This document shows, one piece after another, positions 1-64,000 of a stretch of 64,000 nt of DNA. The position numbers and the translations under genes were made by a program. The stretch's first letter is position 1. Each line of letters starts with the position of its first letter. A model generated the notes under the pieces. The model was not told where the DNA came from. It did no database searches and saw only the letters and a program-made list of their open reading frames with translations. Source of the stretch: Caballeronia sp. NK8 (GTDB lineage: Bacteria; Pseudomonadota; Gammaproteobacteria; Burkholderiales; Burkholderiaceae); NCBI RefSeq assembly GCF_018408855.1, contig NZ_AP024325.1:1116001-1180000 (forward strand), read 5' to 3'.

Positions 1-1
1 A

Positions 2-400
2 CTGTCGGGCGGCATGCGTCAGCGCGTTTCGATCGCGCGCGCGTTCGCGAACGACCCCGACATTCTGCTGATGGACGAACCCTTCTCCGCACTCGACGAA
101 CAGAACAAGGTGCTGTTGCAGGAAGAACTGCTGCGCATCTGGGAAGAGACGCGCAAGACCGTGCTCTTCATCACGCACAGCGTCGATGAAGCGGTGACGC
201 TCGGCGATCGCGTGATGATCATGACGGCGCAGCCGGGCACGGCGAAACAGATCGTCGATGTGCCGTTCGAACGTCCGCGCTCGGTGCTCGAACTGCGTTC
301 GCGGCCCGAGTACGGCGAGTTCGTCTATTCCATCTGGGGGCAACTGCGCGAGGAAGTTCAGCGCGCCCGTTCACGCGACCTTGGCGAGATTCACGCATGA
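2..400 (+). CDS. ABC transporter ATP-binding protein, taurine/sulfonate type (5' truncated)
   Basis: Only the C-terminal 132 codons are inside the window; the reading frame is open at the left edge. It begins at the ABC signature (LSGGMRQRV), followed by Walker B (ILLMDEPFSALD) and the H-loop (FITHSVDEA), so this is the nucleotide-binding subunit that powers an importer at the inner membrane. The signature and the C-terminal region resemble the SsuB/TauB/NrtD group, which import sulfonates, taurine, nitrate or aromatic acids. The stop overlaps the permease start as ATGA, showing an operon. Substrate is unknown; the neighbouring Rieske oxygenases suggest an aromatic or heteroaromatic acid, which is inference. 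Confidence 0.9.
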   Translation: MSGGMRQRVSIARAFANDPDILLMDEPFSALDEQNKVLLQEELLRIWEETRKTVLFITHSVDEAVTLGDRVMIMTAQPGTAKQIVDVPFERPRSVLELRSRPEYGEFVYSIWGQLREEVQRARSRDLGEIHA

Positions 401-1230
401 AAACCGCGCAAAAACTGACCGCACCGGCGATGCAATACACGTCATCCTCTTCCCGTCTCAAGCGCTTGTTCTCGGGCAATAGCCGCGACCGCATGATCAG
501 CATCGCATCGCCGGTCGTGCTGCTGATTATCTGGCAGATCCTCGCGGAGACGGGCGTGATCGACGAGCGCTTCTTTCCCGCGCCATCGAAAGTGTTCGGC
601 ACTTTCATCGCGCTCGTCAACGACGGCTCGCTATGGGACAACACCTGGGCCACGCTGCAGCGTCTCTTCTGGGGCACGCTCGCGGGCGGCATTCCGGCGC
701 TGATCCTCGGCGTGGCGATCGGTCTGTCGCGGCCGCTGCGCGCCGTGTTCGACCCGCTCATCGCAGCAACCTATCCGGTGCCGAAAAGCGCGATCTTTCC
801 GCTGCTGCTGCTGATCTGCGGACTCGGCGAAGCATCGAAGATCGTGATGGTCGCGATTGGCGTGTTCTTCCCCGTGCTCATCAATACCGCTACGGGCGTG
901 CTAGAAATCAACAAGATCTATCTTGATGTGGGCCGCAACTTCCGCGCGAGCCGCTGGCAAGTGTTTCGCACCATCGCACTGCCGGGCGCCGTGCCGCACA
1001 TCATGAGCGGCATCAAGCTCGGCATCGGTCTCGGTCTGATGCTGATCGCCATCGCGGAAATGATCGGTTCGAAGAGCGGCCTCGGCTACATGATCTGGAA
1101 TGCGTGGGAGCTGCTGTCCGTAGAACAGATGTACGTCGGCTTGCTCGTGATCGCCGCGCTCGGCTATCTCATCTCGGTCGTGCTGACCGAGCTGGAGCGC
1201 AAGCTGATTCCGTGGAAGTCCTCGCGTTGA
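397..1230 (+). CDS. ABC transporter permease, SsuC/TauC family
   Basis: A 277-residue integral membrane protein of the usual length for this family. After a roughly 35-residue polar N-terminus there are about six hydrophobic segments. The EAA-type cytoplasmic loop that docks the ATPase is near residues 180-200 (FRASRWQVFRTIALPGAVPH). It forms the channel of the importer together with the upstream ATPase, with which it overlaps by four bases. No periplasmic binding protein is seen downstream; it may lie upstream of the window. Family assignment is firm, substrate is not. Confidence 0.9.
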   Translation: MKTAQKLTAPAMQYTSSSSRLKRLFSGNSRDRMISIASPVVLLIIWQILAETGVIDERFFPAPSKVFGTFIALVNDGSLWDNTWATLQRLFWGTLAGGIPALILGVAIGLSRPLRAVFDPLIAATYPVPKSAIFPLLLLICGLGEASKIVMVAIGVFFPVLINTATGVLEINKIYLDVGRNFRASRWQVFRTIALPGAVPHIMSGIKLGIGLGLMLIAIAEMIGSKSGLGYMIWNAWELLSVEQMYVGLLVIAALGYLISVVLTELERKLIPWKSSR

Positions 1231-1255
1231 ACGCGCCTCATCATTACGTCACGTC

Positions 1256-1966
1256 ATGAATTCGACCGTATCGATTCAAACGCAGAACCATACCGGCCAG
1301 AAGCGCATGCTGGCCGACGCGATCCTCATGCTGGAACGCGCCGAAGTCATCGATTTCAACGGACACGCAAGCTGGCGCGTGCCGGGCCAGGAGCGCATGC
1401 TGATCAACTCGGGCGCGTCGGCGCGCAGCGCGCTCAGTGCGGCGGATATCGTCATCATCGATTTCGACGGCAACCTGATCGAAGGCGACGCCGCCCCGCC
1501 GATGGAGTTTCACATCCATTCGGAGATCTATCGCAGGCGGCCCGATGCGGGCTCGGTGATTCATGCACATCCGTTATGGTCGACGCTCTTCAGCATGACA
1601 GGCAAGCCGGTCCAGCCCGTCATCATGCAGGCGGCCGTGCTCGGCGAGATCCAGCGCTTTCCGAAGACCGCATCGATCAATCGCAAGGAACTCGGCGAAG
1701 AACTGGCCGAAGCGCTCGGGCCGCATCGCGTCGCCATGCTGAAGTCGCATGGTTCGGTGATCGCGGCGGCGAGCATTCTGGAAGCGTTCGTGCTCGCGTT
1801 CTATCTGGAAGAGAACGCGCATCGACAATATCTTGCGAGTCAGCTCGGTGAACCGGCCGTGTTGGATCAGGCACAGATCGAGGTGATCCGGCGCAATCTG
1901 TGGAAGCCGAACCTGCTGCAGAAGGTCTGGGACTATCACGCGGGCAAACTCGGCGAACGCGGCTAG
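1256..1966 (+). CDS. class II aldolase/adducin family protein
   Basis: A 236-residue protein with the class II aldolase/adducin fold. Likely metal ligands are visible in HIHSEIY (residues 86-92), HAHPLWS (103-109) and LKSHGSV (about 161-167). Members cleave sugar phosphates (fuculose or ribulose phosphates), but several aromatic-pathway members decarboxylate hydroxylated aromatic acids, for example 3,4-dihydroxyphthalate decarboxylase. Sitting between a TauBC-like importer and a phthalate-dioxygenase-like oxygenase, a decarboxylase role is attractive but inferred. It starts 25 bases after the permease stop, consistent with one operon. Confidence 0.85.
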   Translation: MNSTVSIQTQNHTGQKRMLADAILMLERAEVIDFNGHASWRVPGQERMLINSGASARSALSAADIVIIDFDGNLIEGDAAPPMEFHIHSEIYRRRPDAGSVIHAHPLWSTLFSMTGKPVQPVIMQAAVLGEIQRFPKTASINRKELGEELAEALGPHRVAMLKSHGSVIAAASILEAFVLAFYLEENAHRQYLASQLGEPAVLDQAQIEVIRRNLWKPNLLQKVWDYHAGKLGERG

Positions 1967-1979
1967 CTTTTCGTTCCAT

Positions 1980-2897
1980 ATGCATCGCGAACGCATACCG
2001 GTCTATGTCGTGACCGGTTTTCTCGGCAGCGGCAAATCCACGCTGCTCGCGCGCTGGCTGAAGGAAGCGCCTTTCTCGAACGCCGCGCTCATCGTCAATG
2101 AAATCGGCGAGGTGGGCATCGATCACGCGACGCTCGGGTTCTCCGGCGATGCGTCGATGCTGCTCGCCGATGCCTGCGTCTGTTGCAGCGGCCTGCCCGC
2201 GCTCAACGAAGCGCTGGAACAACTGTTCTGGGCGCGGCTGCATCGCAGCGTCGCGCGCTTCGAGATGGTGGTCATCGAAACGACCGGACTCGCCGATCCC
2301 GGGCCGCTCGTCGCATCGCTCAGTCTCAATGCGTTCGTGAAGGAGCGCTATCGCATCGCGGGCACGTTCACGACGATCGCCGCGCCGAATGCGCTCGATA
2401 CGCTCGCGAGCTTTCCCGAGGCGCGCGCGCAGCTCGATAGCGCGGATGCGGTGATCGTCACGAAGACGGATCTCGTCGACGCGCAAACGCTCGTTGCAGT
2501 GGACACGCAGTTGTCCATCGAACGCGTCGGGCATTCGGCGCATGCCAGCTTCGGCTTGCAGGATGCGCTCGCGCTGCTCGCTCGCCCTGCGCAGCGCATC
2601 GAGCGCGCGTTCACGCGCCCGTTCTCTCGTCCGCGCTCGCACGATGCGACGACGCACTTCATCGCCATCGACGAAGCAGCCGATATCGACGCGTTGAACG
2701 CGCACGTTCAGTCGCTCATCGATCGATATGGCGGGTCGTTGCTCAGATTGAAGGGCCTGGTGCGGCTGAAGGGACGCGAGTCTATCGCAGTGGTGCAGTT
2801 CGCGCGCGGCGATCCACGCGCGCGCATCGCGGAAGGACCGGCGAGCGCGGTCAGAAGCGGCCTGACCTTGATCGTCAGGCCGAACGCATCGCGCTAG
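1980..2897 (+). CDS. CobW/P47K family (G3E) GTPase
   Basis: A 305-residue G3E GTPase of the COG0523/CobW family. The P-loop GFLGSGKST is at residues 13-21, the family metal-binding motif CVCC at 66-69, a switch-like ETTGLADPGP near 100-109, and a guanine-specificity motif of the TKTD type near 163-166. A CobW C-terminal domain follows. Such proteins are metallochaperones for zinc, cobalt or iron sites. The gene starts 13 bases after the aldolase stop, so it is probably co-transcribed. A role in loading metal into a catabolic enzyme of this cluster is a reasonable guess, not shown by sequence. Confidence 0.88.
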   Translation: MHRERIPVYVVTGFLGSGKSTLLARWLKEAPFSNAALIVNEIGEVGIDHATLGFSGDASMLLADACVCCSGLPALNEALEQLFWARLHRSVARFEMVVIETTGLADPGPLVASLSLNAFVKERYRIAGTFTTIAAPNALDTLASFPEARAQLDSADAVIVTKTDLVDAQTLVAVDTQLSIERVGHSAHASFGLQDALALLARPAQRIERAFTRPFSRPRSHDATTHFIAIDEAADIDALNAHVQSLIDRYGGSLLRLKGLVRLKGRESIAVVQFARGDPRARIAEGPASAVRSGLTLIVRPNASR

Positions 2898-2918
2898 CCA
2901 CGCGCGCCGGCGCAGGTT

Positions 2919-3245
2919 TCATTCGCCCTCGATCTCGATGGTCACCTCGCCATCCTCGACATGCGTCTTGTACGTCTTGAGCGGAATCATGCAGGGCGGC
3001 GCGACGACTTCGCCCGTCCTGATGTTGAACGAGCCGTTATGGAAATCGCACTCCACCACGTCGCCGTCGATGTACCCCTCGGACAGCGATCCGGGACCGT
3101 GCGTGCATGTGTCGTTGGTCACGAAGTACTCGCCCTGAACGTTGAACACGGCCAGCGTGAGGCCGTTCTTCTCGATCTTGATGGCCTGACCCTCGGCCAC
3201 GTCGCCGGCCTTGCAAAGACGGGCAAATGCGCAAGCTTGATGCAT
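2919..3245 (-). CDS. Rieske [2Fe-2S] ferredoxin
   Basis: A 108-residue single-domain Rieske protein. The cluster ligands are in CTHG and, 17 residues later, CDFH (C-x-H...C-x2-H). The length and the fold with no transmembrane segment match soluble Rieske-type ferredoxins that pass electrons from a reductase to a Rieske oxygenase. It is divergent from the oxygenase gene that starts at 3393, and the shared upstream region holds two inverted repeats. It probably supplies electrons to one or both oxygenase alpha subunits here. Confidence 0.9.
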   Translation of the reverse strand: MHQACAFARLCKAGDVAEGQAIKIEKNGLTLAVFNVQGEYFVTNDTCTHGPGSLSEGYIDGDVVECDFHNGSFNIRTGEVVAPPCMIPLKTYKTHVEDGEVTIEIEGE

Positions 3246-3293
3246 CGGTTCTCTCCTTCTCCGTTTGACATGGAATGGGTCAAATGATAACTT

Positions 3294-3331
3294 TGTTCCT
3301 GTTTGATGAACAGCGTTCCTTTATATGGAAC
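3294..3331. promoter_or_regulatory. paired inverted repeats between divergent ferredoxin and oxygenase genes
   Basis: Two dyads lie side by side: TGTTC-N9-GAACA (3294-3312) and GTTCC-N7-GGAAC (3315-3331). Spacing and position between divergent catabolic genes suit an operator, possibly for the IclR-type regulator encoded at 9268-10065, whose family binds short palindromes of this kind. No protein-DNA evidence is available; the arms are only five bases. Confidence 0.4.
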
Positions 3332-3392
3332 GAACGACAGAGACTTCGAAAGAACGCGTCCAGACACGGACGCAAACCTTGAGGCAGGCATC

Positions 3393-4679
3393 ATGTTGAG
3401 AAAAGAGCAAAACGATCTGGTCACGCAGACCGGCCCCGCCACTCCGATGGGCGAACTGTTCCGGCGCTTCTGGCTGCCCGCGCTGCTTTCCGAGGAACTC
3501 GCGGAGCCGGGCGGCGAGCCGGTGCGTCTGCAGCTTCTTTCCGAGCGCATGCTCGCGTTCCGCGATTCGGAAGGCAAGCTCGGTCTCATCGACGAGTTCT
3601 GCGCGCATCGCGGCGTTTCGCTCTGGTTCGGCCGCAACGAGCAAGGCGGCATCCGCTGCCCGTATCACGGCTGGAAATACGACGTGACCGGACAATGCGT
3701 CGACGTGCCGTCGGAGCCCGCTGCGAGCGGCTACTGCAACAAGATCAAGCTGAAGTCGTATCCGCTCGTCGAGCAAGGCGGCGTGATCTGGGTCTACATG
3801 GGTCCGCAGGACGAACAGCCGCCGCTGCCCGCATTCGAGTTCTCGACCGTGCCGGCGAGCCAGTCGTTCACGAGCAAGCGTCTGCAGGAATGCAACTGGC
3901 TGCAGGCGCTCGAAGGCGGCGTCGATTCGAGCCACGTCTCGTTCCTGCACAGCGGCAGCCTCAACACGGACCCGCTGTTCAAGGGTTCACGCGGCAATCA
4001 GTACAACCTTTCCGATCTGAGCCCGGTGTTCGAAGTGGTGGAATCGGACGGCGGTCTTTTCATCGGCGCACGCCGCAATGCCGAGGACGACCAGTACTAC
4101 TGGCGCATCACGCCGTGGGTCATGCCCTGCTTCACGATGGTTCCGCCGCGTGGCGATCACCCGGTGCACGGTCACTTCTGGGTGCCGATCGACGATGAAA
4201 ACTGCTGGGCCTGGAGCTTCGACTACCATCCGACGCGCGATCTCACCGAGAGCGAAGTGCAGGCAATGAAAGACGGCAAGGGCATTCACGTGCGCTACAT
4301 CCCGGGCACGTATATTCCGCTGCAGAACAAGACCAATAACTATCTGATGGATCGTGCCGCGCAAAAGGCGGGCATCACGTATAGCGGCGTGGAAGGCATT
4401 GCGATGCAGGACGCGTCGCTGCAGGAAAGCATGGGACCGATTCAGGACCGCACGCGCGAGAATCTCGTATCGACGGACAACGGCATCATCATGGTGCGTC
4501 ACCGTTTGATGAAGGCAGCGCGTGCGCTCGCCGAGAAAGGCGTCGAGCCGCCCGGACGCGATCCGGAAGCGCAGAAAGTGCGCTCGGTCGCGATCGTCCT
4601 GCATCGCGACAAGCCGTTCAAGGAAGGCGCGCACGATGCGCTTCACGCCGAAGCGGGCAAGGCTCACACCACCATCTGA
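3393..4679 (+). CDS. Rieske non-haem iron oxygenase, alpha subunit (phthalate 4,5-dioxygenase-like)
   Basis: A 428-residue oxygenase subunit. The Rieske ligands are in CAHRG and CPYHGW in the first 100 residues. The mononuclear iron site shows D-x2-H-x4-H in DSSHVSFLH near residues 175-183. Overall layout and length fit the phthalate 4,5-dioxygenase / carbazole-type single-subunit oxygenases that hydroxylate aromatic acids. The ATG at 3393 is chosen because a GAGG ribosome site (3381-3384) precedes it; an in-frame upstream ATG at 3303 would add 30 unlikely residues. It needs the ferredoxin (2919-3245) and the reductase (8260-9225). Substrate unknown. Confidence 0.9.
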   Translation: MLRKEQNDLVTQTGPATPMGELFRRFWLPALLSEELAEPGGEPVRLQLLSERMLAFRDSEGKLGLIDEFCAHRGVSLWFGRNEQGGIRCPYHGWKYDVTGQCVDVPSEPAASGYCNKIKLKSYPLVEQGGVIWVYMGPQDEQPPLPAFEFSTVPASQSFTSKRLQECNWLQALEGGVDSSHVSFLHSGSLNTDPLFKGSRGNQYNLSDLSPVFEVVESDGGLFIGARRNAEDDQYYWRITPWVMPCFTMVPPRGDHPVHGHFWVPIDDENCWAWSFDYHPTRDLTESEVQAMKDGKGIHVRYIPGTYIPLQNKTNNYLMDRAAQKAGITYSGVEGIAMQDASLQESMGPIQDRTRENLVSTDNGIIMVRHRLMKAARALAEKGVEPPGRDPEAQKVRSVAIVLHRDKPFKEGAHDALHAEAGKAHTTI

Positions 4680-4684
4680 CGAGC

Positions 4685-5821
4685 ATGAACGAAGCACATC
4701 GACATAGCGAACCCTCGCGTACCTTCAAGGCAGCAGTTGCAGTCGAGCCATCACGCACGCAGATCCAGACGTTCGAGCGGCCTGCTGTCACGGCCTCGAC
4801 GGGACTGTTGCGCGTCGCGATCACGGGCGTGTGCGGCAGCGACGGCCCGTACTATCGGCAACTGCCGCAAAGTCGCGGACCGCTCATTCTCGGGCACGAG
4901 ACGGTCGGGCATATCGAGGAAGCGGGCGAACTCGCGCGCGCCCGCTGGGGCCTGAAGGAAGGCGATTACGTCGCGCTGGAAGAGTACGTTCCGTGCGGCC
5001 ATTGCGAGTACTGTCTCTCCAACGAGTTCCGGCTTTGCGATGCAACCGACTGGCGTCTCAATGGCCTGCGCTACGGCGCAACGGGTCTGCGCACCGCGCC
5101 GGGTTTCTGGGGCGGCTTCAGCCAGTATCAATACCTTCAGCTGAATACGGTGTTTCATCGCGTACCTTCGAGCGTCGCGCCGAAACATGCCGCGCTTGCG
5201 CTTCCGCTTGGCAACGGCATCGAGTGGGCTTATCTGCAAGGCGGCGCGGGACCGGGTCAGGCGGTCGTGATCCAGGGGCCGGGACAGCAAGGTTTGTCGT
5301 GCGTCGTCGCGGCGCGTGAAGCCGGCGCGGCAAAGATCATCGTGACGGGGCTATCGACGAAAACAGATCGCGAGCGGCTCGAACTCGCTAAGCGTCTCGG
5401 CGCGGATTACACGATAGAAGTCGATCAGGAAGACGTGCTCGAACGCGTCGCCGATCTGACCGGCGGCGCGATGGCGGACCTCGTCATCGATTGCGCATCG
5501 GGTGGTCCGTCGACGGTCACGTCCGCGATCCAGCTTGCGCGCAAGCGTGGCACGGTCGTGCTCGGCGGCCAGAAGCGCGTGCCGATTCCCGAGTTCAACA
5601 GCGACATGATCATTGCGCGCTTTCTCACGGTGAAGGGCATGCGCGGGCATAGCTATCAGTCTGTCGAACTCGCGCTGCAACTCATCGCCGCGAATCGTCA
5701 CGATGTCACGCGCATGAGCACGCACACCTTCGGCCTCGACGACACCGATCTCGCATTGCGCACCTTGCAGGGCGAAGGCGTGGAAGGCGCGATTCACATG
5801 ACGATCGATCCATGGAAGTGA
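4685..5821 (+). CDS. zinc-dependent alcohol dehydrogenase (MDR superfamily)
   Basis: A 378-residue medium-chain dehydrogenase. Catalytic zinc ligands are in GVCGSD and GHE; the four-cysteine structural zinc site is visible in VPCGHCEYC and FRLC. The nucleotide-binding glycine motif is GPGQQG near residue 200. It should oxidise an alcohol or diol with NAD(P). It begins 5 bases after the oxygenase stop and overlaps the next gene by 10 bases, so it belongs to the oxygenase operon and may act on a dihydrodiol or side-chain alcohol; that role is inferred. Confidence 0.88.
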   Translation: MNEAHRHSEPSRTFKAAVAVEPSRTQIQTFERPAVTASTGLLRVAITGVCGSDGPYYRQLPQSRGPLILGHETVGHIEEAGELARARWGLKEGDYVALEEYVPCGHCEYCLSNEFRLCDATDWRLNGLRYGATGLRTAPGFWGGFSQYQYLQLNTVFHRVPSSVAPKHAALALPLGNGIEWAYLQGGAGPGQAVVIQGPGQQGLSCVVAAREAGAAKIIVTGLSTKTDRERLELAKRLGADYTIEVDQEDVLERVADLTGGAMADLVIDCASGGPSTVTSAIQLARKRGTVVLGGQKRVPIPEFNSDMIIARFLTVKGMRGHSYQSVELALQLIAANRHDVTRMSTHTFGLDDTDLALRTLQGEGVEGAIHMTIDPWK

Positions 5822-6312
5822 CGATATCCGATCATCACGCGTCCTCGGAAGCGCGCTTCAGAGTACGCGCCCCGAATTCCGCGCCGCGTCGCATCAGGGT
5901 CATTGCTCTTACGGATGACGATGCGGAAGTGAGAAGATGCGCCGAGCGCGCGCGAGCCGATGTGCAGTTCGTGCGCGCCAGCGAGCTTGCCGCGTTATTG
6001 CAGACCGAAGGCGCCGATGCCGCGAGCATCCTGCGCAGCGTCGATGCGAACACGTCCGCGTTCAACGCGTGGCTCGGCGCGCCGGACCTCGTGGTGATCG
6101 CGGGCCGCGAAGGCGACGATGCGCAAGCGGGCGCCGTGGCGGCGAAGGCGTATCGCAATCGCGGCGTGACAGTGTCGGGCGTGGTCGGCCCTTCTCGCGA
6201 TGAACTCGCACGCGCCGGCACGGCCGATCTGTTGCGTCCTCATTGCACGATGCTGATCCTGCCGGTAAGCGCGGGCTATCTGGACGATCTGCTCGCCGCG
6301 CTCGGCGCATGA
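5812..6312 (+). CDS. hypothetical protein, 166 aa, in oxygenase operon
   Basis: I do not recognise this protein. It overlaps the dehydrogenase end by 10 bases, so it is co-translated with it. It has no signal peptide or membrane span. The middle looks like alternating strands and helices: IRVIALTDDDAEV near residues 28-40, then DLVVIAGREGDDAQAGAVAA followed by RGVTVSGVVG near 108-141. That second block loosely recalls the glycine-rich T4-loop region of FtsZ/tubulin folds (strand, glycine-rich turn, helix, strand), but the diagnostic GGGTGTG is absent. Possibly an accessory or nucleotide-binding-like protein; function unknown. Confidence 0.7.
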   Translation: MEVTISDHHASSEARFRVRAPNSAPRRIRVIALTDDDAEVRRCAERARADVQFVRASELAALLQTEGADAASILRSVDANTSAFNAWLGAPDLVVIAGREGDDAQAGAVAAKAYRNRGVTVSGVVGPSRDELARAGTADLLRPHCTMLILPVSAGYLDDLLAALGA

Positions 6313-6358
6313 ACAACGCATTCGTTCACGCACGCGTGGACATGCAGGAGACAAGGCT

Positions 6359-7642
6359 GTGAAGCAAGACATCAATCGATGGTGGACCGTCCTCGGTGGC
6401 GCGATCTGCCTGTCTGTCGGCGCCGGCGTGATATCGGCGTTCATGTTCGGCACCTTCATCAAGGCGATCGCCGCCGAGAATGGCTGGAGCCGCGCGCAGG
6501 TCTCGCTTGGCCTCACCATCTTCGAGTTCGCGATGGGGCCGGGCACGATCGTGCTCGGCTCGCTCATCGACCGCTTCGGCGTGCGGCGCCCGACGATGCT
6601 GTTTCTGCTGCTGTTCGCAGGATCGATTGCGTTCGTCGGCGTGATACCGGTTTCGCTCGCGCTTTTCTGTCTGGTGTTCGTGACGGTCGGCTTCTTCGCG
6701 CCGGGCAGCAATGCGTTGCCGTACGCGAAGGTCGTGTGTGCGCGCTTCGATCATCGGCGTGGCCTGGCGCTTGGGTTGACGGTCGGCGGCACGGCTATCG
6801 GCGCGATGCTGATGCCGCAATATGCGGGCTATCTGCTGCGTCATTTCGGCTGGCGCACGGGATATCTCGGCGTGGCCGCGTTGATGGCGGTGTTGTCGAT
6901 TCCCGCGCTCTACTTTCTCGTGAAGATGCCGCCCGGCGTCGATGAAGCGATCGCGCGCCGCGCGCGGGAAGCACGTGCCGATCTGCCTTCGCTCTGGACT
7001 ATCTTTCGTCATGACCGCACGTTTCGCTTGCTGGGCATCGCGATCTTCTGCATGTCGGGCGTGTTGCTTGCCTTGCTGTCGCAACTCGTGCCGATGATGA
7101 CAGATCGCGGCGAAACGGTACGCGCCGCAGGGACGATGCTTTCTGTTGCGGGACTGGCGTCGGCGGTTGGGCGCTTGTTCGCGGGCTATCTGATGGACCG
7201 CGTTCACGCGCCTCATGTCGCGGCGATGTCGTTTGGTCTGACGCTGTGCGGGGTGCTTATTCTCGCGGCAGGCGCGACGGGGAATGCGGCGATGATTGCA
7301 TCGGCGATGATCGGTGTCAGCATTGGGGCCGAGGCGGACATCATCACGTTCATCGTGAGCCGTTACTTCGATTTGCGCCTCTTCGGGCGCGTGTGTGGGG
7401 GTATGTGGGCTTGCTGGGGATGGGGAGCGGGGATCATGATTTTTCTTTCCGGCCTCTGTTATGACCTCACCCGGTCTTATCATCTGGCGTTGTGGGTGTT
7501 TTCGGGGCTCGTTGCCTTGTCGGTGATTTCTATTATCAGGTTAGGGCCTTATGTTTATCCTGAGCAAGGGGATCCTCGGAAGGGTTTGGATACTGCTTCT
7601 TCGGGTATCGGGATCGATAAGTCTTCTGCTGAAATTTCGTGA
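6359..7642 (+). CDS. MFS transporter
   Basis: A 427-residue major facilitator with about 12 hydrophobic segments, similar in style to the monocarboxylate/oxalate-formate branch. The cytoplasmic loop 2-3 motif is seen as GSLIDRFGVRRP. The start is GTG, supported by AGGAGA seven bases upstream. It follows the 166-residue gene by 46 bases and is likely the last gene of the oxygenase operon, carrying an organic acid substrate or product across the inner membrane. A 576-base inverted repeat lies just after its stop. Confidence 0.85.
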   Translation: MKQDINRWWTVLGGAICLSVGAGVISAFMFGTFIKAIAAENGWSRAQVSLGLTIFEFAMGPGTIVLGSLIDRFGVRRPTMLFLLLFAGSIAFVGVIPVSLALFCLVFVTVGFFAPGSNALPYAKVVCARFDHRRGLALGLTVGGTAIGAMLMPQYAGYLLRHFGWRTGYLGVAALMAVLSIPALYFLVKMPPGVDEAIARRAREARADLPSLWTIFRHDRTFRLLGIAIFCMSGVLLALLSQLVPMMTDRGETVRAAGTMLSVAGLASAVGRLFAGYLMDRVHAPHVAAMSFGLTLCGVLILAAGATGNAAMIASAMIGVSIGAEADIITFIVSRYFDLRLFGRVCGGMWACWGWGAGIMIFLSGLCYDLTRSYHLALWVFSGLVALSVISIIRLGPYVYPEQGDPRKGLDTASSGIGIDKSSAEIS

Positions 7643-7656
7643 AATCCTGAATTGTT

Positions 7657-8232
7657 GTCGGTCTATTGGCACTGCCCCTCCCCGGGGCGGGGGTCACTTT
7701 CTTTGCTGCTGCAAAGAAAGTAACCAAAGAAAGCAGCTAGGGCACGGCCCGCGGTCACACGCAGTTTGGCCATGCTTGCCAGATGCGGTGGGCTCAGTAG
7801 CGAGTGCCCTCATAGGCCCCATCCGGCTTGGACCGCGCACGGTCTGTCACATCGCACCACGGAACAGACTGGTTCAGCACCAAATGGCTCCGGCCCGCTG
7901 CGCGGCCGACCGGTCCATCGGGTTTGCGTGTGCTTCTGCGTTTCTCTTTTCTCGTCGGTTTTCCCTTGCACACCGAACGGCAGCGCGTAGCGCTGTGCCG
8001 GAACTCTTTCGTGCTGAACCAGCGCGCTCAAACGACTAGCTTGTCAGACCGTGCGCGGTCCAAGCCCGATGTGGCCTACGAGGGCACTCGCTACAGAGGC
8101 CACGAACAACGAGAAGAACACCCAAATTGCGTGTGACCGCGGGCGGCTCAAGCTGCTTTCTTTGGTTACTTTCTTTGCAGCAGCAAAGAAAGTGACTGCC
8201 GCCCCGCACAGGGGCAACGCCAATAAACCGAC
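7657..8232. repeat. 576-bp inverted-repeat element, copy 1
   Basis: This non-coding stretch fills the space between two convergent genes. It opens with GTCGGTCTATTGGC and closes with the near reverse complement. The two arms, each about 200 bases, match each other with scattered differences. Inside each arm is a perfect hairpin (7697-7720 and 8169-8192) with stem CTTTCTTTGC/GCAAAGAAAG and a four-base loop. The centre holds another hairpin, CAGCGC-GTA-GCGCTG. A second copy, same length and inverted, lies at 60451-61026. Short open frames across it are explained by the repeat. It could be a bidirectional terminator, a MITE-like element or a structured RNA. Confidence 0.85.
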
Positions 8233-8259
8233 ACGCTAACGGGATCCGGCAACAAAAAA

Positions 8260-9225
8260 TCAAAAATCAATCACAAGCCTCCCACTCTTCGACCCAGAGC
8301 AACAAATCAACATAGTCCGCGAAGAAGCCTGCTCACGCTCAGTGAGCACACTATCCCGATGATCGGGCGTCCCTTCCACCACATCCACCTGACATGCCCC
8401 ACAAATCCCTTCTTCGCAGGAATAAGGCGCCGCAACCCCGCCTTCGCGCAAAACCTGCAGAATTGTCTTGCCAACAGGCACCTCGAACTGCTGCCCCGTG
8501 CGATGCAACTGCACGACAAACCCGCCATCACAAGCAGCAACCGCCCGTGGCGCGAAGTATTCGATATGCACGCGTTCCCGATCGATCGAAGCGGTAGCGT
8601 CTTCATAGCCCTTCAGCATCGGCTGCGGCCCACAGCAATAGAAATGCGAGCCTTCGGGCGCACGAGCAACGATACCCGGCATATCAAGCACGCGACCTTC
8701 CTGCTCAGAATCGAAATGCAACCGCGCTTGCGGCAACGCAGTCAAGGTATCGAGAAATGCCGCTTCAGACCGCTCACGACACGCGTAATGCAACTCGAAC
8801 GACCGGTTCAATCGCATCAGACGCTGCGCCATGCACCAGATCGGCGTAATGCCGATCCCCCCCGCGATCAACACCGTATGCGAAGCCGTCTCGCACAGAG
8901 GAAAGTTATTGCGCGGCCCGCCGATATCGAGCATCTGCCCGACGCGCAATTGCTCGTGCATGAATCGCGACCCGCCTCGGCTCGCGCGATCGCGCTTGAT
9001 ACCGATGAGGTACGCGCGCTCATCGCCATCCGCAGTCACGAGCGAATACTGCCGCATGAGCCCGCTCGGCATATGCACGTCGATATGCGCGCCCGGCTCC
9101 ACGCGCGGCAATGCCGCGTTGTCGGGACGGCGGATTTCGTAGACGTTGATATCGTCGGCGGCGTAACGGATGGCCGTCACGCGCATGTTCATCGGCGCAT
9201 CGGCTGCGTTCATCTGCAAAGACAT
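8260..9225 (-). CDS. VanB-type ferredoxin/flavin reductase (PDR family oxidoreductase)
   Basis: A 321-residue electron-transfer protein of the vanillate demethylase / phthalate dioxygenase reductase type. An N-terminal FAD/FMN domain has the flavin motif RQYS near residues 54-57, then an NAD-binding domain (IAGGIGITP), then a C-terminal plant-type [2Fe-2S] domain with CEEGICGAC and a last cysteine in the LICCSG stretch. It passes electrons from NAD(P)H to a Rieske oxygenase. The start is backed by GGAGGAG eight bases upstream. Lying between the two oxygenase genes, it probably serves one or both. Confidence 0.92.
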   Translation of the reverse strand: MSLQMNAADAPMNMRVTAIRYAADDINVYEIRRPDNAALPRVEPGAHIDVHMPSGLMRQYSLVTADGDERAYLIGIKRDRASRGGSRFMHEQLRVGQMLDIGGPRNNFPLCETASHTVLIAGGIGITPIWCMAQRLMRLNRSFELHYACRERSEAAFLDTLTALPQARLHFDSEQEGRVLDMPGIVARAPEGSHFYCCGPQPMLKGYEDATASIDRERVHIEYFAPRAVAACDGGFVVQLHRTGQQFEVPVGKTILQVLREGGVAAPYSCEEGICGACQVDVVEGTPDHRDSVLTEREQASSRTMLICCSGSKSGRLVIDF

Positions 9226-9267
9226 GAAACCACTCCTCCATACGTGCGGCGTCGTCGCGCCGCGAGA

Positions 9268-10065
9268 TCAATCCTGTCCGACGCGATGCGCGACGCTCGC
9301 GAGCACGCTCTTCATCGGCAAGCGCGGCTTGAGCGCAGCGGCGGTATCGAGCAGCATCTTGCGGAACACCTTCACCTGATCGGTCGTGAAGCGCGTGAGC
9401 AGGCCCGATACCGTCAGCGCGCCGAGCAGTTCGCCGCGCTCGTTCAGAAGCGGCACCGCGACCGCGGCGAGATCGGGATCGCGGTCGCCCTTCGATACGA
9501 CCCAGCCGCGTGCGCGCACCGGCATGCTCGCGTCCTCGCCGCGCGATTGCGGATCGAACGCCCACAACACACGGCCCGCCGCACCGCCCTTCAGCGGATG
9601 ACGCGAACCCTCGTCCAGATGATGCCGCGCCGAACGCGACGAATTCACGCGATAGAGACAGATGCGCTCGTCACCGTCTCGCACATAGAACGATGCAGTC
9701 TCGCGCGTGAAAGTCGACAGCTTCTGCAGCGCGGGACGCACCAGATCTTCGAGACTCACGTCGGCCTGGCTCAACGCGCCGAGACGCCGCAATTCCGGAC
9801 CCAGCGTGAAATGACCGCTCGCGTCGCGATCGAGAAAGCGCATGTGCACGAGCGACGCACACAGCCGCAGGATGGTGCTCTTGTAAAAGCCCGAGCGCTG
9901 CGCGAGCAACGCAAGCGACAGCGCCTCGCCCGGCAGGCGAAAGCATTGAAGAATCGCAAGCGAACGCTCGACCGCTTCGACGCGCGGACGCTTGTCGTCG
10001 ATCTCGTTCGCTTCATCGAATGACGCGTCGGCATGCGCCGCCTGCGCCGGGTGATCGAGGTTCAT
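9268..10065 (-). CDS. IclR family transcriptional regulator
   Basis: A 265-residue regulator with a winged helix-turn-helix near residues 30-90 (around LALLAQRSGFYKSTILRLCA) and a C-terminal effector-binding domain of IclR type (GRVLWAF; GALTVSGLLTRF). IclR proteins sense aromatic acids or small metabolites and control adjacent catabolic genes. It sits 42 bases upstream of the reductase on the same strand and is divergent from the second oxygenase operon, so it likely controls both. A perfect palindrome at 10119-10133 in the shared upstream region is a candidate operator. Confidence 0.92.
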   Translation of the reverse strand: MNLDHPAQAAHADASFDEANEIDDKRPRVEAVERSLAILQCFRLPGEALSLALLAQRSGFYKSTILRLCASLVHMRFLDRDASGHFTLGPELRRLGALSQADVSLEDLVRPALQKLSTFTRETASFYVRDGDERICLYRVNSSRSARHHLDEGSRHPLKGGAAGRVLWAFDPQSRGEDASMPVRARGWVVSKGDRDPDLAAVAVPLLNERGELLGALTVSGLLTRFTTDQVKVFRKMLLDTAAALKPRLPMKSVLASVAHRVGQD

Positions 10066-10118
10066 CGCATCGTCTCCTCACATTCGTTCATGACGAAATT
10101 TATAGCCCGCGCAAGAGG

Positions 10119-10133
10119 TTCTGTCCAACAGAA
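10119..10133. promoter_or_regulatory. candidate IclR operator
   Basis: TTCTGT-CCA-ACAGAA is a perfect 6+3+6 palindrome between the iclR-type gene and the divergent oxygenase gene. Its size and position are typical of operators recognised by IclR-family dimers. Twelve bases further on, a TCAGAAC half-site is also visible. Confidence 0.5.
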
Positions 10134-10199
10134 TTTGTGCCGCTTGTCAGAACGCACAGCGGACCCTAATCTGCATTCACCTGAACACGGAGACGGAAC

Positions 10200-11543
10200 A
10201 TGCTGAGTGCAGCGATGAACGAAAGACTCACGCGCGTCGGCCCGGGCACGCCGGGCGGCGAACTGATGCGGCGCTACTGGATTCCGATCGCGCCATATTC
10301 GCAACTCGACGACGAAAACCCGGTGCACAAGGTGCGCGTGCTCGGCGAAGATCTCGTGCTCTACAAGGACAAAAGCGGCACGCTCGGTTTGATCGGCGAT
10401 CGTTGTCTGCATCGCAACGTCGATTTGAAGTTCGGCATTCCCGATAACTGCGGTCTGCGCTGCCCGTATCACGGCTGGCTCTTCAACGAAGACGGCAAGT
10501 GCGTCGAGCGGCCGATGGAAGCCACGCCGCGCGGTGAGATCAAGCAGAAGCTGAAGGCCTATCCGGTGCAGGAACTGGGCGGACTCGTGTTCGCATATCT
10601 CGGGCCGCTTCCCGCGCCCGCGCTGCCGCGCTGGGACCTCTTCGTATGGCCGAACGCGATCCGCCAGATCGCCATCATGAAGATCGACTGCAACTGGCTG
10701 CAATGCCACGAGAACACTGGCGATCCGACGCACAGCGCCTGGGCGCACGGTCATATGTTCCAGTACGTGCTGGAAAAGCAGGGACGTTACGAAGAAGCCT
10801 CCGCGCGTGCCGAGCATACCTTGCATACGCGGCTGAAGACCGGCATCGGCATCAAGGAACTGTATGCGAATCCGAGCCAGCATGGCATTTCGAAAGGCGT
10901 GCGCTATTCGAAGGAGCTGGGCGCGGACGAAGACTACACGCGCGAACATTCGACTGTGATCTTTCCGTTCTTCACGCAGACGGGCAAGACCGGCGCGCCG
11001 CGCAGCGAGTATCAGATTCGCGTGCCGATCGACGACGAGCACACGTACCACATCTGCTATCAGGTCTATGCCGCGCCGCCGGGTGTCGATGCGCCGAAGC
11101 AGGACAGCGTGCCGTGGTACGAGCCGCCGCGTCACGACGAGAACGGCAAGCCGATCCTCGATTACGTGCTGGCGCAGGACGCGCTCGTATGGGACGCACA
11201 AGGCGCGATCACCGATCGCTCGAAGGAACTGCTCGGCCGCACCGACATTCCCATCGTGCTGTTGCGCAGGCAGCTCGACGAGCAGATTCGACGCGTCGAG
11301 GAAGGGCTCGAACCGATCAACTTCTGGCGCGACGAATCGCCGGAGATCATCTATGGCTCGGGCGAGGCGCCGGACTACAGCAAGCCGCTGCTCAAGCATA
11401 ACTTTCGCAAGCTCTATCATCGCGGCTTCTTCAATGACGATGCGGATCGCTACGGCCCGATCATCGAAGACGTGAAGGACCTGCATCGCCGCATCGAGGA
11501 CGCGGAAATCGCCGCGCGCGAAGCCAGCGCGAGCACGACCTGA
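10200..11543 (+). CDS. Rieske non-haem iron oxygenase, alpha subunit (second)
   Basis: A 447-residue oxygenase. The Rieske cluster ligands are in CLHRN (about residue 68) and CPYHGW (about 88). The iron site D-x2-H-x4-H is DPTHSAWAH near residues 176-184. It is clearly related to, but distinct from, the oxygenase at 3393, so the locus has two terminal oxygenases, perhaps for successive steps or different substrates. A GGAGA ribosome site precedes the ATG. It heads a plus-strand operon with an aldo/keto reductase and a binding protein. Confidence 0.9.
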   Translation: MLSAAMNERLTRVGPGTPGGELMRRYWIPIAPYSQLDDENPVHKVRVLGEDLVLYKDKSGTLGLIGDRCLHRNVDLKFGIPDNCGLRCPYHGWLFNEDGKCVERPMEATPRGEIKQKLKAYPVQELGGLVFAYLGPLPAPALPRWDLFVWPNAIRQIAIMKIDCNWLQCHENTGDPTHSAWAHGHMFQYVLEKQGRYEEASARAEHTLHTRLKTGIGIKELYANPSQHGISKGVRYSKELGADEDYTREHSTVIFPFFTQTGKTGAPRSEYQIRVPIDDEHTYHICYQVYAAPPGVDAPKQDSVPWYEPPRHDENGKPILDYVLAQDALVWDAQGAITDRSKELLGRTDIPIVLLRRQLDEQIRRVEEGLEPINFWRDESPEIIYGSGEAPDYSKPLLKHNFRKLYHRGFFNDDADRYGPIIEDVKDLHRRIEDAEIAAREASASTT

Positions 11544-11565
11544 TCGAGCGCGAGAGAGGCTTGCG

Positions 11566-12591
11566 ATGAAATACAGAAGCATCGGGCGCACGGATCTGAA
11601 GGTGTCCGAGATCGGTTTCGGCTGCGGCGGCAACGCAGGCCTCATGGTGCGCGGCAGTTTCGAGGAGCAGTTGCGCATCGTCGAGGCGGCGCTCGAAGCG
11701 GGCATCAATTACTTCGATGTCGCGCCCGATTACATCGGCGCTGAAGCAAATCTGGGCCGCGTGCTGCGCACGCTTCGCGCGCGACCGCTGCTCAACTCGA
11801 AGGTCGAGATACGCGCGGAGAATCTCGACGATATCGCCGAACATGTCGTGCGCTCTGTCGAATCGAGTCTGGAAGAACTGGGCGTCGATCATCTCGACGT
11901 GCTGCAGGTTCACAACGCGCCCGTGTGCGGAATGCGCGCGCCAGTTGGCCGCGACTATCACACGCTGGGCGTGCAGCATTTCTTCGCGCGACGCGGCGTG
12001 CTCGAAGGTGTGAGGCGTGTCATCGATGCGGGCAAGGTGCGATATGCCGGCTTCGTCTGTCGCGGCAACGATGCGCCTTACGTGCGCGAGCTGCTCGCAA
12101 CCGGCATGTTCAGCCTGCTCAACGTGCCCTACACGCTGCTCAACCCGAGCGCGGGCATGGTGCTGCCCGCTAACCTTGCCGTCGATAAGGACGGCGGCGC
12201 CGTACTCGACGATGCGTACCGGGCCGGCGCGGGCGCCGCGATCTACAGCGTGCTCGCACGCGGCTTTCTGTCCGATCAGAGCATCGCGGGCGAGGGACAT
12301 CATCCGCTCGCGCGCGATGTGTCCGGCAACGCCGCCGATGCCGGGACGATGCGCGAGCGCGCCGCGCGCGTGAGTTTCCTCGCGCGCGAATCGGGCATAT
12401 CGCTCGCGCAGGCCGCCTTTCGTTTCGTGCTCGCGCATCCCGGCGTGACGACGGCGCTCGGCGGATTCTCCTCGATGGAGCAACTCAAAGAGCTATGCGC
12501 GGTTTCCGGCATGGGCCCGTTTCCCGACGCGCTCAACGCCCGGCTCGAACGCGTATGGCAAAGCAATTTCGCGGAAACGGCGTCATCATGA
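11566..12591 (+). CDS. aldo/keto reductase
   Basis: A 341-residue TIM-barrel oxidoreductase. The AKR catalytic tetrad can be read: Asp and Tyr in FDVAPDYIGAE, Lys in NSKVEI, and His in VLQVHNAP. It reduces or oxidises an aldehyde/ketone with NADP(H). It follows the second oxygenase by 22 bases with a GAGAGG ribosome site and overlaps the next gene region, so it belongs to that operon. A role in handling an aldehyde formed by the oxygenase pathway is plausible but not proved. Confidence 0.88.
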   Translation: MKYRSIGRTDLKVSEIGFGCGGNAGLMVRGSFEEQLRIVEAALEAGINYFDVAPDYIGAEANLGRVLRTLRARPLLNSKVEIRAENLDDIAEHVVRSVESSLEELGVDHLDVLQVHNAPVCGMRAPVGRDYHTLGVQHFFARRGVLEGVRRVIDAGKVRYAGFVCRGNDAPYVRELLATGMFSLLNVPYTLLNPSAGMVLPANLAVDKDGGAVLDDAYRAGAGAAIYSVLARGFLSDQSIAGEGHHPLARDVSGNAADAGTMRERAARVSFLARESGISLAQAAFRFVLAHPGVTTALGGFSSMEQLKELCAVSGMGPFPDALNARLERVWQSNFAETASS

Positions 12592-12614
12592 CGAAGAAGG
12601 AGGTTCGCGTCCCC

Positions 12615-13694
12615 ATGACAATGACGAGAAGAGACGTGATGCGGCTTGCCGGCGCGACCTTCGCGCTCGGCGCGGCCGGACTTCCGCTCGCGGCCTGCGC
12701 GAAAGAATCGCAGCCGCAGCCGAATCTCGCGCTGGCGTCATACGAAGGTCCGGATCGCGCCGAAAAGATTCTCGCTGCCGCGAAGGAAGAAGGCGAACTG
12801 AACTTCTATACGTCGATCGCGCAGCCCGATGTCGCGCCGCTCATCGATCCTTTCGAATCGCGCTATGGCATCAAGGTCAATGTCTGGCGCGCGGGCGACG
12901 AGCAAGTGGTGCAACGCATCGTCGCGGAATCGCAGGGGCATCGTTATATCGTCGATGCGGTGCATACCGGTTCGTCGTATCTCGATGCGCTGCGGCGCGA
13001 GAAACTGCTCGCGCCGGTTTCATCGCCCGTGCTCGCGGAACTTGCACCGCATGTCGTGCCCGAGCATCGGCAATGGGCATCGACGATGCTCTCGGTCTGG
13101 GTGCAGGCGTACAACACGCGGCTCATCAAACCCGCCGATCTGCCGAAGACCTACGACGATCTGCTCGCTTCGCACTGGAAGGGCAAGCTCGGCATCGAAG
13201 CGAAAAGCGCCGACTGGTTCGCGACAGTCGCGACGCAGATGGGCCGCGACAAGGGCATCGAGTTCTTCCGCACGCTGGTCGATACGAACGGCGTCGCGGC
13301 CCGCACGGGCAATTCGTTGCTGAACAATCTCGTGGTGGCGGGCGAAGTGCCGCTCGCGCTGGAGGTCTACAACTACATGCCCGCGCAGGCGAAGCGCCGT
13401 GGCGCGCCGATCGACTGGTTCGTTTTGCAGCCGGCGGCGGCCCGCGCGAACGGCGTCGCGCTCTTGACGCACGCGCCGCATCCGGCGGCCGCGCTGCTGC
13501 TCTATGACTATCTGCTATCGGTCGATGCGCAGCGCATTCTCGTGTCGCGCGACTATGTGCCGACGAATCGCAATGTCGCTTCGCCGATGCAGGGCGTCAA
13601 CGTCGCGCTCGCCGATCCGGCCATGACGATGCAGGAACGAGGCCAATGGAACAGAACGTTCAACAAGATCTTCCTGCACGCATCGGGCTCGTGA
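12615..13694 (+). CDS. extracellular solute-binding protein, Tat-type lipoprotein
   Basis: A periplasmic binding protein of the Fbp/iron(III)-like cluster. The N-terminus has a twin-arginine motif (TRRDVMRLAG), a hydrophobic core and then a lipobox-like LAAC, so it looks Tat-exported and lipid-anchored. The mature part (EGELNFYTSI; a hinge-rich two-lobe protein) fits ABC binding proteins of about 340 residues. The ATG at 12615 is preferred because AAGGAGG lies at 12597-12603; an alternative ATG at 12588 overlaps the previous stop as ATGA. No permease or ATPase is adjacent, so it is an orphan that may work with another importer. Confidence 0.82.
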   Translation: MTMTRRDVMRLAGATFALGAAGLPLAACAKESQPQPNLALASYEGPDRAEKILAAAKEEGELNFYTSIAQPDVAPLIDPFESRYGIKVNVWRAGDEQVVQRIVAESQGHRYIVDAVHTGSSYLDALRREKLLAPVSSPVLAELAPHVVPEHRQWASTMLSVWVQAYNTRLIKPADLPKTYDDLLASHWKGKLGIEAKSADWFATVATQMGRDKGIEFFRTLVDTNGVAARTGNSLLNNLVVAGEVPLALEVYNYMPAQAKRRGAPIDWFVLQPAAARANGVALLTHAPHPAAALLLYDYLLSVDAQRILVSRDYVPTNRNVASPMQGVNVALADPAMTMQERGQWNRTFNKIFLHASGS

Positions 13695-13746
13695 AATGAA
13701 TCGGCGGGACGGTACACTGTGGCTTCCGTCACGCTGATTCGTTACG

Positions 13747-14112
13747 ATGAACCAACTCCTCGCCCTGCGCCCTTTCGTTCCTGCCAAGGATTTCGATCTG
13801 TCCAAACGCTTCTACGAAGCACTGGGCTTTCGCATCACGCATCAGGACGACAACATCGCGATGCTGAAGTCCGGCAGCTTCAGCTTCATCCTGCAGAACT
13901 TCTATGTGAAGGAATTCGCGGAAAACTGCATGCTGCAAATGCTCGTACGCGATGTCGACGCCTGGTGGCGCGAGACGAATCCCGAGGCACTGGGCGAGCG
14001 CTTTCCCGTCAATCCCGCTCGCGCGCCCGCGATACAAAGCTGGGGCATGAAGGTCGGCTTCGTGTTCGATCCTTCGGGCGTGCTGTGGCACGTGGGCGAA
14101 GTGCCCTTCTGA
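13747..14112 (+). CDS. VOC family (glyoxalase/bleomycin-resistance fold) protein
   Basis: A 121-residue protein with the vicinal-oxygen-chelate fold: FVPAKDFDLSKRFYEALGF at the N-terminus and the usual beta-alpha-beta repeat ending in FDPSGVLWHVGE. Single-module VOC proteins include dioxygenases, glyoxalases and antibiotic-binding proteins; which applies here cannot be told. The stop is 18 bases from the convergent dehydrogenase. Confidence 0.8.
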   Translation: MNQLLALRPFVPAKDFDLSKRFYEALGFRITHQDDNIAMLKSGSFSFILQNFYVKEFAENCMLQMLVRDVDAWWRETNPEALGERFPVNPARAPAIQSWGMKVGFVFDPSGVLWHVGEVPF

Positions 14113-14130
14113 CGCGGATTTCGAACGCAA

Positions 14131-15204
14131 TCACTTCGGCTTGAGCAGCACCTTGATCGAGTCGAGCGAATTCGCGACCGCGATAGCCTCGTCCCACTCT
14201 TCCAGCGTGAAGCCGTGCGTGACGATGCCCTTCGACGTGACGAGGCCGCGCGCGAGCAGATCAATCGCGATCGGATAACAATACGGCCCGAGATGCGCGC
14301 CGCGCACGTCGAGTTCCTTGCGGTCGCCGATGATCGACCAGTCGACAGTCGTATCGGCGCCGAACACCGAGAACTCGACGAAGCGTCCGAGCTTGCGAAT
14401 CAGTTCCAGCCCTTGTGTCACGCCCGCGGGCGCACCCGTCGTTTCGATATACACGTCGCAGCCGTAGCGATCGGTGATCGAGCGGATCGTCTCCAGCGCG
14501 TCGTCGGTCTTCGGGTTGATCGTGATGTCCGCGCCGTATTCGCGCGCCAGGGCGAGACGCTCTTCGACGAGATCGATCACGACGAGCTTCTTCGGCGTCT
14601 TCAGATGCGCGACCTGCGTCATCATCAGGCCGAGCGGCCCGGCTCCCGCGATCACGACGACGTCATTCAACTGGATATCGCCGCGATTCACCGTATGGAT
14701 CGCGCAGGCGAGCGGCTCGATGATCGCCGCGTCTTCGAGCGAGATGCCATCGGGAATCTTGTGGACGATCGCCGTCGGCGGAAAGCGCATGTACTCGGCC
14801 ATGCCGCCATCGGCCACTTCGCGCTGAAAGCCGAAGATATTGTGCACTTCGCACATCCAGTATTCGCCGGACTTGCAATAGCGGCATTTCGCGCAGGGCA
14901 CGATCTGCTCGGCGATCACGCGATCGCCCTTCCGCACGCCGAAGTGCTCTTGCGCGCCTTCGCCCAGTTCTTCGACATAACCGAAGAACTCATGTCCCGG
15001 AATGACCGGCGCCTTCACCCACGGGTTGGGACCGCCCCAGAACATCTTCGCCCCCGACCAGCATTTGCAGTCGCTCGCGCAGATGCCGCATGCGGCGATG
15101 CGAATCACGAGTTCGTTTCTCGCGGCGCTCGGACGCTGCACGCGCTCCACCCGATAGTCCTTCGGTGCGCGGCATACGATCGCCGTCATCTCTGAATCGG
15201 CCAT
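14131..15204 (-). CDS. zinc-dependent polyol dehydrogenase, erythritol/L-threitol dehydrogenase-like
   Basis: A 357-residue MDR dehydrogenase. Catalytic zinc ligands are in GICASDC and GHEFFG; the structural zinc cysteines are in VPCAKCRYCKSGEYWMC. The nucleotide motif is GAGPLG. The sequence resembles EltD-type erythritol/L-threitol dehydrogenases, which oxidise the C4 polyol to erythrulose with NAD. It is the last gene of a minus-strand operon with a sugar ABC transporter, a SorC regulator and two more polyol oxidoreductases, which supports a C4/C5 polyol role. The exact substrate is inferred. Confidence 0.82.
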   Translation of the reverse strand: MADSEMTAIVCRAPKDYRVERVQRPSAARNELVIRIAACGICASDCKCWSGAKMFWGGPNPWVKAPVIPGHEFFGYVEELGEGAQEHFGVRKGDRVIAEQIVPCAKCRYCKSGEYWMCEVHNIFGFQREVADGGMAEYMRFPPTAIVHKIPDGISLEDAAIIEPLACAIHTVNRGDIQLNDVVVIAGAGPLGLMMTQVAHLKTPKKLVVIDLVEERLALAREYGADITINPKTDDALETIRSITDRYGCDVYIETTGAPAGVTQGLELIRKLGRFVEFSVFGADTTVDWSIIGDRKELDVRGAHLGPYCYPIAIDLLARGLVTSKGIVTHGFTLEEWDEAIAVANSLDSIKVLLKPK

Positions 15205-15241
15205 GACGTGTCTCCGTGTAGTTATATGATGAATGGCGAAC

Positions 15242-16279
15242 TCATGCTTCCAGGACGATCTGCACCTTCACGTCGGTCGGCACGCCGCTCGCCGCTTCCT
15301 CGAACGCCCTGATGCCTTCCGCAAACGGGAAGGTCCGCGAGATGAACGGTTTTACGTCGAGCCTGCCGGAGGCGATCAACTGAATCGCGCGAGGAAAAAT
15401 GTTTGCATAGCGAAATACCGATTCGATGCGCGCTTCCTTGATCTGCACCGCGACGACATCGAGCGGAATCGCGCGCTGCGGCATGCCTACGAGCACGAGG
15501 CAACCGCCCGGACACAACAGATCGACGATGCCTTCGAATGCCTTCTCGTTGCCGCTCGCCTCGAACACGATGTTCGCGCCCCAGCCGTCCGTGAGTTCAT
15601 GCACCACGTCGAGCGCGCGCTGCTCACGGATGTTCACCGCCGTGACGCCCTGCACGCCACCGATCAGATCGAGCTTCTCCGGCACGAGATCGCACACGAT
15701 CGCACGGCTGCATCCGCCCGCGAGCGCGGCGAGCGCGCACATCATGCCGATCGTCCCCGCGCCGAGCACCACGGCCACATCGCCCGGCTTGATCGCCGCT
15801 TTCTTCGCGGCCTGCAAGCCGATCGACAATGGCTCGACGATCGCACCTTCCGCAAAGCTCACGTTGTCCGGCAGCTTGTACGTGAACGCGGCCGGGTGCA
15901 CGACAAAAGGCGCGAGGCAGCCATGCACCGGCGGCGTCGCCCAGAAGCGCACTTTGGGATCGAGGTTATAGAGACCTTCGCGCGACGCGCGCGACTCCAT
16001 GTCCGGCACGCCCGGTTCCATGCACACGCGATCGCCCGCCTTCAGATGCCTCACCTCCTCGCCGACTTCGACGACCGTGCCCGATGCCTCGTGCCCCAGC
16101 ACCATCGGTTCGTTCACGACGAAAGGCCCGATGCGGCCGTGCTGATAGTAGTGAATGTCGCTGCCGCAAATGCCGACCGTATGAATCCTGATACGCACGT
16201 CGCGCGGGCCCACGACCTGCGGCAGGCTGAACGGACGCAGGCTGATGCGTTTTGCTTCCTCTAGAACCAGTGCTTCCAT
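15242..16279 (-). CDS. NAD-dependent xylitol/sorbitol dehydrogenase-like protein
   Basis: A 345-residue MDR dehydrogenase of the sorbitol/xylitol dehydrogenase group. Catalytic zinc ligands: [13 protein letters not shown] and GHEASG, the pattern typical of polyol dehydrogenases. The usual structural-zinc lobe cysteines are not all evident (CMEPG then no four-cysteine cluster), so the structural zinc may be missing, as in some bacterial members. The nucleotide motif is GAGTIG. It lies 37 bases upstream of the EltD-like gene in the same operon and should oxidise a polyol to a ketose. Confidence 0.85.
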
Positions 16280-16315
16280 CGTCGTTCCTTTGACAGAAAA
16301 TATGCGCTATCAGTA

Positions 16316-17062
16316 TCAGCAGGACTGGAATCCGCCGTCGACCAGCAGGCTCACTCCGCTCACCATGCTCGAATCGTCGCTGAGCAGATAGGCGATCGTG
16401 CGCGCCACTTCCACCGGCTGAACAAAACGGTTCATCGGAATGCGCGCGAGCATCGGTGCGGATTTGGCGGGATCGCTCCAGGCGCGTTCGCCCATCGGCG
16501 TCATCGTGACGGTCGGAAGCACGGCGTTCACGCGAATGCCGTGCGGGCCGAGTTCGTTGGCCATCACGCGCGTCATCGCGTCGAGTCCGCCTTTCGATGC
16601 GCAATACGCCGCGTGCAACGCAAAGCCCACATTCGCCGACAAGCTCGATACGTTGACGATCGATCCACCCGCGCCGCGCGCGATCATGCTTTTCGCGCAC
16701 TCCTGCGCGACGATCATCGTGGCGCGCAGATTCACGCTCATGGTCAGATCGAAGGCTTCGACGGTCGTGTCGAGAAACGGCTCCAGCACGGCAATACCCG
16801 CGTTGTTCACGAGCAGATCGACGGGTTGCACGGCGCGCGCAGTCTCGCGCGCCGCGTTGGCGTCGGCGAGATCGACCGCGATGATTTCGCAACCCGTCTC
16901 GTTCTTCAACGCGTCGAGATCGGCGGCGCTGCGGCTCAGCGCGATCACGCGCGCGCCGCGTTCGATCAGCAGATGAACCGTCGCATGGCCAATGCCCTTG
17001 CCCGCGCCCGTGACGAGCACGGTCTTGCCCGCGAACTCGCGGTTTCTGTCGATGGTCGTCAT
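16316..17062 (-). CDS. SDR oxidoreductase, L-xylulose reductase (DCXR)-like
   Basis: A 248-residue short-chain dehydrogenase. The cofactor motif is TGAGKGIG, the NNAG motif is present, and the active-site Tyr/Lys are in YCASKGG. The region PTVTMTPMGERAWSDP and the C-terminal GGFQSC closely follow animal and bacterial dicarbonyl/L-xylulose reductases (PTVVMTSMGQATWSDP in the human enzyme, from memory), which interconvert xylitol and L-xylulose. The ATG at 17062 starts the canonical N-terminus; a longer in-frame start would add 20 unrelated residues. Confidence 0.85.
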   Translation of the reverse strand: MTTIDRNREFAGKTVLVTGAGKGIGHATVHLLIERGARVIALSRSAADLDALKNETGCEIIAVDLADANAARETARAVQPVDLLVNNAGIAVLEPFLDTTVEAFDLTMSVNLRATMIVAQECAKSMIARGAGGSIVNVSSLSANVGFALHAAYCASKGGLDAMTRVMANELGPHGIRVNAVLPTVTMTPMGERAWSDPAKSAPMLARIPMNRFVQPVEVARTIAYLLSDDSSMVSGVSLLVDGGFQSC

Positions 17063-17084
17063 GGTGTCGTCTTTCAAGGCCTTT

Positions 17085-18065
17085 TCAAGGCTCCTCGCAG
17101 AGCCGTCGCGCGGTGTCTTCATCGGTCACGAGCACGGACGGATAGCGCCCGCGCAACGCCGCGCGCGTCACATGAAACTTCTTCTTGCCGCCGCTCACGA
17201 GAATCACGCGCTTGATCTTGCGCAGATCGTCCAGCGTGATCGCCACGGTGCGGCGGTTCAGCGGATGGTCGATCAGCTCGCCGTCCTCATCCATGAAATG
17301 ACCGAGCATGTCGCCGACGGCGCCCGCCTTTTGCAGCGTGCGCAATTGCTCGGGGTTGTCGATGCCGTAGGTCACCACGAGCGATTCCGTCAGATCGCCG
17401 CAGGTGAGCAATGCGAGGTCGGCATTGCGCGCGAGTTCATAGGTCTCGCGCACGGTGTCTTCCTGGAGGATCACGTCGCGCGCTTTCTGACTGCTCACGT
17501 AGATCGGCGCGGCGAAGAGATAACCATCGGCGCGGCAGATGTTCGCGAAGTCCGACACGATATCGAACGTGTTGATGCTCGGGCAATGCGACAGACCGCC
17601 CTGCAACGACACCGCCGACACCGCGCCATAAGTGCGCTGCGGCATCGCGCGCAGCACGGCGCGGATCGTGCGGCCCCAGCCCAGGCCGATGGTTTGCCCT
17701 GCAACGATCTGCTTGGCGAAGTACGCGGCCGCGCCGATGCCGAGCGCCGCGTTGTTCGCTTCGTTGTTCGCGCCGCTCGGCACCACCACCGCGCATTCGA
17801 GGCCGAAGCGCTTCGCGAGCGCCTCCTCCAGCGCGACGCACGGCGCGATCTTGCTGTTGATCGTGATCTGCACGAGGCCGGATTCGCGGCTCGCCGCAAG
17901 CAGCCGGTTCACGCGCACCCGGTTGCTGCCGATGCGCTGCGCGATCTCCTGCTGCGTCAGATTGCCGACGTAGTAATGCCACGCGACGCGCGCCTGCAAC
18001 TCTTCTTCCGAGTCGATGGAATCGTCCACTTCGGCGATGGCGATGGGCGGTGCGCTCTTGCTCAT
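17085..18065 (-). CDS. SorC/DeoR-type sugar-binding transcriptional regulator
   Basis: A 326-residue SorC-family regulator. A helix-turn-helix near residues 35-60 (LTQQEIAQRIGSNRVRVNRL) is followed by a sugar-isomerase-like effector domain (GLGWGRTIRAVL). SorC proteins respond to a sugar or sugar phosphate. The gene is embedded between the transporter and the dehydrogenase genes, so it is co-transcribed with what it probably controls. Palindromes overlapping the operon promoter at 21354-21378 are its likely operator. The ATG at 18065 gives the normal family N-terminus. Confidence 0.9.
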   Translation of the reverse strand: MSKSAPPIAIAEVDDSIDSEEELQARVAWHYYVGNLTQQEIAQRIGSNRVRVNRLLAASRESGLVQITINSKIAPCVALEEALAKRFGLECAVVVPSGANNEANNAALGIGAAAYFAKQIVAGQTIGLGWGRTIRAVLRAMPQRTYGAVSAVSLQGGLSHCPSINTFDIVSDFANICRADGYLFAAPIYVSSQKARDVILQEDTVRETYELARNADLALLTCGDLTESLVVTYGIDNPEQLRTLQKAGAVGDMLGHFMDEDGELIDHPLNRRTVAITLDDLRKIKRVILVSGGKKKFHVTRAALRGRYPSVLVTDEDTARRLCEEP

Positions 18066-18097
18066 GTCGTTTCGTTGTTCATTGAAAGGACGCGATT

Positions 18098-18964
18098 CTA
18101 TTTCACCGCGCCCATCGTCAGGCCTTGCACCAGTCGGCCCGAGACGAGCAACGCGAAGATCACCATCGGCAGCACGATCAGCGTGCCCGTCGCCATGATT
18201 TCGCCCCACGGCAACTCATAGCCGCTCATGTAGCTCGTCGCGGCGACGGGCGATGTGATCGCGTCGCTGCGCGTCAGCACGAGCGCGTAGAGCAGGTCGT
18301 TCCACGAGAAGATGAAAGCGAAGATCGCCGACACCACGATGCCCGGCATCGCGAGCGGCAGGTTGATGCGCCAGAACACGCGCCAGGGCGATGCGCCATC
18401 GAGCCGCGCGGCTTCGTCGAGTTCCACGGGAATGTTGCGGAACTGGTCCGTGCAGATCCATACGACGATCGGCAGCGAGAAGGTCAGATAGAGCAGAATC
18501 AGCACGATATGGGTATCGACGAGATCGAGCTTCGTCGCGATCAGGAAGAACGGCACCGCGAGCACGACCGGGCTCACCATGCGGTTCGAGATGAACCAGA
18601 ACCACAGGTCTTCCTTGCCGCGGAATTCATAGCGCGCGAGCGCGTACGCCGCGGGCGCGCCGAGCAGGATCGCGAGCACCGTCGTGCTGCTCGCGATGAT
18701 CAGCGAGTTCAGGAGACTGCCCGCGACGTCATGCTCGAACAGCGCCGCCGAGTAGTGATGGAACGTCGGCGAGAACAGCCATTTCGGCGGATACGCGAGC
18801 GCGTCGGCCTGGCTTTTCAGGCTCGTCGTGACCATCCAGTAGAACGGAAACACGGACGACATGAACACAACGACGAGGCCGAGAAAATGCCATACGGTGG
18901 CGCGCTTTCTTGCCGCGCGCGCACGCTTCGCGCGTTGCGTGGTCTGCAAAGTCGGTGAACTCAC
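18098..18964 (-). CDS. carbohydrate ABC transporter permease, MalG family
   Basis: A 288-residue inner-membrane permease with about six spans. The EAA loop [20 protein letters not shown] is clearly visible near residues 190-210. The start is taken as the GTG at 18964 (VSSPTLQ), which overlaps the upstream permease stop as GTGA; a much longer open frame runs through upstream genes but is not coding. With the MalF-type partner it forms the channel of a sugar/polyol importer. Confidence 0.9.
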
Positions 18965-19890
18965 GCGGCCTCCCGATACACGAAACGGATATAAAGACGT
19001 GATAGCACGATCGTCAGGATGAGCAGGATGATCGCCTGCGCGGATGCCAAGCCCTGATCGAAGAGACGAAAGCCCACGCGCTGGATATAGACGCTGATGA
19101 ACTCCGTCGCGGCACCGGGCCCGCCGCGCGTCATCGTGAAGACGGCGTCGAACATCTTGAGCATGTCGGCGGAACGGAGAATGAGAATGGCAGTCAGGCC
19201 CGGCAGCAGGTAAGGCCGCTGGAGATGCCAGAGGATCATGCTCCACTTGGGCGTTTCGAGGCGCGCGGCCTCTTCCGCTTCCTTCGGCACCATCGAGAGT
19301 CCGGCCAGCAGGATCAGCGCGCAGAACGGCGTCCACTGCCAGATATCCATGATCATCACGGAGACGAACGCGAGCGTCGGGTCCGCGAGCCAGTCTTGCG
19401 GCGGAATGCCGAGCAAGCCCGTCAGATAGTTCGCCACGCCGAACTGCCGGTTGAAGAGCAGACGCCCGATGAGGCCCACCACCGCATAGGTCGTGGCCAT
19501 CGGGATCACGAGGCTCACGCGCGCGGCCGCGCGCATCCAGCGCAGGTCCGTGCGATGCAGCAGAAGCGCGGCGAACAGGCCGAGCGCGACTTCGATCGGC
19601 AACGTGAGGCACAGGAACAGCGCTGTGCGCCCGAGTGCTTCCCAGAAGGTCGGATCGGTCAGCGTCGCGATGTAGTTGTCGACGCCGACCCATGGCGTGC
19701 CCGAGGCGAGATCCGCGAGCTTGTACTGATGAAACGAGTTGTAGAGCGCGAGCAGCAGTGGATAGACGCCGATGATCGCGAGCGCGGCGATCGCGGGAAT
19801 CAGGAACCAGAAGGCGGGCGAACGCGGCAGGATGCCGAAGTAACGCGCGGGCTTGCGCGGTCCTCGCGCGTGCAGTGCGGGTGATGCCAT
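18961..19890 (-). CDS. carbohydrate ABC transporter permease, MalF/UgpA family
   Basis: A 309-residue permease with about six transmembrane segments and the EAA-type loop ([20 protein letters not shown]) near residues 220-240. It pairs with the MalG-type permease encoded next and overlapping it. Together with the binding protein and the divergent MalK-type ATPase it makes a CUT1-type importer, here probably for a polyol given the adjacent dehydrogenases. Confidence 0.9.
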
Positions 19891-19914
19891 TCGATCGCCT
19901 CCGGTTCCTTGAAC

Positions 19915-21285
19915 TTACTTCAGCAAGGGCTTCTTGCCGTCGTAATAGCCCGCTTTCTTCAGGATGTCCTCGGTCTTCTGACCGATGGTCTGCGCGCCCT
20001 CCTTCACCGTCACCTGACCGAGCATCATCTTGCTGCCCCATTCTCCGATGACTTCCGACACCGCCGGCCATTCGGGGAAGCGCGGACGATAATCCGGCAC
20101 GCCGCCTTGCCACGATTCGACCATCGGCTTGACGAACGGATACTTGTCCTGCACGGCCTTGTCCTGATAGATAGCCATGCGCGCCGGCACGCCGCCCGCT
20201 TCGAGGTAAGGCTTCGCCATGGCTTCGGACGTGATCCATTGGATGAACAGCCACGACGCCGCCTGCTTCTTCGCATTCGACTTCGCGTTCACCGCGAGCG
20301 AGAAGCCGCCGAGCGCGGGCTTCAGACCAGCGGGGCCCTTCGGTTCGGTGGTGATCGCAAGACAGTTGCCGAGCTTGGACTTGCTGGGATCGGTGAGCGT
20401 CGGATAGAACGCGGACCATTCGGTGATCATCGCGACCTGACCTTGCGCGAGCGCATTCACCGCTTCCGCATGATCGAAATCGACGATGCCCGGCGGCATG
20501 TACTTCATCAGCTTCTGCCGATATTCCAGGCCCGCCTGCGATTGCGGCGACATCAGGTTCGACTTGAACTTCGCGTCGAGCAGCGAGCCGCCGTTCGGCC
20601 ACAGCACGCGCATGAAGCTATCCGCCGATTGCGTTTCGCCGCGCCGCGATTGCAGCGCGAACGCGAACTTGTCGCCCTTCGTGAGCTTCGGCGCGTAAGT
20701 GTTGAGCAGCTCGTCCCAGGTCTTCGGCGGCTCGTCGAAGCCTGCGTCCTTCAGCATGCACTTGTTGTAGAACATGAGGCCCGAATAGTTATCGAACGGC
20801 AGGCCGTAGGCGACCTTGTCCCATGTGCCGAACGAATCGAGCAGGATCGGGAAGAAGCCCTTGAGGTTAAGGTTCGGGTCCGCGAGCTTCGGGTCGTCGG
20901 TGAACTTCTTGATCGGCACGAGCCATTTGTTGCTCGCGAATTCACCGATCCACACCACGTCGACGAGCACGATGTCCTGATCGCCGCCGCCGACGAAGTT
21001 GAGCACTTCCTTCTCACGCGTGTTCTCGTACGGGATCACGTCCCAGCGCACCTTGATGCCCGTCTCTTTCTCGAACTGCGGGATCAGTTGCTGCGCCGCC
21101 TTGTAGCCCGGCCGGTCAAGAAAGATGGCCTTGATCGTGGTGCCCGAATATGGCTGAGCCGCTTCCTTCAGAGTCCAGGCCTGCGCATTCGAGGCGGCGA
21201 ACGCCGCGCTCGCCGCCAATAGCGCGACCGCGGCGACGTGTTTGATCGGGCCGAGTTGCGTGGCCGGGATGAAGCGCTTCTTCAT
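19915..21285 (-). CDS. ABC transporter substrate-binding protein, sugar/polyol type
   Basis: A 456-residue periplasmic binding protein with a Sec signal peptide ending near SNAQA (residue about 35). Size and the two-lobe style ([20 protein letters not shown]) fit the CUT1 family-1 sugar binding proteins (MalE/UgpB group). It is the first gene of the seven-gene minus-strand polyol operon and follows a good sigma-70 promoter about 90 bases upstream. Confidence 0.9.
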
Positions 21286-21353
21286 GCCTGTCTCCTTGGT
21301 TTTTATCGAGCGGGTACGGCTTGCGGATTCGTCTGCCTCGTCCTTCGTTTCAC

Positions 21354-21378
21354 TTGTAATTTCGGTTTTACAATTGTA
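21354..21378. promoter_or_regulatory. candidate SorC operator, two overlapping palindromes
   Basis: TTGTAA-N8-TTACAA (21354-21373) overlaps the perfect 10-base palindrome TACAATTGTA (21369-21378). The second dyad covers the -10 of the minus-strand operon promoter and the first lies just past its expected start point, where a repressor would block transcription. The SorC-type regulator of the operon is the obvious candidate binder. Confidence 0.6.
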
Positions 21379-21403
21379 TATTTTGGCGCGAACAGGTTGT
21401 CAA
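21375..21403 (-). promoter_or_regulatory. sigma-70 promoter of the polyol operon
   Basis: On the minus strand TTGACA (21403-21398) and TATACA (21380-21375) are separated by exactly 17 bases. That is a full -35 consensus and five of six -10 bases, directed at the binding-protein gene whose ATG is at 21285. Confidence 0.7.
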
Positions 21404-21463
21404 GAACAAATTCGACGATGCATCCCGATGCTGCGCTGCCGCAGCAGCACACAGGAGACACGT

Positions 21464-22585
21464 ATGAGCGCAGTTCATTTGCAGCAGATCCGCAAGACCT
21501 TTGCGGGCGTGGAGGTGTTGAAGGGCATCGACATCGAAGTGACCGATCGCGAGTTCATGGTTTTCGTCGGTCCTTCGGGCTGCGGAAAATCCACCTTGCT
21601 GCGCACCATCGCCGGACTCGAACGCAGCGATTCAGGCCAGGTCCTGATCGGCGGCGAGGACGTCACCGATCTCGAACCATCGCAACGCGGCGTCGCGATG
21701 GTGTTTCAGTCGTATGCGCTCTATCCGCACATGTCGGTGTACGAGAACATCGCGTTCGGGCTGCGCATGCTCAAGCTGCCCGAAGCGCAGATCAAGGAAC
21801 GCGTGCATCGCGCGGCGGAGATTCTGCAGATCGGTCAGTTGCTCGAACGGCGTCCGCGCGCGCTGTCGGGCGGACAGCGTCAGCGCGTCGCCATCGGCCG
21901 CTCGATCGTGCGCGAGCCGAAAGTCTTTCTCTTCGACGAACCGCTCTCCAATCTCGATGCCGCCTTGCGCGTGCAGATGCGCCTCGAACTCATCAAGCTG
22001 CACAAGCAACTCAACGCAACGATGATCTACGTCACGCACGATCAGACCGAAGCCATGACCATGGCCGATCGCATCGTCGTGCTGAATCACGGGCGTGTCG
22101 AGCAGATCGGTTCGCCGCTGGAGCTGTATCGCACGCCGCATAACCGTTTCGTCGCGGGCTTTATCGGCTCGCCGAAGATGAACTTCATGGACGTGCGGGT
22201 GATGCGCGTCGATGCGGCGGGCGTCACTATCGAGCTGCCCGGCGGCGAGACGCTCACGCTGCCGTTCGCGGGATCGTCGGTGAAGGCGGGCGAGACGCTC
22301 ACGCTCGGCATCCGGCCCGAGCATTTCATCGAAGCGAGCGGCGGCGATATCGACAGCGGTCTCACCGGCGAAGTCATGGTGATCGAGCATCTCGGCGGCG
22401 AGACGCTGTTGCATCTGCGGCTGCCGAACGAACTCGTGATTCAGGTGAAGGGTTCGGGCGAATCGACGGCGGTGGAAGGACAGCGGCTGAATGCGGGCTT
22501 CAGCATCCGGCACGTGCATCTGTTCCGCGAGGACGGCAGCGCGCTGGAACGCATGCGGCCGGTCGCGCAGACGGCGACCGCCTGA
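21464..22585 (+). CDS. sugar ABC transporter ATP-binding protein, MalK/UgpC type
   Basis: A 373-residue ATPase. Walker A is GPSGCGKST, the signature LSGGQRQRV, Walker B VFLFDEPLSNLD, followed by a C-terminal regulatory OB/TOBE domain (GIRPEH). It energises the importer encoded on the opposite strand and is divergent from it, sharing the control region. The ATG at 21464 is preceded by ACAGGAGAC; an upstream in-frame ATG would add a non-family N-terminus. Confidence 0.92.
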   Translation: MSAVHLQQIRKTFAGVEVLKGIDIEVTDREFMVFVGPSGCGKSTLLRTIAGLERSDSGQVLIGGEDVTDLEPSQRGVAMVFQSYALYPHMSVYENIAFGLRMLKLPEAQIKERVHRAAEILQIGQLLERRPRALSGGQRQRVAIGRSIVREPKVFLFDEPLSNLDAALRVQMRLELIKLHKQLNATMIYVTHDQTEAMTMADRIVVLNHGRVEQIGSPLELYRTPHNRFVAGFIGSPKMNFMDVRVMRVDAAGVTIELPGGETLTLPFAGSSVKAGETLTLGIRPEHFIEASGGDIDSGLTGEVMVIEHLGGETLLHLRLPNELVIQVKGSGESTAVEGQRLNAGFSIRHVHLFREDGSALERMRPVAQTATA

Positions 22586-22672
22586 CGATCAAGTTCACGG
22601 GAAAACTGCCGTAAACGAGGATAAGCGGCGCATCCGCGCGCCGCAGATTTTCGTCCGCATTCCGTGAACCCC

Positions 22673-22951
22673 ATGGCATTCCCCATTCGCTCGCTCGCGG
22701 CGTGGGCCATCGTGCTCGCGCTCGTCATCGGCTCGTCATCGTCGACGCGCGCCGCCATCGGCAGCGTCGAGTTGCCCGTCACGCTCACCATCTTCGATAT
22801 CTGCACGCTCGACACCAACGCGCACCACCCGGCGGTCGCCTGCTCGGCGGGCGGACAGTACCGCATTCTGACCGGCGAATACTTCGCGAGCTTTAGCGTG
22901 GCCGACGTCAGGCGCAAAGGCAATACTTCGATCGTCGAAATCGCGTTCTAA
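22673..22951 (+). CDS. small secreted protein upstream of Csu-type pilus genes
   Basis: A 92-residue protein with a clear Sec signal peptide (hydrophobic core AWAIVLALVIGSS, cleavage near TRAA). The mature part has two cysteines (DICTLD and AVACSAGG) and an exposed beta-rich pattern (GSVELPVTLTIFD). I do not recognise a family. Its place just before the SCPU-domain pilin suggests a minor pilin or pilus accessory factor. An alternative GTG start nine bases upstream is possible; neither has a convincing ribosome site. Confidence 0.65.
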   Translation: MAFPIRSLAAWAIVLALVIGSSSSTRAAIGSVELPVTLTIFDICTLDTNAHHPAVACSAGGQYRILTGEYFASFSVADVRRKGNTSIVEIAF

Positions 22952-23030
22952 ACGGCGGCGTTTCGATGCGGTCGAATTTACCGCGCATCGTTACAAACTC
23001 TCACGTCTTCTGTCTGAGGAATAAACAAAA

Positions 23031-23101
23031 ATGAAAGCGTCCACCGAGACGCCAGCGCAGCGACGGAGATGAAGCAAACGTTGGCGAGCACGGACACCTA
23101 A
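23031..23101 (+). other. two tiny overlapping reading frames before the pilin gene
   Basis: A 13-codon frame (23031-23072) follows AGGAATAAACAAAA. Its TGA overlaps the ATG of a 10-codon frame (23069-23101) in ATGA fashion, and a run of A's then leads into the pilin gene. This could be a leader-peptide arrangement or the remnant of a lost gene. Support is limited to the start, spacing and overlap. Confidence 0.3.
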
Positions 23102-23121
23102 AAAAAATAACGAGGTGAAGA

Positions 23122-23631
23122 ATGCGTCGTCAGTCGATCGCGGTTTCATTCGTATCACTCGCGCTGGCCACCGGGCCGCTCATTCCATCCGGCGTCGGCG
23201 CGGCCACCCGCACCACCACTTTCACGGTGTCCCTCACGCTTCAGAACGATTGCCAGATCGCGGCCAATCCGCTGAACTTCGGCAATTCGGGCGTCATCGC
23301 GGCGAACATCGACCAGACTACGACGCTTTCGGTCACCTGCTCCAATGGCGCCGCGTATAACGTCGGCCTGGACGCGGGCTCGGTCACCGGCTCGACCATT
23401 CCGAACCGCCTGCTTTCGGGCACCGGCACGCCCGCGCCGACGGTCGGCTACCAGCTCTATAGGGATGCCGCGCGCACGCTCGTCTGGGGGCAGACGGTCG
23501 GCACCGACACGCAATCGGGCACCGGCACGGGCGCCGCGCAGACTTTGACGGTCTATGGTCGCGTCGCGCCGCAGAACACGCCCGCCGCCGGCACGTATAC
23601 GTCGACCGTCACCGCGACCATTACTTTCTAG
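23122..23631 (+). CDS. spore coat U (SCPU) domain protein, Csu-type major pilin
   Basis: A 169-residue secreted protein with a signal peptide ending near GVGAA. The SCPU pilin pattern is clear: TVSLTLQNDCQIAANPLNFG near the N-terminus, a second cysteine in LSVTCSNGAAY, YQLYRDAARTLVWG, and a terminal TYTSTVTATITF. This is the CsuA/B-like subunit of archaic chaperone-usher pili used in surface attachment and biofilm. GAGGTGAAG precedes the ATG. It heads the chaperone-usher-tip gene set. Confidence 0.88.
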   Translation: MRRQSIAVSFVSLALATGPLIPSGVGAATRTTTFTVSLTLQNDCQIAANPLNFGNSGVIAANIDQTTTLSVTCSNGAAYNVGLDAGSVTGSTIPNRLLSGTGTPAPTVGYQLYRDAARTLVWGQTVGTDTQSGTGTGAAQTLTVYGRVAPQNTPAAGTYTSTVTATITF

Positions 23632-23633
23632 GC

Positions 23634-24416
23634 ATGCGCGATCCGCAGTTTGAACGGGCCGCGCGACGGCTCGGGAGGCGCGCTGTCGCTTGCGTTTTCG
23701 CGTCGGTCATGGGGCTGTCGATGACGCATGTCGCGTCGGCGGCGGCGTTGCAGGTGTCGCCGATCCGGCTCGATCTGTCCGCCGACAAACCCGCCGCCGC
23801 GCTCACGCTGCACAACGACGGCACCGTGCCGCTCAATGCGCAGGTGCGCGTGTTCGCGTGGACGCAGTCGCTCGACGAAGACCATCTGGAACGCACGGCG
23901 GCGATCGTCGCGAGTCCGCCGATCGTACGCATCGCGCCCAATGGCGATCAGACGATCCGCATCCTGCGGGTGAGCAACGCGCCGCTCGAGCGCGAGGAGA
24001 CCTACCGCCTGCTGATCGACGAGATTCCCAACGGGCAAGGCGCGTCGGCGACGGGCGTACGCATGCAATTGCGCTATTCGGTGCCGGTGTTCGTGGGCGC
24101 ATCCGATGAGCGCGCGCCGCCGCTCGCCCTGACGCTCGAACGAAAGGATGCGCAGGACGGCGCCCCGCTGATGCTGCGCGCGTCGAACCCCACCGATCTC
24201 CACGCGCAACTGAGCCGCGTGCGCCTCGACTGGGGGAACGGCCAGTCGACACCCGTGTCCGCGGGATTGCTCGGCTATGCGCTGCCGCGCGCGACGCGCC
24301 GCTGGCCCGTGCCCAACGCGCCCGCGAACGTCACCTCGGCGACGGTGCATGCGCTCGTCAACGGCGAGCCGGTGACGGTGCGCGTGAGCGTCGGCGGACC
24401 GCCGACTGATCGCTGA
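23634..24416 (+). CDS. periplasmic pilus chaperone, CsuC-like
   Basis: A 260-residue periplasmic chaperone. After a signal peptide (to about residue 38) comes the PapD-type Ig fold: LQVSPIRLDLSADKPAAALT, then RIAPNGDQTIRILRVSN and ETYRLLIDEIP, the strands that donate to pilin subunits. It ferries SCPU pilins to the usher. It starts three bases after the pilin stop, so it is part of the same transcript. Confidence 0.9.
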   Translation: MRDPQFERAARRLGRRAVACVFASVMGLSMTHVASAAALQVSPIRLDLSADKPAAALTLHNDGTVPLNAQVRVFAWTQSLDEDHLERTAAIVASPPIVRIAPNGDQTIRILRVSNAPLEREETYRLLIDEIPNGQGASATGVRMQLRYSVPVFVGASDERAPPLALTLERKDAQDGAPLMLRASNPTDLHAQLSRVRLDWGNGQSTPVSAGLLGYALPRATRRWPVPNAPANVTSATVHALVNGEPVTVRVSVGGPPTDR

Positions 24417-24423
24417 GCCGTGG

Positions 24424-26907
24424 ATGCGATGCCACGTTCGTCGTCATCGACGTTCCCACACACGCTGGATGGCGCCGCTCTGCGTGCTCGCGTCGATGTG
24501 CGCGCAGACGCGAGCCGATGACATGCCCGCGATGCTCGCCGCCGTATCGAAAGCCGCGCTGCCGGTCGCGGGCAATGCCGTATCGAACGCTCAGGGCGCG
24601 TTGCATCTCGAAGTCGCGATCAACGGCACGTCGACGCAGAAGATCGCGCAATTCTTCGTGACCGACACGATGATCTACGCGAGCGCCGACGAACTGCGCG
24701 ACATCGGCCTCAGAACCGACGATCTGCAGCCCGACGCGCAAGGCCGCATCGCGCTCGGTTTCGTGCCGGGCCTGCGCTATACGTATCGGCCGGAGCGGCA
24801 GCGCATCGATTTCGACGCGAGCGACGCGCGCCGCCTGCCCGCCTCGCTCGCCAACACGCCCGCGCGCCCGCCGACGACCGCGACGGGCACGGGTCTCGTC
24901 ATCAACTACGAAGCGAGCGTGCAGACCAACTCGCCGACGCAATACGGCCTCTACAGCGAGCAACGCTTCTTCTATCCCGGCGGCGTGTTCGACAACACCG
25001 GCACCGCGTACTGGTATGCGGATCGACGCCGCTACGTGCGGCTCGATACGTCGTGGACGCATTCGGACGCCGCATCGCTCGTGACGACGCGTCTCGGCGA
25101 CACGATCTCGTCGTCGCTCACGTGGACGCGGCCGGTACGCATGGGCGGCGCGCAGGTGTCGCGCGATTTCGGCCTGCGCCCGGATCTGATCACGTATCCG
25201 GTGCCCGCGCTCGCCGGTTCGGCGGCGGTGCCGAGCGCCGTCGATCTCTATGTGAACAACGTGCGTCAATTCAGCGGCAATGCACCGTCGGGGCCGTTCG
25301 TCATCAACGCCGTGCCGGCCATCAACGGCGCGGGCGAAGCCGTCATCGTGAGCCGCGACGTGCTCGGGCGCAGCGTGATGACCACCGTGCCGCTCTACAT
25401 CGATGCACGTCTGCTCGCGCGCGGCCTCACCGATTTTTCCGTCGAAGCCGGTTTCGTGCGGCGTGCGTATGCATTGCGCTCGTTCGACTATGCGGGCGAT
25501 CCGTCGATTTCCGCGTCGCTGCGGCGCGGCGTCACCGATACGTTCACCTTCGAAGCCCACGGCGAAGCGACGCGCGGCGTGTACAACGCGGGCATCGGCA
25601 TGTTGTTCGGTATCGGGCAGGCGGGCGTGTTCAACGTCTCGCTCGCGGGCAGCGCGGGCAACGGCGGCGCGAACACCGCGCAGGTCTATGCGTATCCGCC
25701 CGGCTTCTTCGGCGGCTTCGCGAACGAAGCGACGCCCATCGTCGTGCAGCCGGCCCAAGGCGGCGGCGGCATGCAGGTCTCGGCGGGATGGCAATGGCGC
25801 ACGCCGGAGCTTTCCATCGATCTGCAAGCCCAAAAGGCGACCGCGCATTACAGCGACCTCGCCTCCGCCGAAGGCACGCCCGTGCCGCGCTCGACCTATC
25901 GCGCGACGCTCGCCGCGCCGCTGCGCGTGTTCGGTTCGACCAGCACCGCGAGCGCGAGCTTCGTCGGGCTCGACGATCCGTATTACGGCGATTCGCGCAT
26001 CGGTTCGCTCGCCTGGACGACGACCCTTCCGCACGGCACGTCGCTTTCCGCGAGCGTGTATCACGACTTCGGCGACACGCATAACACCGGCGTGTTCGTC
26101 GCGCTGAGCTTTGCGCTCGGCGGCGCGCTCAATGCGAGCGTCGATGCGGGCGCCGATCACGGCAAGCCGCTCTTCGGCGCCGCCGTCACGAAGACCGCCG
26201 ACTACGGCGGCGGCTTCGGCTGGCAAGTGCAGACCGCGCGCCAGAACGGCATCCAGCAGTCGCTCGCGCAAGGCGCGTATCGCGGGCGCTACGGCGATCT
26301 GCTCGCGACCGTCGCGAGCGTGGACTCGCGCGTGTACGGCGAGCTCGACGCATCGGGCTCGCTCGTGCTGATGGCGGGCGACGTGCTCGCGGGCCGCCGC
26401 ATCGACGACGCCTTCGCGCTCGTCTCCACCGATGGCGTCGCGAACGTGCCCGTGCTGCACGAGAATCGCGAGATCGGCAAGACCAATGGCGCGGGGCATC
26501 TGCTCGTGCCGGATCTCGTCGCGTATCAGGCGAACCATCTCGCGATCGATCCGCTGGACCTGCCCGTCGATACCGCCGTCGGCACGACGCAGCTCAATCT
26601 CGCGCCGCAGGCGCGTGCCGGCGTGCTCGCGCGTTTTCCGCTGCGCGGCTTCACGGGCGCGCAACTGCAACTCGTCGATGCGGGCGGCAAGCCCTTGCCG
26701 GTGGGCACGGAGCTTACGCATCGCGAAACGGGCAAGCACTATGTGGTGGGGTACGACGGCCTCGCCTTCATCGACGATCTCGCGCGCTCGAACATGCTCG
26801 ATGCGTCCGTGGCCGGCAAGCACTGCGAAGCGAGCGTGCCTTACAAGGCGCAAGGCCACGGCCTGCCGACGCTCGGGCCGTTCACCTGCGGAGACGTATC
26901 GCGATGA
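24424..26907 (+). CDS. fimbrial outer-membrane usher, CsuD-like
   Basis: An 827-residue usher of normal length. A signal-like N-terminus is followed by the periplasmic plug-binding domain (LHLEVAINGT), a long beta-barrel-type region (YEASVQTNSPTQYGLYSEQR; ARTL-style turns) and C-terminal domains ending KTNGAGHLLVPDL and CEASVPYKAQGHG. It exports and assembles the pilus through the outer membrane. The start at 24424 is seven bases after the chaperone stop; an in-frame ATG at 24469 would give a tighter signal peptide. The stop overlaps the next ATG. Confidence 0.9.
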   Translation: MRCHVRRHRRSHTRWMAPLCVLASMCAQTRADDMPAMLAAVSKAALPVAGNAVSNAQGALHLEVAINGTSTQKIAQFFVTDTMIYASADELRDIGLRTDDLQPDAQGRIALGFVPGLRYTYRPERQRIDFDASDARRLPASLANTPARPPTTATGTGLVINYEASVQTNSPTQYGLYSEQRFFYPGGVFDNTGTAYWYADRRRYVRLDTSWTHSDAASLVTTRLGDTISSSLTWTRPVRMGGAQVSRDFGLRPDLITYPVPALAGSAAVPSAVDLYVNNVRQFSGNAPSGPFVINAVPAINGAGEAVIVSRDVLGRSVMTTVPLYIDARLLARGLTDFSVEAGFVRRAYALRSFDYAGDPSISASLRRGVTDTFTFEAHGEATRGVYNAGIGMLFGIGQAGVFNVSLAGSAGNGGANTAQVYAYPPGFFGGFANEATPIVVQPAQGGGGMQVSAGWQWRTPELSIDLQAQKATAHYSDLASAEGTPVPRSTYRATLAAPLRVFGSTSTASASFVGLDDPYYGDSRIGSLAWTTTLPHGTSLSASVYHDFGDTHNTGVFVALSFALGGALNASVDAGADHGKPLFGAAVTKTADYGGGFGWQVQTARQNGIQQSLAQGAYRGRYGDLLATVASVDSRVYGELDASGSLVLMAGDVLAGRRIDDAFALVSTDGVANVPVLHENREIGKTNGAGHLLVPDLVAYQANHLAIDPLDLPVDTAVGTTQLNLAPQARAGVLARFPLRGFTGAQLQLVDAGGKPLPVGTELTHRETGKHYVVGYDGLAFIDDLARSNMLDASVAGKHCEASVPYKAQGHGLPTLGPFTCGDVSR

Positions 26908-27872
26908 CACGCCTCGCGCTTTTCATCGCACTGATGCTGCTGTCGATCGCGCCCGTTCGCGCGCAGGTCTGCACGGCGTCGATATCGAGCATCAACTTCG
27001 GCTCGATCGCGCCCGCGACTTCCTCGAGCGCGAGCGTATCGGGGTCCGTCACGGTGACGTGCACCGGTTTCGTGCTGAATTTGCCGGTGCGCGCGTGCAT
27101 CAACATCGGTACGGGCACAGCCGGCGCGTCGTATGCGCCGCGTCTCGCCGCGAACGGCGCGAACACGCTGCAATACAACCTCTACGCCGATACGACCGGC
27201 AGCACCGTGTGGGGCTCGCGCCATTCGGCGAGCTATGGCGCCGTCGCGGTCGACATTCCGCTCACGCTCGCGCTCGGCATCGCGTCGGGCAGCCGCACGA
27301 TTCCGTTCTATGCGCGCATGCCTGCGGGACAGACATCGCTTGTCGCGGGCGTCTATACGTCGACGTTTTCCGGTGCGACGCAGGCCGAAATGACGTATCA
27401 GCAGTACTTGTTATCTGCGCCCTCATGCTCGACGCTCACCCCGAATTCGAATCCGCTTTCGTTCACGGTATCAGCGACCGTCATCAACGATTGCACGCTC
27501 GCCGCGACCAATATCAACTTCGGCACGGCAGGCGTGCTGAACAGCGCGCTATCGGCGAGCGGCACGCTGAGCGTCGCATGCACCAGCGATGATCCGTACT
27601 CCATTGCGCTTTCGGCGGGCAGCGGCAGCGGCGCGAGCGTCGCGGACCGGCGCATGACGAAGGCCGGCGGCAGCGAGCAGGTGCGCTATCAGCTCTATCA
27701 GAACGCCGCGTTCACGACACCCTGGGGCGATGGCACCGGCGGCACCGCCACCGTGGCCGGCACCGGCACCGGCGCGAGCCAGGCGATCACCGTCTACGCG
27801 CGCGTCCTGCCGCAAGCGACGCCGAGCGCGGGTAACTATATGGATACGATCGTCGCGACGATCACGTATTGA
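26904..27872 (+). CDS. double SCPU-domain pilin, CsuE-like tip subunit
   Basis: A 322-residue secreted protein with a signal peptide ending near VRAQ. It contains two SCPU modules: the first from VCTASISSINFG to about residue 165, the second from NDCTLAATNINFGTAGVL to the C-terminal NYMDTIVATITY. Two-domain members act as the adhesive tip (CsuE) of archaic pili. The ATG overlaps the usher stop as ATGA. It is the last gene of the pilus operon. Confidence 0.87.
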   Translation: MTRLALFIALMLLSIAPVRAQVCTASISSINFGSIAPATSSSASVSGSVTVTCTGFVLNLPVRACINIGTGTAGASYAPRLAANGANTLQYNLYADTTGSTVWGSRHSASYGAVAVDIPLTLALGIASGSRTIPFYARMPAGQTSLVAGVYTSTFSGATQAEMTYQQYLLSAPSCSTLTPNSNPLSFTVSATVINDCTLAATNINFGTAGVLNSALSASGTLSVACTSDDPYSIALSAGSGSGASVADRRMTKAGGSEQVRYQLYQNAAFTTPWGDGTGGTATVAGTGTGASQAITVYARVLPQATPSAGNYMDTIVATITY

Positions 27873-27973
27873 AGTATCGACACTAGTCGGGATTACAAAT
27901 GTTCCAGAATCGACATGCACATACTGCAAACGGCATAACAACGCACTCCTGCCTTATGTGCGCCACCCCACAT

Positions 27974-27993
27974 AACCGTAACGCGTCACGGTT
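27974..27993. promoter_or_regulatory. 20-base near-perfect palindrome after the pilus operon
   Basis: AACCGT-A-ACGCGT-C-ACGGTT is symmetric apart from one pair, and is followed by GGTTTTGTT. It may be a terminator hairpin for the pilus operon or an operator for the EAL gene. The rest of the 303-base gap between 27873 and 28175 shows no other clear element. Confidence 0.4.
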
Positions 27994-28175
27994 TTGTTAC
28001 GTAATTGCCGGCGTGTCGCGGTGCGTTATGGCGCAATCATGACAAAGTTTGACGGGGCGCAAACGTTGGCGCTGCGGGCTCCTGGCCTTGACGCATGCTT
28101 CGTTGCGCACGCGTATTGCGTCTGGCACGACTCGTGCGACCGCATGCACGACCAACTGGAGGGGATGGTTACAGC

Positions 28176-29048
28176 ATGAAAAGAACGACACACGGCTCGC
28201 CTGTCGCGAACGCCGCGCCGAACTCAGCTCATGCATTCAGGCATCGCATGCTCCAGGGCCTGAAGGCCGGAGAGTTCTGCATCGCCTATCAGGGAATCTA
28301 CCGAGTCGACAGCGGCGAGCTGACCCAAATGGAAGCGCTGATTCGCTGGCGTCATCCGGAGTTCGGCGTATTGCTGCCAGGCGCATTCAGCGAGGCGTTC
28401 AAGGACGCCGAGATCATGCGCGAACTGACGTGGTTCGTGCTGGACGCGGTGGCGTCCGAGATCGCAGCATGGCGCGCGAGCGGCGGCGTACCTTACGCGG
28501 TGGCGGTGAACGTGCCGCCATCGGTTGCGGCGTTGCCGGGCTTCGCCGAGCGACTGGAATCGATTTGTGGGGCACACGGCGTCGCGCCGGATTGCATACA
28601 GCTCGAATTGCTGGAGAGTGAGGATCTGACGCGCATGCCGTCGATGCCCAAGGTCGTGCGACGGCTGAAGAACAAGGGCGTGAGTGTGGCGATGGACGAT
28701 TTCGGCACGGGTTACTCGTGTCTCGCCGCGCTCGGGCCGATCGATTTCGGGACGGTGAAGATCGCGAAGGAACTGCTGTCCGAAGCGCCCCGTTGTCCGA
28801 ACGCGCGCATCGTGTTTTCGTCGGTGCTTGCGCTTCTGACGCGGTTGAAGGTGGCGATCGTCGTCGAAGGCGTGGAGACGGCCGCGCAGGCGCAATGGAT
28901 CGCGCAATGGCCGCATGTGCTCGCGCAGGGATTCTTTCTGGCGCGGCCGGTGTTCGGCATCGACAACGTGCCCGGTGCGCGGCTCGCAAGTGCGACGGCG
29001 CGGCGCAGGCCGGCGCGGAGGGATATCAGGCTTGCCGATGCGGCTTGA
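28176..29048 (+). CDS. EAL-domain cyclic-di-GMP phosphodiesterase
   Basis: A 290-residue single-domain EAL protein. The motifs read EALIRW (near residue 52), VNVPPS, LELLES, DDFGTGYS, the lysine in VKIAKELL and VEGVE. The ligands for metal and c-di-GMP therefore seem present, but the usual Asp two residues after the catalytic Lys (KID) is Ala here. It likely degrades c-di-GMP, the signal that favours pili and biofilm, and lies directly after the Csu-type genes. ATG at 28176 is preceded by GGAGGGG; no membrane or sensor domain is present. Confidence 0.88.
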   Translation: MKRTTHGSPVANAAPNSAHAFRHRMLQGLKAGEFCIAYQGIYRVDSGELTQMEALIRWRHPEFGVLLPGAFSEAFKDAEIMRELTWFVLDAVASEIAAWRASGGVPYAVAVNVPPSVAALPGFAERLESICGAHGVAPDCIQLELLESEDLTRMPSMPKVVRRLKNKGVSVAMDDFGTGYSCLAALGPIDFGTVKIAKELLSEAPRCPNARIVFSSVLALLTRLKVAIVVEGVETAAQAQWIAQWPHVLAQGFFLARPVFGIDNVPGARLASATARRRPARRDIRLADAA

Positions 29049-29085
29049 TTGAAGGATTGACGAAGTGAAGTGCTTCTGGCAGCCC

Positions 29086-29114
29086 CCGGCACAGATGTGT
29101 GCCGGCGTTTTTTT
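29086..29114 (+). terminator. rho-independent terminator after the EAL gene
   Basis: CCGGCACA and TGTGCCGG form an eight-base perfect stem with a four-base loop, followed by CG and then seven T's. It sits 37 bases after the EAL stop and before the convergent peptidase gene. Confidence 0.75.
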
Positions 29115-29144
29115 CGATAATTTATTCGGGTTACGAGCAATCAA

Positions 29145-31052
29145 TCAAATCCGCACCCTCGTCAAATCCTCCTCCGGCGCCTTCAACCTCGCTCTCCCAA
29201 CAGCGGCACGCGTCGCCGCATCCACCGGCAGTCCCCATCGGGAGAAGAAATCCGTCAGATCGAAATTCGCCGCCACGCAGGCACGCAACACGAACGTCTG
29301 AACCTCGCTCCGGTCCCCGCCTTCGCCTTCCGTCAACGGCTGCCGCCGATAAAGCTTGTGCAGCCGCGCATAAAAGCCATCACCGAGCGCGCGGCGCAAC
29401 TGCTCGTACATCACGAGCCTGATCCAGAGCGCCTCCGACGGCACCGGAAACGAAGCATCGTCGAGAAAGTTGCGTGACGGCTGCGCGAGATACTGTCCCG
29501 CGAGCTCCAGCCGATTCTTCCTGCCGCGCGCATCGACGACCTGCAGCAGCGGCGACATCATCGGCGCGCCGAGACGTTGCAGCGCGTGCAGCGAATAGAT
29601 GTTCACCGTGGTTTCCGTGACGCCCGGCCAGGTCCAGTCCCATTGCTGATACATGTGGCCGAGTTCATGCCACACGCCCCATTGATCCGCCTTCGGAACC
29701 TTGAGCACGGTTTCCGCCGCGCTGTTCATCGGCAGGCCGATCATGTAGTACGTCGCATACATGTACGCGCTCTGCAATTCCGCATGCGTCGAGATCGCGT
29801 CCTGCATGAAATGCACGCGCAACGGCGACGGCATATCGAGCGCGCTCGAACCATCGAGTCCGGACACTTCGTCGTGATAGCCCATGATGCGCTCGACATA
29901 GCCGAGCAACGTCGCCGGGTCCGCCGCGCCCGCCTTGTCGTACATCGCGCGCGCGACGGTGAACATCGTACGCCGGCCGACCATCTCGATGAGCGGCGCA
30001 TCTGCATAGCGTTGCAGCATCGCGCGCCATTCGACGGCTGTCGTCACGCCTTCGATATAAAACGGCACCGGCCGGCCGCCTTCGCGCACCGAAACGTCGA
30101 TCGACTGACGCGGCCGCTCGTTGAATCCGCTATCGACGTATTCGAAGTAGAGCAGGCCATCGCGCGATGCGACGAACGCATTGCGCCCTTCGGTCGCGAG
30201 GATCATCTGCGGGTCGCCCGCCGGCTGGCGTTTGTAGAAACCGTTCTTGTTGCCGATCATGACGACAAGTCCATCGGGGCCATCGTCGGACAGGCCCGTC
30301 ACGTCGATCACGACGGACTCGCCCTTCGACACGTACAACCCCGACGGATGATAGTCGGTCCAGCGAAAGCCGCCGAGCCGGTCGGCCTCGATCGCATCGG
30401 GCGCGAACGCGTTCAGGTGATATCGCTTCGCCACGTTGTCGTACGTCGAGCGCGCGCCTGCATCCAGCGTGCGATAGGCATGATCTGCGGTCTCGTTCCC
30501 GACCTTGTACAGACGCCATTGCCCGGCCTGCGCGTTCACTTCGATAAACGCGCCGTCGCGCAGCGCGTGATGCTCGATGGCGAGTCCTGTCTTCGTGCCC
30601 GTTGCGGCGATGGTCACCGCGTTCGCATCGGCCTCGATGCTCCAGTTCTGCCGCGCCTCGCCCGATGCCGCTTCCAGCCCGACGCGGGCACCGAGCGTCA
30701 GGTAGCGGCCGAACAGCTTCGAATAGAGGCGAAAGCCGCTGCCTTCCTTATCCACGGTCCAGATCTGGCTCGCGGCAAGCTCGGGCGTCCATTTCGCCTG
30801 CACGAGCGCGATCGTGCCGTCCCGTTGCACTTGCGCGGTCAACAGCTTGAACGATGCATTGGAGACGATGTAGAACTCGCCTTCCTCCACTTTCGCGCCC
30901 GCGCCGTACGGCACCTGCATCGCGCCGGGCGTCGAGGCGAACCGCGAGATTCGCACCGCGTCGTGCGGATAAAACGTCACCGGCGCGTAGTAGCGCGATG
31001 CCGCGTGCGCGTCGCTCAACGCGAGAATCAATAGCCATGAACGCCAGCGCAT
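29145..31052 (-). CDS. M60-like (enhancin-type) secreted zinc metallopeptidase
   Basis: A 635-residue secreted protein. A signal peptide (MRWRSWLLILALSDAHA) is followed by a beta-rich N-terminal part (GSGFRLYSKLFGRYLTLG is ricin/fascin-like). The C-terminal half has the gluzincin motif HELGHMYQQ, with a downstream Glu in VTETTVNIYS as the expected third ligand. That arrangement is the Peptidase_M60 domain, which in characterised members cleaves mucin-type glycoproteins. It may act on host or environmental glycoproteins. It is alone on its strand, with a short gap before the next gene. Confidence 0.82.
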   Translation of the reverse strand: MRWRSWLLILALSDAHAASRYYAPVTFYPHDAVRISRFASTPGAMQVPYGAGAKVEEGEFYIVSNASFKLLTAQVQRDGTIALVQAKWTPELAASQIWTVDKEGSGFRLYSKLFGRYLTLGARVGLEAASGEARQNWSIEADANAVTIAATGTKTGLAIEHHALRDGAFIEVNAQAGQWRLYKVGNETADHAYRTLDAGARSTYDNVAKRYHLNAFAPDAIEADRLGGFRWTDYHPSGLYVSKGESVVIDVTGLSDDGPDGLVVMIGNKNGFYKRQPAGDPQMILATEGRNAFVASRDGLLYFEYVDSGFNERPRQSIDVSVREGGRPVPFYIEGVTTAVEWRAMLQRYADAPLIEMVGRRTMFTVARAMYDKAGAADPATLLGYVERIMGYHDEVSGLDGSSALDMPSPLRVHFMQDAISTHAELQSAYMYATYYMIGLPMNSAAETVLKVPKADQWGVWHELGHMYQQWDWTWPGVTETTVNIYSLHALQRLGAPMMSPLLQVVDARGRKNRLELAGQYLAQPSRNFLDDASFPVPSEALWIRLVMYEQLRRALGDGFYARLHKLYRRQPLTEGEGGDRSEVQTFVLRACVAANFDLTDFFSRWGLPVDAATRAAVGRARLKAPEEDLTRVRI

Positions 31053-31203
31053 GCCCGCATCCTCCGCTACATCGGCCGTGGCTCCGGCTCTTTATCGAAG
31101 ATCTGAAACGTGATGCGCCGGTCGAGCGTACGTCGCGCAGTCCGCGGATCAACGCGACGTTGTCGTATCAGCTCGATTGAGCGCGCGACGCGCTCGGCGC
31201 CCG

Positions 31204-31488
31204 TTACGGCGCCGAAGCCGGCGCGGGCTTGCCCGCCTTCTGCGCGTTGATCTTCGCCTGCGCGTTCTGCAGATTCTGCGGATAGTTGGTCTGCTCGCCG
31301 GCCGGGTTATAGCCGTTCTTCTCCAGTTCTTTCAATTCGGCGTTCTTCTTCGCGCGCGCCGCCTTGCGTTCGGCTTTCTTGACCTGCTTCGGCGTGGATG
31401 CCGCCGTGTCCTGCGCCTGCGCGACGGGCATCGCGACGAGCGCGGCGACGGACATGGCGAGTACGGCCAACGGTGTGCGTTTGTTCAT
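31204..31488 (-). CDS. small secreted DUF4148-like protein
   Basis: A 94-residue protein with a signal peptide (MNKRTPLAVLAMSVAALVA, cleavage near AQAQ), then a lysine/alanine-rich helix (KKAERKAARAKK) and the DUF4148-type ELEKNGYNPAGEQTNYPQN. Such proteins are common in Burkholderiaceae; function unknown, probably periplasmic. Confidence 0.75.
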   Translation of the reverse strand: MNKRTPLAVLAMSVAALVAMPVAQAQDTAASTPKQVKKAERKAARAKKNAELKELEKNGYNPAGEQTNYPQNLQNAQAKINAQKAGKPAPASAP

Positions 31489-31533
31489 GATCGATCTTCT
31501 CCAGATGGATGACGACAGTTGACAACGACGCCT

Positions 31534-31566
31534 GCGAGGATCGCGTCAGCAATCCGCGATCCTCGC
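31534..31566 (-). terminator. strong hairpin downstream of marR, possible terminator
   Basis: GCGAGGATCGCG pairs perfectly with CGCGATCCTCGC around a nine-base loop. It lies 54 bases past the marR stop. No T run follows on the minus strand, so termination is only likely. Confidence 0.45.
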
Positions 31567-31619
31567 GCGGCACATCAGCATGGCGCGCCAAAACCGGCCG
31601 CGAGCGATTCCCCGCCCGT

Positions 31620-32063
31620 TCACCGGTCGACGATGCGGCTCAGATTCCCGCGCACGCGCTGCAAGAGCGCGATCAACTGCTCGCTTTCCTGGCGGGTGAA
31701 ACCGGCGAGCGCCTCCGACGTGATTTCATCGCCGACGCGCCGAGCCTTGTCAAGCGCCTTTTCCGCCTTCGCGGTCATGCTCACCTGCCGTTCGCGGCGG
31801 TCGTCGGGATTCGGGCGGCGCTCGATCCAGCCGCCCTCCTCCATCCGGTCGAGCAGCCGTCCGGCGGAAATCGGTGCGACTTCGAGCAGCCCCGCGAGCC
31901 GCGCCTGGTTCACCTCGCCGTAATGCGAGAGATAGGCGAGCACGCGGCACTGCGCGCGCGTGAGATTGAGCGATGACTTCGCCAGTACGTCGAACCGGTT
32001 GCCGCACAGGCGATCCACGTCCGCGACCAGAAAGCCGAAGCGTTTGTCGAGTTGGGTTTCCAT
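31620..32063 (-). CDS. MarR family transcriptional regulator
   Basis: A 147-residue winged-helix regulator with the MarR pattern: LTRAQCRVLAYLSHYGEVNQ, the recognition helix around ISAGRLLDRMEEGGWIERR, and the wing DDRRERQVSMTAKA. MarR proteins repress nearby efflux or catabolic genes and release DNA on binding phenolic ligands. It is divergent from a DHA2-type exporter, and a palindrome at 32128-32141 lies between them. The ATG at 32063 gives the normal N-terminus; upstream in-frame codons are probably not translated. Confidence 0.9.
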   Translation of the reverse strand: METQLDKRFGFLVADVDRLCGNRFDVLAKSSLNLTRAQCRVLAYLSHYGEVNQARLAGLLEVAPISAGRLLDRMEEGGWIERRPNPDDRRERQVSMTAKAEKALDKARRVGDEITSEALAGFTRQESEQLIALLQRVRGNLSRIVDR

Positions 32064-32123
32064 CGCGCGATTATAGGTAAGAGCTTTCGACGCGTGCACA
32101 CGTTCGTCAGCAGAAATGCGCCG

Positions 32124-32141
32124 TATAATAAGCCTGCTTAT
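32124..32141. promoter_or_regulatory. MarR operator over the exporter -10 region
   Basis: ATAAGC-CT-GCTTAT is a perfect 14-base palindrome (32128-32141) that overlaps a consensus TATAAT at 32124-32129 pointing toward the exporter. It lies between the divergent marR and exporter genes, a classic arrangement for MarR autorepression. No good -35 was found. Confidence 0.6.
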
Positions 32142-32182
32142 CATAACCTTACTTACAAAGCCGCCGCCCCGCGGCTCAGTCC

Positions 32183-33724
32183 ATGTCCTCCGAAGTCTCC
32201 ACGGAAAGCGCCGCGGCACCCCTGAACCGCGGCATGCTGACCGTCGCGATCATGCTCGCGACGCTGATCCAGACGCTCGACAGCACCATCGCGAACGTGG
32301 CGCTGCCGCATATGCAGGGCAGCCTGTCGGCGTCGCAGGACGAAATCACGTGGGTGCTGACTTCGTATATCGTCGCGGCGGCGATCGCAACGCCCCTCAC
32401 CGGCTGGCTTTCGGACCGGTTGAGCGTGAAGCGGCTGCTGTGCATATCGATTGCGGGCTTCACGGTGGCGTCGGCGTTGTGCGGGCTGTCGGAGACGCTC
32501 GCGCAGATCGTCGGTTCGCGGCTGTTGCAGGGCGTTTTCGGGGCGTCGCTCGTGCCGCTGTCGCAATCTATTTTGCTCGACATCAACCCGCGCGAGAAAC
32601 AGGGCCAGGCGATGGCCGTCTGGGGCATGGGCGTGATGGTCGGGCCGATTCTCGGTCCGACGCTCGGCGGCTGGCTCACCGACAGCTACAACTGGCGCTG
32701 GGTGTTTTTCATCAACGTGCCGATCGGCGCGTTCGCGCTGTTCGGCGTATCGACCTTTCTGCCCGCGCAGGCCGCCCGGCGCGCCGTGAAATTCGACGCC
32801 TTCGGCTTCGCGACGCTCGGCCTCGCGATCGGCGCGTTCCAGGCGATGCTCGATCGCGGCGAACAGCTCGACTGGTTCGGCTCGATGGAGATCCGCATCG
32901 AGGCTTTGCTCGCGGCGCTCGCCTTCGTGTTTTTCATCGCGCATACGGCCACGGCGGGCCAGCGTTCCTTCTTCAAATACCAGTTGCTGAAGGATCGCAA
33001 CTTCGCGACGGGCACCTGCTTCATCTTCGTGATCGGCGCGGTGATGTACGCGACGCGCGCGCTCCTGCCGCCGATGCTGCAGAACCTGATGAACTATCCG
33101 GTCGCGACGACGGGCCTCGTCACGGCGCCGAGCGGCGCGGGCACGATGATCGCGATGCTCATCGCCGGACGGCTCCTGAAGCACATCGATGCGCGCTTGC
33201 TGTTGCTGTCGGGGTTCCTGATTTCGGCGCTCGCGCTCTGGCAGATGATGCAGTACACGATCGTGCTGTCGGCCTCGGATATCGTGTGGCCCGGAGTGAT
33301 TCAGGGCTTCGGGCTGGGGCTCGTGTTCGTGCCGCTGTCGGCGCTGACGTTCTCGACGCTCACGCCCGAACTGCGCGCCGACGGCACCGCCACCTACAGC
33401 CTCATGCGCAATATCGGCAGCAGTATCGGCATTTCGGTCGTGCAGACGCTGATGACCCGCAACACGCAGATCGCGCACGCGGACCTCGCCGCGCAGGTGA
33501 CGCCGTTCAATCCGGCGATGCAGTCGGTGCTGTCGAGCGGCTCGATGCAGGACATGGCGATGCTGAATCAGACCATCACGCAGCAGGCGTCGATGATCGC
33601 GTATCTCAACGACTTCAAGCTGATGTTCGTGGCGACCTTGCTGGTGGTCCCGCTGTTGCTGCTGATCCGGCCCGCACGCAAGGCGGCTGCGGATGAAGCC
33701 GTCCCGCATGCGGCGATGGATTGA
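32183..33724 (+). CDS. DHA2 family MFS multidrug exporter (EmrB/QacA type)
   Basis: A 513-residue transporter with about 14 hydrophobic segments. The family motifs are seen: LDSTIANVALPHMQG in helix 1 (motif D1), WLSDRLSVKR between helices 2 and 3 (motif A), and GPTLGGWLTDSYNWRWVF (motif C) near helix 5. It exports hydrophobic drugs or antimicrobials in exchange for protons. Divergent from marR, which probably represses it. No membrane-fusion gene is adjacent, so it may act alone or with one elsewhere. Confidence 0.9.
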   Translation: MSSEVSTESAAAPLNRGMLTVAIMLATLIQTLDSTIANVALPHMQGSLSASQDEITWVLTSYIVAAAIATPLTGWLSDRLSVKRLLCISIAGFTVASALCGLSETLAQIVGSRLLQGVFGASLVPLSQSILLDINPREKQGQAMAVWGMGVMVGPILGPTLGGWLTDSYNWRWVFFINVPIGAFALFGVSTFLPAQAARRAVKFDAFGFATLGLAIGAFQAMLDRGEQLDWFGSMEIRIEALLAALAFVFFIAHTATAGQRSFFKYQLLKDRNFATGTCFIFVIGAVMYATRALLPPMLQNLMNYPVATTGLVTAPSGAGTMIAMLIAGRLLKHIDARLLLLSGFLISALALWQMMQYTIVLSASDIVWPGVIQGFGLGLVFVPLSALTFSTLTPELRADGTATYSLMRNIGSSIGISVVQTLMTRNTQIAHADLAAQVTPFNPAMQSVLSSGSMQDMAMLNQTITQQASMIAYLNDFKLMFVATLLVVPLLLLIRPARKAAADEAVPHAAMD

Positions 33725-33727
33725 GCG

Positions 33728-34153
33728 TTAGCTTTCCGCTGGCGAATCGTCGCGATCGTGCGTGCGTCCGATGAATGCCGAGCCTCGGGACATGCGGGCG
33801 CGCAGCGCGTCCGCGATGAAGGTGACCAGCTTCCTCTCGTCCTTCCATTTCGCGGCGCGGCGCGCGGGATCGAATCCCTCGTGGCGGATGATCGCCTTGA
33901 GCGTGTCGGCCGGCTGCGCGTGCAGCCACTCGCGAAAACCTTCATCGCCGCGCGCGTCGAATTCGACGTGTACGTCCGGCACGTCGATGTCCTTGCGCTT
34001 GGCCGGCACTTTCGGCCGCGCGGCGGCGATGGGTTCGACCGGCTGAAACAACGCGTTGAGCTTCTCCGCGAAACCGGGATTGCGCGCTGCCTCGTCCTTG
34101 ATCAAGGCGACAAGACCTTCCAACTGTGCGATCACTGGCTGTTCGCTTCGCAT
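33728..34153 (-). CDS. hypothetical protein overlapping the parA-like gene
   Basis: A 141-residue protein whose ATG lies inside the end of the ParA-like gene (22-base overlap), so the two are translated together. It has no signal or membrane span. The C-terminal half is charged and helical: DEGFREWLHAQPADTLKAI, EGFDPARRAAKWKDERKLV, RARMSRGSAF. I do not recognise a family; by position it may be the partner of the ATPase, as ParB-like or adaptor proteins often are. No helix-turn-helix is evident. Confidence 0.7.
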   Translation of the reverse strand: MRSEQPVIAQLEGLVALIKDEAARNPGFAEKLNALFQPVEPIAAARPKVPAKRKDIDVPDVHVEFDARGDEGFREWLHAQPADTLKAIIRHEGFDPARRAAKWKDERKLVTFIADALRARMSRGSAFIGRTHDRDDSPAES

Positions 34154-35037
34154 AGTGCCCAGATCTCCCGTGTCAGAACTTGCAACGCCACGTAGGCTTG
34201 CGGGCCGTATTTTCCATTGAGCGTGCGCAGGTCGGCTTCGTGGTCGGCGCCCCGCGCGACGTTCACGGATAGCGGAATCGTGCTTTCGAAAAAACGCGGC
34301 TGCTGCACGCCGGCTGCGTTGAATTTGCCGAGGCGGCCATGCGCCAAATCGTTCATCACGCGATCGTGGAGATTGTTCTTCTGCACCTTGGTCGCGACGA
34401 TACCGAGCGGCTCGATCGTCTGACCGATATCCGCAGCAAAGCGGCGCACGTTGTCGACGATCTGATAGATGCCCCACGTCGAGACGATGTCGGGAATGGT
34501 GGGAATCACATAGCCGGTGGACATACGCAAGCCGTTGCGCGTGACCGTGCCGAGGCTCGGCGGACAATCGATGATGACGTAGTCGTATCGGTCGATGACC
34601 GGCTGCAACGCCTTCTTCAGGATGTCGAGCGGATTGTTGGTGAAGTTACCCATCATCGCGATGCCGGGAATATGATCCTGCAACTCGATCAGCCGGATAC
34701 TGGAAGGCAACAGATCGAGCGCTTCGATACCGCCGTTCACCGTCGAAACCCTACGAACGATGGCACGCTCGATATCGAATTTCGGTTCGAGGTGATGGTT
34801 GATCTTGTCGTCGAACAATTGCGCGATGGTGCGTCCGGAGCGGTCGAGTTCGTCCCACGCTTCTTCTGAGATCAGATTCACCGTCGCGTTGGTCTGCGGA
34901 TCGAGATCGATCAGCAGCACACGCTGGCGCGCTTCGAGCGCGAGAATCTCCGCGACGGCGACCGCTGTCGTCGTCTTGCCGACACCGCCTTTGAGATTGA
35001 TGAAACTCAAGACATGCGGCGTTTTCCCCTTGACCAT
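34132..35037 (-). CDS. ParA/MinD-type AAA-like ATPase
   Basis: A 301-residue ParA-family ATPase. The deviant Walker A is KGGVGKTTT (residues 16-24), the Walker A' is LLIDLDPQTNAT and Walker B is VIIDCPPS. ParA proteins segregate plasmids, chromosomes or protein clusters by forming gradients on DNA. No ParB with a CTP-binding motif and no repeats like parS are adjacent; instead there is a small unknown protein on each side, so this is a solo or atypical ParA. G+C just upstream of it is lower than in the flanks. Confidence 0.9.
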   Translation of the reverse strand: MVKGKTPHVLSFINLKGGVGKTTTAVAVAEILALEARQRVLLIDLDPQTNATVNLISEEAWDELDRSGRTIAQLFDDKINHHLEPKFDIERAIVRRVSTVNGGIEALDLLPSSIRLIELQDHIPGIAMMGNFTNNPLDILKKALQPVIDRYDYVIIDCPPSLGTVTRNGLRMSTGYVIPTIPDIVSTWGIYQIVDNVRRFAADIGQTIEPLGIVATKVQKNNLHDRVMNDLAHGRLGKFNAAGVQQPRFFESTIPLSVNVARGADHEADLRTLNGKYGPQAYVALQVLTREIWALCEANSQ

Positions 35038-35073
35038 CCCGGCTCCTCTGTTTTATTGGCCTCGTCGAATTGG

Positions 35074-35097
35074 GCCGCGACGGCCTACCGTCGCGGC
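35074..35097. promoter_or_regulatory. perfect hairpin upstream of the parA-like gene
   Basis: GCCGCGACGG-CCTA-CCGTCGCGGC is a perfect ten-base stem with a four-base loop in the 120-base gap before the parA-like gene. It could be a terminator or attenuator for the upstream pair, or a protein-binding site. No T run is present. Confidence 0.4.
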
Positions 35098-35157
35098 GCG
35101 AGGATTTTACAGATCAAGGAGTATTGCTAACTGATCAGGTTGGTCAATTTTGGTGTT

Positions 35158-35640
35158 TCAGTCGTTGCTCATCACCTTGCCGCACTCGATCACGAGATGA
35201 TCGTCGCTTCCATGGGAGAAAAATCGCCAATCCTCGTTGCCCGGCAGGTTGTCGGATATGACGACCAATTCGAGGTTTCTTGAGAGTTCGATCAGCAGCC
35301 CGCCTGCCGCGTCGCCTGATACGCTTTGAACAACGGTCGGGCCTCCTGAGATCAGGATATCTCCAGCTTTGTGGGCTGCCTGAATGATCGCCTCGTCGGT
35401 GCCGCTGAAATCGGATCGCGAGACGAGGGAATTTCCTGCTCCGGCGAAAGATAATTTCCAATCACATTGAATGTGCAACGCCCATTCACCGACCTCCCTC
35501 CATTCCCCTTTGTAGTTCCTGACCTTTATTCGTCGGCCGAATTGCACTGTCAGCATGTCGGCGGCACGATTGACGCCGCAGACCTTCAGTCCGACGAGAA
35601 CGGAAAGACGTTGAGTGATTACTTCTCTGATGTCGCTCAT
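35158..35640 (-). CDS. hypothetical protein, possible immunity-like partner
   Basis: A 160-residue soluble protein. Its ATG overlaps the stop of the upstream gene as ATGA. The sequence has an alternating beta pattern: LVGLKVCGVNRAADMLTVQF, then WALHIQCDWKLSF, then a second half with LLIELSRNLELVVISDN and DDHLVIECG. The block with A-D-M...QFG...ALH-x-QC-x-W recalls a recurrent family of small bacterial proteins of unknown function; I cannot name it. Coupling to the gene before it suggests the two products work together. Confidence 0.65.
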   Translation of the reverse strand: MSDIREVITQRLSVLVGLKVCGVNRAADMLTVQFGRRIKVRNYKGEWREVGEWALHIQCDWKLSFAGAGNSLVSRSDFSGTDEAIIQAAHKAGDILISGGPTVVQSVSGDAAGGLLIELSRNLELVVISDNLPGNEDWRFFSHGSDDHLVIECGKVMSND

Positions 35641-36320
35641 TCACGCGCTCCAAACATATCTTGTGCTCGCTCCAGGATTTCGCGATATCCCAAGCCTTGA
35701 TCGCTGATCTCCTCGTGCAATTGGCGCGCCTGTCGCTTGGTCAGTCCCAGCGCTTTCGCCACCGCCCTTGTCTGCCTGTTCTGAGCCTGATTGTTTCGCG
35801 GCGTACCCTCACTGCCGGCGATCTCTTGTGCATCATCCGTCGCCCGCTCACGCGAGGCATATCTGATCGGCTCGCCCTCAAGCGGAGATCCCGCGTCGCT
35901 GGAAGAAATCGCTGTTCGATAAGGCCACTCATACGCGATCGCGATGAACTTGCGACGCGTCAATCCATCGATGAACGCCGGCAACAAAAATTCTTCTGGA
36001 AAGTGTTTGTCGACAGGCCCATGCCACTCGCTTCCACGAACCAACATTCCAAACAGGAACTTTCGGATGTGTTCTATCGTTATGTGCGAATCCAGCGTGT
36101 ACGTTGCCAGCGCGACGCTCTTGAGAAACTCATTCGTTTCCGCGTTCGTCTTCGACGATAGCAAACCTTTGCAATCGTGCTGATTCTCGAAGAAGAACGA
36201 CTCCAGAATCACATACTTCCTGGTTTCCCACCGATTGGGCGACATGACCAACGTTCGGTGACAGTACAGAAAGATGTCACCGTTGACACGGATAACTGAG
36301 CTATCTCTATATGGGTCCAT
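35637..36320 (-). CDS. hypothetical protein with toxin-like C-terminal motif
   Basis: A 227-residue protein, first in a four-gene minus-strand unit. The N-terminal 140 residues are aromatic-rich (VILESFFFENQHDCKG, LFGMLVRGSEWHGPVDKHF). A polar linker follows, then a C-terminal helix pair with LTKRQARQLHEEIS and GLGYREILERAQDMF. From memory, that type of ending recurs at the ends of several polymorphic toxins, but I cannot confirm a family or a catalytic motif. There is no signal peptide. Local G+C is about 50% in two sampled rows, against about 62% in a flanking row. Confidence 0.6.
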   Translation of the reverse strand: MDPYRDSSVIRVNGDIFLYCHRTLVMSPNRWETRKYVILESFFFENQHDCKGLLSSKTNAETNEFLKSVALATYTLDSHITIEHIRKFLFGMLVRGSEWHGPVDKHFPEEFLLPAFIDGLTRRKFIAIAYEWPYRTAISSSDAGSPLEGEPIRYASRERATDDAQEIAGSEGTPRNNQAQNRQTRAVAKALGLTKRQARQLHEEISDQGLGYREILERAQDMFGARE

Positions 36321-36472
36321 TCACGAATCTCTTTAACCGCTCGCACTAGAGCATCTGAGTGGACCCAACATACAGTCTTTATATTTTGAGATAAACTATT
36401 TCGACATCCTAAGTCGAATTACCGCTGCGTGTCGACAAAGCTGCCTTCGCGCAGCGGAAACAACCGCCGTAC

Positions 36473-38542
36473 TCACACACTCACCTCCCCCCGCTCCAGC
36501 ATCACCCCGAACGCATCCGCCGACAAAGGCACCGCCAGCAAGAACCCCTGCATCTCATCGCACATCATGTCCTGCAGCCGGTCGAGCTGCGAACCCGTCT
36601 CCACGCCTTCCGCGACCACATCCATATCGAGCGAATGCGCGAGCGCGATGATCGCCGACACGATCGCCCGCCCTTCCTGCCCGTTCTCATCGAGCCCGTT
36701 CGTGAAGAACCTGTCGATCTTCAACTGCTTCGCACGAAAGCGCTGCAAATACGCCAGACTCGAATAGCCCGTGCCGAAATCGTCGATTGCGATCTCGAAG
36801 CCATTCTCCTGAAACGCGCGGATCATCTCGATGGTGCGCGGCGCGTCCTGCATCGCCACCGTCTCGGTGATCTCGAACATGATCTGCTCGCTCGGCACGC
36901 TTTCCTCATGCATGATCTTGAGGATGTTCGCGACCAGATCCGCCTCGTTCATCTGGCGCGGCGACAGATTGATCGCCACCTTCACCGGCGGCCGCCCCTC
37001 CGCACGCCAGCGCGAAAGATGCTGGCACGTCTCGCGCACGACCCAGTAGCCGATCGGCACGATCTGCCCGGAACGCTCCGCGATCGGAATGAATTCGAGC
37101 GGCGTCAGCGTGCCGATGTCCGGATGGTCCAGCCGGATCAACGCCTCCGCGCCCGCCAGCTCGCCGCTCTTGCCGCGAAACTTCGGCTGGAACAGCAGAT
37201 AGAAATGGCCGCCGTTCAACGCCTCGTGCAGCGCCTGTTGAATCTGCAAGGTCCGCACCGCCGCCTCGTTCATGCTCGCCTCGAAGAAGCGATACGTGCT
37301 GCGCCCGCCGCGCTTCGCCTCGTACATCGCGACGTCGGCGTGCTTGAGCAGCGACTCGACGCTGTCGCCATCCTGCGGATACAGCGCGATGCCGATGCTC
37401 GGCATCACCTGCAACGGATGATTGGCCACGAGCAAACCCCTTTTCATCGCTTCGAGGATGCGCTCGGCCAGCGTCTGCGCATCGGTCGGCGCATGCATGT
37501 TTTCCAGCATCACGACGAACTCGTCGCCGCCCAGACGCGCCACCGTATCGCCGCCGCGCACGCATTCCTGCAGACGTCGCGCAAACGCCTTCAGCACTTC
37601 GTCGCCGACCGTATGGCCGAGCGAATCGTTGATCGTCTTGAAGCCGTCGAGGTCCATGAAGAGAATCGCAAAGCGGCTGTCGCTGTGCCTCGCGCTTCTG
37701 ATCGCGCGCTCGATGCGCTCGTTCATCGTGCGGCGGTTCGGCAGGTCCGTGAGCGTGTCGAAGGTCGCCATACGCACGATCTGGCCGTTCAGCCGCGAGA
37801 CGGAACCGGCCAGCAACGCCGTGCGCGCGTCGAAGCGCGACAGCACGAGCGTGATGATCAGGATCGCCAGCGTGAACAGCACGACGGTCGTGGCGAGCCA
37901 GTTCGCGTCGACGTCGTTCGCCGCGCCGCAGATCGAGCCCGGCAGAAAGTTCGCCGCCGCGTTGCCGGTGTAATGCATGCCGGTGATCGCAATGCCCATC
38001 ACCAGCGCCGACACCAGGCGCTTCGCGAGCACGTTCATCTGCGTCGCGTCCGACAGCGTATGCGCGATCCACAGCGCCGCGCCCGACGCGACCACGGCAA
38101 TCGCGATCGACGCGGCGAACAGGCGCGGATCGTACTGAATCGCGGGCTGCATGCGCATCGCGGCGTCGCCGGTGTAGTGCATCGCCGCGATGCCCGCGCC
38201 CATCAGCACGCTGCTCGCGACGAGCCGGCGTGCCGTCAGCCGCTTGCTGGTGATGACATGGAGCGCGAAAAACGATACGAGCACCGCGATGCCGAGCGAC
38301 CCGGCGGTGATCCTGAAGTCGTAGCCGAGTGGAATCGGCAGTTCGAAGGCGAGCACGCCGATGAAATGCATCGACCAGATGCCGATGCCCATCGACGCCG
38401 CGCCCCCCGCCAGCCAGATGTGCCGAGTGCGCGAATGCGCGAGCATCGAGATCCGCCCCGAAATATCGAGCGCGGTAAAGGAAGCGAGCGTCGCGACAAC
38501 CAGCGATGCCGCAACCAGCCAGAAGTTGTAGGTGCCGTGCAT
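36473..38542 (-). CDS. MHYT-GGDEF-EAL membrane protein, c-di-GMP turnover
   Basis: A 689-residue protein. The N-terminal membrane sensor (residues 1-240, about seven spans) carries MHFIGVLAFELP and two MHYTG motifs, the MHYT signature thought to bind copper or gas ligands. A GGDEF domain follows with intact RLGGDEF, then an EAL domain with AEALIRL, DDFGTGYSSL, LKIDRF and VAEGVE. It may both make and break c-di-GMP; the intact motifs do not show which activity dominates. It stands alone on its strand. Confidence 0.92.
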   Translation of the reverse strand: MHGTYNFWLVAASLVVATLASFTALDISGRISMLAHSRTRHIWLAGGAASMGIGIWSMHFIGVLAFELPIPLGYDFRITAGSLGIAVLVSFFALHVITSKRLTARRLVASSVLMGAGIAAMHYTGDAAMRMQPAIQYDPRLFAASIAIAVVASGAALWIAHTLSDATQMNVLAKRLVSALVMGIAITGMHYTGNAAANFLPGSICGAANDVDANWLATTVVLFTLAILIITLVLSRFDARTALLAGSVSRLNGQIVRMATFDTLTDLPNRRTMNERIERAIRSARHSDSRFAILFMDLDGFKTINDSLGHTVGDEVLKAFARRLQECVRGGDTVARLGGDEFVVMLENMHAPTDAQTLAERILEAMKRGLLVANHPLQVMPSIGIALYPQDGDSVESLLKHADVAMYEAKRGGRSTYRFFEASMNEAAVRTLQIQQALHEALNGGHFYLLFQPKFRGKSGELAGAEALIRLDHPDIGTLTPLEFIPIAERSGQIVPIGYWVVRETCQHLSRWRAEGRPPVKVAINLSPRQMNEADLVANILKIMHEESVPSEQIMFEITETVAMQDAPRTIEMIRAFQENGFEIAIDDFGTGYSSLAYLQRFRAKQLKIDRFFTNGLDENGQEGRAIVSAIIALAHSLDMDVVAEGVETGSQLDRLQDMMCDEMQGFLLAVPLSADAFGVMLERGEVSV

Positions 38543-38649
38543 AAATGCCAGTTAGCCGAAGACTCGTTTGCGTGAGCGTCTTATCGGCCGGGGACCGGCA
38601 ATCTTTAGACTCCAAATGAGAAATACTCGCAACGCGCGCCGCCCGCGCG

Positions 38650-39921
38650 TCAAAGTTGCGAATCGAGCAGCGCGACGATGCGTTCCAGCAGCTTTTCGGT
38701 GAGCGGACGACGGCGCCAGTCGTCGAGCGTGATGCGTTTCGCGTGGGCGACGTCGTCGGCGAAAATCGCGGTCTGGCGGCGCGCGAAATCGCGGTCGTAG
38801 ATGTTGAGGTTGGCCTCGTCGTTCAGCTTGAACGAGCGGCTGTCGAAGTTGGTGGAACCGACCGACACGAGATATTCGTCGACGACGATGAGCTTGCAGT
38901 GGAACATCGTCGGCTGATATTCGTAGATTTCGACGCCCGCCGCGAGCAGATCGCCCCAGCACGCGCGCGACGCCTCGCGCACCGTGTGCGTGTCGATGCG
39001 CTTGCCCGGCGTGATGATGTGCACGGCCACGCCGCGCTTCGCCGCTTCGACGATAGCGTTGATCGTCAGCTTGTCGGGCACGAAGTACGCGCTCGACAAA
39101 TGGATGGAATGTGTCGCGGCGGTGATCGCCATCAGGTACATCAACTGCATGTCGTCGCTGCCACCCGAGGGCGAGCTGCTGAACATGTGCGCGAGACCGT
39201 CGCCCGCGGGTTCGATCTTCGGAAAATAGCGCGGGCCGTGCAGCACGTTGCCGGTCGCCTTGATCCAGTTGTCCATGAAGACCGCCTGCATCTGCCCGAC
39301 CGCCGCGCCTTCGACGCGAAAATGCGTGTCGCGCCAGTGTTTCTCGTCCTGCGCGTGCCCGGTCCATTCCTCGGCGATCCCGACGCCGCCCGTGAAGCCG
39401 ATGCGCCCGTCGATCACGAGCAGCTTCCGGTGCGTGCGGTCGTTCATGCGCCCAAGCCCGCTCCAGTGCGGCTTGTGATACTGGACGACTTCCGCGCCCG
39501 CCTCACGCAGCATGCGCAAATAGCGCTTGTCCATTTTCGAGGTGCCGACCCAGTCGAGCAGCACATGTACCGCGACGCCCGCGCGCGCCTGATCGGACAG
39601 TGCCTGGGCGACCTCCTCGCCGATCGCGCCCGACCAGTAGATGAACGTTTCGAAGGTGATCGTCTCCCGCGCCGAGCGGATACCCGCCAGCATCGACGGA
39701 AAAATCTCGTCGCCGTTCAGGAGCACTTCGAAGCGGTTGCCGCCGACCACGGGTGGACCGAGCAGCAGGCCCATCGAGCGGACGAACTGCGGGTCGTCGC
39801 TTGGGTACAGCCGTTCGATCTTGTGCTCGATCTTCTTCTCGCCGCTCGTCAGATTCGCGATGATCAGCACGACGACGAGCGTCACGACAACGGTCAGGAC
39901 AATCAGGGCAATCGTTGGCAT
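38650..39921 (-). CDS. cardiolipin synthase (phospholipase D family)
   Basis: A 423-residue protein with one N-terminal membrane helix (IALIVLTVVVTLVVVLIIAN) and two HKD active-site motifs: HRKLLVIDGRIGFTGG in the first half and HCKLIVVDEYLVSVGSTN in the second. That is the bacterial cardiolipin synthase arrangement, joining two phosphatidylglycerols or a PG and a PE at the inner membrane. Length is somewhat shorter than ClsA and close to ClsB-like enzymes. Confidence 0.87.
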   Translation of the reverse strand: MPTIALIVLTVVVTLVVVLIIANLTSGEKKIEHKIERLYPSDDPQFVRSMGLLLGPPVVGGNRFEVLLNGDEIFPSMLAGIRSARETITFETFIYWSGAIGEEVAQALSDQARAGVAVHVLLDWVGTSKMDKRYLRMLREAGAEVVQYHKPHWSGLGRMNDRTHRKLLVIDGRIGFTGGVGIAEEWTGHAQDEKHWRDTHFRVEGAAVGQMQAVFMDNWIKATGNVLHGPRYFPKIEPAGDGLAHMFSSSPSGGSDDMQLMYLMAITAATHSIHLSSAYFVPDKLTINAIVEAAKRGVAVHIITPGKRIDTHTVREASRACWGDLLAAGVEIYEYQPTMFHCKLIVVDEYLVSVGSTNFDSRSFKLNDEANLNIYDRDFARRQTAIFADDVAHAKRITLDDWRRRPLTEKLLERIVALLDSQL

Positions 39922-39998
39922 GCGCGGCCTCGCGGGGCGAACATTCGTCCGGAATCGCCAGTGTAAGCACGTTCCGGACCGCGCGGCGTCATGCTGGC

Positions 39999-40808
39999 TC
40001 AGCTTTTCGCCGGCATCCAGCCCTGCGTCTGGCCGAGTTTCGCGATCTGCTTGGCGATGGAGTCGCCGAGGCGCTTCTCGTCTGACGACACACCCGCGTG
40101 CTTCGTCTCCGATACCGCGTGCAGTCCGCCCGATACCGCGAGCGAACTCGCCACATGCCCCGCCGCCGCGCCGACGCCCGCCATTTCCGCGACGCCCGGC
40201 GCATGGCCGCTGTCGGCCTTGGCGTCGAACTGTTCGAGCAGTTGCGGCGCGCCGTGCGCGGGCTTGAAGACGAGCTGCACGGTCGCGCCGACCTTGCTTT
40301 CGCCCGCGCCGAGGCCGATCAGCATACGGCGGCGGCGATTGCCCGCATCGATCGTGTCGAAGTTGCCCTGGACGACCAGCACGCTCCGGTCTTCCGGCGG
40401 CGGCACGTCGGCGCGGACGGCGGGGAGGCCCATCGACTGAAGTTTGGCGACGATCTCGTTCGCGACTTCCTCGCGCGCCGCGACGGCGTCCTGCGCTTGC
40501 TTCTGCGCCTGCGAGTCACCGGACATCGCCGCGCCGATCTTCGAGATCATGCCGTGATTGTCGAGCTTGACTTCGCTGGCGTCGCTGGCGAAAGCGTAGA
40601 CGTAGATCGTGTCGGGGCGCAGGGCGGGCGCGGCCGCGACGGTCTGCACGGACTGGCCGCCGTACTGGTTGAACTGGCTCGCGGCCTGTGCGGGATTGCT
40701 CGCGCAGCCCGCCAGCAGCGCCGTGCCGACGACGAGTCCGGCGAGCGCCGCGCCGCGCGCCTTGTTGATGATCGAACTGAACGACGAGAATTTGATCGAG
40801 CTGGACAT
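39999..40808 (-). CDS. DUF4410-like lipoprotein
   Basis: A 269-residue lipoprotein. The signal peptide ends in a lipobox (LLAGCASN) with the modified cysteine at about residue 35. The mature part (IYVYAFASDASEVKL, VLVVQGNFDTIDAGNRRRRM) has the DUF4410-like pattern of Burkholderiaceae lipoproteins of unknown function. The ATG at 40808 is preferred over an upstream in-frame ATG because it gives a proper signal peptide. Confidence 0.78.
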   Translation of the reverse strand: MSSSIKFSSFSSIINKARGAALAGLVVGTALLAGCASNPAQAASQFNQYGGQSVQTVAAAPALRPDTIYVYAFASDASEVKLDNHGMISKIGAAMSGDSQAQKQAQDAVAAREEVANEIVAKLQSMGLPAVRADVPPPEDRSVLVVQGNFDTIDAGNRRRRMLIGLGAGESKVGATVQLVFKPAHGAPQLLEQFDAKADSGHAPGVAEMAGVGAAAGHVASSLAVSGGLHAVSETKHAGVSSDEKRLGDSIAKQIAKLGQTQGWMPAKS

Positions 40809-41131
40809 GTTGCATCTCCGTACCGGCCGCGCCGGGAATCGTGAATGGTCGAATTCGTGGATGCGTGAGTCGGCTGTCGGTTCTCGTTGTTGTTCGGGTC
40901 TCGCTGGGTTCCCGATCACGCAGACGCAACTATGGAGGATGGCCGCGCGGCAGGCCATCGAGCATTTATGTCGCGCGATTTCACGGGCGCGGAAGGCCCG
41001 TGGGACAAGGCTTCAGCGGGTGATTTCGCGGCGCGGCAGGCCGGCTGCAGAACACGCCGCTTGTGGTTACCATGTCCGGCACGCGTCGCGCAGGTCGTCG
41101 GCGCACTCCGCAAACTTGCCAAGGAGCAGAG
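40809..41131. other. 323-base intergenic gap, divergent
   Basis: The stretch between the lipoprotein and SDR genes holds the promoters of both. I see no clear -35/-10 pair, hairpin or extra gene. The SDR gene has an AAGGAGCAGAG ribosome site at its end. Confidence 0.4.
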
Positions 41132-41920
41132 ATGGATCTGAAGATCAGTAACAAGCTCGCGCTGGTGTCCGGCTCGACCAAGGGCATTGGTCACGCCATC
41201 GCAGTGGCGCTGGCGCGCGAGGGCGCGCGCGTGATCGTGAACGGCCGCTCGCAGGGGTCGGTAGATACCGCGCTCGCGAAACTGCGCGAACTCGCGCCGG
41301 GCGCGCAGGCCGAAGGCTTTGCCGGCGACGTCTCCGATGCCGCGCAGGTCGACGCGCTCGTGCAGCGCTTCCCACACGTCGATATCCTCGTGAACAACAT
41401 GGGCATCTTCGATCCGAAGCCGTTCGAAGACATTCCCGACGATGAATGGCTGCGCTTCTTCAATGCCAACGTGATGTCGGGCGTGCGGCTCTCGCGCGCC
41501 TATCTGCCGAAGATGAAGGAGAAGAACTGGGGCCGTGTGGTGTTCATCAGCAGCGAGAGCGGCGTGCAGATTCCCGTCGAGATGATTCACTACGGCATGA
41601 CGAAATCGGCGCAGATTTCGCTCGCGCGCGGCCTCGCGGAGACCTGCACGGGCACGGGCGTCACGGTCAATTCGGTGTTGCCGGGTCCGACGAGTTCCGA
41701 GGGCGTCACCGAGTTCGTCGAGAAGCTCTCTGGCGGAAAAAGCTTTCACGAGTTCGAGCAGCAGTTCTTCGAGGAAGCGCGCCCGACGTCGATTCTCAAG
41801 CGCTTCATCACGCCCGAGGAAATCGCGAGCATGGTGGCTTACGTGTGCTCGGAGTTGTCCTCGGCGACCAACGGCGCGGCGTTGCGCGCGGACGGCGGCG
41901 TGATACGCGCGGCCTTCTGA
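41132..41920 (+). CDS. SDR family oxidoreductase
   Basis: A 262-residue short-chain dehydrogenase. The cofactor motif reads SGSTKGIG, the NNMG motif is in VNNMGIFDP, and the Tyr/Lys pair is in YGMTKS. It resembles glucose-dehydrogenase/3-oxoacyl-reductase-like SDRs of unknown substrate. ATG at 41132 is backed by AAGGAG seven bases upstream. It converges on the UdgX gene with a two-base gap. Confidence 0.83.
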   Translation: MDLKISNKLALVSGSTKGIGHAIAVALAREGARVIVNGRSQGSVDTALAKLRELAPGAQAEGFAGDVSDAAQVDALVQRFPHVDILVNNMGIFDPKPFEDIPDDEWLRFFNANVMSGVRLSRAYLPKMKEKNWGRVVFISSESGVQIPVEMIHYGMTKSAQISLARGLAETCTGTGVTVNSVLPGPTSSEGVTEFVEKLSGGKSFHEFEQQFFEEARPTSILKRFITPEEIASMVAYVCSELSSATNGAALRADGGVIRAAF

Positions 41921-41922
41921 AG

Positions 41923-43338
41923 CTATGCGCCGATGAGTTCGCGCGCTCGTTCGAGCGCCTCGACGATCGCCGCGACGGTTCGATCCCGCGCGGCTTCGTC
42001 GTTCTGCCGCAGCGCGTAGGAAGGGTGATACGTCGCGACGACGAGCCTGTCGCGATACGGCACGACGCGCCCGACATGCGCCGATAACGTCGCGCGACGG
42101 CCGAACAGCGCCGCGAGCGCGGTCGCGCCGAGCGTGACGATCACGCGCGCGCCGACGTCATGCAGTTCCTGTTCGAGCCAGTACGAGCACGCTTCGACTT
42201 CCTGTTGCGCCGGCGTCTTGTGCAGCCGCCGCTTGCCGCGCGGCTCCCACTTGAAATGCTTCACCGCGTTGGTCAGATACACCTGCTCGCGCGGCACGCC
42301 AGCCTGTCGCATGGCGTCGTCGAGCAATTGCCCCGCCGCGCCGACGAACGGCTCGCCCTTCAGATCCTCCTGATCGCCGGGCTGTTCGCCGAGCAGCATG
42401 ATGCGGGCATCCGCCGGACCCGCGCCACGCACCGCCTGCGTCGCGTTGCGCCACAGATCGCAGCGGCGGCAGGTGTCGAGTGACGTGGGGGCGTCGCGTT
42501 CGGGCTGGGCCTCGTCCGCTTCCACCTGCACCGCCTTGCCGCCGAGCGCGCCGACGCTCTTCGCCTGCGCGACGCGCCGCGCCCCGCCGCGCGCATCGCT
42601 GACGAGCTTCGGAATCAGCGCGCCTTCCGGCAGCCCCTTCCAGAAACGCACCGGCATGTGTTGTTCGAGCGCGGATTCGTTCAGCCGCGCCGGGTTGAAG
42701 ATGCTGCGGTAATAGGTCATCCAGAGCGCTTCGGCGGCGTCGGGCGTATCGACCGCGTGTTCCGATGCGAGCGCGCGGCGGCGCTCCAGTTTCAGGCGCG
42801 CGCCGTCGAACATCGCCGCGCCATCGGGCGTCGCGATCAGCCAGGTCGAGCGTCCCATGCGCGCCGCGAAATGGTCCGCGCCCCAGGCGAGCACGTCGTG
42901 ATCGGGCTCGTACCACGCGACATACTCGGGCGCGCCGAGCGAGGCGTCGCGCTGGCGAAAGCGCACGTACGCGATCATGTCGTGCTGCGCGCGTCGCACC
43001 GCCTTGGCCATTTTGTAGAGGCGCGCGCCGTCTTCATCGGCGGCCGATGCAACCGCGCGATCGCCCCGCGACCAGCGCCACAGCACGCGATAGAGAAAGC
43101 CCCAGCGGCGCGCGTCGCGAAAATGCGCGGCGTCTTTCAGCAGCGATGCGAGTTCCCGCGATACGCGGATTTGCGGCGCTTCCGCCACCTTCGCCGATGG
43201 CGCGGCTTCATCGAACAAGGCGGGCTCGACCTGCGACGTGCGCCAGTCGACCGATTCGGGCGCGAGTCCTTGCGCGAGCGCGTCGAGCGCGGCGGCGCGC
43301 CAGGCGTCGAAATCGTCGTCGATGGCGATGAGGTGCAT
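41923..43338 (-). CDS. UdgX-family uracil-DNA glycosylase fused to DUF4130
   Basis: A 471-residue protein. The N-terminal 250 residues match the DUF4130 type found beside radical SAM repair proteins. The C-terminal domain is a family-4-like uracil-DNA glycosylase with GEQPGDQED, then the UdgX signature loop KRRLHK (KRRIH in the mycobacterial enzyme) and HPSYALR. In UdgX the loop His forms a covalent bond with the uracil site in DNA, giving suicide repair. The start overlaps the radical SAM stop as TGATG, so both are in one operon, preceded by a LexA box. No symbol is assigned. Confidence 0.92.
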   Translation of the reverse strand: MHLIAIDDDFDAWRAAALDALAQGLAPESVDWRTSQVEPALFDEAAPSAKVAEAPQIRVSRELASLLKDAAHFRDARRWGFLYRVLWRWSRGDRAVASAADEDGARLYKMAKAVRRAQHDMIAYVRFRQRDASLGAPEYVAWYEPDHDVLAWGADHFAARMGRSTWLIATPDGAAMFDGARLKLERRRALASEHAVDTPDAAEALWMTYYRSIFNPARLNESALEQHMPVRFWKGLPEGALIPKLVSDARGGARRVAQAKSVGALGGKAVQVEADEAQPERDAPTSLDTCRRCDLWRNATQAVRGAGPADARIMLLGEQPGDQEDLKGEPFVGAAGQLLDDAMRQAGVPREQVYLTNAVKHFKWEPRGKRRLHKTPAQQEVEACSYWLEQELHDVGARVIVTLGATALAALFGRRATLSAHVGRVVPYRDRLVVATYHPSYALRQNDEAARDRTVAAIVEALERARELIGA

Positions 43339-44549
43339 CAGAGGAGCGACAGCTGCACCGGCTCCGTCGCGAGCGCGCGCCGCAGATTGTCCGACGGCGC
43401 TTCGGACAGCGGCGGCCGATAATCCGCCACGACGACGAACGGCTTCACCTTGTCCATGCTGCAGCGCAGCCGCACGAGATCCTGATAACGCACGCGCCGC
43501 GCGCGCCGCAATTCGACAATGCGCTTGGCGTTGCGCATGCCGATGCCCGGCACACGCGCGATCGTGCGCGCGGGCGCGACGTTCAGATCGACCGGAAAGC
43601 GGTCCCGATTCGCGAGCGCCCAGGCGAGTTTCGGATCGACGTCGAGCGGCAGATTGCCGGCATCGCCGAGCAGTTCCGACGCAGCGAAACCGTAGCCGCG
43701 CATCAGAAAATCCGCCTGATACAGGCGATGTTCGCGAAGGAGCGGCGGCGCTTTCGACGGCACGCCCGAGGGGCTGTCGGGAATCGGGCTGAAGGCCGAG
43801 TAATAGACACGCTTCAGCTGATACGAACCGTAGAGCGTTTCAGCGGTGCCGAGGATGGTGCGGTCGTCGGTTTCATCGGCGCCGACGATCATCTGCGTGC
43901 TCTGCCCCGCCGGCGCGAATTTCGGCGCGCGCGGCTCCGCTTCGGATTCCTCGCGCGCGACCCGGATGTTGCCCATCGCCAGCTTGATCGTGCGGCCGCT
44001 TTTTTCCGGCGCGAGACGTTCGAGGCTGATTTCCGTCGGCAATTCTATGTTCACGCTCAGACGGTCGGCGTAGCGGCCAGCCTGCGCGACGAGACCGGGA
44101 TCGGCATCGGGAATCGTCTTCAGATGGATATAGCCGCGAAACTGGTGCTTTTCGCGCAGCAATTTCGCGACGAGAACGAGCTGTTCCATCGTGTAGTTCG
44201 ACGAACGAATCACGCCGGAACTGAGAAACAGGCCGTCGATGTAATTGCGGCGATAAAAATCCAGCGTGAGGTTCACGACTTCCTCGGGCGTGAAGCGGGC
44301 GCGCGGCACGTTGCTGGAGCGGCGGTTGATGCAGTAACGGCAGTCGTAGAGACAAAAGTTCGTCAAAAGAATCTTGAGCAGCGAGACGCACCGGCCGTCG
44401 GGCGTGAAACTGTGGCAGATGCCCGAACCGGTGCTGGCGCCAAGGCCGTCGATGCCGCGCGACTCGCGTTTCGGCGAGCCGCCGCTCGCGCATGACGCGT
44501 CGTACTTGGCGGCGTCGGCGAGGATTTCGAGCTTTTCGGAGAGATCCAT
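43338..44549 (-). CDS. radical SAM DNA repair/modification protein, UdgX partner
   Basis: A 403-residue radical SAM protein. The cluster motif is C-x3-C-x2-C in NFCLYDCRYCINRR, followed by glycine-rich SAM-binding segments (FLSSGVIRSS). The C-terminus holds a helix-hairpin-helix (VPGIGMRNAKRIVELR) fit for DNA binding. The family is the radical SAM protein that travels with DUF4130/UdgX, spore-photoproduct-lyase-like in layout. The reaction is unknown; a DNA lesion is the likely substrate. A LexA box ends 12 bases before its ATG, making it SOS-inducible. Confidence 0.9.
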   Translation of the reverse strand: MDLSEKLEILADAAKYDASCASGGSPKRESRGIDGLGASTGSGICHSFTPDGRCVSLLKILLTNFCLYDCRYCINRRSSNVPRARFTPEEVVNLTLDFYRRNYIDGLFLSSGVIRSSNYTMEQLVLVAKLLREKHQFRGYIHLKTIPDADPGLVAQAGRYADRLSVNIELPTEISLERLAPEKSGRTIKLAMGNIRVAREESEAEPRAPKFAPAGQSTQMIVGADETDDRTILGTAETLYGSYQLKRVYYSAFSPIPDSPSGVPSKAPPLLREHRLYQADFLMRGYGFAASELLGDAGNLPLDVDPKLAWALANRDRFPVDLNVAPARTIARVPGIGMRNAKRIVELRRARRVRYQDLVRLRCSMDKVKPFVVVADYRPPLSEAPSDNLRRALATEPVQLSLL

Positions 44550-44560
44550 CTTTACGATTG

Positions 44561-44580
44561 TACTGTATGTTTATACAGTA
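44561..44580. promoter_or_regulatory. LexA (SOS) box
   Basis: TACTGTATGTTTATACAGTA fits CTGT-N8-ACAG with flanking TA on both sides, close to the known LexA consensus of proteobacteria. It lies 11 bases before the radical SAM ATG and overlaps the -10 region of the promoter below, so LexA bound here would block the repair operon until DNA damage. Confidence 0.88.
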
Positions 44581-44603
44581 TTCACGGTGAGTCGCTAAGT
44601 CAA
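44575..44603 (-). promoter_or_regulatory. promoter of the SOS repair operon
   Basis: On the minus strand TTGACT (44603-44598) and TACTGT (44580-44575) are spaced by 17 bases. The -10 is embedded in the LexA box, as expected for an SOS-controlled promoter. Confidence 0.55.
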
Positions 44604-44738
44604 ACGTTTTGTTATTGCGCACACTTCGCGCCTGCCCGGTCGCTCTCCCACGGCATGGCGATTGCGCAGGAAAGACGGCGGCGGCCAGCATTTCGCGAGG
44701 CGGCACGCATCGAGACTATCGATCAACGGGAGGACACC

Positions 44739-45041
44739 ATGAAGAACGCAAAGAGAAGCCTGCTTGTTTCGGCCATGATTCTGAGTCTGTCGGGCGCGGC
44801 GTTCGCGCAGGGCGCAGGCGGTGGAGCAGGCGGCGGTTCAGCGGGCGGCAACGGAGCCGGACAAGGCGGCACCGGCATGAGTACGCCGAACGCCAACGGC
44901 GTGACGGGCTCGACATCGGGCGCATCGGGCGCGAATACGATGGGCTCGTCGCAAAGCAACAAGATGCACAAGAACAAGAAGAGCAGCTCGGGCGGTTCCG
45001 ATTCGGGCACGTCGGGCGGCGGCGCGGCCAAGACGTATTGA
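44739..45041 (+). CDS. glycine/serine-rich small secreted protein
   Basis: A 100-residue protein with a signal peptide (LLVSAMILSLSGAAFAQ), then a low-complexity Gly/Ser/Asn region and a lysine cluster (NKMHKNKKSSS). No family or catalytic motif is visible. GGGAGGACACC precedes the ATG and a strong terminator follows, so this is a real monocistronic gene. Probably a periplasmic or surface protein of unknown role. Confidence 0.68.
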   Translation: MKNAKRSLLVSAMILSLSGAAFAQGAGGGAGGGSAGGNGAGQGGTGMSTPNANGVTGSTSGASGANTMGSSQSNKMHKNKKSSSGGSDSGTSGGGAAKTY

Positions 45042-45052
45042 CGTCGTTGTCA

Positions 45053-45089
45053 GCGCGCGCGGGCTTTGCGAAAGCCCGCGCGCGCTTTT
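45053..45089 (+). terminator. rho-independent terminator
   Basis: A perfect 15-base stem (GCGCGCGCGGGCTTT pairing with AAAGCCCGCGCGCGC) with a three-base loop and four T's after it, 12 bases past the Gly-rich gene. One of the clearest terminators in the window. Confidence 0.85.
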
Positions 45090-45298
45090 CGATCCCCTCC
45101 GAAGTATCCCTGCCAGATAGGGATTTCTCCCGCTCCTTCATCACCGTACTGTAGTGCCTGAGCGCTATCCATCGCGCCGGGCGAGTACTCGTTTCGGCCG
45201 TTTTGCCGCTGCGCTCGATCCCGTCCATCGACAAAGCTGCAAGGAGTCCGAGAATCGTGTTCCCGGCTGCTTGTGCATTCGTTTCAAGGAGCTGGAAC

Positions 45299-45610
45299 AT
45301 GAAGGCGAAAACCAAACCGCAATTCTTCGCGATGATGGCTGCGTGCGCGCTCGTGACCACGGTCGGCAGCATCGGCGCGGCGCACGCTCAGGGCATGCCC
45401 GCGGACGCGCAGCAAACCGTGCAGACGATGCGCCCGATGTATATGTCGCAGGCCACGCCCGATCACTCGCAGACTGCTGCGATGCCCGCGCCGCAAGCCG
45501 ATGAATCGGCATACGGCGGCATGTCGGCAGGCGCGAGCGCATCCGCGAGCGGCCGCCGTCAGGGCGGCTGCGGCGACGCACCGCGCTGCGACATCTTCTT
45601 CGGTCAATGA
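45299..45610 (+). CDS. small secreted protein of unknown function
   Basis: A 103-residue protein with a signal peptide ending near GAAHAQ. The mature part is methionine/glutamine/alanine-rich (GMPADAQQTVQTMRPMYMSQ), with two cysteines near the C-terminus in QGGCGDAPRC, perhaps a disulphide. The ATG at 45299 follows CAAGGAGCTGGAAC. Not recognised further. Confidence 0.65.
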   Translation: MKAKTKPQFFAMMAACALVTTVGSIGAAHAQGMPADAQQTVQTMRPMYMSQATPDHSQTAAMPAPQADESAYGGMSAGASASASGRRQGGCGDAPRCDIFFGQ

Positions 45611-45661
45611 TCGGTCAAAGGCTTTGCGTCGCGGGCGTGCCCAAGCGCCGTTCGTGACGCA

Positions 45662-46594
45662 TCACCCGATGCGGGTCGTCCACGCAAACGTCGCGCTGAC
45701 CGACTCGCCCGGCTCCAGGACCGCGCCGCCCTTCAGCGCGCGCGCCACATCCAGATTCACCCAGTCCGCCACGTTGCTCACCGGCTCCACGCAAAGCAGC
45801 CCGGGATGCGCAGCGGGCGCGTACACCACCATGTGATCGAACGGCGCGTCGGCGCTCAACGTGATCGCGCGGCCTTCGTCGGGCCACGCGATCGTCGCCG
45901 TGCGCGACCAGCCGGCGAAGTTATTGTCGAGATCGAACGCATCGGCGGACATGCCATCGCTGGACGCCATCGCATCGATGCACGGATGCGGACCCGCGTG
46001 CGTCGGCAGCAGATCCGGCGTGCTGTGCCACATCGCGGCGACGCGCGCATGCACGCGCGTGTTTCGCGTGCGCGGATAGTAGGGGTGATGGCCCATGCCG
46101 AACGGCATCGGCCGATCGGCCAGATTGCGCGCGGACATCGTGACGCTCAGTGTGTCCGCATCGAGCGCGATGTCCTGCGTCGCTTCATAAGCGAATGGCC
46201 AGTGCCGCGCCGCTTCACGCGAAGGCTCGTGCAGCAGGTGCAAGCGCGCCCGCGAAGCCGAGACTTCCTCCACGCGCCAGCCCAGACGCCACGCGTTGCC
46301 GTGCAGCGCGTGGGCGAAGCCGTTGCCGTCATCGGAAAGATCGACGAGCGCGCCGTCGAACAAGAAGCGCGCGTCGCGAATGCGATTGCAATACGGCAAG
46401 AGCGGAAAGCTCGCCATGCCGAGCGGATCGCGCGCGGCCAGCGCGGCGGGCGTAGCGGGACGCAGCCAGTCGATCACGCGGCCATCGCGCGTTTCGTCGA
46501 ATGCCGCGATCGCGCCGCCGACATGCGGCGCGAGCAGCACGCGGCGCGCGCCATGACGCAGCTCGACGAGCGCTTCGGACAGTGCGGCGCTCAA
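45662..46594 (-). CDS. aldose 1-epimerase family protein
   Basis: A 310-residue galactose-mutarotase-fold protein. The family pattern can be read: LLPYCNRIRDARF, GFAHALHGNAWRLG, and GMGHHPYYPR (the N-x-N-R, H and catalytic His regions); the C-terminal catalytic Glu would lie in the LCVEPVSN segment. It interconverts anomers of an aldose. Start is TTG (46594), overlapping the upstream PhyH stop as TTGA. It probably prepares the sugar imported by the galactofuranose-type transporter whose genes lie nearby. Confidence 0.85.
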   Translation of the reverse strand: MSAALSEALVELRHGARRVLLAPHVGGAIAAFDETRDGRVIDWLRPATPAALAARDPLGMASFPLLPYCNRIRDARFLFDGALVDLSDDGNGFAHALHGNAWRLGWRVEEVSASRARLHLLHEPSREAARHWPFAYEATQDIALDADTLSVTMSARNLADRPMPFGMGHHPYYPRTRNTRVHARVAAMWHSTPDLLPTHAGPHPCIDAMASSDGMSADAFDLDNNFAGWSRTATIAWPDEGRAITLSADAPFDHMVVYAPAAHPGLLCVEPVSNVADWVNLDVARALKGGAVLEPGESVSATFAWTTRIG

Positions 46595-47391
46595 TATGCG
46601 AACTGCCGGTAATTTTCGTCGAACGTGCGCGCCGTCGCCTCGACGAGTGGATTGAAGCGCAACAGACGCCGTGCGCGCGCGGGCAATGCGGCGAACACGT
46701 CGCGCGGCACGTCAATATGCACCTCCGGCCGGAAATACCACGCGCGGCTATAGCCGATCACGACCATCGGACGCGGCTCTCCGTCCAGGTTCGGCGTGCC
46801 GCGATGCAGGCCGCGCACATCGCGAATCATCACGTCACCGAGTTTCATCGGCACGCGTTCGGCGGCGAAGCGCCCCGCTTCCAGGCCGGCATACGCGTCG
46901 TCGCGCGACATGCGATGCGTGCCGCGCGTCGTTTCGAGCGGGCCGTTGCGATCATCGACATCGACCAGCGGGAAATTCACCGCGAGCTGGAACGAGGGCG
47001 TTTCGGGCGCATCGTCGAACAGCGGCGGCGTGTCGCGATGCCAGTCCTGATATTCGGAGCCGTGCACGGGCGTATCGGTGGCGAGCTGGCACATCACCGG
47101 ATCGCGCCCGGCCACGCGCTCCACGATACCGACGATGTCGTCGTCGCAAAAGATCGACGGGTCCGAGAACTCGCCCTCGAACGGCAGCGTGACGTAATAG
47201 CGGCCCGGTCCGCGATTGCCGCTCGTGGCAGCTGCGCGCGCTGCATCCACATGCGGTTGCAAGAGCGGAGCAAATGCATTGCGCCAGGCTTCGAGCGTCG
47301 CGCGCGGGAAATGGTCGCGCAGCAGCACAAAACCGTCTCGTTTGAACGCTTCGGCAAGCGCGTCTCGCGTGCCCTCGTCGTACCTGCCCAT
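46591..47391 (-). CDS. phytanoyl-CoA dioxygenase (PhyH) family protein
   Basis: A 266-residue Fe(II)/2-oxoglutarate oxygenase. The metal triad H-x-D...H reads as HRDTP near residue 117 and the distal His in GLHRGTPN near 190. The substrate is unknown; PhyH-family members hydroxylate lipids, amino acids or sugar-derived compounds. It heads a two-gene minus-strand operon with the aldose 1-epimerase and is divergent from the LacI regulator, with two operator-like palindromes between. ATG at 47391 gives the family N-terminus (EAFKRDGFVLLRDHF). Confidence 0.85.
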   Translation of the reverse strand: MGRYDEGTRDALAEAFKRDGFVLLRDHFPRATLEAWRNAFAPLLQPHVDAARAAATSGNRGPGRYYVTLPFEGEFSDPSIFCDDDIVGIVERVAGRDPVMCQLATDTPVHGSEYQDWHRDTPPLFDDAPETPSFQLAVNFPLVDVDDRNGPLETTRGTHRMSRDDAYAGLEAGRFAAERVPMKLGDVMIRDVRGLHRGTPNLDGEPRPMVVIGYSRAWYFRPEVHIDVPRDVFAALPARARRLLRFNPLVEATARTFDENYRQFAY

Positions 47392-47447
47392 GCGCCGTCT
47401 CCTCGTCGCGAGTCCGGGGACAGAATCGCATGCACGTAATCCATTCG

Positions 47448-47466
47448 TCAATATTATTAGTAATAA
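47448..47466. promoter_or_regulatory. LacI-type operator 1 (PhyH/lacI intergenic)
   Basis: TTATTA-G-TAATAA is a perfect 13-base palindrome. Read on the minus strand, 47461-47450 gives ACTAATAATATT, identical to 12 bases of operator 3. It sits about 58 bases before the PhyH ATG. Confidence 0.6.
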
Positions 47467-47523
47467 CCGGTGAAAACCCTGAGCCGAAATGCCCAATAAA
47501 CACGTGCTTTCTGCGTCGTTCAT

Positions 47524-47537
47524 CACTAATATTAGTG
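47524..47537. promoter_or_regulatory. LacI-type operator 2 (perfect palindrome)
   Basis: CACTAATATTAGTG is a perfect 14-base palindrome in the leader of the LacI regulator gene, close in sequence to the other two sites. Suggests autoregulation. Confidence 0.65.
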
Positions 47538-47602
47538 GCAGGTTTTCGCGGCCCGCCACGCTTCGTATGCATGGCGTCCAGCCGCCCGACGCACCCCGCA
47601 CA

Positions 47603-48691
47603 ATGAAAAAAACCACCCAACGCCGCCCGACGATGACCGACATCGCGAAACTCACCGGAGTCTCGCAATCGACGGTCTCGCTCGTGCTGAACAACGCAAG
47701 CGGCGCGAAGTTCTCCGACACCACGCGCGACAAGGTGCTGCGCGCCGCGCAGGAACTCGGCTATCGCATGACGCAGCGCGAGCCGGTCGCGGCGCTCGAG
47801 AGCCAGGGCGAACGCAATCTGATCGTCTATCTCGCCGACGAAATCTCGACGAGCCCGCACCCGGTCGTGAGCATCGACGGCGCGCGCGATGCGGCGTTCG
47901 CCAACGGCCGCATGCTCGCGGTCTATTCGACGCACGGCAACGCGGAAATCGAAGCGAGCGTGCTCGACGCGACGCTCGGCAATCCGAACGTGCTCGGCGT
48001 GATCTACGCGACGGTCTACACGCGCCGCGTCACGCTGCCCGCCGTGCTCGCCCGCGTGCCGACCGTGCTCCTGAACTGCTACACGAGCGATGCGAGCGTG
48101 TCGTCGGTCGTGCCCGCCGAGGTCGCGGGCGGGCATACGGCAACGGATCACTTGCTGGCGGCGGGCCACAGGCGCATCGGCTATATCAACGGCGAGCCGT
48201 GGCAGGACGCGGCGCGCGATCGGCTCAAGGGTTATCGGACCGCGCTCGCGACGGCCGATCTGCCGTTCGCGGCGGAACTCGTGCGCGAGGGCGACTGGAG
48301 CCCGGGCACCGGCTTCGAGCACACGCTCTCGCTGATGCGCGAGCCGAATCCGCCGACCGCGATTTTCTGCGCGAACGATCTGATGGCGCTCGGCGCGATC
48401 GAGGCGCTGAAGCAACTCGGCCTGCGCGTTCCCGACGATGTTTCCGTGCTCGGTTACGACGATCAGGAAATCGCGCGGCATACGCATCCGCCGCTTTCCA
48501 CGGTCGTGCTGCCGAACTACGAACTCGGGCGCTGGGCGGTCGAGACGCTGCTTCAGGAAGAACAGAACCGCGCCGCCGGCGCGCCGGTGAGACGCCGCAC
48601 GGTCAAGCTCGACGGGCCTTTGATCGAGCGCGGCTCGGTCAGGACATTGGCCGAAGCCAGGCATCTCGCAACTAATAATATTAGCGATTGA
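47603..48691 (+). CDS. LacI family transcriptional regulator
   Basis: A 362-residue LacI/GalR regulator. The N-terminal helix-turn-helix reads TMTDIAKLTGVSQSTVSLVL, followed by the hinge and a periplasmic-binding-protein-like effector domain (LGVIYATVYTR, FCANDLMALGAIEALKQLG). It senses a sugar and probably controls both the divergent PhyH/epimerase operon and the downstream ABC importer, judging by matching operators on both sides. The ATG at 47603 is taken as start; an upstream one would add 38 residues. Confidence 0.92.
   Translation: MKKTTQRRPTMTDIAKLTGVSQSTVSLVLNNASGAKFSDTTRDKVLRAAQELGYRMTQREPVAALESQGERNLIVYLADEISTSPHPVVSIDGARDAAFANGRMLAVYSTHGNAEIEASVLDATLGNPNVLGVIYATVYTRRVTLPAVLARVPTVLLNCYTSDASVSSVVPAEVAGGHTATDHLLAAGHRRIGYINGEPWQDAARDRLKGYRTALATADLPFAAELVREGDWSPGTGFEHTLSLMREPNPPTAIFCANDLMALGAIEALKQLGLRVPDDVSVLGYDDQEIARHTHPPLSTVVLPNYELGRWAVETLLQEEQNRAAGAPVRRRTVKLDGPLIERGSVRTLAEARHLATNNISD
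48672..48684. promoter_or_regulatory. LacI-type operator 3, inside the end of the lacI-type gene
   Basis: CTAATA-A-TATTAG is a perfect 13-base palindrome that spans codons for T-N-N-I-S at the regulator's C-terminus, just upstream of the transporter operon. A -35-like TTGACC (48688-48693) follows it. It shares its core with operators 1 and 2. Confidence 0.6.
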
Positions 48692-48830
48692 CCGTTAATA
48701 AGACGCGATGAAACAATCGCCGAAGTCGCAGCCTTGAGCAATACGCATCACCACTCTCGCAGCACGCAGACCGGGCAACAACAAGCATCGGCACTACTAG
48801 AAAAAGGCAAACCATCCTATGGAGGAAGAC

Positions 48831-49838
48831 ATGCTGTCCCTAGAGAAGAAATCGCGTACGGGCCTGCGCCCGCTCGCTGCTGCACTGACCGCCCTGACGC
48901 TCGCTGCCGGCTTCACTGCCGCCCACGCCGCCGACGACGGCCTGCCGAAGATCGCGAACAAGAAGCCCCTGAAGGTCGGCTTTGCGCAGACCGAGAGCAA
49001 CAACCCGTGGCGTCTCGCGGAAACGAAGAGCTTCAAGGACATCGCGGCGAAATGCGGCTGGCAGATGGTGATGACCGACGCCAACAGCTCCGCCGCCAAG
49101 CAGGTCTCGGACATTCAAAGCATGATCGCGCAGCATGTCGATCTGCTCGTGTTCCCGCCGCGTGAAGAGAAGCCGCTCGTGCCGGTCGTGATGCAGGCGA
49201 AGAAAGCGGGCATTCCGGTGATTCTCGTCGACCGCAACATCGACCAGTCGATGGCGAAGGCGGGCAAGGACTACATCACGTTCATCGGCTCGGACTTCAT
49301 CGATCAGGGACATCGCGCCGCCGACTGGCTCGTGAAGGCGACCAACGGGAAGGCGACGATCATCGAGCTGGAAGGCTCGACCGGCGCGTCCGCCGCGAAC
49401 GACCGCAAGAAGGGCTTCGACGAAGTGATCGCGAAGAATCCGGGCATGAAGATCATCGCGTCGCAGAGCGGCGACTTTGCGCGCGACAAGGGCCGTCAGG
49501 TGATGGAGACGCTGCTGCAGGCGCATCCGGATGTGACCGCCGTCTACGCGCACAACGACGAGATGGCGCTCGGCGCGATCGCCGCCATCAAGGCGGCCGG
49601 CAAGCAGCCGGGCAAGGACATCGTGCTCGTGACGATCGACGGCACCAAGGGCGGCCTCGAAGCGATCAAGGCCGGCGAACTCGGCGCGAGCGTGCAATCG
49701 AGCCCGTTCTTCGGGCCGCTCGCGTGCGATGTCGCGCAGAAGTACGCGAAGGGCGAGACGATCCCGCCGTGGGTGAAGGTCTCGGACCGCTTCTACGACA
49801 AGAGCAACGTCGACGCAAGCATGCAGTACGGGTACTGA
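48831..49838 (+). CDS. ytfQ: sugar ABC transporter binding protein, galactofuranose (YtfQ)-like
   Basis: A 335-residue periplasmic binding protein with a signal peptide ending near AAHAA. The ligand-site style matches the YtfQ/RbsB cluster: GFAQTESNNPWRLAETKSFK at the mature N-terminus, PPREEKPLVPVV, VDRNIDQ and AHNDEMALGAIAAIK. In E. coli this protein binds galactofuranose. The start at 48831 follows GGAGGAAGAC; an ATG 12 bases upstream includes the ribosome site itself. First gene of the importer operon. Symbol given by family resemblance. Confidence 0.88.
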   Translation: MLSLEKKSRTGLRPLAAALTALTLAAGFTAAHAADDGLPKIANKKPLKVGFAQTESNNPWRLAETKSFKDIAAKCGWQMVMTDANSSAAKQVSDIQSMIAQHVDLLVFPPREEKPLVPVVMQAKKAGIPVILVDRNIDQSMAKAGKDYITFIGSDFIDQGHRAADWLVKATNGKATIIELEGSTGASAANDRKKGFDEVIAKNPGMKIIASQSGDFARDKGRQVMETLLQAHPDVTAVYAHNDEMALGAIAAIKAAGKQPGKDIVLVTIDGTKGGLEAIKAGELGASVQSSPFFGPLACDVAQKYAKGETIPPWVKVSDRFYDKSNVDASMQYGY

Positions 49839-49860
49839 GCGAAGCGTGTGTGTCTTGCGG

Positions 49861-49887
49861 GCGCCTGATCGAAGGCGCTCGCTTTTT
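49861..49887 (+). terminator. intergenic hairpin after the binding-protein gene
   Basis: GCGCCT-GATCGA-AGGCGC is followed by TCGC and five T's, in the 69-base gap before the ATPase gene. This is typical of attenuating hairpins that keep binding-protein levels above those of the membrane parts. Confidence 0.5.
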
Positions 49888-49907
49888 CATTTCGACGGAC
49901 TCACGGC

Positions 49908-51470
49908 ATGGCTCAGACTCCCCTTCTTGACATGCAGGACATCGACATTGCGTTCGGCGGCGTCGCTGCCTTGAAACGCGCGCGCCTGACCGTCACGGCG
50001 GGCGAAGTGCACGCGCTCATCGGCCAGAACGGCGCGGGCAAATCCACGTTGATCAAGATTCTCACCGGCGCGTATCGCAAGAGCGCGGGCACGGTCCGCT
50101 TCGATGGCCGCGAGGTCGATTTCCGCACGCCGAAAGACGCGCGCGAAGCGGGCATCAGTACGATCTATCAGGAGATCAACCTCGTGCCGTTTCGCTCGGT
50201 CGCGGAAAATATCTTTCTGGGACGCGAGCCACGCCGCTTCGGACTCATCGACTGGAAGACGGCGCAGCGGCGCGCGGCCGACCTGCTCGAATCATTCGGA
50301 TTGCGCATCGACGTTAAAAAGCCGGTACGCGAATACTCCACCGCGATCCAGCAGATGGTCGCGCTGGCCCGCGCCGTTTCGTCGGATGCGAAGATGGTCA
50401 TCATGGACGAATCGACCTCTTCGCTCGACGAACGCGAAGTCGAATTGCTGTTCACCGTCGTGCGGCGGTTGCGTGACGACGGGCGCGCGGTGATCTTCGT
50501 ATCGCATCGGCTCGATGAACTGTACGCGCTATGCGATCGCGTCACGGTGATGCGCGACGGACAGACCGTCGCCGAAAGCACGATGCAGGACATGGACAAG
50601 CTCAAGCTCGTCACGACCATGCTCGGGCGCACGCTCGCCGCCGTCGTTCACGAAGACAGCGCGGTGAAGGAAGCCAATCTCGCGAAGCGCGGGCCGGTGG
50701 CGCTTTCAGCGCAGGGACTCGCGGCGGGCGCGAAAGTCACGGACGTGTCGCTCGATGTGCATGCAGGCGAAGCCGTCGGTCTCGCGGGCCTGCTCGGCTC
50801 GGGACGCACGGAAACGATGCGTTTGCTGTTCGGCGCGGACCGTCCTGCCAAAGGCGCGCTTTCTGTCGGCGGCGAAAGCGCGACGTTCAGATCACCGAAG
50901 GATGCGATCGCGCGCGGCGTCGCGTATCTGACCGAGGATCGCAAGGCCGAAGGTATCGTGCCGGAGCTTTCGGTGCGAGACAACCTCACGCTCGTCTGTC
51001 TGCCCGCGCTGACGAAGCGCGGCGTGGTCGACGTGGCGAAGCAGCGCGAGATCGTCGACGGTTTCATCGAGTCGCTCGGCATCAAGTTGCGCTCGCCCGA
51101 TCAGCCGATACGCGAACTCTCCGGCGGCAATCAGCAAAAGGTGCTGCTCGCGCGCTGGCTCGCGACGCACCCTCGCCTTCTTCTGCTCGATGAACCCACG
51201 CGCGGCATCGACGTCGGCGCGAAGGCCGATGTCGCGAAGATCGTGCGCGAACTGCGCGATGCGGGTCTCGCGGTGCTGCTGTCCGCATCGGAACTGGAGG
51301 AACTGACGGCGGTGGCCGATCGCGCGGTCGTGATCCGCGACGGCGAAACGGTCGCGCAACTCGATGGCGCGCAGATGAACGAGGCGGCCATCATGGACGC
51401 GATCGCATACGGCGGGAGCGCGGAGTCGACGCTCGCCGAAGCGGTGGAGGAAGCGAAACATGATCGATGA
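49908..51470 (+). CDS. ytfR: sugar ABC transporter ATP-binding protein (double), YtfR-like
   Basis: A 520-residue ATPase with two nucleotide-binding domains, as in the CUT2/ribose type. The first has Walker A GQNGAGKST; the second half has a GLLGSGRTE loop in place of a full P-loop, and both have signature-like segments (REYSTAIQQM; LSGGNQQKV). It powers uptake with the two permeases that follow. The stop overlaps the next start by 11 bases. Confidence 0.9.
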   Translation: MAQTPLLDMQDIDIAFGGVAALKRARLTVTAGEVHALIGQNGAGKSTLIKILTGAYRKSAGTVRFDGREVDFRTPKDAREAGISTIYQEINLVPFRSVAENIFLGREPRRFGLIDWKTAQRRAADLLESFGLRIDVKKPVREYSTAIQQMVALARAVSSDAKMVIMDESTSSLDEREVELLFTVVRRLRDDGRAVIFVSHRLDELYALCDRVTVMRDGQTVAESTMQDMDKLKLVTTMLGRTLAAVVHEDSAVKEANLAKRGPVALSAQGLAAGAKVTDVSLDVHAGEAVGLAGLLGSGRTETMRLLFGADRPAKGALSVGGESATFRSPKDAIARGVAYLTEDRKAEGIVPELSVRDNLTLVCLPALTKRGVVDVAKQREIVDGFIESLGIKLRSPDQPIRELSGGNQQKVLLARWLATHPRLLLLDEPTRGIDVGAKADVAKIVRELRDAGLAVLLSASELEELTAVADRAVVIRDGETVAQLDGAQMNEAAIMDAIAYGGSAESTLAEAVEEAKHDR

Positions 51471-52440
51471 CACGCAACGCGCCGCGCCGATCGTGCAGGC
51501 ACCCGTGAAGAAGAAACGCGGCATCGCGATTCAGCGCGAAATCGCCGTGCTGATCGCGATGATCGTCTTCAATCTGATCTTCACGCAGCACTTCCTTTCG
51601 CTGCAGACGTTCAACGTGAATCTCACGCAAGTGGTGACGATCGTGATCGTCGGCATCGGCATGACGCTCGTTGTCGCGACGGGCGGGATCGATCTCTCCG
51701 TGGGCGCTTCGATGGCGATTGCCGGTGCGCTCGCGCCGATGCTCTTCATGAATATCGACGGCCCGCTCGGCATTCTGCTCGCGTTCACCTTGCCGATCAT
51801 CGCGGCTGCCGCATGCGGCGTGTTCAACGGCTTTCTCGTGACGCGGCTGCACGTTCAGCCGATCGTCGCGACGCTCGTGCTGTTCATCGCGGGCCGCGGC
51901 ATCGCGCAGGTCGTCACGGACGGCAGCCTGCAGGCGTTCAACAATTCCACCTTTCAATGGATCGCGCTCGGCAAGGTCGCGGGGGTGCCGTTTCAGATCC
52001 TGTTGATGCTCGCGCTCGTCGCGATCTTTACCTGGATCGTGCGCAAGACCCTGTTCGGCAAGTATCTGCTCGTGACGGGCGGCAATGAGGACGCCGCGTA
52101 TCTCTCGGGCATTCCGACCGCGCGCGTGAAGATGATCGCGTACACCGTATGCGCCGCGCTCGCGGGACTCGCGGGGCTGATCTCGATTTCGGTGAACTCG
52201 TCGTCGGATGCGAATGTCGTGGGCCTCGGCGTCGAACTCGATGCGATCGCGGCGGTCGCGGTCGGCGGCACTGCGTTGACGGGCGGCAAGGCGTATATCA
52301 CGGGCACGCTGATCGGCGCGCTGATCATTCAGTTGTTGCGTTACACGCTGCTCGCGCACGGCATTCCGGATGCCGCCGCGCTCGTGCTCAAGGCCGCGAT
52401 CATCATCGCCGCGGTGTACGTGCAACGCAAGCGAGGCTGA
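51460..52440 (+). CDS. ytfT: sugar ABC transporter permease, YtfT-like
   Basis: A 326-residue permease of the BPD_transp_2/AraH family with about nine hydrophobic segments. The DLSVGAS (residue about 77) and GGTALTGG motifs are typical of ribose/galactofuranose permeases. It overlaps the ATPase gene by 11 bases and precedes a second permease. Confidence 0.88.
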   Translation: MIDDTQRAAPIVQAPVKKKRGIAIQREIAVLIAMIVFNLIFTQHFLSLQTFNVNLTQVVTIVIVGIGMTLVVATGGIDLSVGASMAIAGALAPMLFMNIDGPLGILLAFTLPIIAAAACGVFNGFLVTRLHVQPIVATLVLFIAGRGIAQVVTDGSLQAFNNSTFQWIALGKVAGVPFQILLMLALVAIFTWIVRKTLFGKYLLVTGGNEDAAYLSGIPTARVKMIAYTVCAALAGLAGLISISVNSSSDANVVGLGVELDAIAAVAVGGTALTGGKAYITGTLIGALIIQLLRYTLLAHGIPDAAALVLKAAIIIAAVYVQRKRG

Positions 52441-52445
52441 CTGTC

Positions 52446-53399
52446 ATGAAGAAGAACCTGCCCATTCTCATTGCGCTCGTCGCGCTGCTCGTGCTCGGCG
52501 TCACGCGTTATGAGCATTTCCTGTCGGCGTATAACGTGACGTCGTTCTGGCGCTACAACTCGATGTTCCTGCTGATATCGATCGGCATGGCGTTCGTGAT
52601 CATCACGGGCGGCATCGATCTGTCGGTCGGTACGGTGGCTGCGCTCGCGAGCGTCGTGTCGGCGCTGGCGAGTCCGCATGGCGCGCTCGCCGGCGTGCTC
52701 GCGGGATCGTTCGCGGGGCTCGCGGTCGGCGTGCTGAACGGTCTCGTCATCACGCATATGCGGATTCTGCCGTTCATCGTCACGCTGGCGACGAGTCTGG
52801 GCGCGCATGGTCTGGCGTTGCTGCTCGGTCATAACGATGCAGTGGCGATTTCGTCCGATATGAATTTCGCGGCGTTCGGGCAAGGCGATTTTCTGGGGAT
52901 GCCGATTCCGGGGATCGTGTGCGCGGCGGCTGCGGTGATCGGATGGATCGCGTTGCGCAGTTCGCGGTTCGGGCGGCATGCGCTTGCCATCGGCGGGAGC
53001 GAGGAAGCGTCGCGGTTGATGGGACTGAACGTGGATCGCACGCTGGTCTTCGTTTATGCCGTTTCCGGGCTGCTTGCCGGCATCGCCGGGGCGATTCTCG
53101 CGGCGCAGTTCGGCGCGGGGCAGCCGAATGAAGGCGTTGGATGGGAGCTGTTCGCGATTTCGGCTGTGGTGCTTGGGGGTACGCGGTTGACCGGGGGCGA
53201 TGGGTCCATCGCGATGACGATCGCCGGTGTCGCTTTGCTTGGGCTCGTGTTCAACCTTTTGAACTTCGAGAACGGGCTGGGGTTTATTTCGTTGTCGGCG
53301 TATTGGCAGTCGGTGATTCGTGGGTTGTTCCTGTTGCTTGTGATCGTATTGCAGGCGAGGGTTCTGGGTGGAGGGAAAGTGGTCAAGGTGGCGCGTTGA
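52446..53399 (+). CDS. yjfF: sugar ABC transporter permease, YjfF-like
   Basis: A 317-residue permease, also BPD_transp_2, with the conserved GGIDLSVGT, GSEEASRLMG and LGGTRLTGGDGS segments. It begins five bases after the YtfT-type gene and likely forms a heterodimer with it. It closes the operon and is followed by a stem-loop. A long open frame upstream of the ATG is not coding. Confidence 0.88.
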   Translation: MKKNLPILIALVALLVLGVTRYEHFLSAYNVTSFWRYNSMFLLISIGMAFVIITGGIDLSVGTVAALASVVSALASPHGALAGVLAGSFAGLAVGVLNGLVITHMRILPFIVTLATSLGAHGLALLLGHNDAVAISSDMNFAAFGQGDFLGMPIPGIVCAAAAVIGWIALRSSRFGRHALAIGGSEEASRLMGLNVDRTLVFVYAVSGLLAGIAGAILAAQFGAGQPNEGVGWELFAISAVVLGGTRLTGGDGSIAMTIAGVALLGLVFNLLNFENGLGFISLSAYWQSVIRGLFLLLVIVLQARVLGGGKVVKVAR

Positions 53400-53403
53400 G
53401 GAA

Positions 53404-53437
53404 TTCGCCGGATCCCGCTTTCACGGGACCCGGCGAA
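53404..53437. terminator. stem-loop between convergent transport genes
   Basis: TTCGCCGGATCCCG pairs with CGGGACCCGGCGAA (one mismatch) around a six-base loop, followed by TAAAA. It probably terminates both convergent units. The left arm contains the 11-mer CGGGATCCGGC (reverse strand) that also flanks both long repeats. Confidence 0.65.
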
Positions 53438-53446
53438 TAAAACCCA

Positions 53447-54853
53447 TCAGGCATGCCGATGCTCCGGCACGGTCTCCCGGATTACCTCCTCCCGCCGCGT
53501 CCCTGCCACGACACCAGGAATCCCTCGCCCGCGCAGCGAGCATCCCACCGTCTCGGTCACGAACAGCAACGCAACCGCCCCCACCACACAAGCGCCCATC
53601 ATGTAGTAAGCCGGCACCAGCGTATTGCCCGTGCGCCCGATGAGCCAGTCGGTGACCATCGGCGCGGTGCCGCCGAAGATCGACGTCGAGAGGTTGTAGG
53701 CGATCGCCATCCCCGCATACCGCGCCTGCGTCGGGAACATCGCGGGGAACATCGCCGAGATGCTCGCGAGTTGCGGCACATAGAGCAGCCCCAGCACCCC
53801 GAGCCCGATCAGCGCGCCCGCGATGCCATGCGACATCAACGAAAACATCGGCACGGCGGCCACAAAGATGCCGACGAGCGAAAGCCACCACACCTTCTTG
53901 CGCCCGATGCGATCCGACAGCGCGCCGGCGAACGGCAGCAGCACCATCATCGACAACATGCCGATCAAGGGCAGCAGCAGCGAAAGGTTGTCGCTCATGC
54001 CGAGTTCCTTCTTCATGAACGTCGGCATATAGGCGAGCAGCACATAGTTCACCACGTTGAGCGCGACGACCAGTCCGCCGAGCTGCAGCAGCGGCTTCCA
54101 GTAGTTCGCGAACAGTTCGCGCAACGGCACGCCCGCATGATCCTCACGCCCCGCCGCTTCGGCGCATTCGCGAAACACCGGCGTGTCCTCCATCTTCGAG
54201 CGCAGATACAGTCCGATCAGACCGAGCGGCGCCGCGACGACGAACGGCAGACGCCAGCCCCATGCGTGCATCGCGTCATTGCCGAGCAGGACCGAACAGC
54301 CCAGCATCAGAAGCGCCCCGAGCGAGAAGCCCGCGAGCGTGCCGAATTCGAGGAAGCTGCCGCAGAAACCGCGCTTGTGGTCGGGCGCGTACTCGGCCAT
54401 GAAGGTGGCCGCGCCGCCGTATTCGCCGCCGGTCGAAAAGCCCTGGATCATGCGCAGCACGACGAGCGCCGCCGGCGCCCACAAGCCGATGCTCGCATAC
54501 GAAGGCAACAGGCCGACGAGCAAGGTCGCCATCGACATGATGATGATGGTCAGCGCGAGCACATGCTTGCGGCCGAGCCGGTCGCCGAGCGGCCCCCAGA
54601 AGAGTCCGCCGAGCGGCCGGACGAGGAAGGAGATCGCGAAAGTCGCGAGCGCGAAGAGCGTTGCCTGCGCGGTGCTGCCGGGAAAGAGCGCGGCTGAAAT
54701 ATAGGTGAGGCCGTAGCTGTAGATGCCGTAGTCGAACCATTCGGTCGCGTTGCCGATGGCCGATGCCGCCATGGCGCGCCTGATCGGCCCGCGCGATTGC
54801 GCATCATGCGCTGTCTGCGCGTCTTTGCTCGTGGAGGGTTGCACGTAACTCAT
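53447..54853 (-). CDS. MFS transporter, MHS (metabolite:H+ symporter) family
   Basis: A 468-residue transporter with about 12 spans. The family motif GPLGDRLGRKHVL sits between helices 2 and 3, and GGEYGGAATFMAEY in helix 4 region is the MHS signature seen in ProP/KgtP/ShiA-like symporters. It imports an organic acid, osmolyte or shikimate-like compound with protons. Alone on its strand; the substrate cannot be read from sequence. Confidence 0.88.
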   Translation of the reverse strand: MSYVQPSTSKDAQTAHDAQSRGPIRRAMAASAIGNATEWFDYGIYSYGLTYISAALFPGSTAQATLFALATFAISFLVRPLGGLFWGPLGDRLGRKHVLALTIIIMSMATLLVGLLPSYASIGLWAPAALVVLRMIQGFSTGGEYGGAATFMAEYAPDHKRGFCGSFLEFGTLAGFSLGALLMLGCSVLLGNDAMHAWGWRLPFVVAAPLGLIGLYLRSKMEDTPVFRECAEAAGREDHAGVPLRELFANYWKPLLQLGGLVVALNVVNYVLLAYMPTFMKKELGMSDNLSLLLPLIGMLSMMVLLPFAGALSDRIGRKKVWWLSLVGIFVAAVPMFSLMSHGIAGALIGLGVLGLLYVPQLASISAMFPAMFPTQARYAGMAIAYNLSTSIFGGTAPMVTDWLIGRTGNTLVPAYYMMGACVVGAVALLFVTETVGCSLRGRGIPGVVAGTRREEVIRETVPEHRHA

Positions 54854-55070
54854 AGTCGTTGTCCGGATGCGTCGGTGACCCGGTGCTGAGCTCGCGTTCG
54901 CGCGCCATGCACCGCCATGAGTTCAAGATACAGACGCACGCAGCTTGCCCCGCATGTCCTAGGACGATGAGGACGCTGGGGTTTTCCCCAGACAACGGTT
55001 CATTCTTGCCGCCCGACCGCGACCCCGGCGGGTTTCTTACCGAATCCCGCGAGCGTCATAGGACAATCGT

Positions 55071-55337
55071 TCAAAGCTCCGGATTGGAAATATCCGCCGT
55101 GACGATCCGTCTGCCGAGCGCTTCGGCGGCATGCCGCGCGTCCTCGCTGGACTCGAACGGACCAATGGTCTCGCAGCCGTCGAACGGATAGAGCACACGC
55201 TTGTCGCGCTTGCGCACGACCTTCAGCGTGCCGATATGCATGCCCGTCGCATTCACCACGTACGACGCGTAAATGTCGAAGCCCTCGTATGTCCCCGCTT
55301 CGGATATCAGTGTGGTTCTGGGCATCGGTCTGGACAT
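55071..55337 (-). CDS. small DUF6723-like protein
   Basis: An 88-residue protein: [39 protein letters not shown], then [17 protein letters not shown]. The pattern is that of a small soluble Burkholderiaceae family (DUF6723-like) of unknown function. An in-frame ATG 12 bases downstream is an equally possible start and a longer one reaches 55397. It is divergent from the large histidine kinase. Confidence 0.6.
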
Positions 55338-55543
55338 GGTTGCGATCGTCGGGCAGCGTGGGTACGCGGTATGTTCGTGTCGGGATCGGTTCAGCAAAAA
55401 GCGTTCCGCTCCGCGCGCCTTTGCGCACGGGCCTGCCGCGCGCGCAGCCGATGAAAACCGAAGCGCGTTCCGTGCGAGAATTCGAAATCACTCTGATGCG
55501 CCGTGACAGCACGGCGGGCAAGCGGCGAGGAGAACGGGCGTCA

Positions 55544-58500
55544 ATGAAAGCTGACAATCTGATCGCGGATGCGGGAACGAGCGGGCCCGGCCCGAGCTTC
55601 CTTCTGGGCGGCGGCGAAATGGGCGCGCTCATCCGCAGTTTCGATTGGACGCAAACCGCGCTGGGCTGGCCCGAACACTGGCCGCAAAGCCTCAAAACGG
55701 CCATCCGCATCATGCTGACGTCGCGCCAGCCGATCTGGGTCGGCTGGGGTCCCGACCTGCTGTTCTTCTATAACGACGCGTACAAATCGATCATCGGCGG
55801 GAAGCATCCGCAGGCGCTCGGCCAGCCGACGTCGGTCGTCTGGCGCGAAATCTGGAACGAGATCGGCCCGCTGCTCGACAGCGCGCTCGTCGGAAGCGAA
55901 GGCACCTTCGTCGAACAGAAGCTCCTCATCATGGAGCGCAACGGCTTTCCGGAAGAAACGTACTACACGTTCTCCTACAGCCCGATTCCCGACGACCGCG
56001 GCGGCGCGGGCGGCATCATCTGCGCGAACAGCGACGACACGCAACGCGTGCTCGGCGAGCGCCAGCTGACCGTACTGCGCGAACTCGCGGCGTCGGCGGC
56101 CGATGCGCGCACCTGGCGCGAGGCATGCGAACTGTCGATGAACGCGCTCGGCAACGCGTCGCGCGACATGCCCTTCGCGCTGCTCTACGCGGCCGAACCC
56201 GGCGGCGATACGGCGACGCTCGTCGGCGCGTGCGGCATCGAGCCGGGGCACCCGGCCGCGCCCGCGATCCTGCATGCGGCGCAGCCTCAGCCGTGGCCCT
56301 TCCAGGACGTGTTGCGCGACAACGCGGCGCGCGTCGTGACGGATCTGCAGGCGCGCTTCGACGCGCCGCTGCCCGCCGGCGCATGGAGCGTCGCGGCGCA
56401 AAGCGCGGTGCTGTTGCCCATCGCGCCCGCGGGCGAAACCGGCCGCGTCGGCGTGCTGATCGCGGCGCTCAATCCATTCCGGCTCTTCGACGAAGGCTAT
56501 CGCGCGTTCATGAATCTGGTCGCGAACCAGATCGGCGCGGCGATCGGCTACGCGCACGCGTACGACGAAGAACGCCGCCGCGCCGAAGCGCTCGCCGAAA
56601 TCGATCGCGCGAAAACCACTTTCTTCTCCAACATCAGCCATGAGTTCAGGACGCCGCTCACGCTGATGCTCGGCCCGCTCGAAGAACTGCTCGCGAATCC
56701 GCAACGCATCGGTCACGAAGACATGCGTGTCGTCGAGATCATGCATCGCAACGGCTTGCGGCTTCTGAAGCTCGTCAACGCGCTGCTGGACTTCTCGCGC
56801 ATCGAGGCCGGGCGCATCGAGATTCATCGGCAGCCGACGGACATCGCCGTGTTCACCGCCGAGCTTGCGTCGCTGTTTCGCTCGGCGATCGAATCGGCCG
56901 GCCTGCGCCTCGAGATCGATATCCCGCCGACGCCCGTGATCGCTGACATCGACCGCGACATGTGGGAAAAGATCGTGATGAACCTGCTGTCGAACGCGTT
57001 CAAATTCACGTTCGACGGCGCGATCCGCGTCTCGCTGCACCCGCACGCCGGACACGGCATCGAACTCAGCGTGCGCGACAGCGGCATCGGCATTCCGGAG
57101 CACGAACTTGCGCGCGTGTTCGAGCGCTTTCATCGCGTCGCGGGCGCGGCGGGCCGGTCGGTCGAAGGCAGCGGGATCGGGCTCGCAATGGTTCAGGAGC
57201 TGGTCAAGCTGCACGGCGGCTCGATCAGCGTGCAAAGCGCGCTCGGGCGCGGCGCGTGCTTCACGATCACGCTGCCCGTGCCGCGCGACATGACCGAGGC
57301 AACCAACGCCGAGGCGAGCATCCGCGCGCGTTCGTATGTCGATGCCGCCATGCGCTGGATGCCGGACGCGGGCGGGCCGGCCGCAGTCGACAGCGACGAA
57401 GACACGCCGCTCGGCGCGACCAGTGAACCGACGCCGCAGGACACGCAGCCGGGCCGCGTGCTCGTCGTCGACGACAACGCCGATCTGCGCGACTACATGC
57501 GCCGCATGCTCATCGGCGCGGGCCACGACGTGCGCGTCGCCGCCGATGGCGAAGCCGCCCTCGCGATGGCCCGCACGATGCGTCCGGAAGTGATCGTCTC
57601 CGACGTGATGATGCCGCGCCTCGACGGCTTCGGGCTCTTGCGCGCGCTGCGCGAGGACGAGGCGCTGCGCGAAACGCCGGTCGTGCTGCTGTCGGCGCGC
57701 GCGGGCGAAGAGGCGCGCGTGGAAGGCCTCGAAGCGGGCGCCGACGATTATCTGACCAAGCCCTTCGCCGCGCGCGAACTGCTCGCGCGCGTGGCGAGCA
57801 ATCTGCGCCTTGCGCGGCTGCGTAACGCGACCGAGCAGAAGCTGCGCGACGAATCTCGCACGCTCGAAATTCTCAATCGCGTCGGCGCGACGGTCGCGGG
57901 CGAGCTCGAACTGAGCCGTGCCGTGCAGGTGGTGGTCGACGCCGCGACCGAGCTGACCGGCGCCGCCTTCGGCTCGTTCTTCTACAACGTCCTCGACGAC
58001 AAGGGCGGCCGCTACACGCTCTATACGATCTCGGGCGTGCCGAAGGATACCTTCGCGAAATTCCCGATGCCGCGCAACACCGCCGTGTTCGGCCCGACGT
58101 TCGCGGGCGAAGGCATCGTGCGCTCGGACGACATCACGAAAGACGCGCGCTACGGTCACAACGCGCCGCATCACGGCATGCCGAAGGGCCATCTCGCCGT
58201 GTGCAGCTATCTCGCCGCGCCGGTGCTCTCGCGCACGGGCGAAGTGCTCGGCGGCCTCTTCTTCGGCCATCCGGAGCCGGGCGTATTCACCGAACGATCG
58301 GAACGGATCCTCACGGGCATCGCAGCGCAGGCGGCGATCGCCATTGACAATGCGCGCCTCTTTCAGGCTGCGCAGGACGAGATATCCGAACGCACGAAGG
58401 CGCAGGATGCGCTGCGCGATCTGAACGAGACGCTGGAGCGCCGCGTCGCCGACGCCGTCGCCGATCGCGATCGTCTGTGGGAGCTGAGCGAAGACCTGTT

Positions 58501-60400
58501 CTTCGTCGCCAGTTTCGAAGGTGCGCTGCTGCGCGTGAGTCCTTCATGGACGACCGTGCTCGGCTTCGACTCGCAGCGGCTGCATTCGCACACGGTGTCG
58601 GACCTCGTGCATCCGGACGACGCGCGCGCCGCCGCCGCGGAACTCGACAGTCTGCGCGCGAGCGGCCTGCCCGTGCGCTACGAGTGCCGTCTGAGCCGCT
58701 CGGACGGTGGCTGGCGCTGGATCGCATGGACGGTCTCGCTCGATCCGCGCACGCGGCGCATTCACGGCGTGGGCCGTGACGTGACGACAGACCGCGAAAC
58801 CGCCGACGCGCTGCGTCACGCGGAAGAAGCGCTGCGCATGGCGCAAAAGATGGAAGCAATCGGCAAGCTGACGGGCGGCATCGCGCATGACTTCAACAAC
58901 CTGCTGCAGGTGATCGGCGGCAATCTGCAGTTGCTCGCGAAGGATGTCGCCGGACAGGACAAGCCCGAGCAGCGCGTGAGAAGCGCGCTCGCGGGCGTGG
59001 CGCGCGGCGCGAATCTGGCCTCGCAACTGCTCGCGTTCGGCAGACGTCAGCCGCTCGCGCCGAAGGTGGTCAACCTCGGCCGCTTCGTGCGCGGCCTCGA
59101 CGACATGTTCCGTCGCGCGCTCGGCGACGGCATCGAGATCGAGACCGTCGTGACGGGTGGCTTGTGGAATACGCTCGTCGATCCGTTTCAGGTCGAGAAC
59201 GCGCTGCTCAATCTCGCGATCAACGCGCGCGACGCGATGAACGGCCACGGCAGGCTGACGATCGAAGCCGGCAATGCATCGCTCGATGAAACCTACGCGC
59301 TGCGCAACGCGGAAGTCACGCCCGGCCAGTACGTGATGGTCGCGGTCACCGACACGGGCTCGGGCATGTCGCCCGAAGTGCAGGAGCGCGCGTTCGAACC
59401 GTTCTTCACGACCAAGCGCGAAGGTCAGGGCACGGGCCTCGGGCTTTCGATGGTGTACGGCTTCGTCAAGCAATCCGGCGGGCATGTGAAGGTGTACAGC
59501 GAGCAGGGACATGGCACGACGGTGCGTATCTATCTGCCGCGCGCGCGTGAGGAAGAGGATCTGGAAACGAACATCGATCCGGGCCCGGCGAAGGGCGGCA
59601 GCGAGACCATTCTCGTCGTCGAGGACGATGAAGAAGTGCGCGCGACGGTGGTCGAACTGCTCGCGGATCTCGGCTATCGCGTGTTGCGCGCGAAGGATGC
59701 GCAGAGCGCGCTGGCGATCGTCGAGAGCGGCGTGCCGGTCGATCTGCTGTTCACCGATGTCGTGATGCCCGGGCCGTTGCGCAGCACCGAGCTGGCGCGC
59801 AAGGCGCGTGAGCGCGTGCCGGGGATCACGGTGCTGTTCACGTCGGGCTATACGGATAACGCGATCGTGCATGCGGGAAGGCTCGACGAGGGCATCGACC
59901 TGTTGAGCAAGCCTTATACGCATGAGGCGTTGGCGCGCAAGGTGCGGCACGTTCTGGGGCAGCGTGCGCAGGACGCGGCGCCGGTGGTCGTGGATGCCGA
60001 TGCGCGCCTGCCGGGCGGCGAGCAGGACGATGTGCTTTCGCGCGTGCGCGTGCTGTACGTGGAAGACAATGAGCTCGTGCGCGCGAGCACCGCGGAGCTG
60101 ATGCACACGTTCGGGCTGGATTTGATCGATACGGGCAGTGCGGAGGAGGCGCTCGAGTTGTTGCGGGCGCATCGCTTCGAGGTGCTGTTGACGGATGTGG
60201 ATCTTGCGGGGCGGTCGGGGGTCGAGCTTGCGATTGCCGCTTGTCGCGAGACTTCCGGGCTGGGGGTCGTGTTCGTGACTGGGTTTGATCTCGCACTCAG
60301 CGAGGAGGAGCGGCAGGCGCTGCCGAAAGCCGTTCAGTTGCGCAAGCCGTTTGATCCGCTGGCTTTGATCAATGCTTTGAATGCGGTGGTGGCGGGGTAG
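55544..60400 (+). CDS. very large hybrid histidine kinase with two kinase cores and three receivers
   Basis: A 1618-residue signalling protein. Order, with approximate residues: PAS (40-160), GAF (180-340), HisKA with phospho-His in SHEFRTP (about 366), HATPase (to 600), receiver 1 (VLVVDDN, Asp in VSDVMMP, about 640-760), GAF (785-930), PAS (980-1085), second HisKA in GGIAHDFNN (about 1114), second HATPase ([11 protein letters not shown], to 1330), receiver 2 (ILVVEDDEE, Asp in FTDVVMPG, 1356-1465) and receiver 3 (VLYVEDNE, 1500-1615). No membrane span. It probably senses an internal signal; output is unknown. ATG at 55544 has GAGGAG upstream. Confidence 0.9.
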
Positions 60401-60450
60401 GGTTGGGTTTGGTTTGTTTGCTTGGGCTTCTATGGATGGCCTGTGGTCGT

Positions 60451-61026
60451 GTCGGTCTATTAGCGTTGCCCCTGTGCGGGGCGGCAGTCACTTTCTTTGC
60501 TGCTGCAAAGAAAGTAACCAAAGAAAGCAGCTCGAGACGCCCGCGGTCACACGCAATTTGGGTAGCCTTCTCCTCGCTCGTGGCCTCTGTAGCGAGTGCC
60601 CTCGTAGGCCACGTCGGGCTTGGACCGCGCACGGTCTGACAAGCTAGAAATCCAAGCGCGCTGGTTCAGCACGAAATAGCTTCGGCACAGCGCTACGCGC
60701 TGCCGTTGGGTATGCAAGGGAAACCGTTGGTATGGATGACTTAGCAAGGAAGTGCGCGTATGCCCGATGTACCCGTCGGCCGCGAAGCGGGCCGGAGCCA
60801 TTTCGTGCTGAACCAGTCCGTTATGCGGCGCGACGTGTCAGACCGTGCGCGGTCCAAGCCCGAAGGGGCCTATGAGGGCACTCGCTACTGACGCCACGAG
60901 CGAAGAGAAGAACACCCAAATTGCGTGTGACCGCGGGCGTCTCAAGCTGCTTTCTTTGGTTACTTTCTTTGCAGCAGCAAAGAAAGTGACTGCCGCCCCG
61001 CACAGGGGCAACGTTAATAGACCAAC
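60451..61026. repeat. 576-bp inverted-repeat element, copy 2
   Basis: The same element as at 7657-8232, of equal length. The middle part matches copy 1 only when reverse-complemented, so it lies in the opposite orientation. It again has matching outer arms, paired CTTTCTTTGC hairpins and a CAGCGC/GCGCTG hairpin, and lies between convergent genes (kinase and DAHP synthase). It accounts for the 668-base gap. CGGGATCCGGC follows at 61034-61044, as at 8240-8250. Confidence 0.85.
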
Positions 61027-61068
61027 ACCAATACGGGATCCGGCGAAAAACCCAAACCCCGCCCCCCT

Positions 61069-62202
61069 TCACCCCCCGCGCCGCTTCCTCACCGCCTCAG
61101 CAAGCAACTCCAGCACCGGCTCGCTCTGCGTCCACCCCAGACACGCATCCGTAATCGACACACCGTGCTTCAACGGCACGCCCGGCTTCAAATCCTGCCG
61201 TCCCTCTTCCAGATGGCTCTCGATCATCACACCCGTGATCCGCCGCTCGCCCGCTTCCAGTTGCCGCGCAATATCCTGCGCAACGTCCACCTGCCGCAGA
61301 TGCGATTTGTTCGAATTGGCATGCGAGCAATCGATCATCACCTGCTCGCGCTGCCCGAGCTTGGCCAGCGCGCCACACGCAGCCGCCACGCTTTGCGCAT
61401 CATAGTTCGGCCCCTTCGTCCCACCCCGCAAGATGACGTGACAATCATCATTGCCACGCGTCTCGAAGATCGCGGCCATGCCCATCTTGGTCATGCCCAT
61501 GAACGCATGACTCGCGCGCGCCGCGACGATCGCGTCCGCCGCAACCTGCACGCCGCCGTCCGTGCCGTTCTTGAACCCAATCGGGCAACTCAACCCCGAC
61601 GCAAGCTGCCGATGGCTCTGACTCTCGGTCGTGCGCGCACCGATCGCGCCCCACGCGATCAGATCGGCGATGTACTGCGGACTCAACAGATCGAGAAACT
61701 CCGTCGCGGTCGGCAGGCCGAGGCCGCTGATATCGAGCAGAAGCTCGCGCGCACGGCGCAAGCCCTCGTTGATGCGGAAGCTGCCGTCCAGACGCGGATC
61801 GTTGATATAGCCCTTCCAGCCCACCGTCGTGCGCGGTTTCTCGAAGTACACGCGCATCACGATGAAGAGATCGTCGCGCAGCCGGTCGGCGACAGCCTTC
61901 AGGCGCTGCGCGTATTCCATCGCCTGATCGTGATCGTGGATGGAGCACGGCCCCACGACGACGACCAGCCGGTCATCGCGGCCATGCAGAATGTTCGCGA
62001 TCGCCGCGCGGCTCTCCTCGACGAGCGTCTGCACGCTGGACGTAACCGGCAATTCGTCGAGCAGCAACGCGGGCGAAATCAGCGGACGCACGGCGCCGAT
62101 GCGCGTGTCGTCGATACGGGTCGTGTCTTGCGTGGAGTCGGCCACGCCTGCCTCCTGATCGCGGGAGGGATTGTCGATGCGGGTCAAGATCAGCTCCGTC
62201 AT
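61069..62202 (-). CDS. aroG: 3-deoxy-7-phosphoheptulonate (DAHP) synthase, class I
   Basis: A 377-residue type I DAHP synthase. Active-site segments are visible: VVVVGPCSIHD, RVYFEKPRTTVGWKG, LPTATEFLDLLSPQY, RGGTKGPNYD and IDCSHANSNK. It joins phosphoenolpyruvate and erythrose 4-phosphate in the first step of aromatic amino acid synthesis; such enzymes are usually feedback-controlled by one amino acid. The ATG at 62202 is used; a TTG five codons upstream is possible. Symbol by family; which isozyme (aroF/G/H) is not settled. Confidence 0.93.
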   Translation of the reverse strand: MTELILTRIDNPSRDQEAGVADSTQDTTRIDDTRIGAVRPLISPALLLDELPVTSSVQTLVEESRAAIANILHGRDDRLVVVVGPCSIHDHDQAMEYAQRLKAVADRLRDDLFIVMRVYFEKPRTTVGWKGYINDPRLDGSFRINEGLRRARELLLDISGLGLPTATEFLDLLSPQYIADLIAWGAIGARTTESQSHRQLASGLSCPIGFKNGTDGGVQVAADAIVAARASHAFMGMTKMGMAAIFETRGNDDCHVILRGGTKGPNYDAQSVAAACGALAKLGQREQVMIDCSHANSNKSHLRQVDVAQDIARQLEAGERRITGVMIESHLEEGRQDLKPGVPLKHGVSITDACLGWTQSEPVLELLAEAVRKRRGG

Positions 62203-62354
62203 GCGTAATTGATGCAAAATTCGGGGACTTTATGCGTACTTTCCGCTCGCTCAGCGGCGTGCGGCGCAAACATCAATTATCGCATTTGCGACGCCCCGCG
62301 CGCTCGATCGTGCGTATGATGAAGCCGGAACGACACCTTCACAGGGAGCCAGTC

Positions 62355-63029
62355 ATGCGAATCGAAACTTCATTCCTTTTCGACCTCGACGGCACGCTCG
62401 TCGATAGCGTCTATCAGCACGTGCTTGCATGGAAGGAAGCGCTCGACGCCGAAGGCATCGAACTGTCCGTCTGGCGCATCCATCGGAAGATCGGCATGAG
62501 CGGCGGCCTGTTCACCAATCAACTGCTGCGCGAAACGCACGGCGAAATCAGCGCGGACCGCGTCGAGCGTCTGCGTCAGTTGCACGCGGAAGCGTACAAG
62601 CGGCTGCGCGCGCAGGTCTGTCCGCTGCCGGGCGCGCGCGAACTGCTCGATGCACTCACGCAAGCCGGCACGCGTTGGGCCATCGCGACGAGCGGCCGTA
62701 TGGAAACCGCGCAGGTGAATCTCGAAGCGCTGGGCGTCGATCCGGCGAAGCAGGTCGTCATCACGCGCGACATGGTGAAGTACGCCAAGCCCGATCCCGA
62801 TCTCTTCCTCGCCGCCGCCGCGCGCCTGAACGTGCCGATCGAACATACGGTCGTCGTCGGCGACAGCATCTGGGACATGCTGGCCGCGCGGCGTTGCCGT
62901 TCGCTGGGCGTCGGTCTGCTGTCGGGCGGTTATGGCAGCGATGAACTGGAACGCTCCGGCGCGTTGCGCGTCTATGAAGATCCGGCGGATCTGTTGCTGC
63001 ATCTCGACGAAGTCGCGGCGCGGCCGTGA
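62355..63029 (+). CDS. HAD family phosphatase (PGP/beta-phosphoglucomutase type)
   Basis: A 224-residue HAD hydrolase. The nucleophile motif is FDLDGTLVDS at residues 8-17, motif II is in IATSGRMETA, and motif III/IV reads KYAKPDPDLFLAAA and VVGDSIWDM. It dephosphorylates a small sugar phosphate or phosphoglycolate. ATG at 62355 is preceded by CAGGGAG. It is divergent from the DAHP synthase gene and followed at once by a mutarotase gene, so the two may handle a sugar together. Confidence 0.85.
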   Translation: MRIETSFLFDLDGTLVDSVYQHVLAWKEALDAEGIELSVWRIHRKIGMSGGLFTNQLLRETHGEISADRVERLRQLHAEAYKRLRAQVCPLPGARELLDALTQAGTRWAIATSGRMETAQVNLEALGVDPAKQVVITRDMVKYAKPDPDLFLAAAARLNVPIEHTVVVGDSIWDMLAARRCRSLGVGLLSGGYGSDELERSGALRVYEDPADLLLHLDEVAARP

Positions 63030-63030
63030 G

Positions 63031-64000
63031 ATGATCGCGCGCATGACTCAATCCAATATCGATGTCCGCCCCTGGGGCGATGCGCGTCTCTATACGTTAT
63101 GCAATGTGTCGGGCATGCGCGTCGAGATCAGCGATCTGGGCGCGACGCTCGTCTCATGGCACGCGCCCGATCGCGACGGACATGTCGCCGATATATTGCT
63201 CGGCCATGACACGCCCGCCGAATATCTGAACGGCAGCGCGTTCATGGGGGCGATCATCGGACGCTGGGCGAATCGCATCCGCGACGCTCGTTTCGTGCTC
63301 GATGACGTCGCGCATCAGGTCGAGCCCAACGAAGGCGCGAATCATCTGCATGGTGGATCGGCGGGTTTTCATCGGCAGATGTGGCGCGCCGAAGTCGCCG
63401 GCGATGCGCTCGTCATGACGTTGCGTTCGCCCGATGGCGCAGCGGGCTTTCCCGGCAATCTGGACGTCACCGTGCGCTATGCGCTCAACGACGAAGGCAC
63501 GTTGTCGATCGACTACGAAGCGCGCGCCGATGCGCCCACGCCCGTCAATCTGACGAACCATGCTTACTTCAACCTGGGCAACGGCGCGAGCATTCTCGAT
63601 CATCGGATATCGATCGCATCGGATAGCTACTTCGCGATCGATGCCGCGTCGATTCCCGTTGCGCGCGAACAAGTCGCGGATAGCGTGTTCGATTTGCGCG
63701 TGCCCGCTTCGATCGGCGCGCGGCTCGCTGCATCACACGCGCAACTCGCCATCGCGGGCGGCTTCGACCATTGCTATGTCATCGATGAAGACGCGCAGGA
63801 ACCGCGCGTGGTCGCCGTGCTGTTCGATCCGTCGAGCGGACGCGAGCTGAGCGTATCGACCGATGCGCGCGGTTTGCAGTTCTATTCGGGGAATTATCTG
63901 GAAGGCGTGTCCGCGCGCAACGGATCGCGCTATCGCAAGCATGCGGGGCTGTGTCTCGAAGCGGGCGGTTATCCGGACGAGATCAACATGGACGGCGAGC
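63031..64000 (+). CDS. aldose 1-epimerase (galactose mutarotase type), 3' truncated
   Basis: The frame runs off the right edge after about 323 codons. The GalM-type pattern is clear: GAIIGRWANRIRDARF, NEGANHLHGGSAGFHRQMW with a key His, LTNHAYFNLGNG, and LCLEAGGYPDEIN near the end where the catalytic Glu lies. It interconverts alpha and beta anomers of an aldose. Two ATGs (63031, 63043) could start it; the first begins one base after the HAD stop. This is the second mutarotase in the window, and of a different sub-type from the one at 45662-46594. Confidence 0.88.
   Translation, partial: MIARMTQSNIDVRPWGDARLYTLCNVSGMRVEISDLGATLVSWHAPDRDGHVADILLGHDTPAEYLNGSAFMGAIIGRWANRIRDARFVLDDVAHQVEPNEGANHLHGGSAGFHRQMWRAEVAGDALVMTLRSPDGAAGFPGNLDVTVRYALNDEGTLSIDYEARADAPTPVNLTNHAYFNLGNGASILDHRISIASDSYFAIDAASIPVAREQVADSVFDLRVPASIGARLAASHAQLAIAGGFDHCYVIDEDAQEPRVVAVLFDPSSGRELSVSTDARGLQFYSGNYLEGVSARNGSRYRKHAGLCLEAGGYPDEINMDGE

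Follow-up and report, generated by a model that had tools for sequence, protein, structure and literature searches.

Most of what is known of UdgX concerns its cross-linking and comes from work on the enzyme alone, and no reaction has, to our knowledge, been assigned to the DUF4130 domain. COG4277, the partner gene in a reported SOS operon, is presumably the family described by the profile TIGR03916. The UdgX enzyme cross-links instead of turning over and can trap uracil DNA (PMC10359453, excerpt). SOS control of a uracil-DNA glycosylase (UDG) operon, COG1573-COG4277, has been reported in Verrucomicrobia, Alphaproteobacteria and Bacteroidetes (PMC8565304, excerpt), so that the novelty which the earlier note on this DNA attached to a LexA-driven UdgX/radical SAM operon did not hold. 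The locus described here shares with those operons a UDG, a partner gene, a two-gene layout and control by LexA or another S24 repressor, but unlike the operons in the excerpt of PMC8565304 it lies in a betaproteobacterium with a CTGT-N8-ACAG box. Caulobacter vibrioides, which belongs to the COG1573-COG4277 group, matched TIGR03914, TIGR03915 and TIGR03916, as here.

The domain association also predates the earlier note. A context prediction ('might modify thymines') had tied DUF4130 to UDGs and to SplB-like radical SAM proteins, with the same three domains in one neighbourhood; in the excerpt seen it comes without residue-level or LexA-box analysis (PMC3765255). This was the sole open-licence paper found for DUF4130, TIGR03915 or TIGR03916, and no paper joining UdgX and radical SAM was found in the open-licence literature. 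A UDGX gene of Caballeronia arationis was already in print (PMC10776899, excerpt). UdgX of Mycobacterium smegmatis is a stand-alone chain in structures, whereas here the domain is fused to DUF4130.

The locus is a genuine DNA-repair gene pair under the damage switch, of a kind already known and uncharacterised. The reading that we favour, and hold to be fairly probable, is a LexA-repressed DNA-repair operon in which the radical SAM protein and DUF4130 would be the working pair and UdgX a fused uracil-binding anchor. New here are the near-obligate partnership of DUF4130 with the radical SAM protein and the apparent role of UdgX as an anchor that this SOS enzyme pair can do without; the function of this widespread pair becomes directly testable.

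Gene products of the operon

Both ORFs of the two-gene operon lay where they had first been placed in the window (the whole stretch of 64,000 nucleotides that was analysed), the stop codon of the radical SAM gene and the start codon of the fusion gene sharing TGATG with an overlap of one base. The features were as follows:

43338..44549, minus strand: radical SAM protein, TIGR03916, 403 aa (NCBIfam and AlphaFold model)
44388..44492, minus strand: stretch with C20, C45, C54 and His46, putative second Fe-S cluster (invariant in 53/53 aligned sequences)
44331..44354, minus strand: CX3CX2C radical SAM cluster motif with C66, C70 and C73 (invariant in 53/53 aligned sequences)
43500..43592, minus strand: helix-hairpin-helix (HhH)-like segment, residues 320-350 (PF12836, 26.0 bits, below the Pfam cut-off of 27)
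41923..43338, minus strand: DUF4130-UdgX fusion, 471 aa (profile matches and structure model)
42625..43323, minus strand: DUF4130 (TIGR03915) domain, residues 6-238 (profile matches)
41950..42618, minus strand: UdgX domain, residues 241-463
42220..42234, minus strand: R-loop KRRLH with the cross-linking His H373, equivalent to H109 of M. smegmatis UdgX (sequence)
44563..44578, no strand: LexA (SOS) box CTGTATGTTTATACAG, 13 nt upstream of the radical SAM start codon, ATG (sequence and genus conservation)
44575..44580, minus strand: candidate -10 hexamer TACTGT, overlapping the LexA box (sequence)
44598..44603, minus strand: candidate -35 hexamer TTGACT, 17 nt from TACTGT (sequence)

The identities proposed in the earlier note, a radical SAM repair-like protein and a DUF4130-UdgX fusion, were borne out by NCBIfam profiles. 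The first protein matched TIGR03916 (rSAM_link_UDG) with 544 bits (curated cut-off 343.5), while the N-terminal part of the fusion matched TIGR03915 (DUF4130, a family adjoining the TIGR03916 gene) with 205.7 bits (cut-off 112.25) and its C-terminal part TIGR03914 (UdgX) with 248.1 bits (cut-off 189.95). The model of the fusion reached a pLDDT of 88.6 and a pTM of 0.57, the fold list of the whole chain was filled by UdgX and its kin, and DUF4130 gave no match at E up to 1 against the sequences of solved structures. The UdgX domain kept motif A intact (GEQPG, residues 317-321) as well as the trapping His noted earlier, R371 and H373 being the equivalents of the R107/H109 signature (PMC10359453, excerpt). 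Both residues were kept in 143 of 147 UdgX matches, which come from 147 loci with overlap between a few; among the four exceptions two were cut off, one was a wrong-frame row (L112) and one was degenerate (L185).

The AlphaFold model of the radical SAM protein (pLDDT 85.7, pTM 0.84) was poor in the region of C20, C45 and C54, three residues that probably hold a second, N-terminal cluster. The HhH-like segment, with weak profile matches to ComEA/RuvA HhH, likely binds DNA, judging from its sequence. Lipoyl synthase, HydE, MqnE, biotin synthase and HydG were the top fold matches; the fold shared with lipoyl synthase, HydE and biotin synthase came with 11-18% identity, left the C-terminal HhH-like part uncovered and implies no common substrate. 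Against the sequences of solved structures, only weak matches were obtained, at the HhH part and the cluster loop.

A SplB-like direct reversal, in which the radical SAM protein would split a pyrimidine lesion in place with DUF4130 aiding binding and UdgX ancillary, would agree with the term SplB-like given to the radical SAM partners of DUF4130 (PMC3765255, excerpt) and with the prediction that LexA targets splB in alpha- and betaproteobacteria (PMC3323433, excerpt). It is nevertheless unlikely, as no NCBIfam model other than TIGR03916 was matched at E up to 0.01, three additional N-terminal Cys are invariant, and the best fold matches were other radical SAM enzymes. None of the 50 fold matches listed was a photoproduct lyase, although one may rank below them.

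The LexA box and its conservation

A near-consensus LexA box had been claimed at 44561-44580, and the exact box CTGTATGTTTATACAG lies inside that span. It was the sole exact CTGT-N8-ACAG in the window, where sites with at most one mismatch numbered 11 against 9.8 expected, a total at chance level. Across the 9.2 Mb of the genome, CTGTAYNNNNRTACAG occurred 17 times, the lexA and imuA promoters being among these sites, and the reversed pattern not once, which identifies CTGTAYNNNNRTACAG as the LexA box of this organism. The box of the operon is of the type at the genome's own lexA promoter, the mark taken for membership of the LexA regulon. Across 25 promoters of the genus, the ten outer positions (CTGTA/TACAG) never varied (2.0 bits), whereas the flanks held 0.2-0.5 bits upstream and about 0.7-0.8 bits downstream of the box. 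A chance box was rejected from the 17 to 0 genome-wide count, these invariant positions and the lineage-dependent conservation described below. TTGACT, 17 nt from the TACTGT inside the box, makes a plausible promoter by its sequence; the pair was left uncalled by a promoter consensus scan.

The motif scan upstream of the operon in relatives, suggested by the earlier note, found the box conserved. Of the 26 genomes of the genus that carry the gene, 25 had the box, and in the remaining one the gene is broken. Inside the window's class, the exact CTGT-N8-ACAG was found in 22/36 genomes (22/40 with four initially unplaced loci), and 7 of the 14 without it had a site with a single mismatch 36-51 nt ahead of the anchor. 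Outside the class, GTTC-N7-GTTC was present in 54/54 genomes (class, order and phylum samples). Controls gave 0.35 and 0.08 for shuffles and 3/650 and 1/431 for downstream windows. Four loci lacking the motif (L106, L107, L120, with a broken gene, and L124) stand outside this 90-locus count; they had neither box type, the best CTGT-N8-ACAG within 150 nt having 3 mismatches.

Among named genomes (the best 80 of 594 confirmed stretches, a set leaning towards near relatives), a box was found in 36/39 Alphaproteobacteria, 12/16 Betaproteobacteria and 10/18 Gammaproteobacteria outside Xanthomonadales, in 0/4 Xanthomonadales, and, for either proteobacterial box, in 0/3 Verrucomicrobia. One verrucomicrobial locus (L267) showed TGTTC-N4-GAACA, which we take to be the motif of that group. 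Family f38 had no box in 3/3 and bears another box at its lexA promoter, loci L047 and L110 had none although their genomes carry lexA, and three genomes without LexA above cut-off had none either. Because the box is missing from Xanthomonadales, f38, L047 and L110, SOS control is not universal. In family f197 the pattern gave 0-3 matches per genome and strand and the reversed control 0-2; by itself it is not above chance there, so that only match positions are informative. Box type follows lineage, and LexA control of the pair is kept while the LexA recognition site changes.

DUF4130 as partner of the radical SAM protein

Of 274 genomes, 7 had the radical SAM protein above cut-off and these same 7 had DUF4130 above cut-off, and DUF4130 adjoined the radical SAM gene in 90/93 and 78/80 loci of two locus sets; L155 and L172 had the radical SAM gene without detected DUF4130. 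UdgX was present in 62/90 and 55/78 of the paired loci and, being missing from 28/90 and 23/78, cannot be core. Where DUF4130 stood without a UdgX match (51 loci), the ORF was closed by a stop in 47 and ran off the stretch in 4. The wrong-frame row L112 was excluded from the DUF4130 counts and is a false UdgX match in the locus count. This distribution suggests that DUF4130 is the true partner of the radical SAM enzyme and UdgX an optional add-on. The cassette of radical SAM and UdgX named in the earlier note is therefore real as an operon, but its core pair is radical SAM and DUF4130, with UdgX as an optional third domain.

In the mechanism that we propose, LexA would sit on the operon promoter and be cleared by DNA damage, upon which the radical SAM enzyme and the DUF4130-UdgX fusion would be made together. 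The radical SAM protein, with its HhH-like tail, CX3CX2C cluster and putative second cluster, would join DUF4130 in a working pair on a DNA lesion. The fused UdgX would find and excise uracil and bond the abasic sugar via His373, a bond that would both shield the abasic site and tether the pair to DNA.

With UdgX as the key component, the operon could instead serve SOS base-excision clean-up after error-prone synthesis, removing misincorporated nucleotides or uracil that SOS polymerases leave behind. The Bacteroidetes operon has been proposed to counter the misincorporation of ribonucleotides by such polymerases (PMC8565304, excerpt), the UdgX motifs are intact here, and imuA of this genome carries a LexA box of the same type. 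We regard this as improbable, given that the radical SAM protein and DUF4130 stay paired in the loci without UdgX and that UdgX cross-links without turnover (PMC10359453, excerpt).

An SOS-induced DNA-modification or anti-phage module directed at foreign DNA or at DNA with uracil, not at host lesions, to which the TIGR03916 name ('putative DNA modification/repair'), the trapping of uracil DNA by UdgX (PMC10359453, excerpt) and a radical SAM relative in 157 of 72,556 plasmid records would point, is very improbable, since 141 of these 157 plasmids were typed non-mobilizable, LexA control is conserved among relatives, PADLOC-DB gave 0 families for both proteins, and, of 10 phage records matching the radical SAM protein (tblastn), the one region examined (H1) lies beside glyS/glyQ and resembles a bacterial contig. 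A defence system and a phage origin were set aside on the last two grounds, respectively.

Orphan DUF4130-UdgX copies

The same genome harbored an additional LexA-boxed DUF4130-UdgX gene without a radical SAM gene of its own. In 24 orphan orthologues, six DUF4130 residues that are fixed in radical SAM-linked copies were lost or nearly lost (the face R116/H119/A123-N215/R218-E238), and the UdgX His was lost in 6 of the 24. As the orphan copies form few lineages, the pattern represents few events, not 24. The loss in copies without radical SAM nominates a radical SAM-dependent site of DUF4130, and in the favoured working pair this face would serve the radical SAM protein through docking or a shared active site. 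The comparison yields a short list of DUF4130 residues for mutation, and natural His-less UdgX copies are available for assay.

A more specific reading, which we consider distinctly unlikely, is that the radical SAM protein and DUF4130 form a two-part radical enzyme acting at or near the abasic site, with UdgX as its covalent anchor. Its task might be, for example, freeing or rebuilding the UdgX-bonded sugar, with the N-terminal cluster working as in lipoyl synthase, whose second cluster serves as sulfur source. The orphan LexA-driven copies would then be natural variants that lack the radical step and, in part of the species, also the covalent bond. L309, a broken match in G025 and a fragment in G017 were not counted as orphans, and the LexA box of L316 was missed by the first search rule and found by the second.

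Operon composition and known relatives

The window, part of contig C4 of a 9.2-Mb genome whose closest named relatives are Caballeronia, carried a minus-strand operon headed by a LexA box:

43338-44549 (-): radical-SAM (rSAM) protein, 403 aa; open reading frame, TIGR03916
41923-43338 (-): DUF4130-UdgX fusion, 471 aa; open reading frame, TIGR03915 and TIGR03914
44563-44578: LexA box CTGTATGTTTATACAG, the sole exact CTGT-N8-ACAG of the window; 13 nt from box end to ATG

The rSAM stop and the fusion start shared bases (TGATG). Each NCBIfam model scored above its cut-off (TIGR03916, 544 bits; TIGR03915, 205.7; TIGR03914, 248.1), and Pfam detected Radical_SAM, DUF4130 and UDG on the two proteins, with a sub-threshold helix-hairpin-helix. 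Against the structures of M. smegmatis UdgX, the UdgX domain showed 47-49% identity; it contained both GEQPG and KRRLH, and equivalents of R371 and H373 are given as UdgX signature residues in PMC10359453. Adjoining the LexA box, a divergent, small glycine-rich ORF (44655-45041, plus strand, 128 aa) had no Pfam match.

A 'COG1573-COG4277' uracil-DNA-glycosylase operon is described as SOS-regulated in Verrucomicrobia, in Alphaproteobacteria and in Bacteroidetes, where it is suggested to counter the misincorporation of ribonucleotides by error-prone polymerases (PMC8565304). A 2013 paper pointed out the association of DUF4130 with SplB-like rSAM proteins and UDG (PMC3765255). NCBI names the near relatives' proteins 'putative DNA modification/repair radical SAM protein' and 'UdgX family uracil-DNA binding protein'. 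Because the SOS-run operon, the DUF4130/rSAM/UDG link and the database names all came earlier, the operon belongs to a kind already described. A 2012 study of LexA regulons reported, for betaproteobacteria, splB and two hypothetical genes; the passages covered make no mention of the rSAM-UdgX operon (PMC3323433). Lineage-following box counts and an optional UdgX with its His kept appear to be new, none having been met in the literature searched.

LexA boxes from genome to phylum

Within the window, CTGT-N8-ACAG matches allowing one mismatch were at chance level. Genome-wide, CTGTAYNNNNRTACAG occurred at 17 sites (reversed control pattern, 0), including those of lexA (TIGR00498, 219.5 bits) and imuA (NF033429) and sites near two IMS-domain genes. 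The genus survey covered 61 genomes, 37 of them from the genus, and the box was found in 25 of the 26 rSAM-bearing genus genomes, the exception (G025) having a fragmented gene. In the 25 box-aligned promoters, two of which were identical as far as printed and thus not fully independent, the outer ten positions were invariant, while flanks averaged 0.2-0.5 bits upstream and 0.7-0.8 downstream.

Other boxed loci were seen in the window's genome. LexA-type boxes stood beside a DUF5131 gene (L031) and a DUF2471 gene (L042), possibly unstudied SOS genes. Three LexA-boxed loci with ImuB-like genes (L044, L045, L105) were separate from the imuA locus (L035); the IMS domain was detected at L044 and L045, and the L105 call rests on an N-terminus identical to that of L044. 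Proteins starting MCYSAQI, SRAP-like by eye, lay next to two boxes (L032, L045), and a Pfam search of the L032 piece returned no match.

The rSAM gene scored above cut-off in 7/274 genomes of the class sample, 18/300 of the order and 84/398 of the phylum; 94 loci from these samples were used (90 placed at first, four more afterwards). Boxes were scanned over 150 nt from an anchor at the gene start, as GTTC-N7-GTTC or its complement versus CTGT-N8-ACAG, which PMC3323433 gives as the LexA boxes of alphaproteobacteria and of beta- and gammaproteobacteria, respectively. The former was present in 54/54 loci outside the window's class, which we infer to be alphaproteobacterial, and the latter in none; inside the class, the exact CTGT-N8-ACAG was found in 22/36 (22/40 with the four later-placed loci) and GTTC-N7-GTTC in 0. 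Shuffle means for the two motifs were 0.35 and 0.08, and 150-nt downstream windows gave 3/650 and 1/431.

Seven of the 14 same-class loci lacking the exact box were one mismatch off, 36-51 nt upstream of the anchor. Four of these seven, all of family f185, read CTGTACAAAAAACCAG, and CTGTATATAATCCCAG was found in the lexA promoter of one f185 genome. Operons of family f197 had GWACGAWCGTAC-like sites, and GTACGAACGTAC lay in variant form upstream of the rSAM operon (L196-L201). In one f197 genome (G423), GTACGAACGTAC preceded a LexA/UmuD-like S24 gene and umuD-umuC-like genes, and is possibly a non-canonical LexA box; the f197 lexA assignment is below the TIGR00498 cut-off (99.1 vs 110.95), and in f197 genomes the GWACGAWCGTAC/GTACGAACGTAC-type pattern was no commoner than the reversed control allows.

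In the named set (best 80 of 594 confirmed stretches), a box was found in 36/39 alpha genomes, 12/16 beta (3 more at one mismatch) and 10/18 gamma outside Xanthomonadales (8 more at one mismatch), with boxes away from the usual position at L217 and L231; none was found in 0/4 Xanthomonadales and 0/3 Verrucomicrobia. Family f38 had no LexA box ahead of the operon, and its lexA promoter had another box. Neither LexA above cut-off nor a box was found in G568, G598 and G670, and L047 and L110 had no box, though lexA was present in both genomes. Given these lineage-wise counts and boxless lineages, SOS control of the operon, as read from promoter motifs, would be widespread and retained as LexA specificity changes, yet missing in some lineages. 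At f38 loci L154, L174 and L177 a conserved palindrome, TCTCATCCAATGAGA, stood before the operon start, where a LexA box would be; it was not found upstream of lexA in f38.

DUF4130 as near-constant partner, UdgX as optional one

The 7/274 class-sample genomes with rSAM above cut-off were also those with DUF4130 above cut-off; UdgX scored above cut-off in 3, one of which (G079) had neither rSAM nor DUF4130. By the DUF4130 profile, a DUF4130 gene directly followed rSAM in 90/93 class, order and phylum loci, the exceptions being L121, L155 and L172; L121 had a sub-threshold match and was judged not to be a true rSAM. The same order held in 78/80 named loci (best 80 of 594), the contigs of the other two ending 140 and 691 nt further on.

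UdgX was found in 62/90 of these rSAM-DUF4130 loci and in 55/78 of the named ones (best 80 of 594). It was fused in all UdgX-bearing loci except L257, where it had a separate frame, and L112, whose match was in the wrong frame and false. Where DUF4130 occurred and UdgX had no match (51 loci), the DUF4130 frame ended in a stop in 47 and ran off the stretch in 4. Both R and H were present in 143/147 UdgX matches across the scanned loci. UdgX is an optional component, and where it occurs its predicted trapping residues are retained.

One rSAM-linked fusion (L185, G953) had a degenerate UdgX, with AGQPG and no His. In a record titled Acinetobacter phage MD-2021a (L202, CAKLQH020000003.1), which looks like a bacterial contig, glyS/glyQ adjoin the rSAM operon.

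Orphan fusions and a proposed DUF4130 face

Two further UdgX genes were found on contig C2 of the window's genome (G000):

C2:310306-311802 (L101 6304-7803) (-): second DUF4130-UdgX fusion, an orphan with no adjoining rSAM
C2:311826-311841 (L101 7827-7842): the orphan's own LexA box
C2:974858-975457 (L102 3874-4497) (+): third, stand-alone UdgX with KRRLH

CTGT-N8-ACAG was absent from the 8-kb stretch around the stand-alone UdgX. The orphan was 48% identical to the operon fusion. Its 24 orthologues read from a genus sample of 41 genomes all had the LexA box and GEQPG (24/24 each); the cross-linking His was kept in 18/24 and replaced in 6 (Gln 3, Pro 2, Leu 1). An orphan of this kind, LexA-driven and with its DUF4130 face eroded, is apparently new, none having been met in literature searches aimed at other subjects.

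Among 56 rSAM-linked DUF4130 sequences, R116 was present in 55 and H119, A123, N215, R218 and E238 in 56/56. None of the 24 orphans had R116, H119, N215 or E238, and A123 and R218 were each present in 2; Y83, R88, D101, R126, F127, W142, E144 and R160 were retained in 24/24. Five further genus orphans showed the same loss (box 5/5). Three orphans of another genus lacked R116, H119, R218 and E238 and retained A123 and N215 (box 3/3), and 11 rSAM-linked copies, some shared with earlier sets, retained all six residues. On the simplest reading of this pattern, which represents few evolutionary events, the six residues would serve the rSAM protein, as a docking face or as a share of a joint active site. 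One genome (G015) carried the orphan and no TIGR03916 match.
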